From Corynebacterium sp. sy039 (GTDB lineage: Bacteria; Actinomycetota; Actinomycetes; Mycobacteriales; Mycobacteriaceae): a stretch of DNA of 64,000 nt. Shown in pieces: positions 1 through 64,000 of the stretch; positions within the stretch are counted from its first letter, which is position 1; each line of letters begins with the position of its first letter. The DNA lies in assembly GCF_007904105.1 (NCBI RefSeq), contig NZ_CP042325.1, forward strand, positions 1,860,001 through 1,924,000. Reading direction: 5' to 3'. The notes beneath the pieces were generated by a model. It saw only the letters and a program-made list of their open reading frames with translations, was not told the origin of the DNA and did no database searches. A program made the position numbers and the translations under genes.

Positions 1-278
1 GCGATATTTGCAGTACGGTTTGGATCGTACTCAATATGCGCAACCTTTGCTGGGATACCGTCTTTGTCGTTACGACGGAAGTCGATGAGACGGTACTGGC
101 GCTTGTGTCCACCACCCTTGTGGCGAACGGTGATGTGACCGTGTACGTTACGGCCACCTTTCTTTGGAAGTGGGCGCACCAAAGATTTTTCCGGCTTCGA
201 GCGAGTGATTTCGTCGAAAGTGGAAACAGAACTCTGGCGACGACCTGGAGTTGTCGGCTTGTATTTACGAATAGCCAT
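1..278 (-). CDS. rplB: 50S ribosomal protein L2, N-terminal part (cut by window edge)
   Basis: Reading leftwards from ATG at 278 the product starts [14 protein letters not shown], the classic start of bacterial L2, a primary 23S rRNA binding protein near the peptidyl transferase centre. Only about 92 residues lie inside the window; the C-terminal two thirds run off the left edge. It is the last gene seen of the S10 operon, 24 bases downstream of rplW. The start is fixed by the conserved N-terminus. Confidence 0.96.
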
Positions 279-302
279 AGTTTGTCCTTACCTCGACCTT
301 TC

Positions 303-608
303 TTAAGCGGCTGATCCGCCGAAGATGTCGATTGCGTCGCTGCCCTCACGAAGTGTCACATAAGCGCGCTTTGTTGCTTTACGAGTACCGAAACCAGTGC
401 GGGAACGCTTACGCTTACCTGCACGGTTAAGAGTATTAACGGAAGCAACTTTCACGCCGAAGATTTGCTCAACAGCAATCTTGATTTCAGTCTTATTTGC
501 AGTTGGAGCTACGAAGAAAACGTAGGTGTTTTCTTCCATGAGTCCATAAGACTTTTCAGATACAACAGGGGCGAGAATGATGTCTCGTGGATCTGTAATT
601 TTAGCCAT
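303..608 (-). CDS. rplW: 50S ribosomal protein L23
   Basis: 101-residue L23, which sits at the polypeptide exit tunnel and docks trigger factor and SRP. It begins [20 protein letters not shown] and carries the family's basic loop ([13 protein letters not shown]). Length is normal. Its ATG shares a base with the rplD stop (TAATG), so the two genes are translationally coupled within the S10 operon. Confidence 0.97.
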
Positions 609-1258
609 TACTTCTCCTCCTCTTTCGCCGCAGTACGGTCGATGAAAGCGTTAAGAGCTTCGAGAGAGAAGATAACGTCATCAGACTTGAGTACGTCGTA
701 AGTATTCAACTGGTCATCGTGCAAAATGTGCACACCTGGCAAGTTGCGAGCACTCTTCTGTGAGGTTACATCTTCACGACCAACAACGAACAATACATTC
801 TTGCGGTCAGTCAAACGCTCGATGAACGCACGTGCGGACTTGGTTGAAGGGGTCTGACCAGGAACAAGCTCAGATACCACATGAATGCGCTCGTGACGTG
901 CACGATCGCTCAATGCGCCATAAAGAGCAGCCTTGATCATTTTCTTCGGAGTACGCTGGGAGTAGTCACGTGGCTTAGGGCCATGTGAAATACCACCACC
1001 GGTAAAGTGAGGGGCACGAATCGAACCCTGACGAGCACGACCGGTACCTTTCTGACGGAATGGCTTACGGCCACCACCGCGAACTTCACCACGAGTTTTT
1101 GTTGAATGGGTTCCTTGACGCTTTGCAGCAAGCTGTGCAGTAACAACCTGGTGCATAAGAGCAACAGATGCTTCGCGATCGAAGATGTCTGCAGGTAGTT
1201 CCACTACACCATCAGTCTTGCCTTCAGCGGTGTGAACGTCCAATTTTAGATTGGTCAT
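608..1258 (-). CDS. rplD: 50S ribosomal protein L4
   Basis: 216-residue L4. It has the internal basic extension that reaches into the exit tunnel (residues about 45-105, rich in Arg, Lys and Gly, including [13 protein letters not shown]). Its start overlaps the rplC stop by four bases and its stop overlaps the rplW start, so it is a middle gene of a tightly coupled operon. In E. coli L4 also represses its own operon; nothing here shows whether that holds in this organism. Confidence 0.97.
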
Positions 1259-1911
1259 GCGTGTGCACCGCCCTTCACTGCGGTCTTAACGGTAACAATG
1301 CCACCACGGTTGCCAGGGATAGCTCCCTTGATCAAAATGAGGTTAGCATCGGCGTCGATTTTCTGAACCTTAAGGTTCTGGGTTGTAACGCGATCTTGAC
1401 CCATGCGACCAGCCATGCGCTTACCCTTGAAGATGCGACCTGGGGTAGCACAAGCACCAATACCACCAACACGGCGGTGAGCTGCTTGGTTACCGTGAGA
1501 TGCACCTTGTCCGGCAAAGCCGTGACGCTTCATACCACCGGCGAAGCCCTTACCTTTGGTGATACCGGTTACATCAACGTAGGTAATTCCCTCGAAGATG
1601 GACGCGGTAACTTCTTGACCAACCTCGTAGCCTGAAACATCGTCGAGACGAATTTCGGTGAGGTGGCGGCGTGGGGTAACACCAGCTTTCTTGAAGTGAC
1701 CAGCTGCAGGCTTATTTACCTTGCGTGGGTCGATCTCGCCATATGCGATTTGGATAGCGTTGTAGCCATCGGTTTCTACAGTGCGAATCTGGGTAACGAC
1801 ACATGGACCAGCTTCAACGACAGTAACCGGGATAACGCGGTTCTCTTCGTCGAAGATCTGAGTCATGCCGAGCTTAGTACCCAGAATGCCCTTGATCTCA
1901 GTTTCACTCAT
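1255..1911 (-). CDS. rplC: 50S ribosomal protein L3
   Basis: 218-residue L3, an early assembly protein of the large subunit. It starts [20 protein letters not shown] and has the conserved loop near residues 130-160 ([19 protein letters not shown] region) that approaches the peptidyl transferase centre. It lies 31 bases after rpsJ and overlaps rplD by four bases. Length and sequence are ordinary. Confidence 0.97.
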
Positions 1912-1942
1912 TATTTATTCTCCGCTGCCAAATTTTCGTCGA

Positions 1943-2248
1943 TCACTGGATATTCACATCGACGCTAGCTGGAAGATCGATGCGCATAAGTGCATCAACC
2001 GTCTTAGGCGTCGGGTCGAGAATGTCGATGAGGCGCTTGTGCGTGCGCATCTCGAAGTGCTCGCGAGAATCCTTGTACTTATGTGGAGAACGAATAACGG
2101 CATATACGTTCTTTTCGGTAGGCAATGGCACAGGTCCAACTACACGAGCACCAGTACGGGTGACTGTCTCAACGATCTTCTTTGCAGAAGCGTCGATAGC
2201 CTCGTGGTCATAAGCCTTGAGCCGAATGCGGATCTTTTGTCCCGCCAC
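1943..2248 (-). CDS. rpsJ: 30S ribosomal protein S10
   Basis: 101-residue S10 (head of the 30S subunit; NusE in transcription antitermination), first gene of the S10 operon. The open frame continues upstream to 2284, but the family start [18 protein letters not shown] follows a GTG at 2248. That GTG has a purine-rich ribosome binding site (GAGGAAGAGG) about five bases upstream, so I place the start there. It is followed by rplC in the same direction. Confidence 0.96.
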
Positions 2249-2998
2249 GCTTATCCTCTTCCTCGCTTGTCTCACTTCCTTCATAAATGAAGGCTTGGTG
2301 AGAATCGCTCATTCTTTACTCTATAACGTTGTCCGATACCTTAAGGAGTATGGGCGCAACGCCAGTTCTTTACTTTGCTTGGTGGAGATGGGGCGTAAGG
2401 CACAAACACACGCCACACATCTTCCATGAGCTACCCCATGAAAACAAGCCAGAAGGGATATTCGCATGACGCGAACCCTTGAGGTAATACTGCCGCTGTT
2501 TATTTGCCATACTCCCTTCACTCCGACCCTCAAGGTAGAACAGGCGATTGCCCTGTGCATACCCCTTAAGGATCCTCTGTGGCCAGCTTTTACGCTTGCC
2601 ACCATGAAAGGTGTCATGGTCACTAAGCCACGTAAACATCACATGAACTCGCATGAGCATGGAGTGTTTATATGTCAAAGCAACCTGAATAGTAAAACAT
2701 AAATAGCACAGGAACGCAAGCCGTAATTTTCAGGCAGAAATACTCAGGGCAATAACGCTTTTCGACGCCCATCCATATCGCACCATCAGCACATTCCGAT
2801 AGGGGGAATACCCAACCGTTTGGGGGTAAATAAGAAAATGCATTTTTTACGCAATAAATAACCTATGAGATGTATTTTTAGCCACAGTCCACCAGAAAAA
2901 TCACCCAAAACACATACCCACTGAATACCTTTTTGATAGCAATATAGATTAAATTACAGGTATTCCTTAAACTGACTCCCAACTTAAGGATTTCAGAG
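2249..2998. other. 750-bp intergenic region between rpsJ and the ABC importer (divergent promoters)
   Basis: No convincing gene is seen. Short overlapping frames on both strands (for example 2321-2623 minus and 2466-2702 plus) lack ribosome binding sites and recognisable protein character. The stretch must hold the S10 operon promoter and leader on the minus strand and the importer promoter on the plus strand. A weak minus-strand promoter candidate is TTAAGG (2339-2344) with TAGAGT (2318-2323), but the 15-base spacing is short. A small CCCAA/TTGGG hairpin lies at about 2811-2825. Confidence 0.5.
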
Positions 2999-3982
2999 AT
3001 GATTAAGTACATCGTGAAGAAAGTGGCGAGCTGGTTGCTTATTATTTTCCTAGCAACCAATATCGCCTATTTCTTGGCGTCGCTCTTTCTTGACCCACGG
3101 TCAAATTATCGTGGGCGTCGTCCGCCACTTTCCTCAGAACAAATCGAAACAATCCTTACCCCACTCAACCTCAACCCAGAAACTCCACTTATCCAACGCT
3201 GGTGGACATGGCTCAAAGGAGTAATTTTGCACTGGGATTGGGGTAAATCTCCTGTGGGTGAGTCCGTGAACAGTCAGATCGCACACCGCATTTGGGTATC
3301 AGCAGAACTTCTCTTGCTCGCCACGATTCTCTCTGTGATTATCGGTGTTGCTTTGGGCGTTTATACCGCCTCGCGCCAATATAAAATAGCGGATCGCTTT
3401 TGGCAGGGTGCATCTATTATCACCATGAATATCCACATTGTGGTGGCTTCTTTGCTGGTAGTGTGGGCAGCACTGAAAATCAATGAGTGGAGCGGGCACC
3501 GCGTTTTCTACGTGACCGGTAGCGCTAATCCTGATGTTTCCGGTTTCTTCCCACACCTCGTGGATTTGGCGCAGCACTTAGCATTGCCCACAATTTCCCT
3601 GCTCATTATTTCTTATGCGGGCTACCACCTCACGCAGCGTTCGCTTTTGCTCGATAATCTCAACGCTGATTATGTCCGTACAGCCCGCGCCAAAGGTTTA
3701 ACTCGCGCTCAGGCTGTTCGACGTCACGCCCTACGCACCTCTATCATTCCGGTCGCTACCTCTGTGGCATTTTCATTACCGGGTATCTTCACTGGTGCAG
3801 TGATGACAGAACGCATTTTCGCTTGGAACGGCATGGGTGTGTATTTCACCGATGCACTGGCCAAAAATGATGTGCATGCTATGGTTGCCGTGGCTGCTTT
3901 TGGTGCTGCCACCACTGCTGTATCGGCAATTTTGGCAGATATTGTTGTTGTGATCCTCGACCCACGAGTGAGGGTGAGCTAA
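2999..3982 (+). CDS. ABC transporter permease, DppB/OppB type
   Basis: 327-residue polytopic membrane protein of the peptide/nickel importer family. It has an N-terminal transmembrane helix, the DppB-type region near the N-terminus (DPRSNYRGRRPP), and the permease EAA-type loop around residues 220-245 (DYVRTARAKGLTRAQAVRRHALR), which contacts the ATPase. The ATG at 2999 follows TAAGGA about ten bases upstream. The stop touches the start of the second permease at 3983, and two further genes complete an importer. The substrate (peptide, nickel or other) cannot be told from sequence. Confidence 0.9.
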   Translation: MIKYIVKKVASWLLIIFLATNIAYFLASLFLDPRSNYRGRRPPLSSEQIETILTPLNLNPETPLIQRWWTWLKGVILHWDWGKSPVGESVNSQIAHRIWVSAELLLLATILSVIIGVALGVYTASRQYKIADRFWQGASIITMNIHIVVASLLVVWAALKINEWSGHRVFYVTGSANPDVSGFFPHLVDLAQHLALPTISLLIISYAGYHLTQRSLLLDNLNADYVRTARAKGLTRAQAVRRHALRTSIIPVATSVAFSLPGIFTGAVMTERIFAWNGMGVYFTDALAKNDVHAMVAVAAFGAATTAVSAILADIVVVILDPRVRVS

Positions 3983-4867
3983 ATGTCTGAGACTAAAACA
4001 CAAGTGACCCGAGGGACTTCCAAGCTCAAGCTATACACCAAGCGCTTTTTACGCAATAGGATTGCCGTCGTCGGGCTTATTATTTTCGTTCTATTGGCAG
4101 TGGCTGCGCTCATTGGCGAGAAACTCACTTCGTGGGCTTTCGACGACCCGGACTTCCTTAACTTAGCCACTCCCCCTTCTAATGAGCACTGGTTTGGTAC
4201 TACAGACTCAGGCAATGACCTCTTTGCTCAGACCATGCATGGACTGAGGCGTTCGCTCATTATTGCAGTGTCAGTATCGCTGAGCACCACAATCATTTCT
4301 TCGTTTATCGGTGCCGGTGCTGCGCTGTATGGCGGGCGGGTAGAAAAAGTAGTTTTGGCTATTATTCACTTCCTCTTAGCCATTCCCTCTTTCTTATTCA
4401 TTGCTTTGTTGGTTTCCGGTTCAGGTGGAGATTGGAAATTGCTCATTGTGGTGCTGATCCTGTTCGGTTGGATGTATCAGTCCCGAGTTATCTGGACGTT
4501 GGCATTGTCTATTCGTGAAAATGATTATGTTCGCGCCGCGGATTATATGGGTGTGTCCCGTCTGCGGATTATCGCTCGGCATATCATTCCCAATATCGGT
4601 TCCTTGCTGATTATCCAGTTCACATTGGGAATTGTCTCCACTGTGATGTCCGAAACAGCATTATCTTTCCTTGGTTTGGGTATTAAAATCCCTGATGTTT
4701 CACTCGGTACGCTGCTCTCCGGTGGCACTGGCACGCTCAACACCGCACCGTGGCAGTTCTATTTCCCTGCTGCGGTGTTGACCCTCCTCACAGTGTCCAT
4801 GGCTTTTATTTCCGATGGGCTTCGTGACGCACTTGATCCTAATTCCAAATCTGGAGGCCGAGCATGA
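3983..4867 (+). CDS. ABC transporter permease, DppC/OppC type
   Basis: 294-residue second permease of the importer. The N-terminus has the DppC-like pattern: a basic cytoplasmic segment (KLYTKRFLRNRIAVVGL), one transmembrane helix, then the external HWFGTTDSGNDLFAQ motif. The cytoplasmic EAA loop lies near residues 180-205 (NDYVRAADYMGVSRLRIIARHIIPN). It starts directly after the first permease and overlaps the ATPase gene by four bases, so all three are one transcript. Confidence 0.91.
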   Translation: MSETKTQVTRGTSKLKLYTKRFLRNRIAVVGLIIFVLLAVAALIGEKLTSWAFDDPDFLNLATPPSNEHWFGTTDSGNDLFAQTMHGLRRSLIIAVSVSLSTTIISSFIGAGAALYGGRVEKVVLAIIHFLLAIPSFLFIALLVSGSGGDWKLLIVVLILFGWMYQSRVIWTLALSIRENDYVRAADYMGVSRLRIIARHIIPNIGSLLIIQFTLGIVSTVMSETALSFLGLGIKIPDVSLGTLLSGGTGTLNTAPWQFYFPAAVLTLLTVSMAFISDGLRDALDPNSKSGGRA

Positions 4868-6819
4868 GCGAGAACAAGATGAACACGCCACACACCGGCA
4901 GTCCACAAGCAGCTACACCACAACAGGCGACCGCCCAGCAACCCGTCCTGTCCGTGCGTGACCTCACCGTATCCTTCCCCTCAGAAGCAGGAACAGTCTC
5001 CGCAGTACGCGGAGTAGATTTTGACCTCTACCCAGGGCGCACCCTTGGTATTGTGGGAGAATCCGGCTCCGGTAAATCTGTCACCTCATTGGCAGTCATG
5101 GGGCTACTGCCGCAGTATGCAAAGGTCACGGGCTCCATCTCATTCGACGGCACCGAGCTCCTAGATCTCAACGACAAACAAATGTCTAAAATCCGGGGCA
5201 ATGGCGTCGGTATGATTTTCCAGGATCCACTGTCTGCGCTCACCCCGGTGCTCACCGTGGGCGCGCAACTCATCGAGGCAATTCAGGCACACCAGCATAT
5301 CTCCAAAAAACAAGCCTTGAAACAAGCCATTGAGCTTTTAGATCTTGTGGGCATCCCCAATCCTGATGTGCAGGTTCATTCTTTCCCACACCAATTTTCT
5401 GGTGGTATGCGCCAGCGCGTGGTGATTGCTATGGCAATCGCGAATAATCCTCGGGTGCTCATTGCCGATGAGCCAACTACTGCTTTGGATGTCACAATCC
5501 AGGCGCAGATTCTTGATGTGATCAAGCTGGCTCAGAAAGAAACAGGCGCGGCGACCATTATGATTACACACGATATGGGTGTAGTTGCGGGTATCGCTGA
5601 TGATGTCATGGTGATGTATGCCGGGCGCCCGGTAGAAAAAGCGGACGTGTACACCATCTTCAAGCAACCAAAAATGCCTTATACCATTGGCCTTTTGGGT
5701 TCCACTCCACGGGTGGATCAGAAAACACACCAACCGCTAACCCCCATTGAGGGTTCTCCGCCGATCCTGGTGAACCTTGAGCAGCGATGCCAATTCGCTA
5801 ACCGTTGCCCCATCGCGATTGATGAATGTACTCATGCCGAACCGACGCTAGAAACAATCACCACACAGCCTGCGCACCATGCTGCGTGTGTGCGCAGTGC
5901 CGATATTCACGACCAGAAAATCAATGGTCAGCGCCTCTTTCCACTGCCGGAGCTTCCCGACGATATGTACGCGGATATACCAAGGCAACAGCGCGATAGC
6001 GTGCTTTCAGTAACGGAATTAAAAAAAGAATTCCCCATTCTTAAAGGTGCTTTCTTAAAGCGCAAAGTGGGTGTTAAAAAGGCCGTTAATGGTCTAACCT
6101 TTGATATTCGCGCTGGTGAATGTATGTCTATCGTGGGGGAATCCGGCTGCGGTAAAACAACCACTCTGCGCGAAATTATGGACCTGAATCCCAGCGACGG
6201 CACCGTGATCCTCAATGGACAGGACGCTCACGCAATGTCTCGCAGCCAACGGCGCAAGGCACGATCCCACATCCAAATGGTGTTCCAGGATCCCATGAGC
6301 TCCCTCAACCCACGCATGACTATTAAAGAAGTTCTAGCCGAACCGCTTCATTCCCTCGGCTACCAGGGCAATATCGACGAGCGTGTATCCGAGTTGATGG
6401 GTCTTGTTGGGCTAGACGCCTCCCAGATAGACCGATTCCCTGGTCATTTCTCTGGTGGTCAACGCCAACGCATCGGCCTAGCACGTGCCCTGGCCACCAA
6501 TCCATCAATTATCGCCCTCGACGAACCGGTGTCCGCACTGGATGTGTCTATCCAGGCAGGCGTTATCAATCTTCTCGATGAGCTAAAACGCAAACTTGGA
6601 TTGTCTTATCTTTTTGTCTCCCATGATCTCTCTGTAGTTCGGCACCTTTCCGACCGAGTTGCTGTGATGTATCAAGGGGAGTTCGTTGAAGAAGGCAGCG
6701 TCGACGAAATTTTTGATAATCCACAGCATGAATACACCCAAAAATTACTAGCGGCTATCCCCATCCCCGATCCCACAATTCAGCGGGAAAAACAAGACTA
6801 TTCGTCGAGAGTTCCTTAA
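4864..6819 (+). CDS. ABC transporter double ATPase (DppD-DppF fusion)
   Basis: 651-residue protein with two nucleotide-binding domains in one chain. The first has Walker A GESGSGKS (about residue 65), signature FSGGMRQR (about 178) and Walker [12 protein letters not shown] (about 199). The second has GESGCGKT (about 424), SGGQRQRIG (about 529) and [11 protein letters not shown] (about 549). Between them lies the oligopeptide-ATPase C-terminal segment with its cysteine pattern ([14 protein letters not shown]), which in relatives carries an Fe-S cluster or metal. It powers the two preceding permeases. A fused double ATPase is common in actinobacterial members. Confidence 0.93.
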
Positions 6820-6872
6820 AAGATTTTGCTTCACGACGATACCCCTCACTACGAAAAAAGGAGATGAGATTG

Positions 6873-8558
6873 ATGAAGTCACTTCTTCGTTCCACTGCCA
6901 TCGCTATGGCAGCAACCCTATCCATTACACTGACTGCATGTAGTAGCAATGGTTCTGATTCTGCCGCTGGTGGCGCTAGCATTAGCGTTGAGCAAGCAGG
7001 AAACTATGCTCCTACTGAGCGCGATAAAATCAAAGACGGCGGCACGCTCACGCTTGCGATTTCTGAAATTACACCTCAACTTAACACGATGCAAGCAGAT
7101 GCTACGCTGGATAGCCGCGAGCTATGGGAAACATATAATCCCACTCTTATTTTGACAGATGGAGCAGGTAAACCGTCTATCAATGAAGACTACCTCACCG
7201 ATATGAAGCACGAGGTAGTGGATGGGAAAACAAAGGTCACTTATACCATCAATGAAAAGGCAACATTCAATGATGGAACTCCTATTGACTGGCGCAGCTT
7301 TGAGACTACACGCAAATTTCAGAGTGGTTCCGTAGAAGGTGCAGTACCTGATAGTACAGATGGCTATATTGATATTGAATCAGTAACACCAGGTGAAAAT
7401 GATAAGCAAGCTGTTGTTACGTATAACCGTGTATTCCCTTTCTGGGAAGAAATGTTTGGTTTTATTCTGCACCCAAGCATCACTACGGCAGAGGACTTCA
7501 ACACGTTCTACCTTGATTCTGCAAAACCAGAACTCGGCGCTGGACCATTCAAGGTAGAAAAAATTGATCGCCAAGCTGGTATTGCCACATTCGTGCGCAA
7601 TGAAAAATGGTGGGGAGATCCAGCAAAGCTGGAAAAAATCACCTACAAGCAGATGAGCAATGAGGCATCCATCAATGCATTCAAGGCTGGGGAAATTGAT
7701 GCTACAGGTGTATCAACCAGGGATCGGCTAAAAATTGCTAAAGATATGGGCGATAGCGTAGATATTCGCGCAGCAAGCCGTAACTCTGTGTCTTACTACA
7801 CCCTCAACTCCAAGACACCTTTGCTTGGGGATATTAAAGTTCGTGAAGCTATTGTGAACGCGATTGACCGTAAGCAGCTTGCCACTATCCGCTATAACGG
7901 TTTGGATTACACTGAGGAGTTGCCTGGATCCTTTATTGCTAAACCATTCCAGGAATACTATGAGGATAACTTCAGTGAAGTAGCGGGTTACGACCCAGAG
8001 AAATCTAAAAAGTTGTTAGATGAGGCTGGTTGGGTTGAAGGTTCTGATGGTATCCGTGAAAAAGACGGTGAGAAACTAGCTTTGCGCTATGTAACTTTTG
8101 ACTCCGACCCAGTCTTTGACGCAATGGATGTCGCTACTCAAAAAATGTTGAAAGATGTCGGTGTTGACCTACAGATTGATCGTCGCCCCAGTTCTGATTT
8201 CTCTACTGTCATGGCTAACCGAGACTTCGATATAATCGGTTCTGTCGTTGGCGGTGGTTCAGCTAATGGGGTACAGAATTTCGGTCAGCACTACCTCTCT
8301 GATTCTGAACTCAATAAATCAGGTCTTGGTTCTGCAGAGTTTGATGAAAAAATCCGTGAATTACAAAAACTTCCTACCATAGAAGAACAGTACAAGCGTG
8401 GCAATGAACTAGAGAAAGAAGCTCTTGCGGAATACGGTTTGGTTCCTTACCTTAATGGTGCTTCTATTAGCGCAATGAAGAAAGGTTTAGTGAACTTCGG
8501 TCCACTTACTTTCGCAACAGTACCTAAGGAAGATATTGGATATCTCAAAGAGAGCTAA
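6873..8558 (+). CDS. ABC transporter solute-binding lipoprotein (family 5)
   Basis: 561-residue SBP_bac_5 protein that captures substrate outside the membrane. The signal peptide ends in the lipobox LTAC, with Cys23 as lipidation site. The mature part has family features such as GAGPFKVEKID, and WWGDPAKLEKITYK followed by NEASINAFKAGEIDA. The open frame reaches back to ATG 6864, but AAAAAAGGAG abuts that codon. The ATG at 6873 has the ideal nine-base spacing and gives a compact lipoprotein signal, so I prefer it. Last gene of the importer operon, followed by a strong terminator. Confidence 0.92.
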   Translation: MKSLLRSTAIAMAATLSITLTACSSNGSDSAAGGASISVEQAGNYAPTERDKIKDGGTLTLAISEITPQLNTMQADATLDSRELWETYNPTLILTDGAGKPSINEDYLTDMKHEVVDGKTKVTYTINEKATFNDGTPIDWRSFETTRKFQSGSVEGAVPDSTDGYIDIESVTPGENDKQAVVTYNRVFPFWEEMFGFILHPSITTAEDFNTFYLDSAKPELGAGPFKVEKIDRQAGIATFVRNEKWWGDPAKLEKITYKQMSNEASINAFKAGEIDATGVSTRDRLKIAKDMGDSVDIRAASRNSVSYYTLNSKTPLLGDIKVREAIVNAIDRKQLATIRYNGLDYTEELPGSFIAKPFQEYYEDNFSEVAGYDPEKSKKLLDEAGWVEGSDGIREKDGEKLALRYVTFDSDPVFDAMDVATQKMLKDVGVDLQIDRRPSSDFSTVMANRDFDIIGSVVGGGSANGVQNFGQHYLSDSELNKSGLGSAEFDEKIRELQKLPTIEEQYKRGNELEKEALAEYGLVPYLNGASISAMKKGLVNFGPLTFATVPKEDIGYLKES

Positions 8559-8575
8559 TAGTTCATAAGGTTTCT

Positions 8576-8613
8576 TTTAAGGTGCCTAGGCTGCAATAGC
8601 CTAGGCATTTTTG
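8576..8613 (+). terminator. Rho-independent terminator, first copy of a 38-bp repeat
   Basis: Perfect ten-base stem, TGCCTAGGCT (8583-8592) and AGCCTAGGCA (8598-8607), with a five-base loop and T5 after it, 18 bases behind the lipoprotein stop. The whole 38-bp stretch 8576-8613 recurs without a change at 19436-19473 in the same orientation. Confidence 0.93.
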
Positions 8614-8699
8614 TTACCCCCACCCCTTTACTATCAATCGACAGTTATCTAACATACTGATTACCTGCCGTTACAAACCTCTACCATGCAGGAGGCATC

Positions 8700-10289
8700 A
8701 TGAATTTTCTTGTTCGCGTCATAACACAAGCATGGAGGTTATCACCGTGGCGTAATGCGGTCATGGTACTCATGATTATCCTATCGGCACTATGCTCAGT
8801 AATAGCACCATATGTTTTAGGTCAAGGAGTTGCGTCGATAGTTTTAATCTCCGATAGGGGCGAATTTCTCCGATCAGCCAGCATTATGGCCATCGCATAC
8901 TCACTATTGTGGTTTATTGGCTCCACTTTGCGCTATATGGCTTATCCAATTTATGGGCTTATCGAGCAGAAACTGCAATCCGATGTTATGGCTCGTTCCT
9001 TGTCGGATAGCATTACAGCAGATGCGCATATGCGCCATCGCATTGACAATACAGAAGTTTCCTTTGCTATCGACACCGAGGCAGGAGCATATCGAGACAC
9101 ATTGAGTGGGCTTTATCTATCACTACTACCTGCTTTTATTTCTCTCACAGCTGGTATCGGTACAGTCATCTATGCAAGCACTTGGGTTGAGGGACTGATC
9201 CTCCTTGCAGCCATTGTGCTCTATGGTTTCATAACTCGCAGTCTCATTGGTCAACATCAGGCGGCACAAACAGAGATGTTCCAACAGAATATGCGTAGTT
9301 TTGGGGTATTGGGAAACTCTCTTTCCTTATGGAAAGAGGCTATGGTCTTTTCTGTCCCTCATTTTCTGGCAACGCGTTATCGGGAAGATCGCATTCCAGT
9401 GGAAAATGCTGGCAAAAATGCTTACGCAGCCACCAGAAAATTATATGTTGCACAAAATTCTATTTTGGCACTGACCATTTGTGCACTCATATTCACAATT
9501 AGTTTCCGCACCCATTCTGACCCTGCTACCGCAATCGGCACTATTGTGTCCACTGTCGGTATCGCCATTGCAGCCATTTCCCCACTCCAAACCGTAGGCT
9601 TTGGGTTCTCCTCCCTTGCGGTTGCCATTACCCATGAGAAAGAGTCCAGAGCAAAAATCAACCCCACACGTTCAGATACAGATCTTCCTAACGAAGAATC
9701 CTCGCAAGCACCTTGGCAAAAGCACATTCACGAACTCGCACAACTTCTTACATCTGAGCAGGCACAACACTCAGGCAGACCAATTTGGGTACTAGGCGCC
9801 AGTGGCACCGGGAAAACCACTGTTCTTGAGGGACTTCTCGGGCTTAACACTTCACAGCCTCAGACTGACGTCGTCAAGCGTGGTTATGCACAGCAAACAC
9901 CAGGGTTACTCAACGCAACCGCAATGGATAATGTTATTTTTGGTCGAGAGATACCCGTAGAAACTGCAAGTTCCGCGCTTTCTCGCCTTGGCTTGGAGAT
10001 GTTTGCTCTGGATGGTTCCGCGCATGGGCGTGACGTCGCTGGTGAAGAAGGTGGAGTATCCGGTGGAGAACGCCAACGCATCGCCATTGCTCGGGCATTG
10101 AGCGACGCACCAGGAACTCTTATTGTTCTTGATGAGCCAACAAGTGGTCTGGATGCCACCGCACGCGCCTTGGCATGGGATTTTATCGAAGAAAAAGCGC
10201 ACGAAAACACTGTTATTATTGCGACACACGACAGCTCCGCGCCGATACGCGCAGACGATAAAGTAGTGCGCCTGTCTGCCCAAGATTAA
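8700..10289 (+). CDS. ABC half-exporter (transmembrane domain fused to ATPase)
   Basis: 529 residues. The N-terminal membrane domain (to about residue 310) has several transmembrane helices. The C-terminal ATPase has Walker A GASGTGKTT (about 365), signature VSGGERQRIAIARAL (about 452), Walker B LIVLDEPTSGLD (about 474) and the H-loop ATHDSS. This is the architecture of exporters of drugs, lipids or peptides that act as dimers. With no partner gene beside it, it may work as a homodimer. A good AGGAGG lies upstream of the ATG. It converges on the MFS gene at 10300. Confidence 0.88.
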   Translation: MNFLVRVITQAWRLSPWRNAVMVLMIILSALCSVIAPYVLGQGVASIVLISDRGEFLRSASIMAIAYSLLWFIGSTLRYMAYPIYGLIEQKLQSDVMARSLSDSITADAHMRHRIDNTEVSFAIDTEAGAYRDTLSGLYLSLLPAFISLTAGIGTVIYASTWVEGLILLAAIVLYGFITRSLIGQHQAAQTEMFQQNMRSFGVLGNSLSLWKEAMVFSVPHFLATRYREDRIPVENAGKNAYAATRKLYVAQNSILALTICALIFTISFRTHSDPATAIGTIVSTVGIAIAAISPLQTVGFGFSSLAVAITHEKESRAKINPTRSDTDLPNEESSQAPWQKHIHELAQLLTSEQAQHSGRPIWVLGASGTGKTTVLEGLLGLNTSQPQTDVVKRGYAQQTPGLLNATAMDNVIFGREIPVETASSALSRLGLEMFALDGSAHGRDVAGEEGGVSGGERQRIAIARALSDAPGTLIVLDEPTSGLDATARALAWDFIEEKAHENTVIIATHDSSAPIRADDKVVRLSAQD

Positions 10290-10299
10290 CAATTTCTGT

Positions 10300-11523
10300 T
10301 TAGCTCTGCTCTACTTCAAGAGCACACACTGCCTTGTCAAAGAAAAATGTGCTACACAATCCACCCAACGCAAGTAAGGCACACGACCACATGCCTATGG
10401 TAATTGACCATGCATGAGAAATATAGCCTAGCGGCGTACTCCATAACCCACTACCAGCAGTAACGATCTCTACCTGAGTATTCGTTGCCCGCCCGAATAT
10501 ATCTTCATCAAGTAGGTCATACATTTTCGCATACACCACAGCATTAGCAGCTGGAGCAAAAATTACGCATAATCCCAAGGGGACAACCATAGCTAATGTA
10601 GGAGTCAACAGTGCCACGGCAGAAAGCATAACCGTCAGGTTGATTCCATTGAGGAACATGAGCGTACGCAAGGAAAATCTTTTCTGTAAATAGCCCGTTG
10701 CCAACGCTCCAAGAACACCAATCACGCCAATTGCCGCTCTAGCAAAACCAATAATGTAGTTATTGTATTCCGCTTCTTCCAAAGCTATGACAGATAAAAA
10801 GAGAACTCCCGACATCGCGCTATTGAGAAATAGCTGCACAATAATTAAGTTACGCACAAAGGCATTGCGAATGACGAGGGATAAACCACCCATTGTGGTT
10901 TTCAGCAATGAGGTTTGTGCTCGTTGTTGTGGTTCCAACGGACTCTTGATGAGCACAAAACACGCAGCAGAAATAAGAGCGCTTAGCCCACTAGCCAGAA
11001 AGGGCAACCAATCATTGACGCTAAGCAGAAAACCACCAAACACAGGTCCCACTAATCCTGCTGCCTGCATACGGGCTTGCATCAGTCCTTCTGCACTAGC
11101 AAGTTTTTCCCTAGGCACTAGCTGCGGCAAAGAAGAACCGATGCTAGCTCCCGAAACAGCACTACACGACACTTCTAGCGACAACAGTGCACCAAAAGCA
11201 ATGATATTGAACGTATCACTAGCAATAAGTACCGCCGTGGCACAAGCAGTAAGAGCAGCAAGAACCTCGCCAATAAAAATGATCTTTTTCCGTTGCTTCA
11301 TGTCAGCCAAGCTGCCACCAATAATTCCTGCTACCAGGGATACCAGTGCCAGAATAGTCTCGATAATTCCGGCAGCTACCAGGCTTTGAGTATGCCGATA
11401 AATAACTAAAGGAATCGCTAAAGCTACAGCAACACCCACTACCTGCGACGCTACGCCAGAGAAAAGATACAGCTGAAACTCACGGTTTGTCGGCTTTGAC
11501 TTCGACGTTGCATCCTGTGGCAT
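10300..11523 (-). CDS. MFS efflux transporter
   Basis: 407-residue polytopic protein of the major facilitator superfamily. It has two six-helix halves and the cytoplasmic motif-A-like loop GGSLADMKQRKKIIF after helix 2, typical of drug-efflux members with 12 helices. The frame opens with TTG at 11538, but the ATG at 11523 (MPQDATSK) has GAAAGGGG just upstream, so I use it. It converges with the ABC exporter with only ten bases between stops. Substrate unknown. Confidence 0.86.
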   Translation of the reverse strand: MPQDATSKSKPTNREFQLYLFSGVASQVVGVAVALAIPLVIYRHTQSLVAAGIIETILALVSLVAGIIGGSLADMKQRKKIIFIGEVLAALTACATAVLIASDTFNIIAFGALLSLEVSCSAVSGASIGSSLPQLVPREKLASAEGLMQARMQAAGLVGPVFGGFLLSVNDWLPFLASGLSALISAACFVLIKSPLEPQQRAQTSLLKTTMGGLSLVIRNAFVRNLIIVQLFLNSAMSGVLFLSVIALEEAEYNNYIIGFARAAIGVIGVLGALATGYLQKRFSLRTLMFLNGINLTVMLSAVALLTPTLAMVVPLGLCVIFAPAANAVVYAKMYDLLDEDIFGRATNTQVEIVTAGSGLWSTPLGYISHAWSITIGMWSCALLALGGLCSTFFFDKAVCALEVEQS

Positions 11524-11592
11524 AGCATCCCCTTTCAATAAATAACTATCATTATACAGTTATCCAATTAAGGGCAGGACAGGAATAAAAAA

Positions 11593-11703
11593 GGAAAATT
11601 GGTAGCGTAAGTTACGGAAAATTGGTAGCGTAAGTTACGGAAAATTGGTAGCGTAAGTTACGGAAAATTGGTAGCGTAAGTTACGGAAAATTGGTAGCAT
11701 ACG
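11593..11703 (+). repeat. Tandem 23-bp repeats (four full copies and a diverged fifth)
   Basis: Units start at 11593, 11616, 11639, 11662 and 11685. Each begins GGAAAATTGG and ends in GCGTAAGTTAC, where GTAA-G-TTAC is a small palindrome. The first four are identical. The fifth diverges after GGTAGC and runs into the leader of the ATPase gene starting at 11732. The array lies directly upstream of that gene and behind the MFS gene read the other way. There are no spacers, so it is not a CRISPR array; an operator array or a slippage-prone promoter element is likely. Confidence 0.95.
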
Positions 11704-11731
11704 TCAAATAGAAAATGTAAAGAAGCAGATT

Positions 11732-12979
11732 ATGTCCTATTTACACCGAGCAGCAGACCAGCAACTCGACCAACTTCTTCCTTATGTAAGCGCTATTGCC
11801 ATTGAGGGGCTCAAAGGAGTGGGAAAAACTGAAACTGCACAGCGCAGAAGTACCACCACCTTAAAACTTGACTACCCAAGCGACCAACAAATCATCGCCG
11901 CTGATCCATATTTTACTTTCGCACCAGAAGGAACCATTCTGCTCGACGAATGGCAAAAACTCCCTCAGACATGGGACTATGTACGTCGAAACATTGATGC
12001 TGGCGCACCTGCCGAAAGATTCATTTTGACTGGTTCAGCAACTCCCATTGCAGGAACAGATACCCACAGTGGGGCAGGAAGAATCCTCTCGCTAAGAATG
12101 CGTCCACTGGCACTTTTTGAGCGAACACCCCAACACGCAACAATCTCCTTGCGCGAGCTTTTCTCTGGTACTGCCACTATCTCCGGGCAAACACATTTCA
12201 CACTAGAAAACTATGTGCATGCCATAGCAAGCAGTGGTTTTCCGGGTTTTTATGAAGCTCCAGAACCCGTGCGCAACGCTCAGTTAGATTCCTACTTGAA
12301 TCGAATCGTCGACCGTGACTTACCCGACCAAGGCTATACGGTACGCAATCGCGCAGGTCTACTGCAGTGGTTACGTGCCTACGCAGCTGCTAGCTCCACT
12401 ACCACCAGTTACTCCGAAATACTCGATGCAGCCACCCCTGGCGAAGGTCAAAAACCGGCAAAAACCACCACCCTGGTGTACCGAGAAAAACTAGCAGAAA
12501 TATGGATGCTCGATGAAGTACCTGCGTGGGACTTTAGTCGCTCGCCTTTTACCGGCCTAGCGCGCGCCCCGAAGCACCAGCTTGCCGACCCTGCTTTTGT
12601 GCTGCGCTTGCTCAACATCAATGAATCACAACTACTCAGTTCCCGATTCTCGCACCTCATAGGGCCATTATTTGAGTCACTGGCTACCCTGTCAGTGCGC
12701 GTAGCTACCCATGCATTATTGGGGACTGTGAGCCATTTCCGAACTCAAAAAGGAGATCATGAAGTAGATCTTATCGCTCAAGATCAAAATGGTTCCCTAC
12801 TCGCTATCGAGGTAAAACTCACCGCTCACGTGCGTGATGAGGATGTTCGACATTTATTATGGTTGAAAAAACAGCTACCCCAAGACATCACCGATACCAT
12901 TATCCTCACGACAGGTGAGCGTGCTTATCGACGAGCAGACGGCGTAGCTGTCATTCCACTAGCACTTCTAGGTTTGTAG
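11732..12979 (+). CDS. ATPase of the AAA_14/DUF4143 family
   Basis: 415 residues. N-terminal P-loop IEGLKGVGKTETAQ (about residues 25-38), Walker B-like TILLDEWQKLP and a sensor segment RFILTGSATP are typical of the bacterial AAA_14 ATPases. The C-terminal DUF4143 part ends with HEVDLIAQ and LLAIEVKL, the D-ExK arrangement of the PD-(D/E)XK nuclease fold. Role of the family is not established. The gene is preceded by five tandem 23-bp repeats and its stop overlaps the convergent permease gene by 12 bases. Confidence 0.85.
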   Translation: MSYLHRAADQQLDQLLPYVSAIAIEGLKGVGKTETAQRRSTTTLKLDYPSDQQIIAADPYFTFAPEGTILLDEWQKLPQTWDYVRRNIDAGAPAERFILTGSATPIAGTDTHSGAGRILSLRMRPLALFERTPQHATISLRELFSGTATISGQTHFTLENYVHAIASSGFPGFYEAPEPVRNAQLDSYLNRIVDRDLPDQGYTVRNRAGLLQWLRAYAAASSTTTSYSEILDAATPGEGQKPAKTTTLVYREKLAEIWMLDEVPAWDFSRSPFTGLARAPKHQLADPAFVLRLLNINESQLLSSRFSHLIGPLFESLATLSVRVATHALLGTVSHFRTQKGDHEVDLIAQDQNGSLLAIEVKLTAHVRDEDVRHLLWLKKQLPQDITDTIILTTGERAYRRADGVAVIPLALLGL

Positions 12980-13722
12980 CAATACCCCTTTGCGCATACG
13001 CGCGCTAAACCTTTGGGCAATCAAGCAGCCTAAAACAGCAAGCAAAGCACAAGAGAGTAACGTCGCAAAGTTATCGTGGTAGGTTGGCACTCTGCCACCA
13101 CGCCATGCCTGCACAACCTGAGTCAGCGGTAGCATACGCAACAATGCAGCAGCGGGTGGTGGATAAAACTCAAGTGGCACCACCACACCGCTACTCAGCG
13201 GCAATAAGGCGACCACCCAATTGAGCAGCACGTAGGGGTTAGCGCGCAATAATCCAACACCAGCAGCGCACATACCAAAGCCAACTCCGCATAACGCACT
13301 GGGGACAACAAGTTGGAAAAGCAAAGACCATGACACCCCTGCGGTGAGCGTCAATACTGCCAGCACCACTACACTGCCCAGCACTGAGGTAGCACAGGAA
13401 AGAATGCTTGCCCCACACCAATATGCAAGCGGAATGCGCCTGCGAGAAAAGATCTCCAGTGCGATTCCGGTATTGCGATCGTGAACCACAATACCCACCA
13501 CAGTCGCTGCCGCCAACGAAAACGAACTAATGACCAAAGACGCCACCACAATTGGCACCAATTCTGGCGCCCCAACTCCATTGCCGAGGAGTACGTCGAG
13601 GCTTATGCCCAAAGCTGGGACACAAAAACTGTGACAATAAAAGTACGCACACTCGCAAAAGTAGCGTTCGACGACCGTGCCAACACTCGCACAGCGTTTA
13701 TGATCGCGTAGATACCCATCAT
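12968..13722 (-). pseudogene. ABC-2 type permease, frameshifted near its N-terminus
   Basis: Second permease of an exporter. The natural start is the ATG at 13722, which shares its A with the TAA stop of the preceding permease. It reads MMGIYAIINAVRVLA and then a plausible first helix, but runs into a stop after about 37 codons. The rest of the protein (PALGISLDVLLGNG onwards, six or so helices, to the stop at 12968) is in the next frame. Adding one C to the CCC run near 13619-13621 would join the two frames. It may be a true mutation, a slippage site or a base-calling error. Read as a single frame, the gene would start at 13777 with a nonsensical N-terminus. Confidence 0.75.
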
Positions 13723-14498
13723 TACACCAGCTCAATCGTCGCATTTTTGCGTGCCAGACTCGCGGTGCGTCGCACAATCATTTTCGCTGCAATCAGCCAG
13801 ACGACGCACACCACAACGCATAGGGCGGCGTCGAGAAGCTGAAAATCCATCAGGAATCGAACACTGCCAGCGCTGGGCACAAAGAATCTGCTCCATTGGC
13901 TCAAGCTGGTGCCGCCGAGAGAGATGTCGAAAATGCCACTCAATGCTATGAGTGGGACGAGTAGCAACCCCTCGTACACTAAGGCGTGTGGAGTGGCGAG
14001 AAAAACTACGGCAATGATGTAACTCATCACCACCAAGGACAGCCACAGCAATAATGCGCCGAGCACGCATAATAAGCACTGATTCCACCGGAATGTCGGG
14101 AATACTTGGGGTGTCGGCAACGTACGCACAGCCCCAGGGAAAAACCATATAGCAGCAGAAATCGGAATGGCTAGCAGCCCGAATGTAGCGCAGGCAGTAA
14201 TGCTTGGCGCAATACCAGCAAAGGTGCCAAGTCGACTATGGGCTAAAAATACTAATGTGCCCTTGACACGCTCAAAGCCTAAAATACCAGAGGCAGTGAC
14301 AGTCACAGTCCACATCCCAATCGCAATTGTTCGGATAAAACCCACCCACGGTTGCCCACCCCATGCGTTAAGTGCAAGGAGCTGGATGAATGCAGTGGCA
14401 AAAGTGGCACTCAGTACCAATTCCAGGAAATAGCTAGTGCGGGCGAGCTCACGTATGTGAAAGCATGACATACGCACAAATCTGGCAATGTGTTTCAT
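13722..14498 (-). CDS. ABC-2 type transporter permease
   Basis: 258-residue membrane protein with about six hydrophobic helices and a basic amphipathic N-terminus (MKHIARFVRMSCFHIRELAR), as in ABC-2 permeases of drug and antibiotic exporters. It overlaps the ATPase gene by four bases at its start and the second permease by one base at its end, so the three are translated together. The permeases presumably form a heterodimer driven by the upstream ATPase. Confidence 0.82.
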   Translation of the reverse strand: MKHIARFVRMSCFHIRELARTSYFLELVLSATFATAFIQLLALNAWGGQPWVGFIRTIAIGMWTVTVTASGILGFERVKGTLVFLAHSRLGTFAGIAPSITACATFGLLAIPISAAIWFFPGAVRTLPTPQVFPTFRWNQCLLCVLGALLLWLSLVVMSYIIAVVFLATPHALVYEGLLLVPLIALSGIFDISLGGTSLSQWSRFFVPSAGSVRFLMDFQLLDAALCVVVCVVWLIAAKMIVRRTASLARKNATIELV

Positions 14499-15472
14499 TG
14501 TGCTCTCCTTGCTGCTAAAGCGAGGAAAGCGTCCTCAAATACAGCATCGCGAATAGTCACATCGTGAGGCATAGCTACTCGAGCTGACGCACACGCCTGT
14601 TGTATCCGATGATAAATCTCTGCCCGGTTGTATGGTGGCGGCACATAAATGCTAAAACACCATGTTCCACCCTGCGCGTGGAGTGAGCATACTCCCAGAG
14701 AAGCCAAAGCAGTACGTAGGGCAACGACCTCTGTTTCCGAGTGCGGAATATGGGAGAACTGCACCACTGTTGCTAATTGTGCAAAATCAAATATGTGCTG
14801 CTCGCTGCCAGAGACGAGCACTTCACCTTGGTCGAGCAGCACAATGTTATTGCTCAGCTGTGCAATCTCAGCCATGGAGTGCGAACTTAGCACAATGGCA
14901 GTTCCAGAGTCGGCTACCTGACGCACCACATTACGAATCTGTACCGAGACATCAGGGTCTAAACCGCTTGTTGGTTCGTCGAGAAGCACTAAGGCAGGAT
15001 TGCCGAGCAGTGCTCGCGCAATATGCGCGCGTTGTCTTTGCCCATGCGACAACGTAGCCACTGCGCGTTTACGCAGCTCAGACAAACCGACCAAGGACAA
15101 TACGCGGTCAATTTCCGCCCGCTGCGCCCGATAGGGTACATCTGCTAAATCAGCAAAGAACCTTAGGTTACTGTGCAATGAAGCGCGAGCATAAAAGCCA
15201 CGTTCTACCCCAAACATCATGCCGATGTGTGCGCGTGCGCGTTCTGGGTGGGCAACAGCGTCAATCCCGGTTATTGCTACGCGACCACTGCTGGGAGCTA
15301 AAATGGTGGCGCATATTTTTAGCGTGGTAGTTTTACCAGCACCATTGATCCCGACCAGGCCGAGAATCTCACCAGGTGCTAGCGAAAAAGATACATTTTT
15401 TAATGCGATTATTTCCCCACGCTGGTACGTTCTTGATATTTCTTCTACCAATAAAGCTGGGGAATTACTCAC
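14495..15472 (-). CDS. ABC exporter ATP-binding protein (ABC-2/DrrA type)
   Basis: 325-residue ATPase with Walker A VGINGAGKTTTLK, signature TLSHGQRQRAHIARALL and Walker B LVLLDEPTSGLD. The C-terminal 100 residues are the regulatory tail of drug-export ATPases. It starts with GTG at 15472, just after a tiny open frame. It overlaps the first permease by four bases. Gene sets of this kind export antibiotics, lantibiotics or drugs, or give immunity to them; the cargo here is unknown. Confidence 0.89.
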   Translation of the reverse strand: MSNSPALLVEEISRTYQRGEIIALKNVSFSLAPGEILGLVGINGAGKTTTLKICATILAPSSGRVAITGIDAVAHPERARAHIGMMFGVERGFYARASLHSNLRFFADLADVPYRAQRAEIDRVLSLVGLSELRKRAVATLSHGQRQRAHIARALLGNPALVLLDEPTSGLDPDVSVQIRNVVRQVADSGTAIVLSSHSMAEIAQLSNNIVLLDQGEVLVSGSEQHIFDFAQLATVVQFSHIPHSETEVVALRTALASLGVCSLHAQGGTWCFSIYVPPPYNRAEIYHRIQQACASARVAMPHDVTIRDAVFEDAFLALAARRAQ

Positions 15473-15494
15473 ACCTAAACCTCATTCTTAGTCC

Positions 15495-15569
15495 TTATGC
15501 TGTCATGGGATGTTCCTTCTTTTTCTTGTTCTGCGGCATGAACTGCGCAGAGAAACCATCGACTGACAT
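15495..15569 (-). CDS. Possible 24-residue leader or secreted-peptide precursor
   Basis: A tiny frame starts at ATG 15569 with an ideal AAGGAG eight bases upstream (15578-15583) and ends at a TAA at 15495, 22 bases before the ABC ATPase start. The product begins MSVDGFSAQF, then MPQN, then a KKKK run and ends EHPMTA. It has no recognisable family. Position and ribosome binding site suggest either a translated leader that couples to the transporter or a small peptide handled by it. It could also be chance; only the strong ribosome binding site argues for it. Confidence 0.4.
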   Translation of the reverse strand: MSVDGFSAQFMPQNKKKKEHPMTA

Positions 15570-15671
15570 AAGGCATTCTCCTTGAGTAAGCGGAATAAGA
15601 ATGTTCTTAGCATAATCCGTCGATAAGCAATCCGCTACGCTTTCGACGAAAATCCCTACCTGGGCAGTACG

Positions 15672-16901
15672 CTAAGAACCACCAGAACTTTTCGACTTCA
15701 CCATAATTGGGCATAAGACCAGCACACACGCTAGTGCCATGACCACACTCACTGGCAATTGCACACTAAATGTCGTTGCCAACCCAAAAGCAACCATACC
15801 CAGCGGAATAGTTCCTGTGGTCAGGAATTCTTCCCAGTTTGCAAAGGCACGCAGCCTGCCGGGTTCCAGGCTTTGCTGAATCCGAGTATCCCAAGCAATA
15901 CCGGCAGCACTCATCATAAATGCGGTGCTAAATGCAAGTAGCGCAATCACCATCACGGACCGACTCAGGGAAAAAGATACTACTTGAGCAGCGATAAGCG
16001 TCGCTGTGGCGGTCTGCAATAGTGGCCAAGAAAACTTTTGCAGCATACCCATTAGTTGCCCCGCAGAACCTACTACCCCGCCTAAGGCCAGAGCAGTGGA
16101 AATAATTGCCCAGCCGGTCGCATCGAAGCGTTGGATAACCAGCGCTGGACCCGCTGCCCCTGAGTACCCCATCAGCAATGTGATACACGCCCATGAGCAC
16201 AAACCCCACACTGCCCAACGAGGAAAGAAACGCATATCGCGGATCCGCCTAGGCTCGCTTTCCGACGTCGAGCCAGCACTATATTCCTCCTCATACTCAT
16301 ATTCTTCCTGGATACGAGGATCAATCTTGATGCTGAGCAATAGTGCAATCCCAATGAGGAAAGTGAGAGCGTCGAAAAGCAGAATCGGTACAAACCCGGC
16401 TTTGAGAAAGAAAAAGGTAGCGGCAGCGGGTGCCGCGAACATCAATATATTATGCGCCAAATCTGCGGCGGAGTTGAAGCGTTGCAAGCGTGACCTGGCG
16501 ACGATATCAGGTGTAATGGCAAAACGTGCCGGCATAAAAAATGACGTAGCGATCCCGTAGAGCAGAGAAGATATACACATTGCCACAATGGAATCCTGAT
16601 GCAGCATAATCCATGCCACCAGCCCAAGTTGAGCAATAAGGCGCACGCTATCAGCGCCAATCAGAATACTTTTGAGCGCAATATGCGGTATTCGACGAAA
16701 CCCTAGCGTACCGCCAAAACGACCAAGCCATAGCGCGATTAGCACTAATGTGAAACCTGTCCCCTGTGGTTCCACTCTCAGCGATTCCAGAATGAATGCG
16801 GTGGGGATAAGCACATCACCACAGATAGAAACAAACGTAGCAGCGAAAAATAGTTTCTCTTGGCGAGAGAATGTCTCTTTTGTCTCTTTTATGTGAACCA
16901 T
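15672..16901 (-). CDS. MFS transporter
   Basis: 409-residue polytopic membrane protein of the major facilitator superfamily, drug-pump-like. It has 12 likely helices, an acidic central cytoplasmic loop (EEYEYEEEYSAGSTSESEPRR) between the halves, and a C-terminal basic tail (KSKSSGGS). AAGGA lies immediately before the ATG, which is tight spacing, so the exact start is uncertain. It points in the same direction as the downstream 24-codon frame and ABC exporter and could share their transcript. Confidence 0.84.
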   Translation of the reverse strand: MVHIKETKETFSRQEKLFFAATFVSICGDVLIPTAFILESLRVEPQGTGFTLVLIALWLGRFGGTLGFRRIPHIALKSILIGADSVRLIAQLGLVAWIMLHQDSIVAMCISSLLYGIATSFFMPARFAITPDIVARSRLQRFNSAADLAHNILMFAAPAAATFFFLKAGFVPILLFDALTFLIGIALLLSIKIDPRIQEEYEYEEEYSAGSTSESEPRRIRDMRFFPRWAVWGLCSWACITLLMGYSGAAGPALVIQRFDATGWAIISTALALGGVVGSAGQLMGMLQKFSWPLLQTATATLIAAQVVSFSLSRSVMVIALLAFSTAFMMSAAGIAWDTRIQQSLEPGRLRAFANWEEFLTTGTIPLGMVAFGLATTFSVQLPVSVVMALACVLVLCPIMVKSKSSGGS

Positions 16902-17096
16902 TCCTTAAAACAAATACAAACAACAACGAGTTTTTTACTCAAAGCACTACATAATCATGTTCTATGTATTACTCTATTGAACTATAGAAAATAAAGATTG
17001 TGTATTCGTTAACGACAAACACTACCACTGAACTGCAAAAATACAAGCGTCATCGCCACATAGGCAACTCAACAAAACTAGAAGGAGCGTGGTCGT

Positions 17097-17432
17097 ATGA
17101 AACTTCTGGCTATTCGGTACACAGATGAAACAGCGGCTTCTATCAAATTTTATGAGGCGCTAGGGCTTAGCCTCAGCGTCGGAAGTGACGGAGATTCTTG
17201 GGTGGAGCTCAGTGGCGACCAGAGCATTCTTGCACTACACACAGCATCAGGCGCGAACTACCCTAAAGAAGGAATTGAGCTGTGCTTCGTCGCCGACACT
17301 GCCCTAACCGAAATACAAGAATCGCTACAAGCTGCTGGGTTTGATCCAGGCACAATCGTGAAAGAAGACTTCGGCACTTCCCTACGAGTGATTGATCCAT
17401 CTGGTTTAGCGCTCCAAATCAACGACCGCTAA
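17097..17432 (+). CDS. VOC/glyoxalase-fold protein
   Basis: 111-residue single-domain protein. The pattern MKLLAIRYTD, then TAASIKFYEALGLSLSVGSDGDSWVELSG, ending FGTSLRVIDPSGLALQIND is the vicinal-oxygen-chelate fold of glyoxalase, bleomycin-binding and related proteins. It carries AGGAG nine bases before the ATG. It lies ten bases upstream of an MFS gene on the same strand. VOC-pump pairs suggest handling of a small toxic compound, but no substrate can be inferred. Confidence 0.8.
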   Translation: MKLLAIRYTDETAASIKFYEALGLSLSVGSDGDSWVELSGDQSILALHTASGANYPKEGIELCFVADTALTEIQESLQAAGFDPGTIVKEDFGTSLRVIDPSGLALQINDR

Positions 17433-17442
17433 TTGTAATTGC

Positions 17443-18744
17443 ATGGGAAACAAAGAAAAACTTTATCGGGATAAAAACTTTGTTGCCTATTTTTCAGCGA
17501 GCATTGTTTCATCCTTTGGGTCCTCTTTAGTTGATTCCGTCTGGCCCGTTATTGCTTATTGGCTCACCGACTCCCCTCTTATCACTGGGTTGACCGTGCT
17601 AGCACAGGTTGCACCCCAGCTCCTATTTGGTTTAGTAGCTGGGGCACAAGTAGATCGAGCGCGCTCGAAACGTAATTTTCTCCTCATTCCTAATATAATT
17701 TCAGCCCTAGCGTATGCTCTTGCAGCCGCTTTGGGAGCGCATAGTCTTACAGCCTTGGCATTGGCACTTATCTGTTACACCATTTCAGAAACCGCTGACC
17801 TATATTTCAGCACTGCTCTGATGGCTACACTACCATCACTGTTCGGCAGGAAAAACATAGCCCAGGTACGTTCCACAATCAGTATTGTTATCAGTGTTCT
17901 TGGTTTTATCAGTCCAGTTCTCGCTGTTTTTATTCTCAACAAAACCAATGAACGCATCCTTTTCCTATGCAACAGTGTCTCTTTTGTAGTTGCTTTCTTT
18001 TTGCTCCTTCGCATCACGACGCTACGAAAAGAAACCACACCACCCCTACACACGGATTCTGCAACAACATCACAAGAAAAACCCAGCCTTTGGGCTGATA
18101 TTACGTCAGGGTTTACCTACCTCTGGCAAAACGCACCCGTTAGGGTACTTACCTTAGTAGGTATCCTCAATGCTTTCGTCGGAGGCGTGGTAGCCGCCCT
18201 ATATCTGCCTCTTGCCGACAATAACTATGGCATTGGTAATCACGATCCACGCATTACTTATTTGCTTTATGCCATGCTCATTGGTGGGATTGTCGGTAGT
18301 TTTCTGCTCCCAAGGCTAAGGGAGAGAGAAATTTCACCCATCCTTGTAGGTGCCAGTTCTCTCCTTATCAATACACTCACGCTCCTGCTCATGGTGTTCA
18401 GCCAATCATTCCTGCTTTTATTTGTGAGCCTATTGTTCTGGCAAGCCTCCTATGGACTTGTCATCATGAACGCAATTGTTCTGCGTATGGAGGTTGTTGC
18501 AGAAGAATACCTTGGGCGTGTTTCTGCCACAGCACGACTTATCTCTTGGGGTGCTTCACCTGTCGGCGCTCTTGCTGCTGGTTTCCTAGCGCAAATCAAT
18601 CTAGCAACGCCGCACACCATACTCCTATGTTCAGCATTATTGCCTGTCATAGGTGCTGGCTGCCTACTGGTCTTTCACAAGAACTACCGCTTGCGCATCC
18701 CAGATGCCCCTTCGAGCGATTCTGCAAGTGAACAATCAGCATAA
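17443..18744 (+). CDS. MFS transporter
   Basis: 433-residue major facilitator protein with two six-helix halves. Motif A reads GLVAGAQVDRARSKRNFL, in the loop after helix 2, as in MFS exporters. It directly follows the VOC gene, so the pair is probably one operon. Its last codons (DSASEQSA) are encoded by a 27-bp stretch (18718-18744) that recurs at 19945-19971 antisense inside another gene, so the C-terminus may have been created by recombination. Confidence 0.85.
   Translation: MGNKEKLYRDKNFVAYFSASIVSSFGSSLVDSVWPVIAYWLTDSPLITGLTVLAQVAPQLLFGLVAGAQVDRARSKRNFLLIPNIISALAYALAAALGAHSLTALALALICYTISETADLYFSTALMATLPSLFGRKNIAQVRSTISIVISVLGFISPVLAVFILNKTNERILFLCNSVSFVVAFFLLLRITTLRKETTPPLHTDSATTSQEKPSLWADITSGFTYLWQNAPVRVLTLVGILNAFVGGVVAALYLPLADNNYGIGNHDPRITYLLYAMLIGGIVGSFLLPRLREREISPILVGASSLLINTLTLLLMVFSQSFLLLFVSLLFWQASYGLVIMNAIVLRMEVVAEEYLGRVSATARLISWGASPVGALAAGFLAQINLATPHTILLCSALLPVIGAGCLLVFHKNYRLRIPDAPSSDSASEQSA
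18718..18744. repeat. 27-bp direct repeat, copy 1
   Basis: The stretch from GATTCTGC to the TAA stop of the MFS gene is identical to 19945-19971 in the same orientation. Flanking bases are partly similar as well (AAAGAA follows both). Confidence 0.85.
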
Positions 18745-18929
18745 ACACGAAAGAACCTCGAGTTTATTTATGCGTATGCCTTGAGTGTTGCTTCATAAAA
18801 TTAGGCACTGGCGTAGCAAGAAAGAATATCTAAAGAAAATAGGGTAGTTCCACAAAGATTGACATTTGGGTGTGAGCATTCTTTAGAATAGGCTTGCGTC
18901 AGTGCCCATAGTGATGTCGTAATCCACCA

Positions 18930-19274
18930 CTAACCTTACCGATGATATGCGGGTAGCTTTGTTGAGTGCTATGGAACCTGGGGCACGGTTTGTTTCCGAT
19001 AAAGCGCGCCTACCCTCGGGCTTTCACACAACTAGGCGTAAATCATACTATCATTCGTGGCACACAAAACAGTGGCTCCCTGATGAGAATTAATGGGATT
19101 CATTCTTCGCTCAAAAAAATCATGGACGCTTATAATGGCGTTGCCACAAAGTACTTAGAGCACTATCTAGCGTGGCATAAGTGGTACAAAATGGACGCAA
19201 GTAGTGGACGGGAATTATTGTCTGCCGACCCTCATGACACTTATAGCAGCACCCGCGACACCATGAAATGGTGA
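18930..19274 (+). pseudogene. IS1595/ISXO2-like transposase remnant
   Basis: Two frames together give the C-terminal part of a transposase. The first reads NLTDDMRVALLSAMEPG, then ARFVSDKA (about 18932-19005). After a frameshift the second reads AYPRAFTQLGVNHTII, RINGIHSSLKKIMDAYNGV and ATKYLEHYLAWHKWY (about 19008-19230). This matches my memory of the end of ISXO2-like DDE transposases (asparagine-rich loop, ...GVATKYL..YL.W..W). The catalytic front half and clear terminal inverted repeats are missing, so it is a dead fragment. Confidence 0.7.
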
Positions 19275-19435
19275 CACGATGCCAGCAATGAGTAGCCAAG
19301 CTCATTGCTGCATTATAACTGCACTACAAGAACGTAGCGCCCAACATACATAAAAATTGGCACTGACTAGGCAACCAGTAATATCTTTCACCGGTTTTTG
19401 CTGTTAAAATAGTTTTTTGTAATCAAATGCCAATC

Positions 19436-19473
19436 TTTAAGGTGCCTAGGCTGCAATAGCCTAGGCATTTTTG
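19436..19473 (+). terminator. Rho-independent terminator, second copy of the 38-bp repeat
   Basis: Identical to 8576-8613: stem arms at 19443-19452 and 19458-19467, then T5. Here no recognisable gene ends just upstream on the plus strand, so the copy looks displaced by recombination. It could still stop read-through from the VOC-MFS operon. Confidence 0.85.
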
Positions 19474-19572
19474 GGGTTAAGGGGCAATCAAATTAAATAT
19501 ATAAATCCATCATATCCAAAAATAGAACTAGCATACATCAAACTATATTTGATGTATGCTACACAACCAACG

Positions 19573-19761
19573 CTATTTTCGATGTTTTCTTAAAGAGTGC
19601 GCTAATTTGACTATTGCAAAATAGATTACGCAACAGACAATCACCACCACAGCAGAGAATACAAAGTGCTCTACCGATGGACTTCGCACGAGAAACGTGA
19701 CTTGCGTTGCAAGCAAGATTATCAAAAAAGGGAAAAACATTTTAGAAGAATTCCCATGCAT
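19573..19761 (-). CDS. Small two-helix membrane protein
   Basis: 62 residues from ATG 19761 (MHGNSSKMFFPF), which has GGGAG six bases upstream; an earlier ATG at 19779 lacks one. Two hydrophobic segments (FLIILLATQVTFLV and FVFSAVVVIVCCVIYFAIV) and a basic C-terminus (HSLRKHRK) suggest a small inner-membrane protein. No family is recognised. The helix pattern and ribosome binding site support a real gene, without proof. Confidence 0.5.
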   Translation of the reverse strand: MHGNSSKMFFPFLIILLATQVTFLVRSPSVEHFVFSAVVVIVCCVIYFAIVKLAHSLRKHRK

Positions 19762-19909
19762 GGTGATCTCCCAACTCAAAAGTTACTTGTCACGGCATAT
19801 TGTGTATCCATCACGGTTAGCTCTGGGCATAGCCTATAGGACTACAGTTAGTATGGCTCACTCCGTTCATGCGGGCAAGTGATTGAGGTAACATTTTATC
19901 CATTATTTA

Positions 19910-21085
19910 TCATGTATTAACTTTCCTAGCAGCACTACCCCTCTGATTCTGCAAGTGAACAATCAGCATAAGCGCAAAGAATACTAAGGTCATAGCCGGT
20001 ATGCGGAACATTTCGTGCGGATAGACCAGTGTGCGCCAACCAAGCATAGACATCATCACCAATTGGGAGGCAACCACCCACCCCAGTGCGTCGCGACGCC
20101 AGAGTCCCACAATGATCCCCACAACGATTACAACAATGAGTGCAATGCTAAACGACGTCGTGGTGCTGCCGATTTGATTCGAGAGCGCATCCCCTGCTCG
20201 TAACTGCGCTGCGTAGTCAACAATGCCCAAGAAACCAGAAAATGGGATTCCGATATTGCCGCTATCATACTCCTGCTGCTGAGCATCAAAATTACTACGC
20301 ACATACACCAACCAGCACAATAAACTAAGCGGCCCTATAGCAAGGGCAAAAATTGTCGTCCTTGCCCGCTGCCAAGAAAGGTTATGCTCTACAAGCCATC
20401 GCCATACAGTTAGGGCTATCAAGGCCAAAATTGCGAGGCTAAGCTGCTCTTTTGTTAAGCACACTGCAATACTCAAGGGCATGAGTAGCCATCGCGAACG
20501 TCGACTGCCATACACCAGAAGTACCAATGCAAGCATAAATACTTGGAAAGGTTCCGTAAGCACCGTAGTAGTAGAAAACAACAAACCCGGGCTCATGGGA
20601 ACAAGCAGCCCCCACCAAGGACTTCCCCCAAGGCGATAAGCAAGATAGGCAATGCTCATGGCCGCTGCCGCTGCAGAGCCTATCGCCAAAACCCATGCAA
20701 CGGTGTCAAAAAGATGTTCCTGCCCCAATGCACAAACACGGATCAACCATGCATAAAACGGGTGCCCATAGCGATAAGCCGCCAGGTCAATGAGATCATG
20801 TGCGCTGCCGCGAGCAAAAGGATCAGCTGCCATTGCCCATAGATATACCCCGTCATAGTGATCTTCCGGGTTAGACGAAAGTCGAAAACTAGGGTCGCGT
20901 GTTTGGATATAACTAGCTATCGGATCATCTTCGGTAGCATTCATCAATAGTGATGGGGAAAATGGTTCCGCACCTCGTCGTGAAGCCCATTGCGCCAGCA
21001 ATGTTACGAATGCGCTGAGGATACCGCAACATAGTATGGCGAGCCTGGGATTGGATATTTTCTGTGAAAAGGGCACGCAGCTCAT
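19910..21085 (-). CDS. Polytopic membrane protein, GT-C glycosyltransferase-like
   Basis: About 391 residues with some ten hydrophobic helices. After the first helix comes a long polar loop with DHYDGVYLWAMAADP and YRYGHPFYAWLI, a pattern seen in actinobacterial GT-C-like proteins that use lipid-linked sugars. This assignment is an inference. The frame opens with TTG at 21100; I take ATG 21085, but neither has a clear ribosome binding site. The gene lies just below the tuf terminator. Its 3' end contains the antisense of the 27-bp repeat at 19945-19971. Confidence 0.65.
   Translation of the reverse strand: MSCVPFSQKISNPRLAILCCGILSAFVTLLAQWASRRGAEPFSPSLLMNATEDDPIASYIQTRDPSFRLSSNPEDHYDGVYLWAMAADPFARGSAHDLIDLAAYRYGHPFYAWLIRVCALGQEHLFDTVAWVLAIGSAAAAAMSIAYLAYRLGGSPWWGLLVPMSPGLLFSTTTVLTEPFQVFMLALVLLVYGSRRSRWLLMPLSIAVCLTKEQLSLAILALIALTVWRWLVEHNLSWQRARTTIFALAIGPLSLLCWLVYVRSNFDAQQQEYDSGNIGIPFSGFLGIVDYAAQLRAGDALSNQIGSTTTSFSIALIVVIVVGIIVGLWRRDALGWVVASQLVMMSMLGWRTLVYPHEMFRIPAMTLVFFALMLIVHLQNQRGSAARKVNT
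19945..19971. repeat. 27-bp direct repeat, copy 2
   Basis: Same sequence and orientation as 18718-18744. Here it is antisense within the last codons of the membrane protein gene (encoding LIVHLQNQ in that gene). Confidence 0.85.
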
Positions 21086-21105
21086 TATGGCATAGAACAA
21101 TAAGA

Positions 21106-21134
21106 AAAACCGCCCTGACGAGCAGAGCGGTTTT
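21106..21134 (-). terminator. Terminator of tuf
   Basis: Inverted repeat AAAACCGC (21106-21113) and GCGGTTTT (21127-21134), extended by three inner pairs around an ACGAG loop, 20 bases behind the tuf stop. A/T runs on both sides make it work in either direction. Confidence 0.9.
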
Positions 21135-21154
21135 AATCCTAGATTCTAGGGATA

Positions 21155-22345
21155 TTACTTGATGATCTTGGTAACACGACCAGCACCAACGGTACGGGAA
21201 CCCTCGCGGATAGCGAAGCGTAGACCCTCGTCCATAGCAACTGGCTGGATCAAAGTAACAGACATATCTACGTTGTCACCAGGCATAACCATCTCGGTAC
21301 CCTCTGGCAACTTCACAACACCGGTAACGTCGGTGGTGCGGAAGTAGAACTGTGGACGGTAGTTATCGAAGAATGGGGTGTGGCGTCCACCTTCATCCTT
21401 AGAAAGAACGTACACAGAACCCTCGAACTCGGTGTGAGGAGTGTAAGCACCTGGCTTAACAACAACCTGTCCACGCTCAACATCTTCACGCTTAAGACCA
21501 CGAAGAAGAAGACCACAGTTGTCGCCTGCCTCGGTGTAGTCAAGAAGCTTACGGAACATCTCGATACCGGTAACGGTAGTCTTCTGAGCCTGCTCACGGA
21601 TACCGATGATCTCAACTTCTTCGTTAACGTTGAGGGAACCGCGCTCAACACGACCGGTAACAACAGTACCACGACCAGTAATGGTGAAGATATCCTCGAT
21701 AGGCATCAAGAATGGCTTATCAGTCTCACGCTCTGGATCTGGGATAGAGTCGTCACAAGCCTGCATGAGGTCGATGATGGACTGAGTCCACTTCTCGTCA
21801 CCCTCAAGAGCCTTCAATGCAGAGATGTGGATGATTGGAGCTTCCTCATCGTATTCCTGCTCAGCAAGAAGTTCACGAACTTCCATCTCAACGAGCTCGA
21901 TGATTTCCTCATCGTCAACCATGTCACACTTGTTAAGTGCAACGAGGATGTAAGGAACACCAACCTGACGAGCAAGAAGAACGTGCTCGCGGGTCTGAGG
22001 CATTGGACCGTCGGTAGCAGCAACAACAAGAATAGCGCCGTCCATCTGAGCAGCACCGGTAATCATGTTCTTGATGTAGTCAGCGTGACCTGGCGCATCA
22101 ACGTGTGCGTAGTGGCGCTTCTCGGTCTGGTACTCCACGTGGGAGATGTTAATGGTAATACCGCGTTCTTTCTCTTCTGGCGCCTTGTCAATAGCGTCGA
22201 AAGCGAAAGCCTCGTTGAGATCTGGGTAAGCGTCAGCCAACACCTTGGTAATAGCAGCGGTGGTGGTAGTCTTACCGTGGTCAACGTGACCGATAGTACC
22301 GATGTTTACGTGCGGCTTAGTACGCTCGAACTTAGCCTTTGCCAC
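21155..22345 (-). CDS. tuf: Translation elongation factor Tu
   Basis: 396-residue EF-Tu, which brings aminoacyl-tRNA to the ribosome. G motifs: GHVDHGKT (residues 19-26), DAPGH (83-87) and NKCD (138-141); all three beta-barrel domains are present to VTKIIK at the end. The frame is open to 22393, but the GTG at 22345 (then [13 protein letters not shown]) has AGGAGG at the right distance. It follows fusA after 334 bases and has its own terminator. Confidence 0.98.
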
Positions 22346-22679
22346 TGTATGTCCTCCTGGACTTCGCGGTGACCACGACTCTCGCAGCCACATGGTTTAC
22401 AAACACTGTGCTTTCAGCTGCTAATTCGGCAGCCTGGCAAACACAGCACATTACAAAATTGTGCCAGTTACATAATGCTATTCCCACACGCCTAATTTTT
22501 CAAGCCGCGCAGCACTATTAGGGAATCATAGCGGGTAACGGCCTGCTCATTACTCAGTTTTCTACAGCAATAACGCACGAACAGAACTCTGAATAATCAG
22601 CAGACCACTACCCGATTCGCATTTCCTCAGCAACTGACACGCAACTGAGAAAATGCAGGCAGCAGTACCTAATTAAATT
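22346..22679. promoter_or_regulatory. fusA-tuf intergenic region
   Basis: 334 bases without a gene, separating fusA from tuf on the minus strand. Just behind the fusA stop an inverted repeat (arms about 22619-22630 and 22645-22656) could act as an attenuator or partial terminator; it lacks a T-run. The rest must contain the tuf promoter, but no clear -35/-10 pair stands out by eye. AGGAGG for tuf is at the left end. Confidence 0.5.
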
Positions 22680-24809
22680 CTAGGCAGTACCATTACGCTC
22701 AGCAACAATTTCAGCTGAAACGTTAGTTGGCACCTCTGCATAAGAGTCGAAGATCATGGTGTACTGTGCACGACCCTGAGTACGGGAACGCAAGTCACCA
22801 ACATATCCGAACATCTCAGAAAGAGGAACCTTAGCCTTCACAACCTTAGCTCCTGCGCGATCATCCATAGAAGCAATCTCGCCACGACGTGAGTTGATGT
22901 CACCAATAACATCACCCATGTAGTCCTCAGGAGTGATAACTTCAACCATCATCAAAGGCTCAAGCAATACTGGCTTTGCCTTTGCCACAGCTTCTTTGAG
23001 CGCCTGGGAACCAGCGAGCTTGAAGGCCATTTCAGAGGAGTCAACCTCGTGGTAAGCACCATCAAGCAACGTAGCCTTGATGTTTACCAATGGGTAGCCT
23101 GCAAGGTAACCATACTGCATAGCGTCTTGGATACCAGCATCCACAGAAGGAATGTACTCTTTTGGCACACGACCACCGGTAACAGCATTCTCGAAGGTGT
23201 AGGTTGCACTCTCGCCCTCTTCCAGAGTCTCTGGATCTGGGTTATATGGCTCAAGGGCAATGATAACCTTAGCGAACTGACCTGAACCACCAGTCTGCTT
23301 CTTGTGCGTGTACTCGACCTTCTCCACAGCCTTGCGGATAGTCTCACGGTAAGCAACCTGTGGGTTACCCACATTAGCTTCAACCTTGAACTCACGCTTC
23401 ATACGATCGACGAGAACGTCGAGGTGGAGCTCACCCATGCCACCAATAACGGTCTGACCTGATTCCTCATCAAGCTCAACGGTGAATGTTGGGTCCTCTT
23501 CAGCGAGCTTCTGAATAGCAGTACCGAGCTTCTCCTGGTCGGACTTAGTCTTAGGCTCGATGGAAACCTTAATCACGGGATCTGGGAAGTCCATAGACTC
23601 CAAGATGATTTGGTTGTTCTTATCACATAGGGTGTCACCGGTGGTGGTGTCTTTCAGACCAATGAAAGCGTAAATGTTACCCGCGCGCGCTTCTTCAACA
23701 GGGTTTTCCTTGTTAGCGTGCATCTGGAATAGCTTACCGATACGCTCGTTCTTACCCTTGGTGGAGTTAGCAACCTGGGTACCAGGCTCAACAATACCGG
23801 AGTACACACGAACGAAGGTGAGCTTACCAAAGAATGGGTGCGCAGCAATCTTGAAAGCAAGAGCAGAGAAAGGCTCATCAACAGAAGGCTTACGAGTGAT
23901 TTCCTTGGACTCATCACCAACAGCAGTACCGTGTACCTCACCAATGTCTAGTGGAGTTGGAAGGAAGTCGATAACTGCGTCGAGAAGTGGCTGAACACCC
24001 TTGTTGCGGTATGCAGTACCACAAAGAACTGGGTAAATTTCAGACGCAATGGTGAGCTTGCGGATAGCACCCTTGATTTCTTCAAGAGTAAGCTCCTCGC
24101 CACCAAAATACTTCTCCATGAGTTCTTCATCAGACTCAGCAACAGCTTCAAGGAGCTTCTCGCGGTATTCCTCAGCCTTTTCCTGAAGGTCAGCTGGGAT
24201 TTCCTCGATTGTAGGCTCAGCACCAGTCTCTACTTTACCGCGCCAAGTAATTGCCTTCATTTCTAGCAAATCGACAACACCGTCGAAGTCATCTTCAGCA
24301 CCGATTGGAAGTTGCAATACCAATGGCTTTGCACCAAGGCGGTCGATAATGGTCTGAACGGTGTAGTAGAAGTCTGCACCAAGCTTATCCATCTTGTTTA
24401 CGAAGCAGATACGTGGAACGTCGTACTTAGCAGCCTGACGCCACACCTGCTCGGACTGAGGCTCAACACCCTCTTTACCGTCGAACACAGCAACTGCACC
24501 ATCAAGAACACGCAAAGAACGCTCAACCTCAACGGTGAAGTCCACGTGACCTGGGGTGTCGATGATGTTGATCTGGTTACCATTCCAGAAACAAGTAACA
24601 GCAGCGGAGGTAATAGTAATACCGCGCTCTTTTTCCTGCTCCATCCAGTCTGTGGTGGAGGCGCCGTCGTGAGTCTCGCCTACTTTACGGTTGATACCGG
24701 TGTAGAAGAGGATACGTTCAGTAGTAGTAGTTTTACCAGCATCGATGTGAGCCATGATGCCAATGTTGCGAACCTTGTTGAGGTCTTTAAGCACTTCTTG
24801 AGGTGCCAC
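22680..24809 (-). CDS. fusA: Translation elongation factor G
   Basis: 709-residue EF-G, the translocase of the ribosome. P-loop AHIDAGKT (residues 20-27), [18 protein letters not shown] and the later domains up to [12 protein letters not shown] are all present. Length is normal. It lies 210 bases after rpsG, with a terminator-like hairpin in between, and ahead of tuf: the usual str-operon order. Confidence 0.98.
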
Positions 24810-24936
24810 GTTATTCCCTAACTGTGTAGCCCAAGCGCTCGAAAGCGCCCGTTATACGGATATGTCTGTTTAGTAATTATTTATCTTGCCAAAAAACTGC
24901 TGAACTTTCAGCACGAGTTTAAGCAGACGGAAAAAG

Positions 24937-25000
24937 AACCCAACCACAGGGCATAACATCTAATGCACTGAGCCATAGATGACGCATACATGGTTGGGTT
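24937..25000 (-). terminator. Hairpin between rpsG and fusA
   Basis: Ten-base perfect arms AACCCAACCA (24937-24946) and TGGTTGGGTT (24991-25000) with a 44-base loop. On the minus strand the second arm is followed by CTTTTT, so it can terminate or attenuate transcription leaving rpsG before fusA. Confidence 0.7.
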
Positions 25001-25019
25001 AGTTTCTGCATAAGATATT

Positions 25020-25487
25020 TTACCAGCGGTAGTGTGCGAATGCACGGTTAGCTTCAGCCATCTTGTGAGTGTCTTCACGACGCTTCACAGAAGCACCAAG
25101 ACCATTAGCTGCATCAAGAATCTCATTAGCAAGACGCTCGATCATGGTGTGCTCACGACGCTGACGAGTGAAAGTTACCAACCAGCGAAGTGCAAGAGTG
25201 TTAGCACGATCAGGACGAACCTCAACAGGAACCTGGTAGGTTGCACCACCAACACGACGAGAACGAACCTCGAGGTCAGGCTTGATGTTTCCAAGAGCCT
25301 TTTCCAAGGTAAGCACTGGGTCGGTACCAGTCTTTTCTTTGCAGATATCAAGTGCACCGTAGACGATACGCTCTGCAGTGGACTTCTTACCGTCGAGAAG
25401 CACTTTGTTTACCAGCTGAGTAACAACCTGAGAGCCGTACACTGGATCTTTAACAATAGGACGCTTTGGAGCTGCATTTTTACGCAT
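25020..25487 (-). CDS. rpsG: 30S ribosomal protein S7
   Basis: 155-residue S7, the primary binder of the 16S rRNA 3' domain. It starts [19 protein letters not shown] and ends with the conserved [14 protein letters not shown]. It follows rpsL by three bases in the str operon. Nothing unusual. Confidence 0.98.
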
Positions 25488-25490
25488 TGA

Positions 25491-25862
25491 TTACTTCTCC
25501 TTCTTTGCGCCGTAACGGGAACGAGCCTGCTTACGGTCTTTTACGCCCTGAGTATCAAGTGCGCCACGGATAACCTTGTAACGAATACCTGGAAGGTCCT
25601 TTACACGACCACCACGAACAAGCACCATTGAGTGCTCCTGGAGGTTGTGACCCTCACCTGGGATATACGCAGAAACCTCAATACCAGAGGTCAAACGCAC
25701 ACGAGCGAGTTTACGAATAGCTGAGTTAGGCTTCTTAGGTGTAGTTGTGTAAACACGAGTACACACGCCACGACGCTGAGGAGAACCCTTCAGCGCAGCT
25801 GTCTTTACCTTAGCTGCTTTATCGTGGCGGCCCTTGCGAACAAGTTGCTGAATAGTAGGCAT
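25491..25862 (-). CDS. rpsL: 30S ribosomal protein S12
   Basis: 123-residue S12, in the decoding centre. The frame is open to 25952, but the family N-terminus [15 protein letters not shown] begins at ATG 25862 with AGAAAGACGG upstream. The streptomycin-relevant segments are wild type: [12 protein letters not shown] (Lys43 region) and [12 protein letters not shown] (Lys88 region). First gene of the str operon. The promoter lies within the 270 bases upstream; I cannot place it. Confidence 0.97.
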
Positions 25863-26074
25863 GAACCGTCTTTCTGTAATTTTCTTAACGCCCCAGCACT
25901 GCACAGTGCAGCACCAATGACTTTTACATGGAAATGACCCCAAACACGACAAAAAAGGGGCTCTTTATCGGGGCCACTTCCGAGATTCCCAGAACATCAC
26001 GCCTCATGGTTTTACAAGAAATCCATGAGAAATGATGACAGGTTCCCATAGATAATCGGGATCAAAAAGACACA

Positions 26075-26113
26075 CTACCCTATGATCTTGGGATTAACCA
26101 AATCATAGGGTAG
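26075..26113 (-). terminator. Terminator behind the orphan ABC ATPase gene
   Basis: Perfect 12-base arms CTACCCTATGAT (26075-26086) and ATCATAGGGTAG (26102-26113) around a 15-base loop. On the minus strand TGTGTCTTTTT follows, 22 bases behind the ATPase stop. Confidence 0.9.
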
Positions 26114-26134
26114 GCGTCGAAAGCGCAAGGGACA

Positions 26135-27283
26135 TTAGTCTACAAGACGCTGCCCTGTTGTTGACGAGAAGAAATGCTGACCATCTTCCCGAATACGGGC
26201 GTACACCACAGTACCTGGTTGAGGTGCCACGTGAGGCAACGCACGAACCACAATCTGATCACTCTTTTCCGGATTCTGCTCAGCACCAGAACTCAACTGC
26301 CCGCCACCAACGAGACGCCCATACAGATAGGAGTCCGAACCAAGCTCCTCGACGAAATCCAACTGCACCGGAATAATGCCCTCGGTAGCGCTCGCCGCCT
26401 CTGCCTCAGAAACCAACTCCAACGCCTCCGGACGGAACCCAATCACTACCTGGGACTTATCCTCAGCTGTCAAGGCTTGACGCACCTGCTCAGGGACCCG
26501 GACTCGTGCTTGCCCTAAAGTGGCATAACCATCATCGTCTAGAGCAAAGGTGCCGATATTCATAGCAGGCGAACCAATGAATCCTGCCACAAACACATTA
26601 TTAGGGTGCTCATAAAGCTCCCGAGGAGTACCCACCTGCTGCAATTCTCCCTGGTTAAGCACCGCAATACGATCCCCCATTGTTAAAGCCTCAGTCTGAT
26701 CATGGGTAACATACACCGTGGTAACACCTAAACGACGCTGCAAACTAGCTATTTGGGTACGGGTTTGCACACGCAATTTAGCATCCAAGTTTGACAATGG
26801 CTCATCCATGAGGAACACCTGCGGCTCACGCACAATAGCGCGCCCCATTGCAACACGCTGACGCTGACCACCAGAAAGCGCTTTTGGTTTCCGATCCAAT
26901 AGCTCAGTCAGATCAAGAGTTTTCGCCGCCTGCTCCACTCGCTGATTGATAACCTCCTTAGGCTCACCAGCGATTTTTAGCGCAAAGCCCATATTTTCCC
27001 GCACGGTCATATGCGGATAAAGCGCATAGTTCTGGAACACCATCGCAATATCGCGCTCTTTAGGCTGAGCATGAGTAACATCACGACCACCAATCAAAAT
27101 GCGCCCACTGCTGACTTCTTCCAAGCCCGCAAGCATACGCAAGGTAGTAGATTTACCGCAGCCCGACGGTCCGACGAGCACCAAAAACTCGCCATCAGCA
27201 ATATCTAAGTTGATTGATTTAACCGAGGGCTCACTAGCGCCTGGGTACACCAATGTCGCATTCTCATAAGTAACACTTGCCAT
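26135..27283 (-). CDS. Sugar ABC importer ATPase (UgpC/MsiK/SugC type)
   Basis: 382-residue carbohydrate-importer ATPase. Walker [11 protein letters not shown], signature [16 protein letters not shown], Walker [17 protein letters not shown], and a C-terminal regulatory domain (TOBE-like, with [13 protein letters not shown]). No permease or binding-protein gene is nearby. It therefore probably serves importers encoded elsewhere, as MsiK does for several sugar systems in actinobacteria. It starts 130 bases from the divergent TPR-like gene and has a strong terminator. Confidence 0.9.
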
Positions 27284-27414
27284 TTTTCCTCCATCGGCAG
27301 GAACGTGCCGAACGATCCGTAGTGAAGATAAGTGAAGATTGCAGTTTTAACCACAGTAAGACGTTTACTGTGATACATAACAAACCTAGCAGAAAACAGT
27401 TATCCTGTTATATC

Positions 27415-28995
27415 GTGTTAGGTGTGAATACTCCTGGCACCCCATCCGCACCTTCCGCAGCAGCGTCGACTGCATTCTCAGAAGCACTGCACCCTGCCCC
27501 ACGCCTGAACTATCGGCAAACATTGCCAGATTTCTTCTGGTACCCAGTACAGCCAGCTCATTCATTTCTGACCGTGCCAGTAGTACAAAAAACTTTTAGC
27601 GACGCAGGTTGCCCAGTAGATGCCAGCCTCAGCCCTCGGGAATTTTTTGCGCATATTGAATCCACATTACGCACCCCGGAAACACCTTATGGTCAAACCC
27701 CCGTACACACCTATGCCCTAGTGACCATGTACCATCAGCTCATTATTGATCTCGTGGTGTTCCAAAATGATGAAGCGGTCATTAAATCGCACAAAAATAT
27801 CAGCAACATCTTGCGCCTCGCCGCACTGTGCAATTTCATCCTCGGTGACAGCGCCGCACGCATGACTAACCATCTCTACCTTGGAATGCTCTACCACTAC
27901 AACAAACTCACCGACGCAGCTATCAACGAATTCCGCGCTGCTACCAACTGCGCCGCGCTCTGTTCCTATGATGAGCTGAACCTAGCTGAGTACCTCTTAC
28001 CTGATTGCTCCCCACAAAAACGCGAGGAATTGGTACGGGAATTAGGCAATTGTTCACTTGTTCCAGTTGCCAGCGTGGCGCGTCGATTTGCTCAGATTAG
28101 CCAGAATCGACAAGAAGCGCAGCAACAGGCTCCGGCGCAGACTCAGCAATATACTCAGCAACAGGCGCAACCCCAACAGCAGGCGCAGGCTCCTGCTAAA
28201 CCTACCCCGCAACACACCCACACCACACAGCAACCCAAATCCGCCACAACTCACACAGCTCCAGAAAGCAATGCTCCACAAAAAACAGCTCAAGACGTGC
28301 AGAATGAACAACGCTTGCGGGCACAGGCACTCAGTGAGGTCATTATTGATACGCAGTCCATTAGCGAGGCTCACAAATATACCGATGAGCTTTTCGAGGT
28401 ACTTGAAGGACTCGACAATGACTACGCTGCAGAACTTTTAACAAGCACTGCCGATACCTTGGGCCAGCAAAATAATGCAGAACAACTTGCGGTAAAAGTC
28501 TATGACCAATTAAGCCAACTCTATCTACACAACCGCAATCCTATTGCAGCTACTGCCGCAAACTATCGTGCCATTATGACTCTGCGGTCTACCAATGAAA
28601 AAGAACATCTACGCGAAGCCTTCGACCGCGCTACCAAAAATGAGACGCTCGCTGCCACAACTGGCGACGCAGAGTCGATCATTAAAGCCAAAATCCTCCT
28701 AGCACTGCTCTACATCAATGCAGGACAACCCAAAAATGCCATTGGAAAATTATTAGAGGTCACGGATAATCCTGCGTATCAAAATCTGCGGGAAAAAACC
28801 GATCTCATTATGCTGGCACGAGCACAATGTATATTAGCTAAGGCATGGGCGCAGTGGGCGGCTACCTTAAATAGAGATAGCCAAAAGGACGCTTTACACT
28901 TTTCAACTCAAGCATTTGAGACTGCCAATGCCATTTTCCAGAAGGTCGGGCAGCCCGACGGTGTGGACGTTACCCGCAATCTTTATAACATTTAA
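27415..28995 (+). CDS. TPR-like helical-repeat protein with a Gln/Pro-rich linker
   Basis: About 526 residues from GTG 27415 (another GTG at 27424). The N-terminal half (to about residue 230) is helical. It is followed by a low-complexity segment of about 70 residues rich in Gln, Ala, Pro and Thr. A second helical half with TPR-like periodicity follows (AATAANYRAIMTLRS; AKILLALLYINAGQPKNAIGKLLEV). No signal peptide. No ribosome binding site is seen at 27415, and TATCCT lies eight bases upstream, so it may be leaderless. It converges on the GTPase/tubulin cluster and is probably a scaffold of that system; this is inference. Confidence 0.72.
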   Translation: MLGVNTPGTPSAPSAAASTAFSEALHPAPRLNYRQTLPDFFWYPVQPAHSFLTVPVVQKTFSDAGCPVDASLSPREFFAHIESTLRTPETPYGQTPVHTYALVTMYHQLIIDLVVFQNDEAVIKSHKNISNILRLAALCNFILGDSAARMTNHLYLGMLYHYNKLTDAAINEFRAATNCAALCSYDELNLAEYLLPDCSPQKREELVRELGNCSLVPVASVARRFAQISQNRQEAQQQAPAQTQQYTQQQAQPQQQAQAPAKPTPQHTHTTQQPKSATTHTAPESNAPQKTAQDVQNEQRLRAQALSEVIIDTQSISEAHKYTDELFEVLEGLDNDYAAELLTSTADTLGQQNNAEQLAVKVYDQLSQLYLHNRNPIAATAANYRAIMTLRSTNEKEHLREAFDRATKNETLAATTGDAESIIKAKILLALLYINAGQPKNAIGKLLEVTDNPAYQNLREKTDLIMLARAQCILAKAWAQWAATLNRDSQKDALHFSTQAFETANAIFQKVGQPDGVDVTRNLYNI

Positions 28996-29043
28996 GCGCG
29001 CGCAACACTCTGGCACGTGCAGCTAGAACGCCACAGCACAACC

Positions 29044-29583
29044 CTAACGCAACCAGCCCTTATTACTTGGCAGCCATATGAGCACCAGCGCAATAATGCC
29101 GATGATCCCGCCAATCCATAGGCGATCGTCGATAAGGAAAAACAAACTCAATACTGACCATATGCTAAGCCCAATGCGCCCCCACTGGTAGCCGCTGAGC
29201 ATGAAAATTGCGCAAGTGGCGGCAAAGATGAGCGCTATGATACTTAACCCTATGTGAATATCGAAGTCATGCGCATACTGCACATCAAAGAAGAAACGGT
29301 TACCTAGCAGGAAAAACAGGTAAATAAAATGCAGCAATGTCAATGCTGTAGCAATCAATAATGCCCACGGCGCATGGAAGATATTTACCCGCCCACGGAT
29401 GTGATTTGATCCAACAGCCCCCACATATTCCTGCTCAGGGTAGGTAGACTGTGTGCTGCCAAAGCGATAATCATTCTGGTTAATGCCCGTGGTTGCCCGA
29501 GTTGGCGCAAATGCTTGGTCACCATTGCGATCATTCCCCTGGTCATAGCCCTGGTTAGGGTTTCTAAAACCACCAAAGGTCAT
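29044..29583 (-). CDS. Four-helix membrane protein of the GTPase cluster
   Basis: About 179 residues. A hydrophilic, Asn/Gln/Gly-rich N-terminus (to about residue 60) precedes four hydrophobic helices (WALLIATALTLLHFIYLFFLL, then IGLSIIALIFAATCAIFML, WSVLSLFFLI and GGIIGIIALVLIWL). ATG 29589 and ATG 29583 are both possible; AGGAGG is better spaced for 29583. The start overlaps the end of the GTPase gene, so they are co-translated. No family recognised. Likely a membrane anchor for the system. Confidence 0.78.
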   Translation of the reverse strand: MTFGGFRNPNQGYDQGNDRNGDQAFAPTRATTGINQNDYRFGSTQSTYPEQEYVGAVGSNHIRGRVNIFHAPWALLIATALTLLHFIYLFFLLGNRFFFDVQYAHDFDIHIGLSIIALIFAATCAIFMLSGYQWGRIGLSIWSVLSLFFLIDDRLWIGGIIGIIALVLIWLPSNKGWLR

Positions 29584-29585
29584 GT

Positions 29586-30602
29586 TCATTTCCCTCCTGT
29601 GAGAATGTTGTAGTCATAGAGCAACCACAATACGGGGTCAGCGCAGCGGAATGGCGCAATGCCAGAACGATCCAAATGCGAACCATGCGGATTATTCCCC
29701 AGTGATGACACCGCAAAAAAACGCAATTGACTACCTTGGTCAAAGCCCTGACTAGTCAGCGTGTTAATCAAGCGCTTGGCGTCGAGCCGCACTAAGAGAG
29801 AAGAAATCTCATTATGCAATAGTACCTGGTCAGTGCCAGTGTATGGTGGGTCGAGTTCCCGATTAAACGCCGCACCATAATTACCCATGATCTCTGCCCA
29901 ATCCAGCCCTTGTATCTCCTCTAGCTGGCGCAACGTATCAAACTTAGACAAGGTGACCGCTAACCGAGTACGCGTGCCATTCATCAGATACAGCAGGTTA
30001 TCAAGAACATTCTTCGTTGGTTCCTCATCAGCGCTCTCCACATGGACTTTGCCGCGCAGCATTTTCTGGATTTCTTCCACAGTAAGCGGGTCAAAGAGGA
30101 AAATAATTTCATGCGCGTATTGGAAAAATTCCAGTTGAGCAAGATTCTCCTTGGGCAACACCTCCAAATCTTCACCCGCGACGTCGCGCAGTACCAAAAA
30201 AACTTGGCGCTGTTCGCCTTGAATATCCCACTTTCCAATGTCAAAGATGAGTGGATCATGCTGGTAGGCGTCGCCAGAATTGATGGACGGAGTTGAATTC
30301 GGCAAGCCCATCTTCCGATACAACGGATCCTCATAATTATGCGCATAGCTTTCTGCGGTCGACGCATCAGCTGGACGCAACACCTGCCCATAATTTTCAA
30401 TCATCTGCTCAAGCACTTTGAGCAACACCGCAATGTAGAGTGTTTTTCCACTAGCCCGAGCCCCAGCAAGGGCAATAGTTATGGTCAATGAACCCTGCCA
30501 ACCTTGCGGCAATTCCCTATCCACAAACTCAGAACGAGTAGCCATAGGATTAGCCAAAGGACGGAAAGTGTAAGGGCACCTAGTTGAGTAGTCGAGAGTC
30601 AT
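29586..30602 (-). CDS. P-loop GTPase-like protein (double-GTPase-type of GAP1 systems)
   Basis: 338 residues. G1/Walker A is GARASGKT (residues 47-54), G3 is DVAGE (140-144, after a hydrophobic strand VFLVLR), G4 is probably SKFD (219-222, a variant of NKxD). The C-terminus has RCADPVLWLLYDYN, which I recall from GTPases next to GAP1 proteins. It is not a translation or Era-type GTPase. The N-terminus has RCPYTF but no second cysteine pair. It sits between the cytosolic vWA gene and the four-helix protein, so it is probably the NTP-driven switch of this cluster. Confidence 0.78.
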   Translation of the reverse strand: MTLDYSTRCPYTFRPLANPMATRSEFVDRELPQGWQGSLTITIALAGARASGKTLYIAVLLKVLEQMIENYGQVLRPADASTAESYAHNYEDPLYRKMGLPNSTPSINSGDAYQHDPLIFDIGKWDIQGEQRQVFLVLRDVAGEDLEVLPKENLAQLEFFQYAHEIIFLFDPLTVEEIQKMLRGKVHVESADEEPTKNVLDNLLYLMNGTRTRLAVTLSKFDTLRQLEEIQGLDWAEIMGNYGAAFNRELDPPYTGTDQVLLHNEISSLLVRLDAKRLINTLTSQGFDQGSQLRFFAVSSLGNNPHGSHLDRSGIAPFRCADPVLWLLYDYNILTGGK

Positions 30603-30635
30603 GAACGCTTACTTTCTACTTTCCTTATTCTTTCC

Positions 30636-31625
30636 TTATTCAGAAACGACACAAGCATGCACAATATCAGCGTAAACGCCACGCAATGCCTCAGTGTTAT
30701 TCTCTTTTAACAATGCCACCAACTGCGGACTAAGCGATAACGTTCGAGTACGTGGCTCAAAAAAAGTCTCTTGATCCCGCACACCAAGCACAATACTAAA
30801 CCCTGCATTCGATTCTGGCTCAGGCTGTTCGTCACGAATACAGAAAGTGGGAACCTCAGGAGCCTGCTCATCACACCCACGCACCACACCAGAACCAATA
30901 TGCCCTGCACCCTGACCAACCACCTCAGAAACAGCAGTCAATAACTCCGCACTATTATTGGTATAAATAGGCTGATCATTATTTTTATGCGTTTTCCCTG
31001 CATATACCGCAATGCCTTTATCAGGATAAAGCGCACCCACCACACCAGTAATAACTTCTGTAGCCACTTCCAACTCAGCAGCCGTACTCTGCGCACTCAT
31101 CGACGCCGTAGCATCAACAATGAGTTTGAGAACACCAGGAGCAGCCGGAATCTGAGTATGCGAGAAAGTACCACGATTCTTTTCACTCAACACCCCGGCA
31201 CGCACCATAGCAGCCACACCAGTCATAACCTTCTCGCTGCGAATCCCCTCAGCTTTCACCACAAGGTTCTCCCCCGCAAAAGCCAATGTGCCCACCACAG
31301 CACTTTGCCTGCCGTCGAGAGCAATAGGCGGCAGCTCCACTCCTTGTGCTGCAGGGGTTCCCATCTTGCCGCGAATAACCACCACCCGTACCTGGGTTCC
31401 AGGACCAAACTCCTCGCTACCTACTGGGTGCAAAGAAATTTTTATCTCCCCACTCCCACCACGTAATTTGAGCAGGCTATCGCGAGCTCGGTTATACTGC
31501 GCATGCCCTGTTAATTCAATGCGTATCGGGGTCGACTGTGCCCCAAGTGCGAAAGCCTCAACATCAATCGCACCACGCATAAGAATTTCGGTGCTTTGTC
31601 CTGCGCTAAGAGTACGAACTGCCAT
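30636..31625 (-). CDS. Cytosolic vWA-domain protein
   Basis: 329 residues without signal peptide or membrane helix. The C-terminal half is a von Willebrand A domain: a strand GVLKLIVDATASMSAQS gives the MIDAS metal site D171-T173-S175 (DxTxS in place of the usual DxSxS). The N-terminal 130 residues are beta-rich with no assigned family. It lies nine bases behind the GAP1-like gene and ahead of the GTPase. vWA domains bind partners through a metal, so it may act as an adaptor between GTPase and GAP1-like protein (inference). Confidence 0.78.
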   Translation of the reverse strand: MAVRTLSAGQSTEILMRGAIDVEAFALGAQSTPIRIELTGHAQYNRARDSLLKLRGGSGEIKISLHPVGSEEFGPGTQVRVVVIRGKMGTPAAQGVELPPIALDGRQSAVVGTLAFAGENLVVKAEGIRSEKVMTGVAAMVRAGVLSEKNRGTFSHTQIPAAPGVLKLIVDATASMSAQSTAAELEVATEVITGVVGALYPDKGIAVYAGKTHKNNDQPIYTNNSAELLTAVSEVVGQGAGHIGSGVVRGCDEQAPEVPTFCIRDEQPEPESNAGFSIVLGVRDQETFFEPRTRTLSLSPQLVALLKENNTEALRGVYADIVHACVVSE

Positions 31626-31634
31626 GATTATTCC

Positions 31635-33599
31635 TTAAAAATTTGTCGATATATTTCCGGCGATATGCTGCGACCTCATCTGGCGGAGATCACGAGATCC
31701 TTGAGATTGCTGTGCTTGCTGTGAGGATTGAACTGGCCCAGAACGCCTAGGAGGTACTGCCACGGGCGCCCCAACCATTCCTTCCTTCACAACACGCTGC
31801 ACCAACGCAGCAGTATCATGCAGAGGATGGTTGGGCTTTGCCCGCACCATCTCCAATCGCGGCAGCACACTAGCCGTATGCGCATTCGCCAAAAACTCAT
31901 GAATACGCGCCACATAGCGCTGTTGCAATTCCGGCTGCCACGTTTTTACGCACTGCCACGGCATAGACATAATCAAAAAAGAATGTTCTGCCCCCACACC
32001 AGCAAAATAACCAGCTGCACTGGCAGCATAAATGACCAACAACTGCTCTGTATGCTCTGGGCTTAAGTGCTCTGGGGAACGTCGCAAGAACTCTACCACT
32101 GCCGACCAGGTATAGCAGAGTGTTTCCTCAGGATAGCGCTCTATAGCATCCAACCATTGCGCACCCTGATGAGCATTGATGTAGTCGATAACCGGCTGAA
32201 CCACATGAACTTCCGACGTCACACCTCGTTGATTATGCACCTGCGTTCGAGGTGTAGGCGGCGTTTTCTTGTCCTTTGCTTCTGCTATGGGGCTATCCGT
32301 CGAGGATGCGTGATCGGAACTAGCTCCAGAACGTGCTAAGGAATCAGTGACATCAGCAAAAGGATTCGCACCATAGTCGTGATCCTGGTTCTGCGCCAAC
32401 AAATCAGTGGCTGCGGATCTGCGCTGCGCCTTAGCTGATGGTGCCGATTGCGTTCCTGAAAGGGATGCGTCTAGCGCAACCACAATGGCAAGTGCTGTTG
32501 GGTCAGTCCATAACTGCGCACCATACTCAAGTAGTTTCTTCGACTTAGCTGTTTTCTGAATCTGGCGCATATACTCGCCACTGCGTACATAGGACAGTGT
32601 CTCTGAGCTGTCGTAATCCACACCAGCAGCAATGTCAATAACTATTGACTCTGTTTCTTGCTCATTCTCCCGCACCTGTGCAACATCACTACGCGGAATC
32701 GCAACCAAGCGTGCTCGAGAAACCTTGGCAAGAGTATTCTCTCGCTCAAAAGTGGAAAAGTATAGTTCTTGTGCGGTTTCAGGAGAAAAACAATACCCGA
32801 TGGCAGCAATCCACAATGCCGCCTGCTGATGATCAACACCAAGAATAATTCTTTTTTCCCCACTAGCAAGCGCATCGACAATGACCCCAAGAGTAACAAG
32901 CTGTGCAGGTTCCTGGGCAAACAGCTCTCGCATAACTTGCTGCGGATTAGCAAGGGCACGAGGGTCAGAATCAGGACGAGTGCTCAACTGCGTAGAGCTA
33001 AGCTGCACAGAATCAATTTCATTGTTGAATGGTTCAGCAAGTTCTGGTGCAGCGATGAAACTAGCCGGATAAAAAGTTAGCTCAGACTCGCTCGCGTGGG
33101 AATAGCGAAAAATATGTGCCGTGGAAAAAACATTACCTGCGCGGTTCGCGGAGTCTTTTCCAGCGGGAACAGAATGAATGAGCACCTTGGCGCGATGTGG
33201 CGCTAAAGACAGCCATGCTGTTCGACGCACAAATTGCTGTCTGTCCTTGGCAGAGGCATAGAGCGGAATAGGTGTTTGACTAGCCAGGTGGGTAGGGATT
33301 TTGCTAATCACTGAGCTTTTTTCTTCTTCACTCATCTGCCCAATGCAGGTGCCGATCTGCCAACCAGCTCGTTTGCGTGACGATGTTGCTGCGGCAAAAG
33401 AGGCATAGGTAAGCGCACCATCACTGCAAATAGTCTGTGCTTCAGGCTCAATCCTTTGCCCAGCGTCGTTATGCGTCTGAGCTTCCGACGCTGTGCCTTG
33501 TACCTGCTGTTCCCACTGGCGCTGGGTCTGTGACTCAGATTGCTGATAAGCATCATGAAGAATACTTGCCATGCTGGCTTTTTCTTCTTCCCAGGACAT
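31635..33599 (-). CDS. GAP1-like protein (GTPase-associated protein 1 family)
   Basis: 654 residues. The segment TYASFAAATSSRKRAGWQIG, then MSEEEKSSVISKIPTHL, then RTAWLSLAPHRAKVLIHSV and RAGNVFSTAHIF (residues 155-164), is the layout I recall for the GAP1 N-terminal domain. Next, LGVIVDALASGEKRIILGVDHQ and ELYFSTFEREN match its middle domain. The last 100 residues are low complexity. GAP1 proteins are found with P-loop GTPases in predicted conflict systems of actinobacteria. The function is unproven, and the assignment rests on pattern memory. AAGGAGG precedes the ATG. Confidence 0.7.
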   Translation of the reverse strand: MSWEEEKASMASILHDAYQQSESQTQRQWEQQVQGTASEAQTHNDAGQRIEPEAQTICSDGALTYASFAAATSSRKRAGWQIGTCIGQMSEEEKSSVISKIPTHLASQTPIPLYASAKDRQQFVRRTAWLSLAPHRAKVLIHSVPAGKDSANRAGNVFSTAHIFRYSHASESELTFYPASFIAAPELAEPFNNEIDSVQLSSTQLSTRPDSDPRALANPQQVMRELFAQEPAQLVTLGVIVDALASGEKRIILGVDHQQAALWIAAIGYCFSPETAQELYFSTFERENTLAKVSRARLVAIPRSDVAQVRENEQETESIVIDIAAGVDYDSSETLSYVRSGEYMRQIQKTAKSKKLLEYGAQLWTDPTALAIVVALDASLSGTQSAPSAKAQRRSAATDLLAQNQDHDYGANPFADVTDSLARSGASSDHASSTDSPIAEAKDKKTPPTPRTQVHNQRGVTSEVHVVQPVIDYINAHQGAQWLDAIERYPEETLCYTWSAVVEFLRRSPEHLSPEHTEQLLVIYAASAAGYFAGVGAEHSFLIMSMPWQCVKTWQPELQQRYVARIHEFLANAHTASVLPRLEMVRAKPNHPLHDTAALVQRVVKEGMVGAPVAVPPRRSGPVQSSQQAQQSQGSRDLRQMRSQHIAGNISTNF

Positions 33600-33632
33600 T
33601 TCCCACCTCCTTAAAGCTCTATTGCGACTTGT

Positions 33633-35918
33633 CTAGCGCGAAAACCAACCGCGTTTTTTGGGTTTTTGCTGCGCTGGTTGTGCTGGTTGTGCTGGTTGCA
33701 TCGGTTGCGGCTGTTGTGGTTGCTCTAGTGGCCGGACTGTTTCGACAACACGGGTATATTCACTATGCCCATTACCAGGCTGGTAGCCAGTACCTAACCC
33801 TGGATCTGCATACGACGAGGCACCAGGTTGCGCCACAGCACCAGATCCTCCTGCCCCAGGTACACCAGCTGGAGCAGCAGCATGGGCACTGTTGCTCTGG
33901 AATACTGCAACATGATCCTTATTGATAAACGTCAATTCATTACGCTCATCAGTTAAAATTTTGCGCACCCCAGCAGCATGAATATCCTCATGCACCATGA
34001 ATAGCCGAATAAAGCCCGGACGAGTTATTTCTTTACCAGGAATAAACCATGTGGTTGCGCCCTGCTCATCAGCACCAAGCTCCTCAGTGGTCAAAATGGG
34101 ACCACCAATGGAATCAGCGTGCGCATTGTCCCATCGTTGTGCGCTTAATTCCACACGATGTCGTTGCGCATAATCCTGTGAGAAAAGCGGCAGTCGATCC
34201 GCATTGTGGACGATACGGAATCGCGGTGGGTTAGGGTCACGCGCACCATCGCGCCACACTTTAATGATCAACCCTGGGTTATTGCCCGCTACCGCCTGAA
34301 TTGTGTAAAGATAGCGCCATAATCCTGGATAATTCACCACAGTGGGATTTTGGGCACTCTCAATTCTGCCGGCGTCCATGCTCTGCGGGGTGAGCACAAT
34401 ATCTTCACCATTAGCGTTCAGGTTCAGTCTGATACCACCATTACGGCGATAATTCTTCTGGGTAATCTCACCAATTTTTGTCCGCTCTAAACCGTTGTGA
34501 TAACCACCGGTAGAGGTTTTTTCTACTAAAACAGTGCTTGCGCCTAGTGGCCAGTCGAAGGAAATAAGTTGGAACCCAACATTTTCGCGTAATTGCGCCT
34601 GCTGTATATCGCCCACTCGTTGCAGCGCACTCGACTGCCCCACAATGGCTTTCTCTCCCAAGATATTTACCGGGGTGACATATACTTCATCTTCACCATC
34701 TGGCCACATGAAATAATGATCCACAGACTCACCTGGTGCGTAGTCGTCAAAATCGCGGTAGATAATGGCATTGCTGAGCACCCCGTCGTTCTCTAATGCC
34801 TCAATTGGTACTTCTTCCCACGTGAGGTCTTCATTAGGGCGTTGATTGCTCAGATATACGCGCACTTTACCTACCGGTGGCGCATACCAATTCACATAAA
34901 TCTGAGTGCTTGCGGTGACATCATCTTGTATCTTATCCACCAACTCAAACGGTACTTTTTCCAGCTCACCATCGACATTGACAATATATTCTTTGCTGGT
35001 AGGACCATAGTTTTCATTGCCTGACGCGTCGAGCACCCCAGCACAAAAGGCGACTTTGACACTCACGCCACGGTTGTGCGTGCGATAACGGAAAGAACGC
35101 TTTGTCACGCCGTCGAAAAGCTCATTTTCGGGGCGGTCAATGCGTCCACGACCCCCCTCCATGACATACACGCGCATTTTATGTAGCCCACTAATAGCTG
35201 GCCAGGTGCCCTCAATGACTCCTTGGGCTTCGCTAATCTGAATATCGCACGGCGGGAAAATGCACAGTTGGCGACCAATGAAAATGGGTTGGGCGCGTCT
35301 AGCGTCTGCGATGTCTTTGCCTACATATGCCCACACTTGGTATTCCATATAGGCATGATGATCCGGGACAGGATCCTCAAAGGTGGTGTCAGTGGTCACC
35401 ACCAGTTCTTCTGCGTCATCAGGTGAGGGTTCTTCTGTGAGATAGTCAGTGCGCATGACGCGGTAGAGCACAGTGTCATAGCCGTGGATGGGTTCCCAAA
35501 CGATTTCCGTGCGCGCTTGGCTATCTGCATTCTCCCGACGATAATTCAGATCATAGGTATTAATCCCTGGTGCCCCAGCCACATCTGCACCATAATCATA
35601 GGCGCTAAACTCTAAACCAGTGATGATCTGATCCGCTGCTTGTGCGACTTCCGCTGCCTCTGCTGCCACGATGGCTTCTTCAGGTTCCGCTTCCGACGTT
35701 GCAGTTGTTCCAGGGGCAGCTCCAGAATCCTGAGCAGCTGTCAGCAAATGCTCGGGGGCAGCTTGCTGCCGTTTACGCATTATCTCAGGAATAAGATCGC
35801 TATGCTCTTCCCCCAATAGTTGCGCTAATTCTTGCTCATCCAACTGCGGCGCACGCATAATTCGCTCTAGCGTGACTTGATCTAATTGCGATAAGCGAAG
35901 GTGCAATGTCGAGTTCAT
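33633..35918 (-). CDS. Large beta-rich protein with Pro/Gln tail, GAP1-cluster component
   Basis: 761 residues. N-terminal helical part (HLRLSQLDQVTLERIMRA) and an Ala/Glu-rich linker are followed, from about residue 120, by several beta-sandwich-like units. FN3-like cues are IVWEPIHGYDTVLYRVMRTD, IYVNWYAPPVGKVRVYLSN and LISFDWPLGASTVLVEK. The end is a PAQPAQPAQ repeat with a basic stop KKRGWFSR. No signal peptide or membrane helix. Intracellular FN3-like scaffolds are unusual. I do not know the function; position between the two-TM protein and the GAP1-like gene makes it a cluster component. Confidence 0.68.
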   Translation of the reverse strand: MNSTLHLRLSQLDQVTLERIMRAPQLDEQELAQLLGEEHSDLIPEIMRKRQQAAPEHLLTAAQDSGAAPGTTATSEAEPEEAIVAAEAAEVAQAADQIITGLEFSAYDYGADVAGAPGINTYDLNYRRENADSQARTEIVWEPIHGYDTVLYRVMRTDYLTEEPSPDDAEELVVTTDTTFEDPVPDHHAYMEYQVWAYVGKDIADARRAQPIFIGRQLCIFPPCDIQISEAQGVIEGTWPAISGLHKMRVYVMEGGRGRIDRPENELFDGVTKRSFRYRTHNRGVSVKVAFCAGVLDASGNENYGPTSKEYIVNVDGELEKVPFELVDKIQDDVTASTQIYVNWYAPPVGKVRVYLSNQRPNEDLTWEEVPIEALENDGVLSNAIIYRDFDDYAPGESVDHYFMWPDGEDEVYVTPVNILGEKAIVGQSSALQRVGDIQQAQLRENVGFQLISFDWPLGASTVLVEKTSTGGYHNGLERTKIGEITQKNYRRNGGIRLNLNANGEDIVLTPQSMDAGRIESAQNPTVVNYPGLWRYLYTIQAVAGNNPGLIIKVWRDGARDPNPPRFRIVHNADRLPLFSQDYAQRHRVELSAQRWDNAHADSIGGPILTTEELGADEQGATTWFIPGKEITRPGFIRLFMVHEDIHAAGVRKILTDERNELTFINKDHVAVFQSNSAHAAAPAGVPGAGGSGAVAQPGASSYADPGLGTGYQPGNGHSEYTRVVETVRPLEQPQQPQPMQPAQPAQPAQQKPKKRGWFSR

Positions 35919-35975
35919 AAGCGTCTTTCCTTTATTTGCATATTTGTGCGCTAAGGCTACGAGTGCTTGCGGGGG

Positions 35976-38735
35976 TTAAATCAAGCCATCAAAATCATCG
36001 GCAATATCTGGCAAGGGTGTCTGGAATTGTGCCGATACTGGCGACGCCGTTGCCGCAGATTCACTCTGCTCATTCTGGGTAGTTGCCTCCAATGACGGCA
36101 ACTCTAGCGCTGTGGCTGCACGAGAATGATCAGTGTGTTGCTCAGCTGCAAGCTGGAAATATCCCAAGTCGGTGAAGGCACCATATTCCACCACGGTTAA
36201 CGACTCAGAGAGAGAATCGCCAACATTATGGCGAGCTAATACTCGGATATGCGGATCTACCTCAGCAGCACCATTGTTCACCCCGTCGCTGGTGATGATC
36301 TTATGGTTAAAACTGCTGTTGAGTTTGCCTGTTTCTAAGCGCACCATATCGGTATTGAGCGCACTATGGGATATTTTCTGCTCATAACTGGAATTATGCG
36401 TACGCAAGAAATTCAACCCATACTGCCATGCTTGCATACCACGCTCATGCCCAAATACGCCAGTATCTTCAAGACACGCCTGTGCAACTGCTTCTAATTG
36501 CGAATTGTGCCCTGATTGCCCATAGAGCGTAACGTTTTCTCCACCATAATTTGCCCGCTTCATCGACTGCTCTAACGCCTGGCTAATGATAGTGTCATAG
36601 GCTTGTTCAACCCAGCCAATAGGATAAATCTTGGCACGAATGTGCTCGACCGCATTATTTATTTCTTCTGCACTCGCCTTGCTAGTGCTGATGTGGGTAT
36701 TGCGTGGTAACCCTGATTGTGCCACGCGGCTCAAACTACGCTTGTGGTCTTGACGACCAAAAGGCTGCGTAAGCACCCTGCTCAAAATAGCCGACCACGC
36801 AAAGAATTGCGCATAGGCACCCGAAGTTTTCTGCACCTCCGCTATAGCGCGCTTGAGGTCTTCGGTAACGATCCGTTCATTTTCACTGAGCACTTTTTTC
36901 GCCTCAATGACGCTAAAAATTCCTTGGTTAGCTTTGGCAAAAACAATAATCTGCCACAGCAACATCAAGACAGAAAAAACAATGCCAAAGAGTAAGGTGC
37001 GCTGCCAGGTAAAGAACTCATTACTCAACGCCCATGATTGCTCAGCGTTATAACAGGACGCGCAGAGATAGCCCAGCAAAACCATACCCACGAACCAGAT
37101 AATTTCTATGATTCGCAATTTTCTTGCCAGTTCTTTGACCTTTGCCGCAATGTCCGGCAATTGTTCTAGGTGCTGCCTTATGCTGCGCAAGTCATCACTA
37201 CACGCCTGGGCTTTCACCCTGGCTTCTTCTACTTTGGTAGTGATTTTCTCGCCAATTTTCCAAGCGAAACTACGCACAGCTTGGTTTTGCCAGTGCCCAA
37301 AATCTTGGCGCAATTTTTGCACCCCAGCGTCAGTGGTGTGGCTGGCAGCATAGTTGATTGCCTCTTGGTAGCGCTTGGCACCTTCGGGGTCAAAACCATA
37401 GATTTTGGTTTCGGGCAAACTACCGCCGAGCACATTGCTCAATGTTGGGTGGTAGCCGTCGAAAGCCTCGGTGTAGGCGGGGACAGAAAAACGCGCATCG
37501 GATACGATCGCTGGAATTTGGTTTAAGGTCAGGCGGAGATCAGAGTCAAAGCGCTCTTTGCCATCAACCAGTGTTTTGGCTGTGTCGGTATAGGCGCGCC
37601 AGAAACCACTGAGCGAATCTTGTTGTGCCAGCTCAATGTGATTATTTTTAATCGCTGCGTTGACTTTTGTGGAGGCGTCGTTGAGCTCTTGGATTGTTGA
37701 TTTGCGGCGACCAGAATGCTTCCCGACGATCACCTCAATATTAGAATCGCCACCATAGAGCAGGTTCTGAATATGCTCCGCCGTTTTTTGGGTAACAGTT
37801 GCCGAGAAACTCTGAATCCATGAGGTTGGGCTGCCAATGACTGCCTGGAAGAAGAACTTAAAAAATTGTTTGAGCATCTCAAAGCCGCGCACCTGGATAT
37901 TTTGCGCATATGCTGCCGGGGTGCGTGGTAGCACGAACTGAGCTGCATTGTTATGCATGAGTGTCTCAGACATAAATTGGGTGGCTCTGTCGTCGTCATC
38001 GACATTAACAATGTGCTGCCCATTGGTCAGAGCAGGATAGGGCAAATTATGATCTAGGTCGAATACTTGCTGGTAGATTTCATTTTCTACTGCTGAGGCA
38101 TCCACATACTGATGGTATGTTCGCACTAAACGGGCGTGTTCTGCAGAAGACACGGTACCACTGTTTTTGATGTATTCCAGATAAGGTGCGCAATCGGCAG
38201 TATTCCACAAACCAGCCAGGTTTGCGATTGCTGTGGCAGTATGCGGGGCATTGAGATAAGTAACATCATCTTTTGGCGATAATGGCGTCTCTGAATCCTC
38301 GGGCGACACAATCAGCGTATGCCCTTGGAATTCCTGGATAGATGCCGGCTGTTCAAGATTTGGCACTACGAGACGTACTACAGGAATATCTTGGTTTAAG
38401 ATTCTGCTGCATTCAGCCCGCCAATCACTGACCCGACGCATAATGTCGTCGTAATTGCGGTAGGCGGAGTTAGTTACCGTATCCCCGGCAAGTTCCAGAT
38501 AGATAATGAAATAGTTATCTGCAACCGACTCACGCCAACCTTGAGAAAGCGACTGCTTGCGAATACGCAAGTTCCCCTCAGTATCAGTATCAATGTTGTC
38601 GACGCTATCCATATTGTCTAAGTCTGCCCACAAGAATTTGCGGGTCATACCCAATGCTTGCAGATCGACAAGACTGCTGCGCACTTTGCGAGCATCACTA
38701 CCGCTGCCGAGGATAAGGGTCGTCGCTGCGCTCAT
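35976..38735 (-). CDS. Two-TM partner of the tubulin-like protein
   Basis: 919 residues. It starts with a Rossmann-like strand and glycine loop (ATTLILGSGSDARKV). A long region up to about residue 530 follows, ending in coiled-coil-like helices. Two membrane helices come next (about 540-560 and 578-600), and a cytosolic C-terminal domain to about residue 850 precedes an acidic tail. Its ATG overlaps the stop of the tubulin-like gene by four bases. This coupling, and the membrane hairpin in the middle, suggest it tethers the tubulin-like protein to the membrane. No named family recognised. Confidence 0.72.
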   Translation of the reverse strand: MSAATTLILGSGSDARKVRSSLVDLQALGMTRKFLWADLDNMDSVDNIDTDTEGNLRIRKQSLSQGWRESVADNYFIIYLELAGDTVTNSAYRNYDDIMRRVSDWRAECSRILNQDIPVVRLVVPNLEQPASIQEFQGHTLIVSPEDSETPLSPKDDVTYLNAPHTATAIANLAGLWNTADCAPYLEYIKNSGTVSSAEHARLVRTYHQYVDASAVENEIYQQVFDLDHNLPYPALTNGQHIVNVDDDDRATQFMSETLMHNNAAQFVLPRTPAAYAQNIQVRGFEMLKQFFKFFFQAVIGSPTSWIQSFSATVTQKTAEHIQNLLYGGDSNIEVIVGKHSGRRKSTIQELNDASTKVNAAIKNNHIELAQQDSLSGFWRAYTDTAKTLVDGKERFDSDLRLTLNQIPAIVSDARFSVPAYTEAFDGYHPTLSNVLGGSLPETKIYGFDPEGAKRYQEAINYAASHTTDAGVQKLRQDFGHWQNQAVRSFAWKIGEKITTKVEEARVKAQACSDDLRSIRQHLEQLPDIAAKVKELARKLRIIEIIWFVGMVLLGYLCASCYNAEQSWALSNEFFTWQRTLLFGIVFSVLMLLWQIIVFAKANQGIFSVIEAKKVLSENERIVTEDLKRAIAEVQKTSGAYAQFFAWSAILSRVLTQPFGRQDHKRSLSRVAQSGLPRNTHISTSKASAEEINNAVEHIRAKIYPIGWVEQAYDTIISQALEQSMKRANYGGENVTLYGQSGHNSQLEAVAQACLEDTGVFGHERGMQAWQYGLNFLRTHNSSYEQKISHSALNTDMVRLETGKLNSSFNHKIITSDGVNNGAAEVDPHIRVLARHNVGDSLSESLTVVEYGAFTDLGYFQLAAEQHTDHSRAATALELPSLEATTQNEQSESAATASPVSAQFQTPLPDIADDFDGLI

Positions 38736-41700
38736 AGGAAATCACCCTCTGAATCACCAAAATCTGGCAATTGCGGCAAACTAGAGTCATTATGCTGCAC
38801 AGGGGTAGCACTTGGGCTAAAGCTCTGCTCTGGTTGGCTCGCCTTCACTTTCGCTTCTGCCAACCACTGCTGTAGCTCACGCGCCATCTTAAAGGTATCG
38901 GGAGCTACATCGTGGAAAAGCGGCATCATCTTTGCGACGTTACGATCAGTCACATCAGCAAAAGGTTTTTGGGTACTGCCAGTACCAGGCACAAAGGCAC
39001 CGTCGGTAGTTGGAATAAAGTCCAACGAGAGTTTTTCATACTTCTTAAAATACGACAGTGCTGCTTCGTAGCGTTCTTCCAAGGTTGCCGGAGCAGGATT
39101 ATCTGTTCCTAAAGGTGGCTGTTGACCAGTACGCAACCACGCAGCAAGGACACTGACCACAGAGCGGTTGATATCACCGGTGGTTGGTCCTTCGATGCCG
39201 TTGTCGTAGAGTCCACGCAGCACATGATATGGGCGCATAGAATCTGCAATGGCACCCCCAGGCGGCACATCATGACTATTGGCATAGGCCAAAAGCACAG
39301 ATTCGAGAATCGCTGGCATCCAATCATAGGACTTGCGGAAATAACGAGGTGGGGTCAGCAATTGCTTCGGGAAACTCAACCACCGAGTATTTTCCTCATC
39401 CCAAATATAGGCACACGCTTGTTCAGTACCAGGATTATCAATGTAGATACGCTTGAGCGCCATACCAATGAGCCAACCAGCAACCATAGCTTCACGCTCT
39501 TTGTTGGTCAGTGGCAATGCTGCTGGTAGTGGTCGTGAGCGACGCAATTCCCAGAAGGATTCTTTATTAGAACGACTATTCCAGTCATGGGCAATATGCG
39601 GCAACAAAGAAGAAAATACCAGCGGAGTATAGGCAGGATAAGCACCAAAAACTTCAATGGAACGTATCTTGCGTGACTGCGTTTGGGCATCGTCGAACGT
39701 GGTTTTTGTCGTTGCGTCGATATTGCTATCACCTTTGAGGACTTCTCGCAAAATATCGCCAGTTTCTGTCGCCTCGAATGGGATTTCAGAGAAACTATAA
39801 CGGTACTGCACTTGTGCTTGCCCTTTATAAGCGCGCGCCACCATATCTGTTGAGACAGCCGCCAACGGACGCGCCTTTTCGATCGCCTCACTAAACGCAG
39901 CGCGCAAGCGTGCAATTCGATGAGAGAAATCAGCGTCATTAGCAGCATTATCGCGACTGAGATAGGTGCGCAAGTCCAGCTCGATGAAATCAGAGAATGG
40001 CTTATTGGGTCGCTGAATCCACAACCGTGCACGATCAAGCAAATCATGTGGACGCAAGCGAATCTCAAAGGTCGCTTTACGCGTCTCTCGACGCTCCCCA
40101 ACCCCACCAATAGGTTCAACCAGAGAACGAGACACCCACCCCATGCGGTTACCCACTACCGCATCAGCTGGTAGTTGCGGCGCAAGCGTATCATTAGGTG
40201 CCTTAACTGCTGACTCAGTCTCCCACTTGCCCAAAATAATTTCTTTAATCGCAGAACGAATCGCATCAGCTGTATATTTCTCATTTTGCGTGGACATAAT
40301 ATGCGCCTCATAATCATGCCCAAAATTCTCCACTTTAGAAATAACAATTTCATTTGCCGAACCAAAGAAGCGCTTATCGACGCGCTCATCATCGTCACGA
40401 GGCCAATCCTTAGGCTCATAAGTGGTGACATCAGCAAACTTGGACGGAGTCTTAACCTTCGCCTCTGCTGCATTGAGATCAGCATGGATATTACTCAACG
40501 ACTTCTGCAATGGCGCAAGTGCCGACACCGCAAAATCCTGCAACACTGGCGCTAACTTCCGGGCAAAAGCACCAGCAACAAAATGCGTAAACTGATTGCG
40601 ATATGCATCAATCATGGCGCTGACCAGCTGCGCACTATTATTGACCGTGCCCTTACCATTGAGCGGCTGCAAATGCGCACTCAACTCAGCTGGTTGCGCA
40701 GTAACCCGCATATTCTGCACAGATTCACCGCGCTTATTGACAAACTCCACCAAGTTTTCCTGAATAGCCTCTCTGAGCCTATCGACGAGTTTCTCAGTAT
40801 AAGGCACACCAAAACGCGCAATCTGCTGCTCGATATTGGCAACAAAGGTATTAGCAAGCACATCGGCATAGCGATGTACGGCACGATAAGCGACATCTTC
40901 GACGATAGCGTGCATTTCTCGATCAAGGCGAGGGTCGTTAATGCGCGCCAGGATAGTATCGTGCCAATCACGAGATTTCAGACCATCACCATTAGGAATG
41001 CTCTCACGCATAACTGCATTCATGCGCGCAATAGCTTCATTGCCTTCTTTACCAAAGATGTTAAAGATCCAGTTATCTACTTCGCCCTGGGATAATTGTG
41101 AGCGGTACAGTCCCTCAGGTAACCCAGTATCTTTGAGGAATAATGGGTAGTAATCGCGTAGTTTGGCGTCGAGCTGCTCAGTACCAGTGGCATCACTATC
41201 AGCGTCAATATGCCCGTGCAGCAGGCGCTCAAAGGCAGAACGAGAAAGACGTTGTGCTGAGTATTCAGCATAGCGATCACGGCCCATAGATAATTGCGCA
41301 TACCCCATCGAACCCCACGGGATAAAGTCAGCACTTGGATCATGCGGATCACCCCAACCGTGTAGTCCACGGTCAGAGGCAATAACACCAGTGTTGGCTA
41401 GGGTATAAGACTTAAAGGAACGAGACGCCTTTTCCGAGCTCATCAAAGCGGCCAAGGCGCGACCAAGACCGCGGTACACAGAATCTGCGCTGCCGTCGCC
41501 AAAGGCAGTGCCTTGCCCACCCATGCGCGAACCGATAGGAATCATGCGCCCAATGGAAGAACGCTGTGGGCTACCACCAATGCCCAGTGCACGAAATAGG
41601 CGCGCATCGTGTTCCACAGCAGTACCAAATTGTGCTGCAATTGCCTCGCCGAATACTGCCAAAGCATTAGGCCACTGCCCGATGGATTGGTCTTTGGCTA

Positions 41701-42361
41701 AAGACTCGAACACCTCTGGGGTATACATGAACGCCACTGTTTCTGTAGGCTCGACGCCATCAATAGTGGTCAGAAGGCGGCAAATATCCAAGAACATGGA
41801 GGCACCCGCACCACCAGCCATAGAGGAAATCACAAAGATCAGTGGTTTCTCATTATCCATGGGGGTGGAGTCATTATTGTATTGGATATTTAGTTCTTGC
41901 AGCTCACGACTACCATTTTTAATACGCTGCAAGGCTTCTTCGAGCTGAGCACGCACCTTGGGCAAAGACTGGATGGTTAGCATACGACCAATACCGCGGA
42001 ACTGACCAGCACCCGCAGAAATAGGAGTGTCCCGAGTCTCTGGGGAACGACTTGCCCAGGTAGCAATCTCGCCAAGAGCTTTTTTACTACCAAGCACTTG
42101 CGACAAGCCCTTATCAAAAGCAGCATAATTCTGGCTTGCTCCTACAGAGACATAGGTACCACCAGCATCAGTAACATTGGGCAATCCCTGAGGACCAGCT
42201 TCAGGCACAATAGGAACATCAACAGTAACGAACTGCCAGGATTCCGGCAGCTTAGTCCGATGAGGATCAATAGTTTTTAGGAACGCTTTGAGTTGGTCCA
42301 TCATATAGGCCTGGGTAGCAGCACCTGATCCACCACAACCTACTACTAAAAACTTCTTCAC
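38732..42361 (-). CDS. Tubulin/FtsZ-like GTP-binding protein (Tubulin_2 type)
   Basis: About 1209 residues, far larger than FtsZ. Near the N-terminus a strand and glycine-rich turn VVGCGGSGAATQAY begins the nucleotide-binding fold. GAGQFRGIGRM and, at about residue 180, the tubulin signature position FVISSMAGGAGASM (in place of GGGTGSG/GGGTGTG) follow. The rest is mostly helical. This is the layout of the Tubulin_2 family. The frame is open to GTG 42385, but AAAGGAG lies inside it, ten bases before GTG 42361, so I start there. It overlaps the two-TM partner gene by four bases. Confidence 0.78.
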   Translation of the reverse strand: MKKFLVVGCGGSGAATQAYMMDQLKAFLKTIDPHRTKLPESWQFVTVDVPIVPEAGPQGLPNVTDAGGTYVSVGASQNYAAFDKGLSQVLGSKKALGEIATWASRSPETRDTPISAGAGQFRGIGRMLTIQSLPKVRAQLEEALQRIKNGSRELQELNIQYNNDSTPMDNEKPLIFVISSMAGGAGASMFLDICRLLTTIDGVEPTETVAFMYTPEVFESLAKDQSIGQWPNALAVFGEAIAAQFGTAVEHDARLFRALGIGGSPQRSSIGRMIPIGSRMGGQGTAFGDGSADSVYRGLGRALAALMSSEKASRSFKSYTLANTGVIASDRGLHGWGDPHDPSADFIPWGSMGYAQLSMGRDRYAEYSAQRLSRSAFERLLHGHIDADSDATGTEQLDAKLRDYYPLFLKDTGLPEGLYRSQLSQGEVDNWIFNIFGKEGNEAIARMNAVMRESIPNGDGLKSRDWHDTILARINDPRLDREMHAIVEDVAYRAVHRYADVLANTFVANIEQQIARFGVPYTEKLVDRLREAIQENLVEFVNKRGESVQNMRVTAQPAELSAHLQPLNGKGTVNNSAQLVSAMIDAYRNQFTHFVAGAFARKLAPVLQDFAVSALAPLQKSLSNIHADLNAAEAKVKTPSKFADVTTYEPKDWPRDDDERVDKRFFGSANEIVISKVENFGHDYEAHIMSTQNEKYTADAIRSAIKEIILGKWETESAVKAPNDTLAPQLPADAVVGNRMGWVSRSLVEPIGGVGERRETRKATFEIRLRPHDLLDRARLWIQRPNKPFSDFIELDLRTYLSRDNAANDADFSHRIARLRAAFSEAIEKARPLAAVSTDMVARAYKGQAQVQYRYSFSEIPFEATETGDILREVLKGDSNIDATTKTTFDDAQTQSRKIRSIEVFGAYPAYTPLVFSSLLPHIAHDWNSRSNKESFWELRRSRPLPAALPLTNKEREAMVAGWLIGMALKRIYIDNPGTEQACAYIWDEENTRWLSFPKQLLTPPRYFRKSYDWMPAILESVLLAYANSHDVPPGGAIADSMRPYHVLRGLYDNGIEGPTTGDINRSVVSVLAAWLRTGQQPPLGTDNPAPATLEERYEAALSYFKKYEKLSLDFIPTTDGAFVPGTGSTQKPFADVTDRNVAKMMPLFHDVAPDTFKMARELQQWLAEAKVKASQPEQSFSPSATPVQHNDSSLPQLPDFGDSEGDFL

Positions 42362-42526
42362 TTCTTGTTTTCTCCTTTGAGTCACTGAGCTGAGCCATTG
42401 AGCGTGTTACATAGATCGCCTACTCAGTTACGCTTTTACTTCAATCCTAACGACTTTGCCCCAACGCGCTACTGCTCACGTTCATTTCAGAACTATTTTT
42501 GAGATTTTTCCTCATAATTTCGAGTT
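42362..42526 (-). promoter_or_regulatory. Gap inside the GTPase/tubulin cluster
   Basis: About 165 bases between the secreted vWA gene and the tubulin-like gene, the only sizeable break in the cluster. It holds the tubulin ribosome binding site (AAAGGAG) and could hold a second promoter. No clear terminator hairpin is seen. Confidence 0.35.
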
Positions 42527-45472
42527 TTAGTTGCCAAAACTCGGTGGTTCATCCTCATTCTGCGTCTTGGGAGTATCGAAAGCTCCCTGACCTGGGTTAG
42601 CCCACTGTGCAGAATTATCAGCACCAAAACCGCCTTGGCCAAAGCCGCCAACAGGAGTCTCGGCTTGTGGGTTAAAGCCTTGAGCAGTAAATCCACCACC
42701 GGGGTTGAAGCCGCCATCGGGGTTGAAGCCTTGGGAAGCGTCGAAAGCTGGGGAAGAATCACTGGAAAAACCTTGTTGACCAGCGACACCAGCACTTGCT
42801 TGTTGTGGCGTGGACTGCACAGCATTCCCCGTGTTCCCGGCTTTCTTAGCACCGCGACCTGCTCGGCGCGTCTGCTTAGGATTCGGCTTCGCTGTGGTGT
42901 TCTCTAGCACCGACAATCTACTTTGGCGCAGCGCCCCAATGCGTTCAACTGCCTTAGCATTGATCGACGCCACAATATCGGCAAGATATGCGTCTTGGAT
43001 ATTCTCGTCAGCAAGCATAACCAAAGTGATATCTTCTTCATTATTTGGATTCATCGTGAGGAACCAATGGTTATGCACCGCAAGTGGCAATTGTGCCTGG
43101 TTATTGCGTTGGGCACCGTCGTCCGCAATCGACAAAGGATCATTGACCACAACATGAGCTGGGGTAAATGGGTTGAGCCCAAGTACTACATTGAGTTGAT
43201 ACCCCGCAGCTGAGGCTGAACGACTATCCAATGAATATGCGTTCTGCGAAATCAACTCGGCATAATCAATGTTGAATGGCTGCCCAGTATCGGCTCGGTA
43301 AATACCAGCGCCTTTCTGAGTAATCGGCACCCGGTACGCATAAACTCGTGGCTTTGATGGCATTTTTCCAGCGACGTACTTCATGAGGTACAAAATCAAC
43401 AGTGGAATTGCCAGCGCCGCGACGAGCACCACAAACATCACAGCGGTAAAAGTTACCGCATTAACTGGCGCACTCATCGCACCGCGCACTGGAATAGTAG
43501 TCTCACCAGCGTCATTACCTTGTTCATCACTAAAGTGCACCGTGAGGTAACCGCTGACAGGACCGTCGGCAAGCTCTTGGCTACGAATAGTAAGTGGGAA
43601 TGTTGCTTGCTCACCACGCTCGAGGACAAGCGCTCGGTCGGCACTACTATGTTCTGTCTCTACGGCGAAATCAGCAGGATCTAAACCGCGCGGCAAGGTT
43701 GGATCCCCCAGCATAATGGTGTCTTCCAGCCATATTTTTCCAGGACCAGACACAGGCACCTCGACAGTGTGCTCTTTCTCGGTGATCTGACCAAGATCAA
43801 TAGTTCCCGGCAATGAAGGCAAAGACTCAAGGGTGATCGACACCGGGGTTTCATAGGTGATAGGGGCTAACTTAGTGCCGGGCTTATCGCCGCTGGCAGC
43901 GGTAGTAATATCCGCACGGAGTTTCACTACCCCACTGGTAGGTTGAGTAATTGCCTCTAATGGCACCTCGACGAAAGCCCCATCTTTAATGGAAATGTCG
44001 TGGGCCAGCGGAGTTTCTGTGCCGTCAATGTTTTCAAGCACAGCGCTTAATGTGGCATCTCCGTCTAGAGCAACAGGTTCACCTGAACTATCCACCAGAG
44101 CCACTGAGAGAGGTTCGGCATTAAGGTGGCTGAGCGTATTCTCGCCAGCACCATCAACAGCTATTTTTAGCCCTGGGCGAATAAGCATCTGTGCCCGGTA
44201 CGTGGCATCAGCAATATCAGGGGCACGATACCCAAATACCCATTGACCTGCCCAATCACCAGTACGCTCCATATACACATCAACCATGCCTGGTACTGAT
44301 TCATTAAATTGGGTCGTGACCGTCGCTGAGCCAATAGTGCTCTGCCCTGGCTGCAACTCCACTGGCTGACCACCTGGGGCAATAAGATAAGGAATAGGTG
44401 CTTTATCAGCGGGCACATTCAGGTCTTTTTCCGGCAAACCGGAAAGGCGAATAGGACTTACACTATTATCAAGCACAAACTCAAATGGTTCGTTGATGTT
44501 CATCCCGGCGCGTGAATAGCTACCACCTGCAGGAAGAGCGGATCTAAACGCAGCCATGAGTCCGGCAGCGTCAGCACCAGCAAAGAATTGACCATTAGCG
44601 GTTTCTCCATTGCCACATTGCATATCAGACTCTGATATGTCTTTAAGCAGGCTCATATCTTGGCGACCACCCGCGGTGAGCCCGACAGAGAAAATGTGGA
44701 TACCGCTGCGTCGTAATGCTGCCACTGGGCCTTGTGCTGCACATAAATCTGTGCGAGCAGCGTCGGCATCTTGATCTTTCATGGTCATTTTGCCGTCACT
44801 GAAAATCATGACTGCCCGACATGGCGCATCACTGGCACCAGCAGTAGCAAGTGCTCCTTGGAATGCGTCTGGGTATTGGGTGAAATTATCTTTGGTACGC
44901 TCTTGGAACTTCTTTAATTGCCCGACGACCTCACCCACACCACGATCATCGGAAAGAGCAGACCAGCTGCCATAGTTAGGCTCGTCATTGTAATATCCCT
45001 CGCCAAAGCCAGCAGTACGAACGCGAATATCCACCCCGGTTTCCTGACCATAGCGAGCGAGTTCTTTCACAAAGTCAGAAGCAGCATCGACGCGCAATGC
45101 TTTGGGATCTGTGGCTGGGATACCGTCGAACTCATCAACCAAAGAGGCTGACTGATCCATCACAATGAGCAAATCTCCACGCTGGGAGCCAGCCATGCAC
45201 GCGGCAAAATCACTCATTGCAGAGGATTCTTGTTGCTCTGCCGGCTGTGCCTGCGGTGCTTGTTGAGCTTGGGCAGAGGCTGAACCCAGCCCCAACGTCG
45301 CTAACGAGCAACCAAATGCCAACGCACCAGCGATAACACTCGCACCAATTTTTTTGAGTTTTCTACCAGCTATTCCCACTGTGTACTCTTTATTCCCTTG
45401 TTGTGTCTTGACTTCTTTTCTCTGTGTCATTTCTCTATTTGCCATCACGTGTGTTTCTTTCAGCTCTACCAC
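42527..45472 (-). CDS. Secreted, membrane-anchored vWA-domain protein
   Basis: 981 residues. A long, basic N-terminus leads to a signal segment ending ASAQA near residue 70. The vWA domain follows, with MIDAS DLLIVMDQSASL (about residue 105). Beta-rich extracytoplasmic domains come next, and one transmembrane helix (VMFVVLVAALAIPLLILYLM) at about residue 690. A cytoplasmic domain of about 270 residues ends in a Gly/Phe/Asn/Gln-rich tail. It would join outside and inside. I keep GTG 45472, which follows GGGAAAA just behind the previous stop; ATG 45445 is possible. It heads the large-protein part of the cluster. Confidence 0.75.
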   Translation of the reverse strand: MVELKETHVMANREMTQRKEVKTQQGNKEYTVGIAGRKLKKIGASVIAGALAFGCSLATLGLGSASAQAQQAPQAQPAEQQESSAMSDFAACMAGSQRGDLLIVMDQSASLVDEFDGIPATDPKALRVDAASDFVKELARYGQETGVDIRVRTAGFGEGYYNDEPNYGSWSALSDDRGVGEVVGQLKKFQERTKDNFTQYPDAFQGALATAGASDAPCRAVMIFSDGKMTMKDQDADAARTDLCAAQGPVAALRRSGIHIFSVGLTAGGRQDMSLLKDISESDMQCGNGETANGQFFAGADAAGLMAAFRSALPAGGSYSRAGMNINEPFEFVLDNSVSPIRLSGLPEKDLNVPADKAPIPYLIAPGGQPVELQPGQSTIGSATVTTQFNESVPGMVDVYMERTGDWAGQWVFGYRAPDIADATYRAQMLIRPGLKIAVDGAGENTLSHLNAEPLSVALVDSSGEPVALDGDATLSAVLENIDGTETPLAHDISIKDGAFVEVPLEAITQPTSGVVKLRADITTAASGDKPGTKLAPITYETPVSITLESLPSLPGTIDLGQITEKEHTVEVPVSGPGKIWLEDTIMLGDPTLPRGLDPADFAVETEHSSADRALVLERGEQATFPLTIRSQELADGPVSGYLTVHFSDEQGNDAGETTIPVRGAMSAPVNAVTFTAVMFVVLVAALAIPLLILYLMKYVAGKMPSKPRVYAYRVPITQKGAGIYRADTGQPFNIDYAELISQNAYSLDSRSASAAGYQLNVVLGLNPFTPAHVVVNDPLSIADDGAQRNNQAQLPLAVHNHWFLTMNPNNEEDITLVMLADENIQDAYLADIVASINAKAVERIGALRQSRLSVLENTTAKPNPKQTRRAGRGAKKAGNTGNAVQSTPQQASAGVAGQQGFSSDSSPAFDASQGFNPDGGFNPGGGFTAQGFNPQAETPVGGFGQGGFGADNSAQWANPGQGAFDTPKTQNEDEPPSFGN

Positions 45473-45482
45473 TTCATTTTCC

Positions 45483-45956
45483 CTATAGCTTTGAGAACCA
45501 CAGTGCTATTTCACAACCAGTAATCAGCACACCAAGTAACCCTGCTGCAATACTAAGCCGATAGAGCAGCACCTGAGTGCCGTTACCGATGTAAGGGTTT
45601 GCAGCACGAATAGCATTGTCTTTCATCAGGTATATTCCCAGCACCACAAAGGAAATGACTCCGCAAAGAAGCCATCCCACGCTGGCAATAGCCACATAGG
45701 CGCTGTCGGTAGCATTAAGAGGACTGATGAGCACTCCTAAACCAATACATAGCCCCAGGAAGGCACATACTGCTGCAATAATCACTGGCGCCCAGGGTCC
45801 AGAGACAAAACGTACTGGCACGCTGCTATGCGTGGCATTGTAACCAGTGGCGTTGTAACCGGTAGCAGGTGCTTGAGAGGAATCTACCCATTGAGCATTG
45901 CTGGAATTATGAGTTCCACCGCCGAAACCTGATCCTTGGGGAAAGTTGTTGGTCAC
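45483..45956 (-). CDS. Four-helix membrane protein of the vWA/tubulin cluster
   Basis: About 157 residues from GTG 45956 (TNNFPQGSGFGGG), which has GAAAAGAGAT upstream; the frame is open to 46049. A Gly/Asn-rich hydrophilic N-terminus with a repeated ATGYN motif is followed by four membrane helices. The layout is the same as the 29044-29583 protein at the other end of the cluster (polar low-complexity head, then four helices), so the two may have like roles. Its stop is ten bases before the vWA gene start. Confidence 0.7.
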   Translation of the reverse strand: MTNNFPQGSGFGGGTHNSSNAQWVDSSQAPATGYNATGYNATHSSVPVRFVSGPWAPVIIAAVCAFLGLCIGLGVLISPLNATDSAYVAIASVGWLLCGVISFVVLGIYLMKDNAIRAANPYIGNGTQVLLYRLSIAAGLLGVLITGCEIALWFSKL

Positions 45957-46066
45957 CCGTCTATCTCTTTTCTTTTTGCTGGTAGCTAATAAGTTTTCTT
46001 TGAGCGTATCACTGCTATCTCCCAGATGCCACAGTTCTTTCCTGTGCATTTCTGGGGCAAAAACAC

Positions 46067-46405
46067 CTATGCCCCTTGTACCCCTTGCTCAGTTATTACT
46101 GCCGGTTCCGTCTCAGTCTGTTCAGAATGAATTGGTGCACCAGTCTCGACAGGGTCTACAACAGAGGTCACAATCTGTTCTTGATCTGTAGGTTCTTGCT
46201 TGTGCTCCCCTTGAACAGCCTGCACAATAACAGCACTACCGACGCCTATCAATGCAGTTATAGCTGCGGTAGCCAGGCTCAAACCAATAATGCGGGGCAC
46301 GCTAGGCCGTGGAGAATATGGAGAATACGGAGAATATGCTGCAGAATTTTGCGCCGGTGCAAAACCACTGTCTGTATGGTTAGTGCTATCAGTATTAAAA
46401 GACAT
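46067..46405 (-). CDS. Small single-TM protein at the head of the cluster
   Basis: 112 residues. A cytosolic head with SPYSPYSPRPSVPR is followed by one membrane helix (IIGLSLATAAITALIGVGSAVIV) and an acidic, Thr/Glu-rich outside tail. ATG 46405 has GGGAAAGAG upstream. It is the first gene of the leftward cluster, divergent from the GDSL gene at 46629. No family recognised. Confidence 0.68.
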   Translation of the reverse strand: MSFNTDSTNHTDSGFAPAQNSAAYSPYSPYSPRPSVPRIIGLSLATAAITALIGVGSAVIVQAVQGEHKQEPTDQEQIVTSVVDPVETGAPIHSEQTETEPAVITEQGVQGA

Positions 46406-46628
46406 CTCTTTCCCGCCTTCCTATACATTTCCTCTGTATATTCTAGAGTTTCTTGTTCTCGCTTTACACCCTTTCGCCATGCTTTTCCTCAAGAGTGTAA
46501 TGTTCTTGGGTTCTTCGTCGATAGCAAAACATGGATAATAGTTTCCTCGATCCTCGTACTTCTGTTAGGATTGGGAAATAATTTGGTAGCTGTCTATACG
46601 CTTATCAATAAATTCGAGAGGATTTTTC
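46406..46628. promoter_or_regulatory. Divergent promoter region, cluster versus GDSL gene
   Basis: 222 bases between the leftward GTPase/tubulin cluster and the rightward esterase. It must hold both promoters. No firm -35/-10 pair is called. AGAGGA lies before the esterase ATG. Confidence 0.45.
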
Positions 46629-47459
46629 ATGGGTTTACGTTCTAAAATGATCGCTGGTGCTTTTGCGTGCATGAGCGCTTTGAGCCTTGCCGTCATTCCA
46701 GCTCACGCTGCAGAGGGAAACTTTGTTAGCTTCGGTGATTCCATCCCAGCTGACCCAACTCCGGGCGATTATCTCAACGATAAAATCAGCAAAGCAGTCA
46801 ATGCACCAGGAAAAAACAATCTCAATTGTGCTACTAACCCTAATGGTTTTGCTGCACAAGCAGCTGCTCGCCTTAATCTTGATCTTGCGGACTACTCCTG
46901 TGCCGGTGCTAGTGCTTTTACTGGCGGTCAGCACATTAGCGCTCAGGTCGATAAAGCTATTGCCGACGGCAAGCTCAACGCTGGCACCAAAGTTGTTAGC
47001 ATCATGGCAGGATTCAACGACACCTACCCACACTACATCAACAAAACCCTCTCAGCTGCCGATATTCGTGCACGCTACGTTGGTGAGATGAGTGCTCAGA
47101 TCAACCGCATCAAGGCTGCTGCTCCACAAGCAACAATCAAGACCATAGGTTATAACCAAATCACCGATGGTGACTTCGTTTGCCTCGTCCATGTTGGCGG
47201 CAATGCATCTGATCGCACTTTCATGCCTGTGATGAATGAAATCGAGCAGCTCGTGCAAAATATGCAGCGCGATACCGCTAATGCTACCGGTACTCAATTC
47301 GTAGACATTAAACCAAGTTCTGCTGCTCACGGCATCTGTGCCCCTGACCAGGATCGTTGGATCTCTGGTGTTGTTGATCTTCCAGTAGTACGCAACTTGC
47401 CACTGCATCTTACTGTAGGTGGTCACGCAAATACTGCTGAGCAGATTGTCCGCAGCTAA
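46629..47459 (+). CDS. Secreted GDSL/SGNH-family esterase
   Basis: 276 residues. A signal peptide ends at AHA, about residue 27. Block I is FVSFGDSIP with the nucleophile Ser38. The glycine/asparagine blocks follow (ADYSCAGASAFTGGQ; VSIMAGFND), and the catalytic His is likely in LPLHLTVGGH near the C-terminus. The Asp usually found three residues before that His is not seen, so catalysis may use a dyad. Such corynebacterial esterases act outside the cell on lipids or cell-wall esters. AGAGGA precedes the ATG and a terminator follows. Confidence 0.85.
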   Translation: MGLRSKMIAGAFACMSALSLAVIPAHAAEGNFVSFGDSIPADPTPGDYLNDKISKAVNAPGKNNLNCATNPNGFAAQAAARLNLDLADYSCAGASAFTGGQHISAQVDKAIADGKLNAGTKVVSIMAGFNDTYPHYINKTLSAADIRARYVGEMSAQINRIKAAAPQATIKTIGYNQITDGDFVCLVHVGGNASDRTFMPVMNEIEQLVQNMQRDTANATGTQFVDIKPSSAAHGICAPDQDRWISGVVDLPVVRNLPLHLTVGGHANTAEQIVRS

Positions 47460-47495
47460 AATGTGAGCACATTGTCTCTGTGCTCGCGCAACGAG

Positions 47496-47536
47496 AATCC
47501 CAGACTCATACTTTCCCGGTAGTGTCTGGGATTTTT
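47496..47536 (+). terminator. Terminator behind the GDSL esterase
   Basis: Ten-base arms AATCCCAGAC (47496-47505) and GTCTGGGATT (47524-47533) with an 18-base loop and T5. A weaker GAGCACA/TGTGCTC hairpin lies just before it. Confidence 0.88.
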
Positions 47537-47617
47537 CTTATGCCATTTTACTTCCGATCACCTATTGGGCTACATCTCTAAGCGATAACAAGTACACATC
47601 ATTTTCATACCATCTCC

Positions 47618-47645
47618 TTGCCCCCCCCTATTGCGCAACTAGGAT
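47618..47645 (+). promoter_or_regulatory. Likely promoter containing a C8 tract
   Basis: TTGCCC (47618-47623) and TAGGAT (47640-47645) are 16 bases apart and resemble a sigma-A promoter 78 bases before the start of the small membrane protein gene. A run of eight C (47621-47628) covers the end of the -35 box and the start of the spacer, so changes in C number would alter the spacing. Confidence 0.45.
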
Positions 47646-47723
47646 AAGTGGTACGCGGGCATGGACAAAGTGATATTCAGCAGCTCATACACCTTAATCA
47701 CAATCAAAAATGGAGGAATTTTT

Positions 47724-48035
47724 ATGGCAGACACAGTGGAGAATGCGCTAGAAAAATATGGTTCTCTGTTGATGTATATCTCGTTCACCGTTTTAGCTTT
47801 CATGAATGGCAATGCTCTCGTAAGTGCAATGGGTGTGCTTGCCCTAGTCGTAGCCATTATCCATGTTTTCCGTCCATTACCTTGGTTATCATCGGTGAGC
47901 AATGTGCTTCTGATAATGGCAATGATCATTTTTTCATTCAACAGGGGCTGGAATATCATCGCTTGGCTACTGATCGTTGCTCTTTGTTTAATCATCGGAG
48001 GCTATGTCTGGAAGGAACTCTCAGATCGCAAGTAA
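47724..48035 (+). CDS. Small four-helix membrane protein
   Basis: 103 residues from ATG 47724, which has GGAGG seven bases upstream; the frame begins earlier at 47661 without one. Four hydrophobic helices cover almost the whole protein, with a short acidic N-terminus (MADTVENALEKYG) and a charged end (WKELSDRK). No family recognised. A strong hairpin terminator follows. Confidence 0.72.
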   Translation: MADTVENALEKYGSLLMYISFTVLAFMNGNALVSAMGVLALVVAIIHVFRPLPWLSSVSNVLLIMAMIIFSFNRGWNIIAWLLIVALCLIIGGYVWKELSDRK

Positions 48036-48050
48036 CAGTGAAAACATACC

Positions 48051-48086
48051 AAAACCGTCTACTCCGCAATACGAGTAGACGGTTTT
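48051..48086. terminator. Bidirectional terminator between convergent genes
   Basis: Fourteen-base arms AAAACCGTCTACTC (48051-48064) and GAGTAGACGGTTTT (48073-48086) with an eight-base loop and A/T runs on both sides. It serves both the small membrane protein and the convergent lipoprotein gene. Confidence 0.93.
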
Positions 48087-48117
48087 TAGCATTACGACGC
48101 TACTTTGAGCTTGACCA

Positions 48118-48606
48118 TTATGCTTGACGCGCACCCCAAAAATAGGCTCTGCCTTGGTACATGAAGCAATCGCTGCTCCTTGTTGGCCATTGATTACGTG
48201 TTTGTTCACACGTCCACGTTGATTGATATGGTCCCATCTTTGCCCACTCAAAGCCCTGACCTAGGGTTCCAGCAGGTGGTTGTGGAAAAGCCTCCTGGGC
48301 CGGTTGAGCAGGCTGCGCGGGTTGTGCAGGTTCTATTTGCCGCACTGGTTGCTGAGGTATAACTCCCCGAGTTGGTTGAGGCGCTACAATCTCTGGTTCT
48401 GTATCCCCTTCCTCCTCTGCGACTTCGTTATGCTCTTCCTCCGTCGCTACTTCTCCATCTGCTGTATCTTCAGCACTTTCTGTAGGTGGAGCTTCTGTAG
48501 CGGTTACTGTTTGCGTGACAATACTTGGCGTTTTCTCACCTTGTGCTCCACAAGCACTCAGCGTGACCCCCAACGCAATGCTCACTATAGAAAGAGCAAT
48601 GCGCAT
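48118..48606 (-). CDS. Lipoprotein with acidic/Pro-rich linker and C-terminal Cys pair
   Basis: 162 residues from ATG 48606; the frame is open to 48639. The signal MRIALSIVSIALGVTLSAC carries a lipobox with Cys19. An acidic linker (many Glu, Thr, Ala) and a PAQPAQPAQPAQ repeat space a C-terminal domain of about 45 residues away from the membrane. That domain has two cysteines (WTCEQTRNQW; SSDCFMYQGRAYFWG), which may form a disulfide. Function unknown. It lies between rpoC and the small membrane protein. Confidence 0.72.
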   Translation of the reverse strand: MRIALSIVSIALGVTLSACGAQGEKTPSIVTQTVTATEAPPTESAEDTADGEVATEEEHNEVAEEEGDTEPEIVAPQPTRGVIPQQPVRQIEPAQPAQPAQPAQEAFPQPPAGTLGQGFEWAKMGPYQSTWTCEQTRNQWPTRSSDCFMYQGRAYFWGARQA

Positions 48607-48699
48607 ATGAGCACTATGACTTCCCCAAACATTCTTCATGGCATAACCATAGCATGAACCACTTTTGGCGTATTCTCGTCTGTCTTTGCATACTAAGAA

Positions 48700-48736
48700 A
48701 CCCGTCGGCGCTCATATTTTTAGCGTCCCGACGGGT
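48700..48736 (-). terminator. Terminator of rpoC
   Basis: Arms ACCCGTCGG (48700-48708) and CCGACGGGT (48728-48736) followed on the minus strand by TTCTTAG, about 20 bases behind the rpoC stop. Confidence 0.8.
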
Positions 48737-48756
48737 TCTTATGGTTTTCCTATGTT

Positions 48757-51700
48757 TTAGGAGTTGAATGCGTCATCCAATGGAATGGATGCGCCGGTGA
48801 ATTCACCGTATCCATCGTCACCGTAGATGGAGTCACCATAGGTTGGGATGGAGTATGCAGCATTGCGTGCAGCCTCAGTTGGTTTCACTGCAATGTTGCG
48901 GTAACGAGCAATACCGGTACCAGCTGGGATGAGTTTACCGATAATGACGTTTTCTTTCAGACCGATGAGCTTATCGGAACGCTTGTTAATGGCAGCGTCG
49001 GTAAGCACACGGGTTGTCTCCTGGAAGGAAGCAGCAGAGAGCCATGATTCGGTAGCCAAGGAAGCCTTGGTGATACCCATGATCTCAGAGCGCAATTCCG
49101 CTGGCTGCTTACCTGCGGCAACTGCCTCAGCATTTGCTGCTTTTGCCTCGGAGAGATCCACGAGAGTACCTGGTAGGAACTCGGTAGATCCTGATTCAAT
49201 CACTGTTCCACGACGCAACATTTGGCGAATAATAATCTCAATGTGCTTATCGTGAATTGCCACACCCTGTGCACGGTACACAGCTTGTACTTCATCAACG
49301 AGGTGCTGTTCGACGCCACGTCGTCCGAGCACTTCAAGAACGTCGTGTGGATCAGCAGGTCCGCGGAGGAGTCGTTCACCAACTTCAACGTGGTCGCCTT
49401 CACGCAGAGTGCGCTCGATGAATGCACCTGGGTTGTTCTCCATTGGCACGCGGATTGATGCTAGACCCTGACGCTTGGATAGCTTCTCGTAGATGACATC
49501 ATCGGAGCCATCGTCGGGAGTGATGGTGAGAGTGTAGAAATTACCCTCATCAGTCAAGCTGACGGTACCGGCTACGGAGGCGATAGGTGCGCGGTTCTTT
49601 GGTACACGTGCCTCGAAGAGTTCCTGAACACGTGGCAAACCACCGGTAATATCGCCACCAACACCACCTTGGTGGAAGGTACGCATTGTCAACTGGGTAC
49701 CTGGCTCACCAATGGACTGCGCTGCCACAATACCAACGGCTTCGCCGATATCCACGAGCTGACCAGATGCCATGGACTTGCCATAGCACTTAGCACACAC
49801 ACCTGTTGCAGTCTGGCAGGTTAGTACGGAGCGTACTTTCACACGGGTAATACCAGCGTCGACGAGTTTCGCAATGATTTCTTCAGTGAGATTTTCACCT
49901 GCGGAAACGATTGTTTCATCATTGACAGTTACGTCGGTTGCGACAACACGACCAGACACACTGGTTTCGATGAGGTCATGGGCGCGGTAACCGGTGACTT
50001 CGCCTTGAGCATCTTTTACTTCTACTGCCACTGGAACGCGGATACCTTGGCGGGTGCCACAGTCGTCTTCGCGAACGATAACATCCTGAGCCACGTCCAC
50101 CAGACGACGGGTGAGGTAACCAGAGTCAGCAGTACGCAACGCGGTATCGGCAAGACCTTTACGGGAACCGTGGGAGTTGTTGAAGTACTCGAGCACCGAC
50201 AGACCTTCACGGAAGGAGGTCTTAATTGGGCGGGTGATGTAGTCACCCTTTGAGTTCACAACCATACCCTTCATACCAGCAAGGGTCCAGATCTGACGCA
50301 TGTTACCGGCAGCACCGGACTTCACGATCATTGGGATTGGGTTGTCATCTGGGTAGAGTGCTTCGACTGCGTTACCCACAGTGTCAGTTGCATCTTTCCA
50401 GAGTTCAACGAGACGGTCATAGCGTTCGCGCTCAGTAAGAGCACCCTGCTCCCAGTATTTGCGCTCGATCTTGCGTGCCTCGCTCTCGTAGGAGTCAAGG
50501 ATTTCGTCTTTGTTTGGCAAGACAAGCACGTCAGACATGGTGATGGTAACGCCAGAGCGAGTTGCCCAGTAGAAACCGGCGTCTTTCATCTTATCCATGG
50601 TCTGAGCCACAGTGATCATTGGGTATTTAGCTGCAAGGTCATTGATGACGTCGCCAAGCATGAGTTTGTCACTGCCGCCACCTTTACGAACCATCACGCC
50701 TTCAAGGTATGGGTAGTTCCACGGCAAGAGCTCGTTGAACATTACTCGACCGAGGGTGGTGTCAGCCAACCAGGATTGTCCTTGCTCCCAGCCTTCTGGG
50801 AAGAGTTCAGCTTCAATATCAGCTGGTGGGCGCAAGTGGCTAATCCGTACCTTGATTTTCGCCTGTAGCCCAAGCACACCACGGTCATATGCCATGATGG
50901 CTTCTGCGTAGGAAGAATATACACCCGTTGCTGGACCATTTTCGGTCGCAGGTGCATAGGCTCCCTGGGAACCAAATTCCCCATTGGTCTTGTTCATGGT
51001 GAGGAAGTACAAACCAGTCACCATGTCCAGACGAGGCATAGCCAATGGCTTACCAGACGCTGGGGATAGAATGTTGTTCGACGCAAGCATCAATACGCGA
51101 GCCTCAGCTTGTGCCTCTGCGGATAGTGGCAGGTGCACAGCCATCTGGTCACCGTCGAAGTCAGCGTTGAATGCCTCACACGCTAGTGGGTGGAGCTGGA
51201 TTGCTTTACCTTCGATCAGCTTAGGCTCGAATGCCTGAATACCTAGACGGTGCAGGGTTGGTGCACGGTTGAGCATCACTGGGTGCTCGGCAATAGCCTC
51301 TTCGAGAACGTCCCACACCTCTGGGCGCTGGCGCTCCACCATGCGCTTTGCGGACTTGATGTTTTGCGCATAATCGTTTTCCACCAAACGCTTCATCACG
51401 AATGGCTTGAACAGCTCCAAAGCCATCAGTTTTGGCAAACCACATTCATGCAGTTTGAGCTGCGGACCGACGATAATAACGGAACGACCAGAGTAGTCAA
51501 CACGCTTACCCAAGAGGTTCTGACGGAAACGTCCTTGCTTACCCTTGAGCAGATCGCTCAAGGACTTCAGTGGTCGGTTTCCTGGACCGTTCACTGGGCG
51601 ACCGCGACGACCATTGTCGAAGAGCGCATCCACAGATTCTTGTAGCATACGCTTTTCGTTGTTCACGATGATCTCAGGTGCGCCAAGATCAATCATGCGC

Positions 51701-52764
51701 TTGAGGCGGTTATTGCGGTTAATCACACGACGGTAAAGGTCGTTGAGGTCGGAGGTCGCAAAGCGACCACCGTCTAGCTGCACCATTGGGCGCAACTCTG
51801 GTGGAATGACTGGAATGCAGTCAAGAACCATTCCTGCTGGATCATTACCGGAGCGCTGGAAAGCTGCAACAACTTTGAGGCGCTTGAGGGCACGGGTCTT
51901 TTTCTGACCTTTACCATTCTTGATGATTTCGCGTAGTTCCTCTGCCTCTTTGTCGAGGTCAAAGTTACGGATGAGGGTCTGGATTGCTTCCGCACCCATG
52001 CCACCGGTGAAGTAGTCCTCGAAGCGATCAACAAGCTCTTCATAGATAGAGTCGTCGATGATCATCTGCTTTGGCGAGAGTTTGACGAATGTTTGCCAAA
52101 TCTCCTCCAAGCGGTCGATTTCCAGCTCAGCGCGTTGGCGAATGCTGCTCATTTCCTTTTCTGCAGCATTTTGCACTTTACGACGTGCATCTGCTTTGGC
52201 ACCAGCTGCCTCAAGTTCAGCTAGATCTTCTTCTAGCTTTTGCGCGCGCTCAGCAATTTCAGACTCGGCATCTGCCTCAACGTCTTTCTTTTCGAGCAGC
52301 ATTTCCATTTCAAGGGTGCTCATATCATTGTGACGCGCTTCTTCATCAACGCTGGTGATGATGTTAGCGGCGAAGTAAATGATACGCTCGAGGTCTTTTG
52401 GAGGTAGATCCAATAAGTAGCCTAGGCGTGATGGCACACCCTTGAAGTACCAGATGTGTGTTACTGGTGCAGCAAGTTCAATGTGTCCCATACGCTCACG
52501 GCGCACCTTGGACTTGGTTACTTCAACGCCACAGCGTTCACAGATAATGCCCTTGTAGCGGACACGCTTGTATTTACCACAAGCACATTCCCAGTCGCGG
52601 GTTGGACCGAAGATGCGCTCACAGAACAAGCCGTCCTTCTCTGGCTTAAGAGTACGGTAGTTAATGGTCTCCGGCTTCTTGACCTCGCCTTTAGACCAAC
52701 GACGGATGTCGTCGGCTGTAGCCAGGCCGATGCGGAGCTCATCGAAGAAATTGACGTCTAACAC
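48757..52764 (-). CDS. rpoC: RNA polymerase beta' subunit
   Basis: 1335 residues. It starts with GTG ([23 protein letters not shown]). The first zinc site uses Cys60, 62, 75 and 78. The active-site Mg motif NADFDGDQ is at about residue 540, the second zinc site at [15 protein letters not shown]. The length fits the actinobacterial family. It lies 120 bases behind rpoB, with a hairpin in the gap, and has its own terminator. No unusual substitution noticed in the main motifs. Confidence 0.98.
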
Positions 52765-52837
52765 GTCACTGCCTTTCCCCTCGGACTAATTCCAAGAGAT
52801 GATAGTGGTTCCAATTGTGATGTTAGTTTCCGCCTGC

Positions 52838-52870
52838 CTGCTAGTTCCCTTGTAATGAGCGAACTAGCAG
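52838..52870 (-). promoter_or_regulatory. rpoB-rpoC intergenic hairpin
   Basis: Perfect ten-base arms CTGCTAGTTC (52838-52847) and GAACTAGCAG (52861-52870) with a 13-base loop, in the 120-base gap just behind the rpoB stop. No T-run follows, so a processing site or attenuator is likelier than a terminator. Confidence 0.6.
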
Positions 52871-52884
52871 CCAGACCTGGGGTA

Positions 52885-55800
52885 TTAAGCGATGTCAGCG
52901 TCGGAGCGTTCATCACGAGACAAGTTAATGCCAAGGGAAGCGCCAGCTTGATCGAACTCATCGTCCTCTGAGCCGGATAGTTCCATTGGGGTACCGTCTG
53001 CGGAGAGAACTTCCACGTTGAGACAGAGGGATTGCAATTCTTTGAGCAACACCTTGAATGACTCAGGAATACCTGGGTCTGGAATGTTCTCGCCTTTGAC
53101 GATTGCCTCATAGACTTTGACACGACCAACCACGTCATCGGACTTAATGGTCAATAGCTCCTGGAGGGTGTAAGCGGCACCATATGCCTGCATTGCCCAC
53201 ACTTCCATTTCACCGAAGCGCTGGCCACCGAACTGTGCCTTACCACCCAGAGGCTGCTGGGTAATCATGGAGTAAGGACCCGTGGAACGTGCGTGAATCT
53301 TCTCATCAACCAGGTGGTGCAGCTTCAGGATGTACATGTAACCAACAGATACTGGATCATGGAATGGTTCACCTGAGCGTCCGTCGAATAGCTGCGCTTT
53401 ACCATTGGCGTCTACCATGACGTCACCGTCACGATTTGGACGAGAATTAGCAAGCAAACCAGCTAGTTCTTCGTTGGATGCACCGTCGAATACTGGGGTT
53501 GCGGTCAAAGATCCTGCAGGAACGTCGTAAAGTTCTTCTGGGAGGAGCTTCATCAACTCAGCGTTATCTGGGTTGTCTGTGTCAATCTTCCAACCAGCAG
53601 CAGCCAACCAGCCGAGGTGAACCTCGAGCACCTGACCGATGTTCATACGACGTGGCACACCGTGAGTGTTCAAGATGATGTCTACTGGAGTACCGTCTGG
53701 CAAGAATGGCATATCTTCAGCTGGCAAAATCTTACCAACCACACCCTTGTTACCGTGGCGACCAGCGAGCTTATCACCGTCTTGGATCTTACGCTTTTGA
53801 GCGACGTACACGCGGATCATTTCGTTTACGCCTGGTGCGAGATCATCATCGTCTTCACGAGAGAAACGACGAACACCGATAACTTTACCAGTCTCACCGT
53901 GTGGCACCTTCATGGAGGTATCGCGAACCTCACGAGCTTTCTCACCGAAAATAGCACGCAGGAGGCGCTCTTCTGGGGTCAGCTCTGTTTCACCCTTCGG
54001 GGTGACCTTACCGACGAGGATATCGCCGTCACGAACATCTGCACCGATGCGAACAATACCGCGCTCGTCGAGATCTTTGAGCACGTCCTCGCTCACATTT
54101 GGAATTTCACGAGTGATTTCCTCGGCACCGAGTTTGGTGTCACGCGCATCAATTTCGTGTTCTTCAATGTGGATGGAGGTCAGGATGTCTTCTTCCACGA
54201 GACGCTGGTTCAAGATGATAGCGTCCTCGTAGTTGTGACCTTCCCAAGGCATGAACGCAACAAGCAAGTTGCGTCCCAATGCCATTTCACCATTGTGAGT
54301 ACCTGGACCATCAGCGATAACTTGACCAGCTTCTACGCGGTCACCAATGTTGACCAATGGTTTTTGGTTATAGCTTGTGCCCTGGTTAGTGCGCTCAAAC
54401 TTGCGCAAGCGGTAGGTATCACGGATACCTTCATCGTCCATCACGGTGATGAAGTCAGCAGACAGGTCTTCAACGACACCGGCTTTCTTGTTAATCACAA
54501 GATCACCTGCGTCGTAAGCTGCACGAAGTTCCATACCGGTACCAACAAATGGTGCTTCAGCACGCACAAGTGGCACTGCCTGGCGCTGCATATTTGCACC
54601 CATGAGGGCACGGTTAGCGTCGTCGTGCTCGAGGAATGGAATCATTGCGGTTGCAACCGACACCATCTGACGAGGTGAGACGTCCATGTAGTCAATCTCA
54701 GTATTCTTGACCACGGCTACCTCACCGTTCTTCATGCGAACGGTGACGCGGTCGTCAAGAATGTAGCCGTCTTTATCTACTGCAGTTTTCGCCTGAGCCA
54801 CTGCATAACGGTCTTCTTCATCAGCGGTGAGGTAGTCGATTTGGTCGGTAAGGCGACCATTTTCTACCTTGCGGTATGGGGTTTCAATAAACCCAAATGG
54901 GTTCACGCGAGCATAAGATGCCAAAGCACCGATCAGACCAATGTTTGGACCTTCGGGAGTCTCAATTGGACACATACGACCATAGTGAGAAGCGTGAACG
55001 TCTCGAACCTCAATACCAGCGCGTTCACGGGACAAACCACCAGGACCAAGCGCAGAGAGACGACGCTTGTTGGTCAAACCAGAAAGTGAGTTGTTTTGAT
55101 CCATGAACTGCGACATCTGTGAAGTACCGAAGAACTCACGAATGGCAGCAGAAACTGGGCGCACGTTAATCAACGAGGTTGGTGTGATCGACTCAGCGTC
55201 CTGAGTGGTCATGCGCTCGCGAACCACACGCTCCATACGAGACAGACCTACACGAACCTGGTTTTGGATAAGCTCACCGACGGTACGCAAACGACGATTA
55301 CCAAAGTGGTCAATATCATCAACCTCAACTGGGATCTCACGACCAATTGGGGAGGTCATGGTCTGCTCACCTTCATGCAAACGCACAAGGTATTCCAGTG
55401 TGGTGGCAATATCTTCTTCGGTAAGAGTCATTAGACCTTCATTGTCGCCACCTAAACCGAGCTTGCGGTTTACCTTGTAGCGACCAACTTTAGCGAGATC
55501 ATAGCGCTTTGCCTTGAAGAATGAGTTATCCAGCAAGGAGCGAGCCAGATCACGAGTTGGTTGCTCGCCTGGACGCTGCTTGCGATAGATTTCTAAGAGA
55601 GCGGCGTCGGTACGCTCAGCTGGATCGATTTTCTCGAAACCGTCATCTTCCAGAGTCTGCATCATGATGCCAGAGAACCCGAAGCGTTCCTGGATCTGCT
55701 GGGTTGTCCAGCCCAATGCACGTAGGAACACGGTTACTGGCTGACGACGTTTGCGGTCGATACGTACTCCGACGGTATCGCGCTTGTCAATGTCAAACTC

Positions 55801-56397
55801 TAGCCATGCACCACGGGAAGGAATGACCTTCGCTGAATGTAATGGACGCTCAGTTGATTTGTCGATTGTCTGGTCAAAGTACACGCCAGGAGAACGCACA
55901 AGCTGAGACACAACAACACGCTCAGTACCATTAACAATGAACGTGCCTTTGTCTGTCATCATTGGGAAATCACCAATGAAAACTGTCTGTGACTTGATTT
56001 CCTGGGTGTCGTTATTAATAAACTCGGCTGTCACATAGAGTGGTGCAGAGTAATTAATATCTTTGTCTTTTGCCTCGTCGATAGTGTTCTTCATGTCCTC
56101 GAAGCGTGGCTCCGACAACGACAGAGACATATTTCCAGAATAATCTTGGATAGGTGAAAGCTCCTCGAGAATATCCTCGAGACCGCTAGTGACGCGAACG
56201 CCCTCACCTAGCTCTTCTTGCTTACGGGCACGCCACTCAGGGGTACCGATAAGCCAAGCGAATGATTCTAATTGAATATCAAGAAGCCCCGGGACCTCGA
56301 TTGGTTCCGTGATTTTGGCAAACGATTTACGTTTTGGAGCCCCAGGGATATCGGCCTTGGTCTGGCGGGAGACTGCCAAGATGGGTCCTTCCAGCAC
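52885..56397 (-). CDS. rpoB: RNA polymerase beta subunit
   Basis: 1170 residues from GTG 56397 (then [13 protein letters not shown]), the start I recall for corynebacterial RpoB; the frame is open to 56508. All main regions are present, ending in [17 protein letters not shown]. In the rifampicin cluster the sequence is [27 protein letters not shown]. Residue 443 (E. coli 526) is Asn where His is usual, and residue 428 (E. coli 511) is Met where Leu is usual. The Asn codon is AAC at 55069-55071. Asn at this position is a known rifampicin-resistance change in other bacteria. Confidence 0.98.
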
Positions 56398-56575
56398 CTC
56401 ACGCGGATGATGGCCCCGCAATATTGACCACCAAAACCGCTGGTAATTGTCTATTTTCCAGTCTGCTATGAGGTAGTTTTCCCAGATAACACTAAGTGAC
56501 CTTGTCAAATCCGCGTTTTTGCACGGCGATCAAGGTCAAAAAATTAGCTGGATACTTTCCTCAGCGCAATTGACT

Positions 56576-56604
56576 AGCATATACCACTTCTAAAAGAAAG
56601 TAAA
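56576..56604 (-). promoter_or_regulatory. Likely rpoB promoter
   Basis: On the minus strand TTTACT (56599-56604) and TATGCT (56576-56581) are exactly 17 bases apart, a good sigma-A pair. Transcription would begin about 170 bases before the rpoB start. Confidence 0.6.
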
Positions 56605-56666
56605 GTGATATTTACAATACCCACAACCACGCACAATACATACCCCCACATGGCACAAATAGCAAA

Positions 56667-56702
56667 AATCCCTTATCCCCCAAGAACGGGACATAAGGGA
56701 TT
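56667..56702 (-). terminator. Terminator of the first phase-variable surface protein gene
   Basis: Arms AATCCCTTAT (56667-56676) and ATAAGGGATT (56693-56702) with a 16-base loop and a T5 run after it on the minus strand. Confidence 0.88.
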
Positions 56703-56720
56703 ACGCTTGTTTACGTCATA

Positions 56721-58283
56721 CTATGCAGAACGCAAATGACCACCAGTGGTCACCTTCGGACGTGCTTTCTTCACAGTGCCCTTAGATTTCTCTTCCTGCT
56801 TGCTATGCTTTTCGACGTTTTCCTTAACGGTTTGAGCAATAACAGTGGCAGAACCTTGAGGCTTAGGCTGTGACTGCGGCTGTGGCTTATCAGCTTCGAC
56901 AGTTTCTTTCTTCACAACAGGATTGTCTGGAATAACCGTCACAATGTTTTTCGCGCTTTCCTCAGGCTCAGGCTGAGGTGTCTCAGAGACTTCTGGTTTT
57001 TCATTCTCAGTACTTTGGACAGGTTGCTTAGGCGTAGTTACCTTAGAGCTTGGTTCCACAGTAGTTGACTGATCTGAATTATTTGGCTTATCACTAGCAG
57101 GTGTTTCCTTGCTAGGGGTTGACTCTTCGCTAACAGCTGTAGTTGTTTCCGAAACTGTGGTTTCTGGAACTGTGGTTTCTGGAACTGTGGTTGGCGGAAC
57201 TGTGGTTTCAGGAGGACAAATGGTAATGTGCTGGAAGCCTTGGTCACAGTTGTCCTCAGCACCATTAAGGGCACCGTAAAAATTCGTGGCAGAATCCAAG
57301 TCAAGGTTAAAAGCTTTAACGTATTGTCCATAGCGGTCGCTTGTAGCTTCGGTATCCTGACCGATAGTGTCAAAGCGGCCAGTGTTTTCTGTTATGGCGC
57401 AGAGACCCGCTTTGACACCTTGTCCAGAGCCTTCCTCAATTCCATTCGTCTTATAAAACTCAACAATCGCTTTACGTTGTTCTGGAGTTTGTTCTTCGGT
57501 CATTACTGGAGGAAGTTCTCCCGTGTTAGCCCAAACCGGGTTTTCCCACATATCATTCGGTTCTTTCAGGGACGTACACTCTTCAGCCGCACTGCCGAAT
57601 GCGTTTTCATTGTTGCATTTCCACAGCATATTTTCCACGCGGATTGGCGCATAAGTGTCCTCGCCAAGGGATTTAACTGTACCTTTGACCTCAAAAGTGT
57701 AGACTCCAGGCTTATTCCCCAAGCTAATGCGGTAAGAGTTCCACTCAGGTTGGTTATCCAAAGAAGAAGGAGTTACTCCCATTTGCTCAAAAGTGAGAGT
57801 GTCTCCACTGGTGAACTTATAGAAAGGGGTGATGCCAGTAACTTCGTCACGTTCTACATTGGCAGTGTCTAGCTCAGCAGCCTCTTTGAGGGGGACTTCA
57901 TAATCCACTTCTTTAGCTGGAACAGAGTCAATATCTGCGGTGGGAGCTTCACCAATATGAACGGCTTCTGCAGGCATATGGGTGAGACGGATTGACGTCA
58001 CATTCACTGTTGCAGGAAGTAGAATCTGCGCGGATTTAGTTGTCTGGATGTGATCTTCCGAGTGAACCAATGGTGCTATCTGCACCTGCCAGGTGACTTC
58101 CGCGTCGTCACCAACTTCTTTTACACAGGTGGAACCACTATCGCAGTTCGCGCCACCCCATGAACCGAATACATTTTCTGATTCCACAGCTAATACCGAG
58201 GGGGGGGGGAGTAGAACTCCCGCACCAAGTGCCGTTGCGGCAGCCACGGCTGCTGCGCGCTTGGCAAAGCGTTGCATAACCAT
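56721..58283 (-). CDS. Secreted surface protein with C10 tract in its signal peptide (frame ON)
   Basis: 520 residues from ATG 58283 (MVMQRFAKRAAAVAA). I chose this start because its paralog begins MFLQRFAKRAAAVVA with the same four-base gap to the ribosome binding site. Ten consecutive C (58200-58209 on the plus strand as G) encode Pro26-28 of the signal peptide, and the frame stays open. The mature domain (SWGGANCDSGSTCV; WQVQIAPLVHSEDHIQT; about 340 residues) is followed by a Thr/Pro/Glu-rich stalk with VPETTVPETTV repeats and a basic tail ending RPKVTTGGHLRSA. Probably exposed on the cell surface. No family name known to me. Confidence 0.85.
   Translation of the reverse strand: MVMQRFAKRAAAVAAATALGAGVLLPPPSVLAVESENVFGSWGGANCDSGSTCVKEVGDDAEVTWQVQIAPLVHSEDHIQTTKSAQILLPATVNVTSIRLTHMPAEAVHIGEAPTADIDSVPAKEVDYEVPLKEAAELDTANVERDEVTGITPFYKFTSGDTLTFEQMGVTPSSLDNQPEWNSYRISLGNKPGVYTFEVKGTVKSLGEDTYAPIRVENMLWKCNNENAFGSAAEECTSLKEPNDMWENPVWANTGELPPVMTEEQTPEQRKAIVEFYKTNGIEEGSGQGVKAGLCAITENTGRFDTIGQDTEATSDRYGQYVKAFNLDLDSATNFYGALNGAEDNCDQGFQHITICPPETTVPPTTVPETTVPETTVSETTTAVSEESTPSKETPASDKPNNSDQSTTVEPSSKVTTPKQPVQSTENEKPEVSETPQPEPEESAKNIVTVIPDNPVVKKETVEADKPQPQSQPKPQGSATVIAQTVKENVEKHSKQEEKSKGTVKKARPKVTTGGHLRSA
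58200..58209 (-). repeat. C10 homopolymer in the coding strand (ON copy)
   Basis: Ten G on the plus strand, ten C in the coding strand, within the signal peptide of the 56721-58283 gene. With ten C the frame reads CTC-CCC-CCC-CCC-TCG and is open. Confidence 0.95.
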
Positions 58284-58442
58284 CATTCTTCTCTTTTCTT
58301 TCTTAAACTACGCTCTCTTGGTATTCCCCGACCAGAGAGCACCATCAGGCTGAGAAAAACCTAAAAGCCTCCTTATCATAACCATAAAGTGCGTATGCAC
58401 ACCATACTCATCACCCCCACCAAGGTGTTCTATCCCCAATTT

Positions 58443-59534
58443 TCACTCCTGAGTAGGCCAACTTTTTAGGCGCACCATCCACAGTGCAGAAAAAGCAATA
58501 CCCACTATTGCGCAAGCAAGAGCAGATTGCACAGACCAAAGAGAAACTCAGGCACAGCCACCAAAGCAATACGCGTTAGTCAGCGCTAGCGAGCTGAGCC
58601 AAAAGCATAATGAACACACTCAAAGCAGGTGCAGTGATAGCTGCCATATAAAGATTCTTTGCATTCTGAACCGCAAATTCCGTGGCAGCAACAACTGCGC
58701 CAAGCAACCCGCCCAGCGCACCGAGCACCCCGACGACCCCCATCTCCCAACCACCAAAACCCAAAACCCGAACACAATAAACCACAAAACCCGCCTGGAA
58801 AATAGAGCTAAAGAAATTAAAGTGGAACGAAGTGAAGGTGAGGCGCTTAAGGAAGTCATGCCCCAAGATAAAGCGGAAACCCTTAAATGATTGCCGCACC
58901 ACTCCAGGCTCATATGACTCAGATACGGCAGTCGCCCCCTCTTTCTGCCCAGACCTTCTCCAAGAAAACCACACAATCGCAGAGCATAAGACCGCTAAGG
59001 CAAAATTGAAAGAACCGATGAGCATGGTCGTCGCAAAGCTAAAAAATACTGACCAAGATTCCGCCGAACCCCAATCCGCCCAGCTCAGACAATATCCCAG
59101 CACTGCGTAACAAAGAATTAGCTCGGTTAAGCGAGCGATCATCACGACCAACGATCTCCACAATAGCGCTATTAACACCCGCCTCACCCAGCAGAGAAGA
59201 AAAACCCAAGATGAATAAGCACGTATAAAGCACGGGCAAAGACGGTTGCAGTGCAAGAGATAACGCCAGAATCGCTGCACTCAATAAGCGAATAGCATTG
59301 GCAAAAGTAATAGCACGCGCACCACCAAGCTTGTCGACGAAACCCGCAATCACAAGACCAAAAAAACAAAGCAGCTGCCGACTCCGTTAAATTGAGGGCG
59401 GCTACCTGCATAGCCGAGGCATCAAAAACCGCAATTGCGGCAAGAGGAGCCGCAAAAAGAATGAGCTGCACGCCCAGCGCACTCCATAACTCCGCACTAG
59501 CCAGCAATGTTATGAGCCGCTTTGTTGTATTCAT
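58443..59534 (-). pseudogene. Decayed MFS transporter gene
   Basis: From ATG 59534 (MNTTKRLITLLASAELW) the MFS reading passes through at least four frames. A T7 run (59360-59366) has one T too many, joining LFF to GLVIAGFVDKLGG. A T6 run near 59040-59047 also has one too many, joining ILVSIF to SFATTMLIG. Further breaks follow near 58577 and 58545. The last helix is still readable (ALACAIVGIAFSALWMVRLKSW), with a stop at 58443. It lies between the two surface-protein paralogs. Confidence 0.8.
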
Positions 59535-59568
59535 GGGCGTTATCCTAATCACAGGATCCCCAAAAAAT

Positions 59569-59602
59569 AAAAGTCCTAGCACTGGTTGGTGCTAGGACTT
59601 TT
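59569..59602 (-). terminator. Terminator of the second surface protein gene
   Basis: Fourteen-base perfect arms AAAAGTCCTAGCAC (59569-59582) and GTGCTAGGACTTTT (59589-59602), six-base loop, followed by TATTTTTT on the minus strand. Confidence 0.93.
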
Positions 59603-59622
59603 AGATTTCTAAGAAACAAAAA

Positions 59623-61235
59623 TTACGCTGCGCGCAAGTGACCACCCGTAGTTACTTTAGGACGGTCTTTCTTCGCTACAGTCTTAGCCTGCTTAGCGAC
59701 GTTATCCTTCACACTTTCAGAGATAGCGGTCTTAGGTTCAGGCTTAGATTCTGGTTTAGAATCGGCAGGTTTGTCCTCAGGTTTTTCTTCCTTATCCTCA
59801 GGCTCTACGACTGTAGTAACAACCTCACCCTGCTCAGCCTCAACATCTGTGTCAGGTACAGTCGGTGGAACAACAGGCTTAACCGGTTCCTCACGTTCTT
59901 CAGGACGCTCAACCGGCTTCACAGGTTTCTCCTGCTCAGGTTCCTGTGGTTCTTCAGAAGGAGTAGGCTCCTGAGTTTCCTCACTCGGAGTTGGTTCCTC
60001 TGTTTCCTTAGAAGGCTTAGCAGGACCAACCTCCTCTTCGTCGGAAGGCGTTGGTTCCTCAGACTCTACAGGTTCCTCACTAGGAGGCACCTCAGTCTCC
60101 TCATCAGGACAAAGAGTAATATGCTGGAACCCCTGATCACAGTTATCCTCAGCTCCAAGCAGTGAACCATAATAATTCACGGCAGGATTCCAGTCAAGGT
60201 TAAATGTCTCCGCATACTGCCGGTAGCGATCACCACCAGACTCAATATCATTGCTAATCGTGTCAAAACGACCAGTATCACGAGTAACTGCACAGGTTCC
60301 TACACCAGTCAAACCATGCTTTGTACCTTGCTCAGCATACAACGCAGCAATCTTCTCATTCTCTAGGGCGATTTCTTTGTTGCGCTGAACAATTTCTGCT
60401 TTACGAGCTTCAGACGCAGACTCATCCTCAGGAATCATTGGGATAGAGACAGGAGGTAACTCAGCAGAACGCGCCCACGGGTAATTTTTCAGATTCTGGC
60501 ACCCCTCCTCAGCACTACCAGGTCCACCACCCTCAGCAGAACACTTCCACAACATATTATCCGCACGAATCGGAATGTAGGTATCCTCACCAACTGCTTC
60601 AACAGTACCGGTGACCTCAAAAGTGAATACACCCAACGCATACAAGCCGATTTGATAGAAATCCCAATCAGGCTGATACTCAAAACTAGAAGACTCAACA
60701 CCATATGGGTCTCTCGCCGAAACATCAACATCATCTTTTTGAGAAGCAGAAGTTTCGAGCGAACCGGCAGGATTCTTCACAAACGACGACACATGATATG
60801 TCTCGTTATCCTTTAGTTCCTCCATTGAATCAACAATAGGAACCTGGTAATCCACCATCTTTGCAGGAACATAGCTCCAGCTAAAATTATCAGAAGAGTA
60901 GTATTTTTGCGCCGGCATATGCGTCAACCTAATCGACACATCTTTCACCGTAGATGGGATCATAATCTGCGCACCACGAGAGGTTTGGATGTGATCCTCA
61001 GACATCGCCAACGGTGATAACTGCACCTGCCACGTGACCTGTGTTTCATCCCCCACCTGTTTTACACAGGTAGAACCTGTATCACAGTTCGCACCACCCC
61101 ACGAACCACGAACATTATCAGCACCTCCCCCTTCGTTAGCGGCTAATACTGAGGGGGGGGGGCTAGAAAACCCGAACCAAGCATACTTACGGCAACTACT
61201 GCCGCAGCACGCTTAGCAAAACGTTGTAAAAACAT
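59623..61235 (-). pseudogene. Paralogous secreted surface protein, frame OFF at a C10 tract (likely switchable)
   Basis: From ATG 61235 the frame reads MFLQRFAKRAAAVVA and enters ten C (61153-61162). With ten C it continues GCC-CCC-CCC-CCT-CAG-TAT-TAG and stops after 30 residues. With eleven C it would read PPPSVLAANEGGGADN and join the long open frame (59623-61056 and upstream), giving about 538 residues. That frame parallels its neighbour: GSWGGANCDTGSTCV, WQVQLSPLAMSEDHIQT, a PSEEPQEP/TPSEETQEP stalk, and a tail RPKVTTGGHLRAA. Everything downstream is intact, which argues for a phase-off gene and not a decayed one. Confidence 0.82.
61153..61162 (-). repeat. C10 homopolymer in the coding strand (OFF copy)
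   Basis: Ten G on the plus strand, at the position matching the tract at 58200-58209. One C more, or two fewer, would restore the frame. Confidence 0.95.
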
Positions 61236-61565
61236 ATTTCCTCAATTTCTTCCTAGGAAAAAGAACAAAAAAGCACTTTCCAAGCCATCCTCAACCAAAC
61301 AAAGCTGAGAAAAACCTAAAAGCCCCCTCATCATAACCCAAACAACATAATTTTCCACCATAATAGGACTTCTCCCTAAAGCACCCAGTACTCTACGTCC
61401 CCTTTCCAAACCTATACCCCATGCTGGTGTAACCACTTATCAAACAGAACATTAACCAAAGATGAAAACCTGGATTCCGTCGAGCGCATAAAGAAAACAG
61501 TCGGTATCTTTTTAGTGTTTTGGTTTTGTTTCCTTCAATTCTTAACGCGAAAGATAACACTTACT
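61236..61565. promoter_or_regulatory. Divergent promoter region, surface protein versus GDPD gene
   Basis: 330 bases without a gene. GAGGAAAT precedes the surface-protein ATG on the minus strand. The start of the GDPD gene on the plus strand has only a weak ribosome binding site (GCGAAAG). A stretch resembling the upstream DNA of the first surface-protein gene (CTGAGAAAAACC, then TAAAAGCC, then CTCATCATAACC; 61309-61340 compared with 58350-58382) shows the duplication extended beyond the coding part. Confidence 0.5.
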
Positions 61566-62675
61566 ATGAAAAAATATCTGCCAGCACGGGCTATGCTCGC
61601 AGCAACCCTAGTCAGCGCACTTATGCTCAGTGGTTGCAGCAATAGTGAAAGCGACAGCACCGCCGAAAAAACCAGCGCCGCAGCAAGCGCAGCGAACACG
61701 TCCCAGGCTCCTACACCACTGGCAGCCAATAGCAACGCAGCTGCAAGCGCCAAGCTACCTACCACTTTCGATTTGCAAGCACACCGTGGTGGTCGAGGCG
61801 AGTGGACCGAAAACTCACGCACCTCTTTTGAGAATGTCAAGAATGTCGGCGTTACCACCATTGAGCTTGACATTCTTGTCTCCGAAGACGGAGTACCAGT
61901 GGTATGGCACGATGAGGACATTCAGGCAGAAAAATGCGCAGATACCGCACCTGCCACCCCGCAAGACCCCGAGTTCCCATACGTCGGCAAGCTCATTAAA
62001 GATCTGTCTTGGGCACAATTGCAAACCCTCGACTGCAACAAAGCACTCGAGAAGTTCCCAGAAGCAAAACATGAACAGGGCACAAAGCTCATTCAGCTCA
62101 GTGAGCTCTATGACATCTATGCTGGTACCGACGCGTATTTTAATGTCGAGGCAAAGGTAGCCGTGGAAAAACCAGGCACCAACAAACCAAACCCAGAAAT
62201 TGTTAGCGCAATGCTGGGCGCGATCAATGCGTCTGGTATGGCAGATCGCACCACAATTCAGTCCTTCGACTGGAGCATTTTCCCGCTCTTCCGTGAACAA
62301 GCCCCTGAGATTCCATTGGCACTACTCTGGGACGAAACCACCTGGAAGTCTGGTTCCGCATGGACCGGTTCCGTAGATTATGACGCTGTAAAAGGCGATG
62401 TCATTGCAGCCGCCAAGCAGCTCGACGTACAGATCCTGTCCCCTGGTTTTGCGGTTCCTTATGACGCAGCCGCCGGCGATAAAGACTATCACCCTGTGGC
62501 GACACCAGAGTTTATGCGCAAAGCGCACGAGGCTGGCTTGCGAGTAATCCCGTGGACAATCAATGATGAAGCAACAATGCGAGAGCAGATCGACGCTGGT
62601 GTCGACGGCATTATCACTGATTATCCATCCAAGCTCAAGAAGATTCTGGACGAAAAAGGCGTGGAGTATAAGTAG
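61566..62675 (+). CDS. Glycerophosphodiester phosphodiesterase lipoprotein
   Basis: 369 residues from ATG 61566 (MKKYLPARAMLAA). Lipobox LSGC with Cys24, then an Ala/Ser/Thr linker. GDPD catalytic residues are visible: His73-Arg74 in LQAHRGGRGEWTENS, Glu82-Asn83, Glu100 and Asp102 in IELDILVSEDG, and His115 in VWHDED. The barrel ends with IPWTINDEATMREQIDAGVDGIITDYP. It cleaves glycerophosphodiesters outside the membrane to glycerol-3-phosphate and an alcohol. Confidence 0.92.
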   Translation: MKKYLPARAMLAATLVSALMLSGCSNSESDSTAEKTSAAASAANTSQAPTPLAANSNAAASAKLPTTFDLQAHRGGRGEWTENSRTSFENVKNVGVTTIELDILVSEDGVPVVWHDEDIQAEKCADTAPATPQDPEFPYVGKLIKDLSWAQLQTLDCNKALEKFPEAKHEQGTKLIQLSELYDIYAGTDAYFNVEAKVAVEKPGTNKPNPEIVSAMLGAINASGMADRTTIQSFDWSIFPLFREQAPEIPLALLWDETTWKSGSAWTGSVDYDAVKGDVIAAAKQLDVQILSPGFAVPYDAAAGDKDYHPVATPEFMRKAHEAGLRVIPWTINDEATMREQIDAGVDGIITDYPSKLKKILDEKGVEYK

Positions 62676-62684
62676 GTTTTATAC

Positions 62685-63827
62685 TCAGAGATCGACAGCA
62701 TATTCACGAAGATAATCTCGTAAATAAGGCAAGCTAAAGTCGATCTCTCCTTTATTTGCGGTTGGCGTTATCATCTCAGCATTGATCAGGCGACGACGGT
62801 AGTTACTGATGTACTGAGCAGTTTTCCCTAACCTCTGCGCAATATCTGTGAGCTGTGATGGACCATCATCTTGTGCCATGCACGCTAAAAAAGCACGGTC
62901 AGTATACGAAAGATCCGATAACGCTGGCTCGTGCACAAGTTGCCCCAACTTACGACGCGCCCTCTGGATACTTTGCTCAGCAGCTTCCACCGATATGCTC
63001 TGGTTTTCCCGCATATGAAACGCCGCTTGTCCAACAAGTTGAATCATGAATGGATATCCTGCGCACGCTTTCACCGCATATTTAAGTGCGGTTTGATCCC
63101 ATTCCACTCCCAATTCTTTTACAGGATCATTTAACGCAACACGAACTTCCGCATCGGAAACTTTTTCCAAAACAATGCGATTGGCTCTGCGCAAAAAAGT
63201 AACTGGGTTTGCATCATTATCACTAGCCAACAATGGTCTGATTGCAGAGGGTATCCCAGCCATTGCTACTGCAATTTCGCCTTCTCTACGCATAATATGC
63301 TGAATAGTTGTACTAAAGTCAAATACCTCATCCCTGCGTAGATGATGTATTTCGTCGAGAGTAATCAGCAATCCGGTGGGTTCTTGTTTCATTTTCTTAT
63401 CAATACTGTGCTGATATACCAACAAATCTTCTATAGCATCTCGCAAGGTATATGTAGTTTCGTGCAATGCACGTGTTTCCCAATTAAGCCCCAAACCTAG
63501 ATTAAAAATCGTAAGATTTAAGCCAGTAAGTGTCTTCTTATCAGAAGCCAAAATTTTGATGATTCGATCCCGAATGCGATCTACAAAACCTGGTGTTGCA
63601 GTCTCATCAATAATGCGCCAACCACGTTGCTCAGCGCAGTCCTTAAATGCATTGAGGAGCACTGTCTTTCCGATTCCGCGCGCACCAATAATTAATGAGG
63701 TACGTTCATGAGTGCCAGGACCATTATCGAGAGCAAAACCGAAATCCTTAATAAGGACATCACGTCCTACCAATAATGGTGGTGTGGTACCAAAAGTAGC
63801 TCTAAACGGATTACGCATTCTCTCCAT
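62685..63827 (-). CDS. AAA ATPase with C-terminal winged-helix-like domain
   Basis: 380 residues. Walker A GARGIGKTVLLNA (about residues 48-60), Walker B LLITLDEIHHL (about 152), sensor FLRRANRIVLEKV and a lid helix region. The C-terminal part (QLTDIAQRLGKTAQYISNYRRRLINAEMI) resembles a DNA-binding winged helix, in the manner of Orc/Cdc6-like or TniB-like ATPases. ATG 63827 and ATG 63818 are both possible. A five-unit 9-bp tandem array lies about 40 bases upstream, a likely binding site. No transposase or partner gene is next to it in the window. Confidence 0.75.
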   Translation of the reverse strand: MERMRNPFRATFGTTPPLLVGRDVLIKDFGFALDNGPGTHERTSLIIGARGIGKTVLLNAFKDCAEQRGWRIIDETATPGFVDRIRDRIIKILASDKKTLTGLNLTIFNLGLGLNWETRALHETTYTLRDAIEDLLVYQHSIDKKMKQEPTGLLITLDEIHHLRRDEVFDFSTTIQHIMRREGEIAVAMAGIPSAIRPLLASDNDANPVTFLRRANRIVLEKVSDAEVRVALNDPVKELGVEWDQTALKYAVKACAGYPFMIQLVGQAAFHMRENQSISVEAAEQSIQRARRKLGQLVHEPALSDLSYTDRAFLACMAQDDGPSQLTDIAQRLGKTAQYISNYRRRLINAEMITPTANKGEIDFSLPYLRDYLREYAVDL

Positions 63828-63867
63828 GCACTCAGTGTAATCAAAGCACTTGTGTATCGCTATTTAA

Positions 63868-63912
63868 TTTATGTAGTTTATGTAATTTGTTTATTTTATG
63901 AACTTTATGAAC
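63868..63912. repeat. Five tandem 9-bp units upstream of the ATPase gene
   Basis: Consecutive units on the plus strand: TTTATGTAG, TTTATGTAA, TTTGTTTAT, TTTATGAAC, TTTATGAAC. The phase is exactly nine bases through 45 bases. The position is just upstream of the minus-strand ATPase gene, so an operator or iteron array is plausible. Confidence 0.8.
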
Positions 63913-64000
63913 AAAGGGGGATAATCGTGTTCCGCACCCATAAGATGAAAAACCACAGCTAGAATGCTTAAACCATCTATAATCTTCCATGTCGCCACTA
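63913..64000. other. End of window, no gene seen
   Basis: 88 bases upstream of the repeat array. GGGGG followed by ATAATC and GTG opens only a frame of 11 codons, so I call nothing. Confidence 0.6.

What the first reader, a model, noticed from the sequence alone, without database searches (positions are those of the whole stretch)
58200..61162. Two paralogous surface proteins with matching C10 tracts: one ON, one OFF
Seen: both genes have exactly ten C at the same signal-peptide position. Because the codons before the tract differ (CTC versus GCC), ten C keep the first in frame and put the second out of frame, with TAG three codons after the tract. The second gene has no other lesion in about 500 codons. 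Known: long poly-C/G tracts slip at high rates and drive phase variation of surface antigens in other bacteria. I know of no well-described corynebacterial example.
Basis: partly seen in the sequence, partly recalled or inferred. Interest (0 to 1): 0.92.

Follow-up and report, generated by a model that had tools for sequence, protein, structure and literature searches.

The report
Twenty-gene on/off surface protein family
A little-studied Corynebacterium carries twenty copies of a secreted, adhesin-like protein gene, each with a slippery run of C inside its export signal, so that most copies look switched off and a few switched on, which could let the bacterium vary its surface.

Summary
Both window genes carry exactly ten C in the leader; gene 1 is open for 521 codons, gene 2 stops three codons after its tract while its downstream frame is open for 509 codons. 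The genome holds 21 paralogues; 20 have C9-C11 at the same leader position, 5 in frame and 15 out of frame. Silent copies are intact and under purifying selection, in-frame copies do not cluster on the gene tree, and annotations of related isolates imply other frames at matching genes. Seven genes for large proteins have G11-G13 in a promoter-like spacer and share the C-terminal tail. MutS was not found, NucS was. Best reading: slippage-driven phase variation of an adhesin-like family, built like gonococcal Opa but with poly-C. My paper searches listed no corynebacterial example. Not shown: switching within a clone, surface location, function. Main doubts: homopolymer miscounting in the assembly, and slow allele drift as in Cutibacterium acnes.

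The parts
56721..58286 (-). Gene 1: secreted protein, 521 aa, in frame (ON) with C10; most divergent member of the family
   Evidence: translation; alignment; long branch
58200..58209 (-). C10 tract in the signal-peptide coding region of gene 1 (within LLPPPS, before VLA)
61143..61235 (-). Gene 2 leader frame: ATG to TAG, 30-codon peptide in the present (OFF) state
   Evidence: one search lists it as out of frame with the stop codon 7 bases after the tract
61153..61162 (-). C10 tract in the leader of gene 2
59623..61152 (-). Gene 2 mature-protein frame, 509 codons, no stop, in a different frame from the leader
   Evidence: family alignment
61330..61357 (-). Promoter-like TGGAAA-16-TATGAT upstream of gene 2 (consensus match only)
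   Evidence: 7 such sites found in 56500-61600 against 4.8 expected in shuffles
59568..59603 (-). Terminator-like hairpin (15 pairs) after gene 2
   Evidence: 12 such sites in 56500-61600 against 4.8 expected
56724..56843 (-). C-terminal tail of gene 1 (RPKVTTGGHLRSA), of a type shared with large proteins elsewhere in the genome
59626..59745 (-). C-terminal tail of gene 2 (RPKVTTGGHLRAA)

Best explanation
The two genes belong to a 21-member family of secreted, adhesin-like proteins in one Corynebacterium genome (genus inferred from named homologues). Twenty members carry a run of 9-11 C inside the signal-peptide codons, just before the apparent cleavage site. Slippage of DNA polymerase in the run changes its length; only some lengths keep the leader in frame with the mature protein, so each gene is an independent heritable ON/OFF switch. 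In the usual OFF state translation stops three codons after the tract and no exported protein is made. In the assembly 5 of 20 are ON and 15 OFF. The silent copies are kept as a functional reserve, so descendants of one cell can display different members or combinations. The likely purpose is variation of host contact and of what a host's immune system sees. Shown here: the tracts, frames, family, intactness and selection. Supported by annotation only: different states in related isolates. Inferred: slippage within a clone, surface location, adhesion and antigenic role.
Confidence: 0.83

Rival explanations
1. Assembly artefact: the homopolymers are miscounted, and most or all copies are really in frame.
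For: Single-contig genome of unknown sequencing method; long-read assemblies often miscount homopolymers (recalled). The dominant out-of-frame length is a single value, C10.
Against: The same assembly shows C9, C10, C11, C12 and C13 and keeps 12 window ORFs of 416-1336 codons open. Separately deposited proteins from sy017 and SY003 also lack the normal leader; how those were sequenced is not known to me.
Confidence: 0.07
2. Real alleles, but slow drift: tract lengths change on evolutionary, not generational, time scales, so this is allelic variation and not phase variation in use.
For: Cutibacterium acnes: tract-length variation largely follows clades (PMC4746626, section 17 read). No rate data here.
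Against: ON/OFF does not cluster on the gene tree, silent genes show no decay, ten or more C are kept in 18 of 20 leaders although CCC is a minor proline codon, and MutS, the usual corrector of slipped repeats, was not found.
Confidence: 0.12
3. Relic family: the out-of-frame copies are dead pseudogenes and only the five in-frame genes matter.
For: 15 of 20 are out of frame; a decayed MFS-type gene lies between the two window genes; dN/dS is slightly higher between silent than between in-frame copies.
Against: No second lesion in any of the 15, clear purifying selection between them, and every break lies at the same slippery site.
Confidence: 0.03
4. The frame break is bridged at expression: transcriptional slippage or ribosomal frameshifting on the C run yields a fraction of full protein from 'OFF' alleles, so the tract sets a dose and not a strict switch.
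For: Long C/G runs can slip at transcription or translation (recalled); the conserved position would allow it.
Against: In Bifidobacterium breve the equivalent G-tract was assigned to replication slippage (PMC9187656, abstract and section 15 read). Nothing here tests transcripts.
Confidence: 0.1

Closest known systems
Opa outer-membrane protein family of Neisseria gonorrhoeae (CTTCT repeats in each gene)
   Same: About a dozen paralogous variable surface proteins, each with its own repeat tract that sets the reading frame (11 per strain, 12 paralogues; PMC5320596, passages). That the Opa repeat lies in the leader is recalled.
   Different: No detected relation of the proteins, different phylum and envelope, mononucleotide C run instead of a pentamer, 20 tract-bearing loci instead of 11.
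Sortase-dependent pilus genes of Bifidobacterium breve UCC2003 (bbr_0113, bbr_1889)
   Same: Actinobacterial; a G-tract separates the Sec-signal ORF from the rest of the surface protein; downstream frame annotated without signal; replication slippage shown by deep sequencing (PMC9187656, abstract and section 15).
   Different: Two pilus operons with LPXTG pilins and sortase, not a 20-gene family; no LPXTG motif in the window proteins.
Cutibacterium (Propionibacterium) acnes homopolymeric tracts (54 variable loci; dermatan-sulphate adhesins named as tract-associated)
   Same: Actinobacterium, 96% of tracts G/C, some in coding frames, most upstream of genes, one placed between -10 and -35 (PMC4746626, section 17 and passages).
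   Different: Scattered single genes; variation mostly clade-bound; no single expanded family with one tract position is described in what I read.
Neisseria poly-G promoter-spacer switches (porA/opc type; recalled)
   Same: Seven promoters here have G11-G13 between -35-like and -10-like hexamers (by eye).
   Different: Different genes and phylum; promoter activity not tested.

Membership tests
Slipped-strand (simple-sequence) phase-variable locus | Repeat tract placed so that a length change breaks or joins the reading frame | tested here: met
   20 of 21 paralogues; 5 in frame, 15 out of frame
Slipped-strand (simple-sequence) phase-variable locus | Gene otherwise intact in the OFF state | tested here: met
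   15 of 15 open, dN/dS median 0.33 between them
Slipped-strand (simple-sequence) phase-variable locus | Tract length differs between related isolates | tested here: inconclusive
   Protein annotations imply C9 in SY003 against C11 here for one gene, and leaderless annotation in sy017 for others; no DNA of those isolates was reachable
Slipped-strand (simple-sequence) phase-variable locus | Reversible switching at high rate within a clone | not testable with these tools
   no reads or cultures
Opa-like multigene ON/OFF family (works like) | Many dispersed paralogues with independent switches and variable regions | tested here: met
   21 genes at 10 places; variable blocks between conserved ones; states do not cluster on the tree
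Opa protein family (membership) | Homologous outer-membrane beta-barrel | tested here: inconclusive
   No Pfam or NCBIfam match that counts (one chance-level Pfam row at E 0.1); modelled as a beta-sandwich at low overall confidence
LPXTG sortase substrates | C-terminal LPXTG, hydrophobic stretch, charged tail | tested here: not met
   Both window proteins end in RPKVTTGGHLR(S/A)A with no LPXTG and no hydrophobic stretch, by eye
Streptococcus suis SadP/Fhb adhesin fold | Same domain fold as the solved Fhb/SadP domain | tested here: inconclusive

The most novel reading that the evidence does not exclude
The cell's exposed protein layer is run as one combinatorial switchboard: 20 adhesin-like proteins (tract in the leader, translational switch) and 7 large, partly repeat-built proteins (tract in the promoter spacer, transcriptional switch) share a C-terminal VTTGG tail that is a new surface-attachment signal, so slippage at 27 sites sets which clients fill the same surface. 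A tract in hsdM and one beside a ShbA-type sigma factor could add a regulatory layer.
Probability: 0.3. Interest if true: 0.88.

Novelty: new variant of a known kind. Interest (0 to 1): 0.8.

Why it matters
Opa-scale phase-variable gene families are textbook material for Neisseria and similar Gram-negatives (recalled). None of the listings of my six paper searches on Corynebacterium with phase-variation terms showed a corynebacterial example (62 of 283 result rows shown, with repeats between searches, open-licence papers only). If switching is real, it gives a mycolate-bearing lineage in which MutS was not found a large combinatorial surface repertoire, in a genus with an easy laboratory model (C. 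glutamicum), and it means that annotations of these isolates call switchable genes leaderless hypothetical proteins. The shared tail also poses a testable question about a new surface-retention signal.

Tried and rejected
Named relatives by genome-contig scan with the family alignment: 30 pattern hits, none confirmed; the tool warns that near genomes may be left out. Pfam and NCBIfam for the two window proteins: nothing significant. Leader-only search for ON proteins in other strains: 1 hit, P0003, which does not count ON alleles because the collection is clustered. Tail model across the genus: 1 of 242 genomes, the own one, at E 0.01, although a C. zhongnanshanii protein ends in a similar RVSTGGRIVAA (P0030), so that search was not sensitive enough to claim absence. 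Other genomes with many C10 hits (G057, G120, G122, G125): G057's hits include long C runs at contig starts, so I did not take hit counts as counts of switches; those 30 loci were not analysed. Considered and rejected: that the finding is a two-gene curiosity; that silent copies are dead; that state follows gene lineage. Habitat of sy017, SY003, sy039: the two searches for these names gave no paper on them; one listed paper, PMC10960378, holds 'Corynebacterium sp. sy039' once and was not opened. One search translated the gene 2 leader from one base off and was not used. In one search the script's frame test assumes an ATG 73 bases before the tract; that does not hold for window gene 1, whose row there is invalid, and its in-frame state comes.
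Full report
OBSERVATION. On the minus strand the window has C10 at 58200-58209 and C10 at 61153-61162. Gene 1 (58286-56721) runs from ATG through its tract to a stop after 521 codons and begins like a signal peptide, MMVMQRFAKRAAAVAAATALGAGVLLPPPSVLA (judged by eye). Gene 2 starts with ATG at 61235, enters its tract out of frame and meets TAG at 61145-61143; the mature frame 61152-59623 is open for 509 codons.

THE FAMILY. The window lies at 1860001-1924000 of an unnamed single-contig genome of 2,236,339 bases; that it is a Corynebacterium is inferred from the named homologues. It has 37 C runs of nine or more on either strand (my count of the 88 overlapping hits). A search with protein 1 and the frame analysis show 21 paralogues at 10 places, 19 of them in groups of two to four. 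Twenty have the run in the same place before T(C/T)(A/G)GTATTAGC: 2 with C9, 14 with C10, 4 with C11. In frame are the four C11 copies and window gene 1 (C10); 15 of 20 are out of frame, 13 of them (all C10) with TAG seven bases after the tract. One paralogue (genome 1976130-1977194) has an interrupted run, no tract, an open leader and a truncated end; its sy017 relative P0008 is the same (98.6%). The other 17 tracts are 7 of promoter type (below) and 10 in various contexts.

ARE THE SILENT COPIES ALIVE? All 15 out-of-frame copies are open over the whole mature frame (478-550 codons). In the conserved domain dN/dS between silent copies is 0.33 at the median (0.20-0.53; 105 of 105 pairs), against 0.30 for silent-active (67 of 75 pairs; 8 dropped because dS was undefined or too small) and 0.22 for active-active (9 of 10 pairs; 1 dropped). 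So selection is clear but, if anything, slightly weaker among silent copies. For the six closest silent pairs, neutral simulation gives 4.6-8.0 stops on average and no stop with probability 0.014 or less. Paralogues probably exchange sequence, so these values are guides. On a tree of the 20 mature proteins the five in-frame genes need five changes, the most possible; shuffled labels average 4.5-4.6. So the state shows no clustering by gene lineage.

OTHER ISOLATES. Homologues come from Corynebacterium sp. sy017 and SY003 and, more distantly, C. zhongnanshanii/zg254 and one unnamed record. Of 30 proteins listed, I class 25 as members of the tract-bearing branch by sequence (10 of them on a contig of this genome's length; the DNA of the other 15 was not seen); 23 start downstream of the tract position and 2 (P0010, P0013) start inside the leader in the C9 frame (my reading). 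P0013 is this genome's own C9 gene (100%), which checks the reading. P0010 of SY003 is 89.9% identical to own gene 611298, which is C11 and in frame here; its YPPPS implies nine C there. P0025 and P0008 bear consecutive locus tags (EML15_09190, EML15_09195), matching the neighbours here. This supports state differences between isolates, but it rests on gene callers and on a collection clustered at 90% identity: a leader-only search returned P0003 alone and not this genome's own four C11 proteins.

A SECOND CLASS WITH THE SAME TYPE OF TAIL. Seven further tracts, G11-G13 on the coding strand, lie 43-51 bases before GTG starts, after TGGACA (6 of 7; TGGCGT in one) and just before TA(C/T)TCT (7 of 7), in similar surroundings (hexamers picked by eye). 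Six head open frames of 1973, 633, 1879, 1796, 1036 and 1954 codons; the seventh is interrupted. Three of these proteins were scanned: two have DUF7507/Ig-like repeats, one had no match. All seven end in VTTGG(H/I)L plus a few residues, as the small family does. A model of the tail finds 30 places in this genome: the 20 small genes, 8 genes for large proteins (one, at 169363, without tract), a detached tail beside the tractless copy, and one 475-codon gene. By analogy with known promoter-spacer tracts I infer transcriptional phase variation for this class.

MECHANISM. The MutS_I model finds nothing in this genome (it rings in 11 of 14 controls), while NucS_C matches at 1.6e-43. NucS-type repair does not correct indels (PMC8228993, passages), so slipped C runs should persist; the same source notes that DnaE proofreading may remove many indels. 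The tract encodes prolines just before the apparent cleavage motif VLA, yet CCC, a minor proline codon in this window (54 of 496), is used throughout. The OFF product of the usual C10 copies is a leader peptide of about 30 residues.

DISTRIBUTION. Of 242 genus genomes, 7 (own included) have the family at E 1e-5; the six others have one to four matches. Eight loci from the six others were checked: the only C/G run of seven or more is a C10 upstream of a gene in G241, none is in a leader. Expansion and leader tracts were found only here among the genomes held. C10 runs as such are not special: 184 of 242 genomes have at least one hit; this genome has 51 overlapping hits, and four have more (328, 213, 61, 60), in part from long C runs near contig starts.

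NOVELTY. The kind, simple-sequence ON/OFF switching of surface proteins, is known: gonococcal opa (PMC5320596, passages), B. breve pili (PMC9187656, abstract and section 15), C. acnes tracts (PMC4746626, passages and section 17). Six searches combining Corynebacterium with phase-variation terms showed no corynebacterial example in the rows listed (20 of 45, 5 of 5, 1 of 1, 12 of 202, 9 of 9, 15 of 21; listings only, open-licence library). I file this as a new variant of a known kind: an Opa-like architecture with poly-C leaders in Corynebacterium, joined by a promoter-type class with the same type of tail.

Noticed in passing
L019:2205-4660 (genome 959545-959553): C9 tract inside an hsdM-type methyltransferase gene: the 550-codon frame with the whole N6_Mtase domain ends 35 bases after the tract and a 285-codon open stretch continues in another register; hsdS follows. 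Candidate phase-variable type I restriction-modification system; since the methylase domain precedes the tract, the effect is unclear.
   Followed up: partly
L012:2759-4265 (genome 445845-445854): G10 tract coding Gly-Gly-Gly near the start of the gene directly downstream of a ShbA-type sigma factor; in frame at present.
   Followed up: partly
L058 (genome about 2105600-2111700, minus strand): The seventh promoter-tract gene is broken into open stretches of 1123, 516 and 266 codons.
   Followed up: partly
window 58576-59534, minus strand: Remnant of an MFS-type transporter (TIGR00900, E 3.3e-11 on one piece, below its cut-off) in several frames between the two genes; looks like a decayed gene.
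   Followed up: partly
L015, L017, L018, L020, L021, L028, L031: C10 tracts upstream of or near the start of other genes, among them a DUF2938 protein and an MFS transporter (Pfam), an IS1595-like transposase (Pfam, just below cut-off) and ABC-type ATPases (named by eye); possible further expression switches.
   Followed up: no
L026:2637-3371 (genome 1833165-1833173): C9 run read as Gly-Gly-Gly inside a 244-codon secreted-looking gene on the other strand, in frame at present; no Pfam match.
   Followed up: no
L103:1012-2436 (genome about 983500-984940): A 475-codon gene with the same kind of C-terminal tail (KNRPKITTGGVLLAK) and no C/G run of seven or more.
   Followed up: no
G057:C11:1-34 and C29:87-108: Very long C runs at or near contig starts of another genus genome, probably assembly artefacts that inflate C10 counts.
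   Followed up: no
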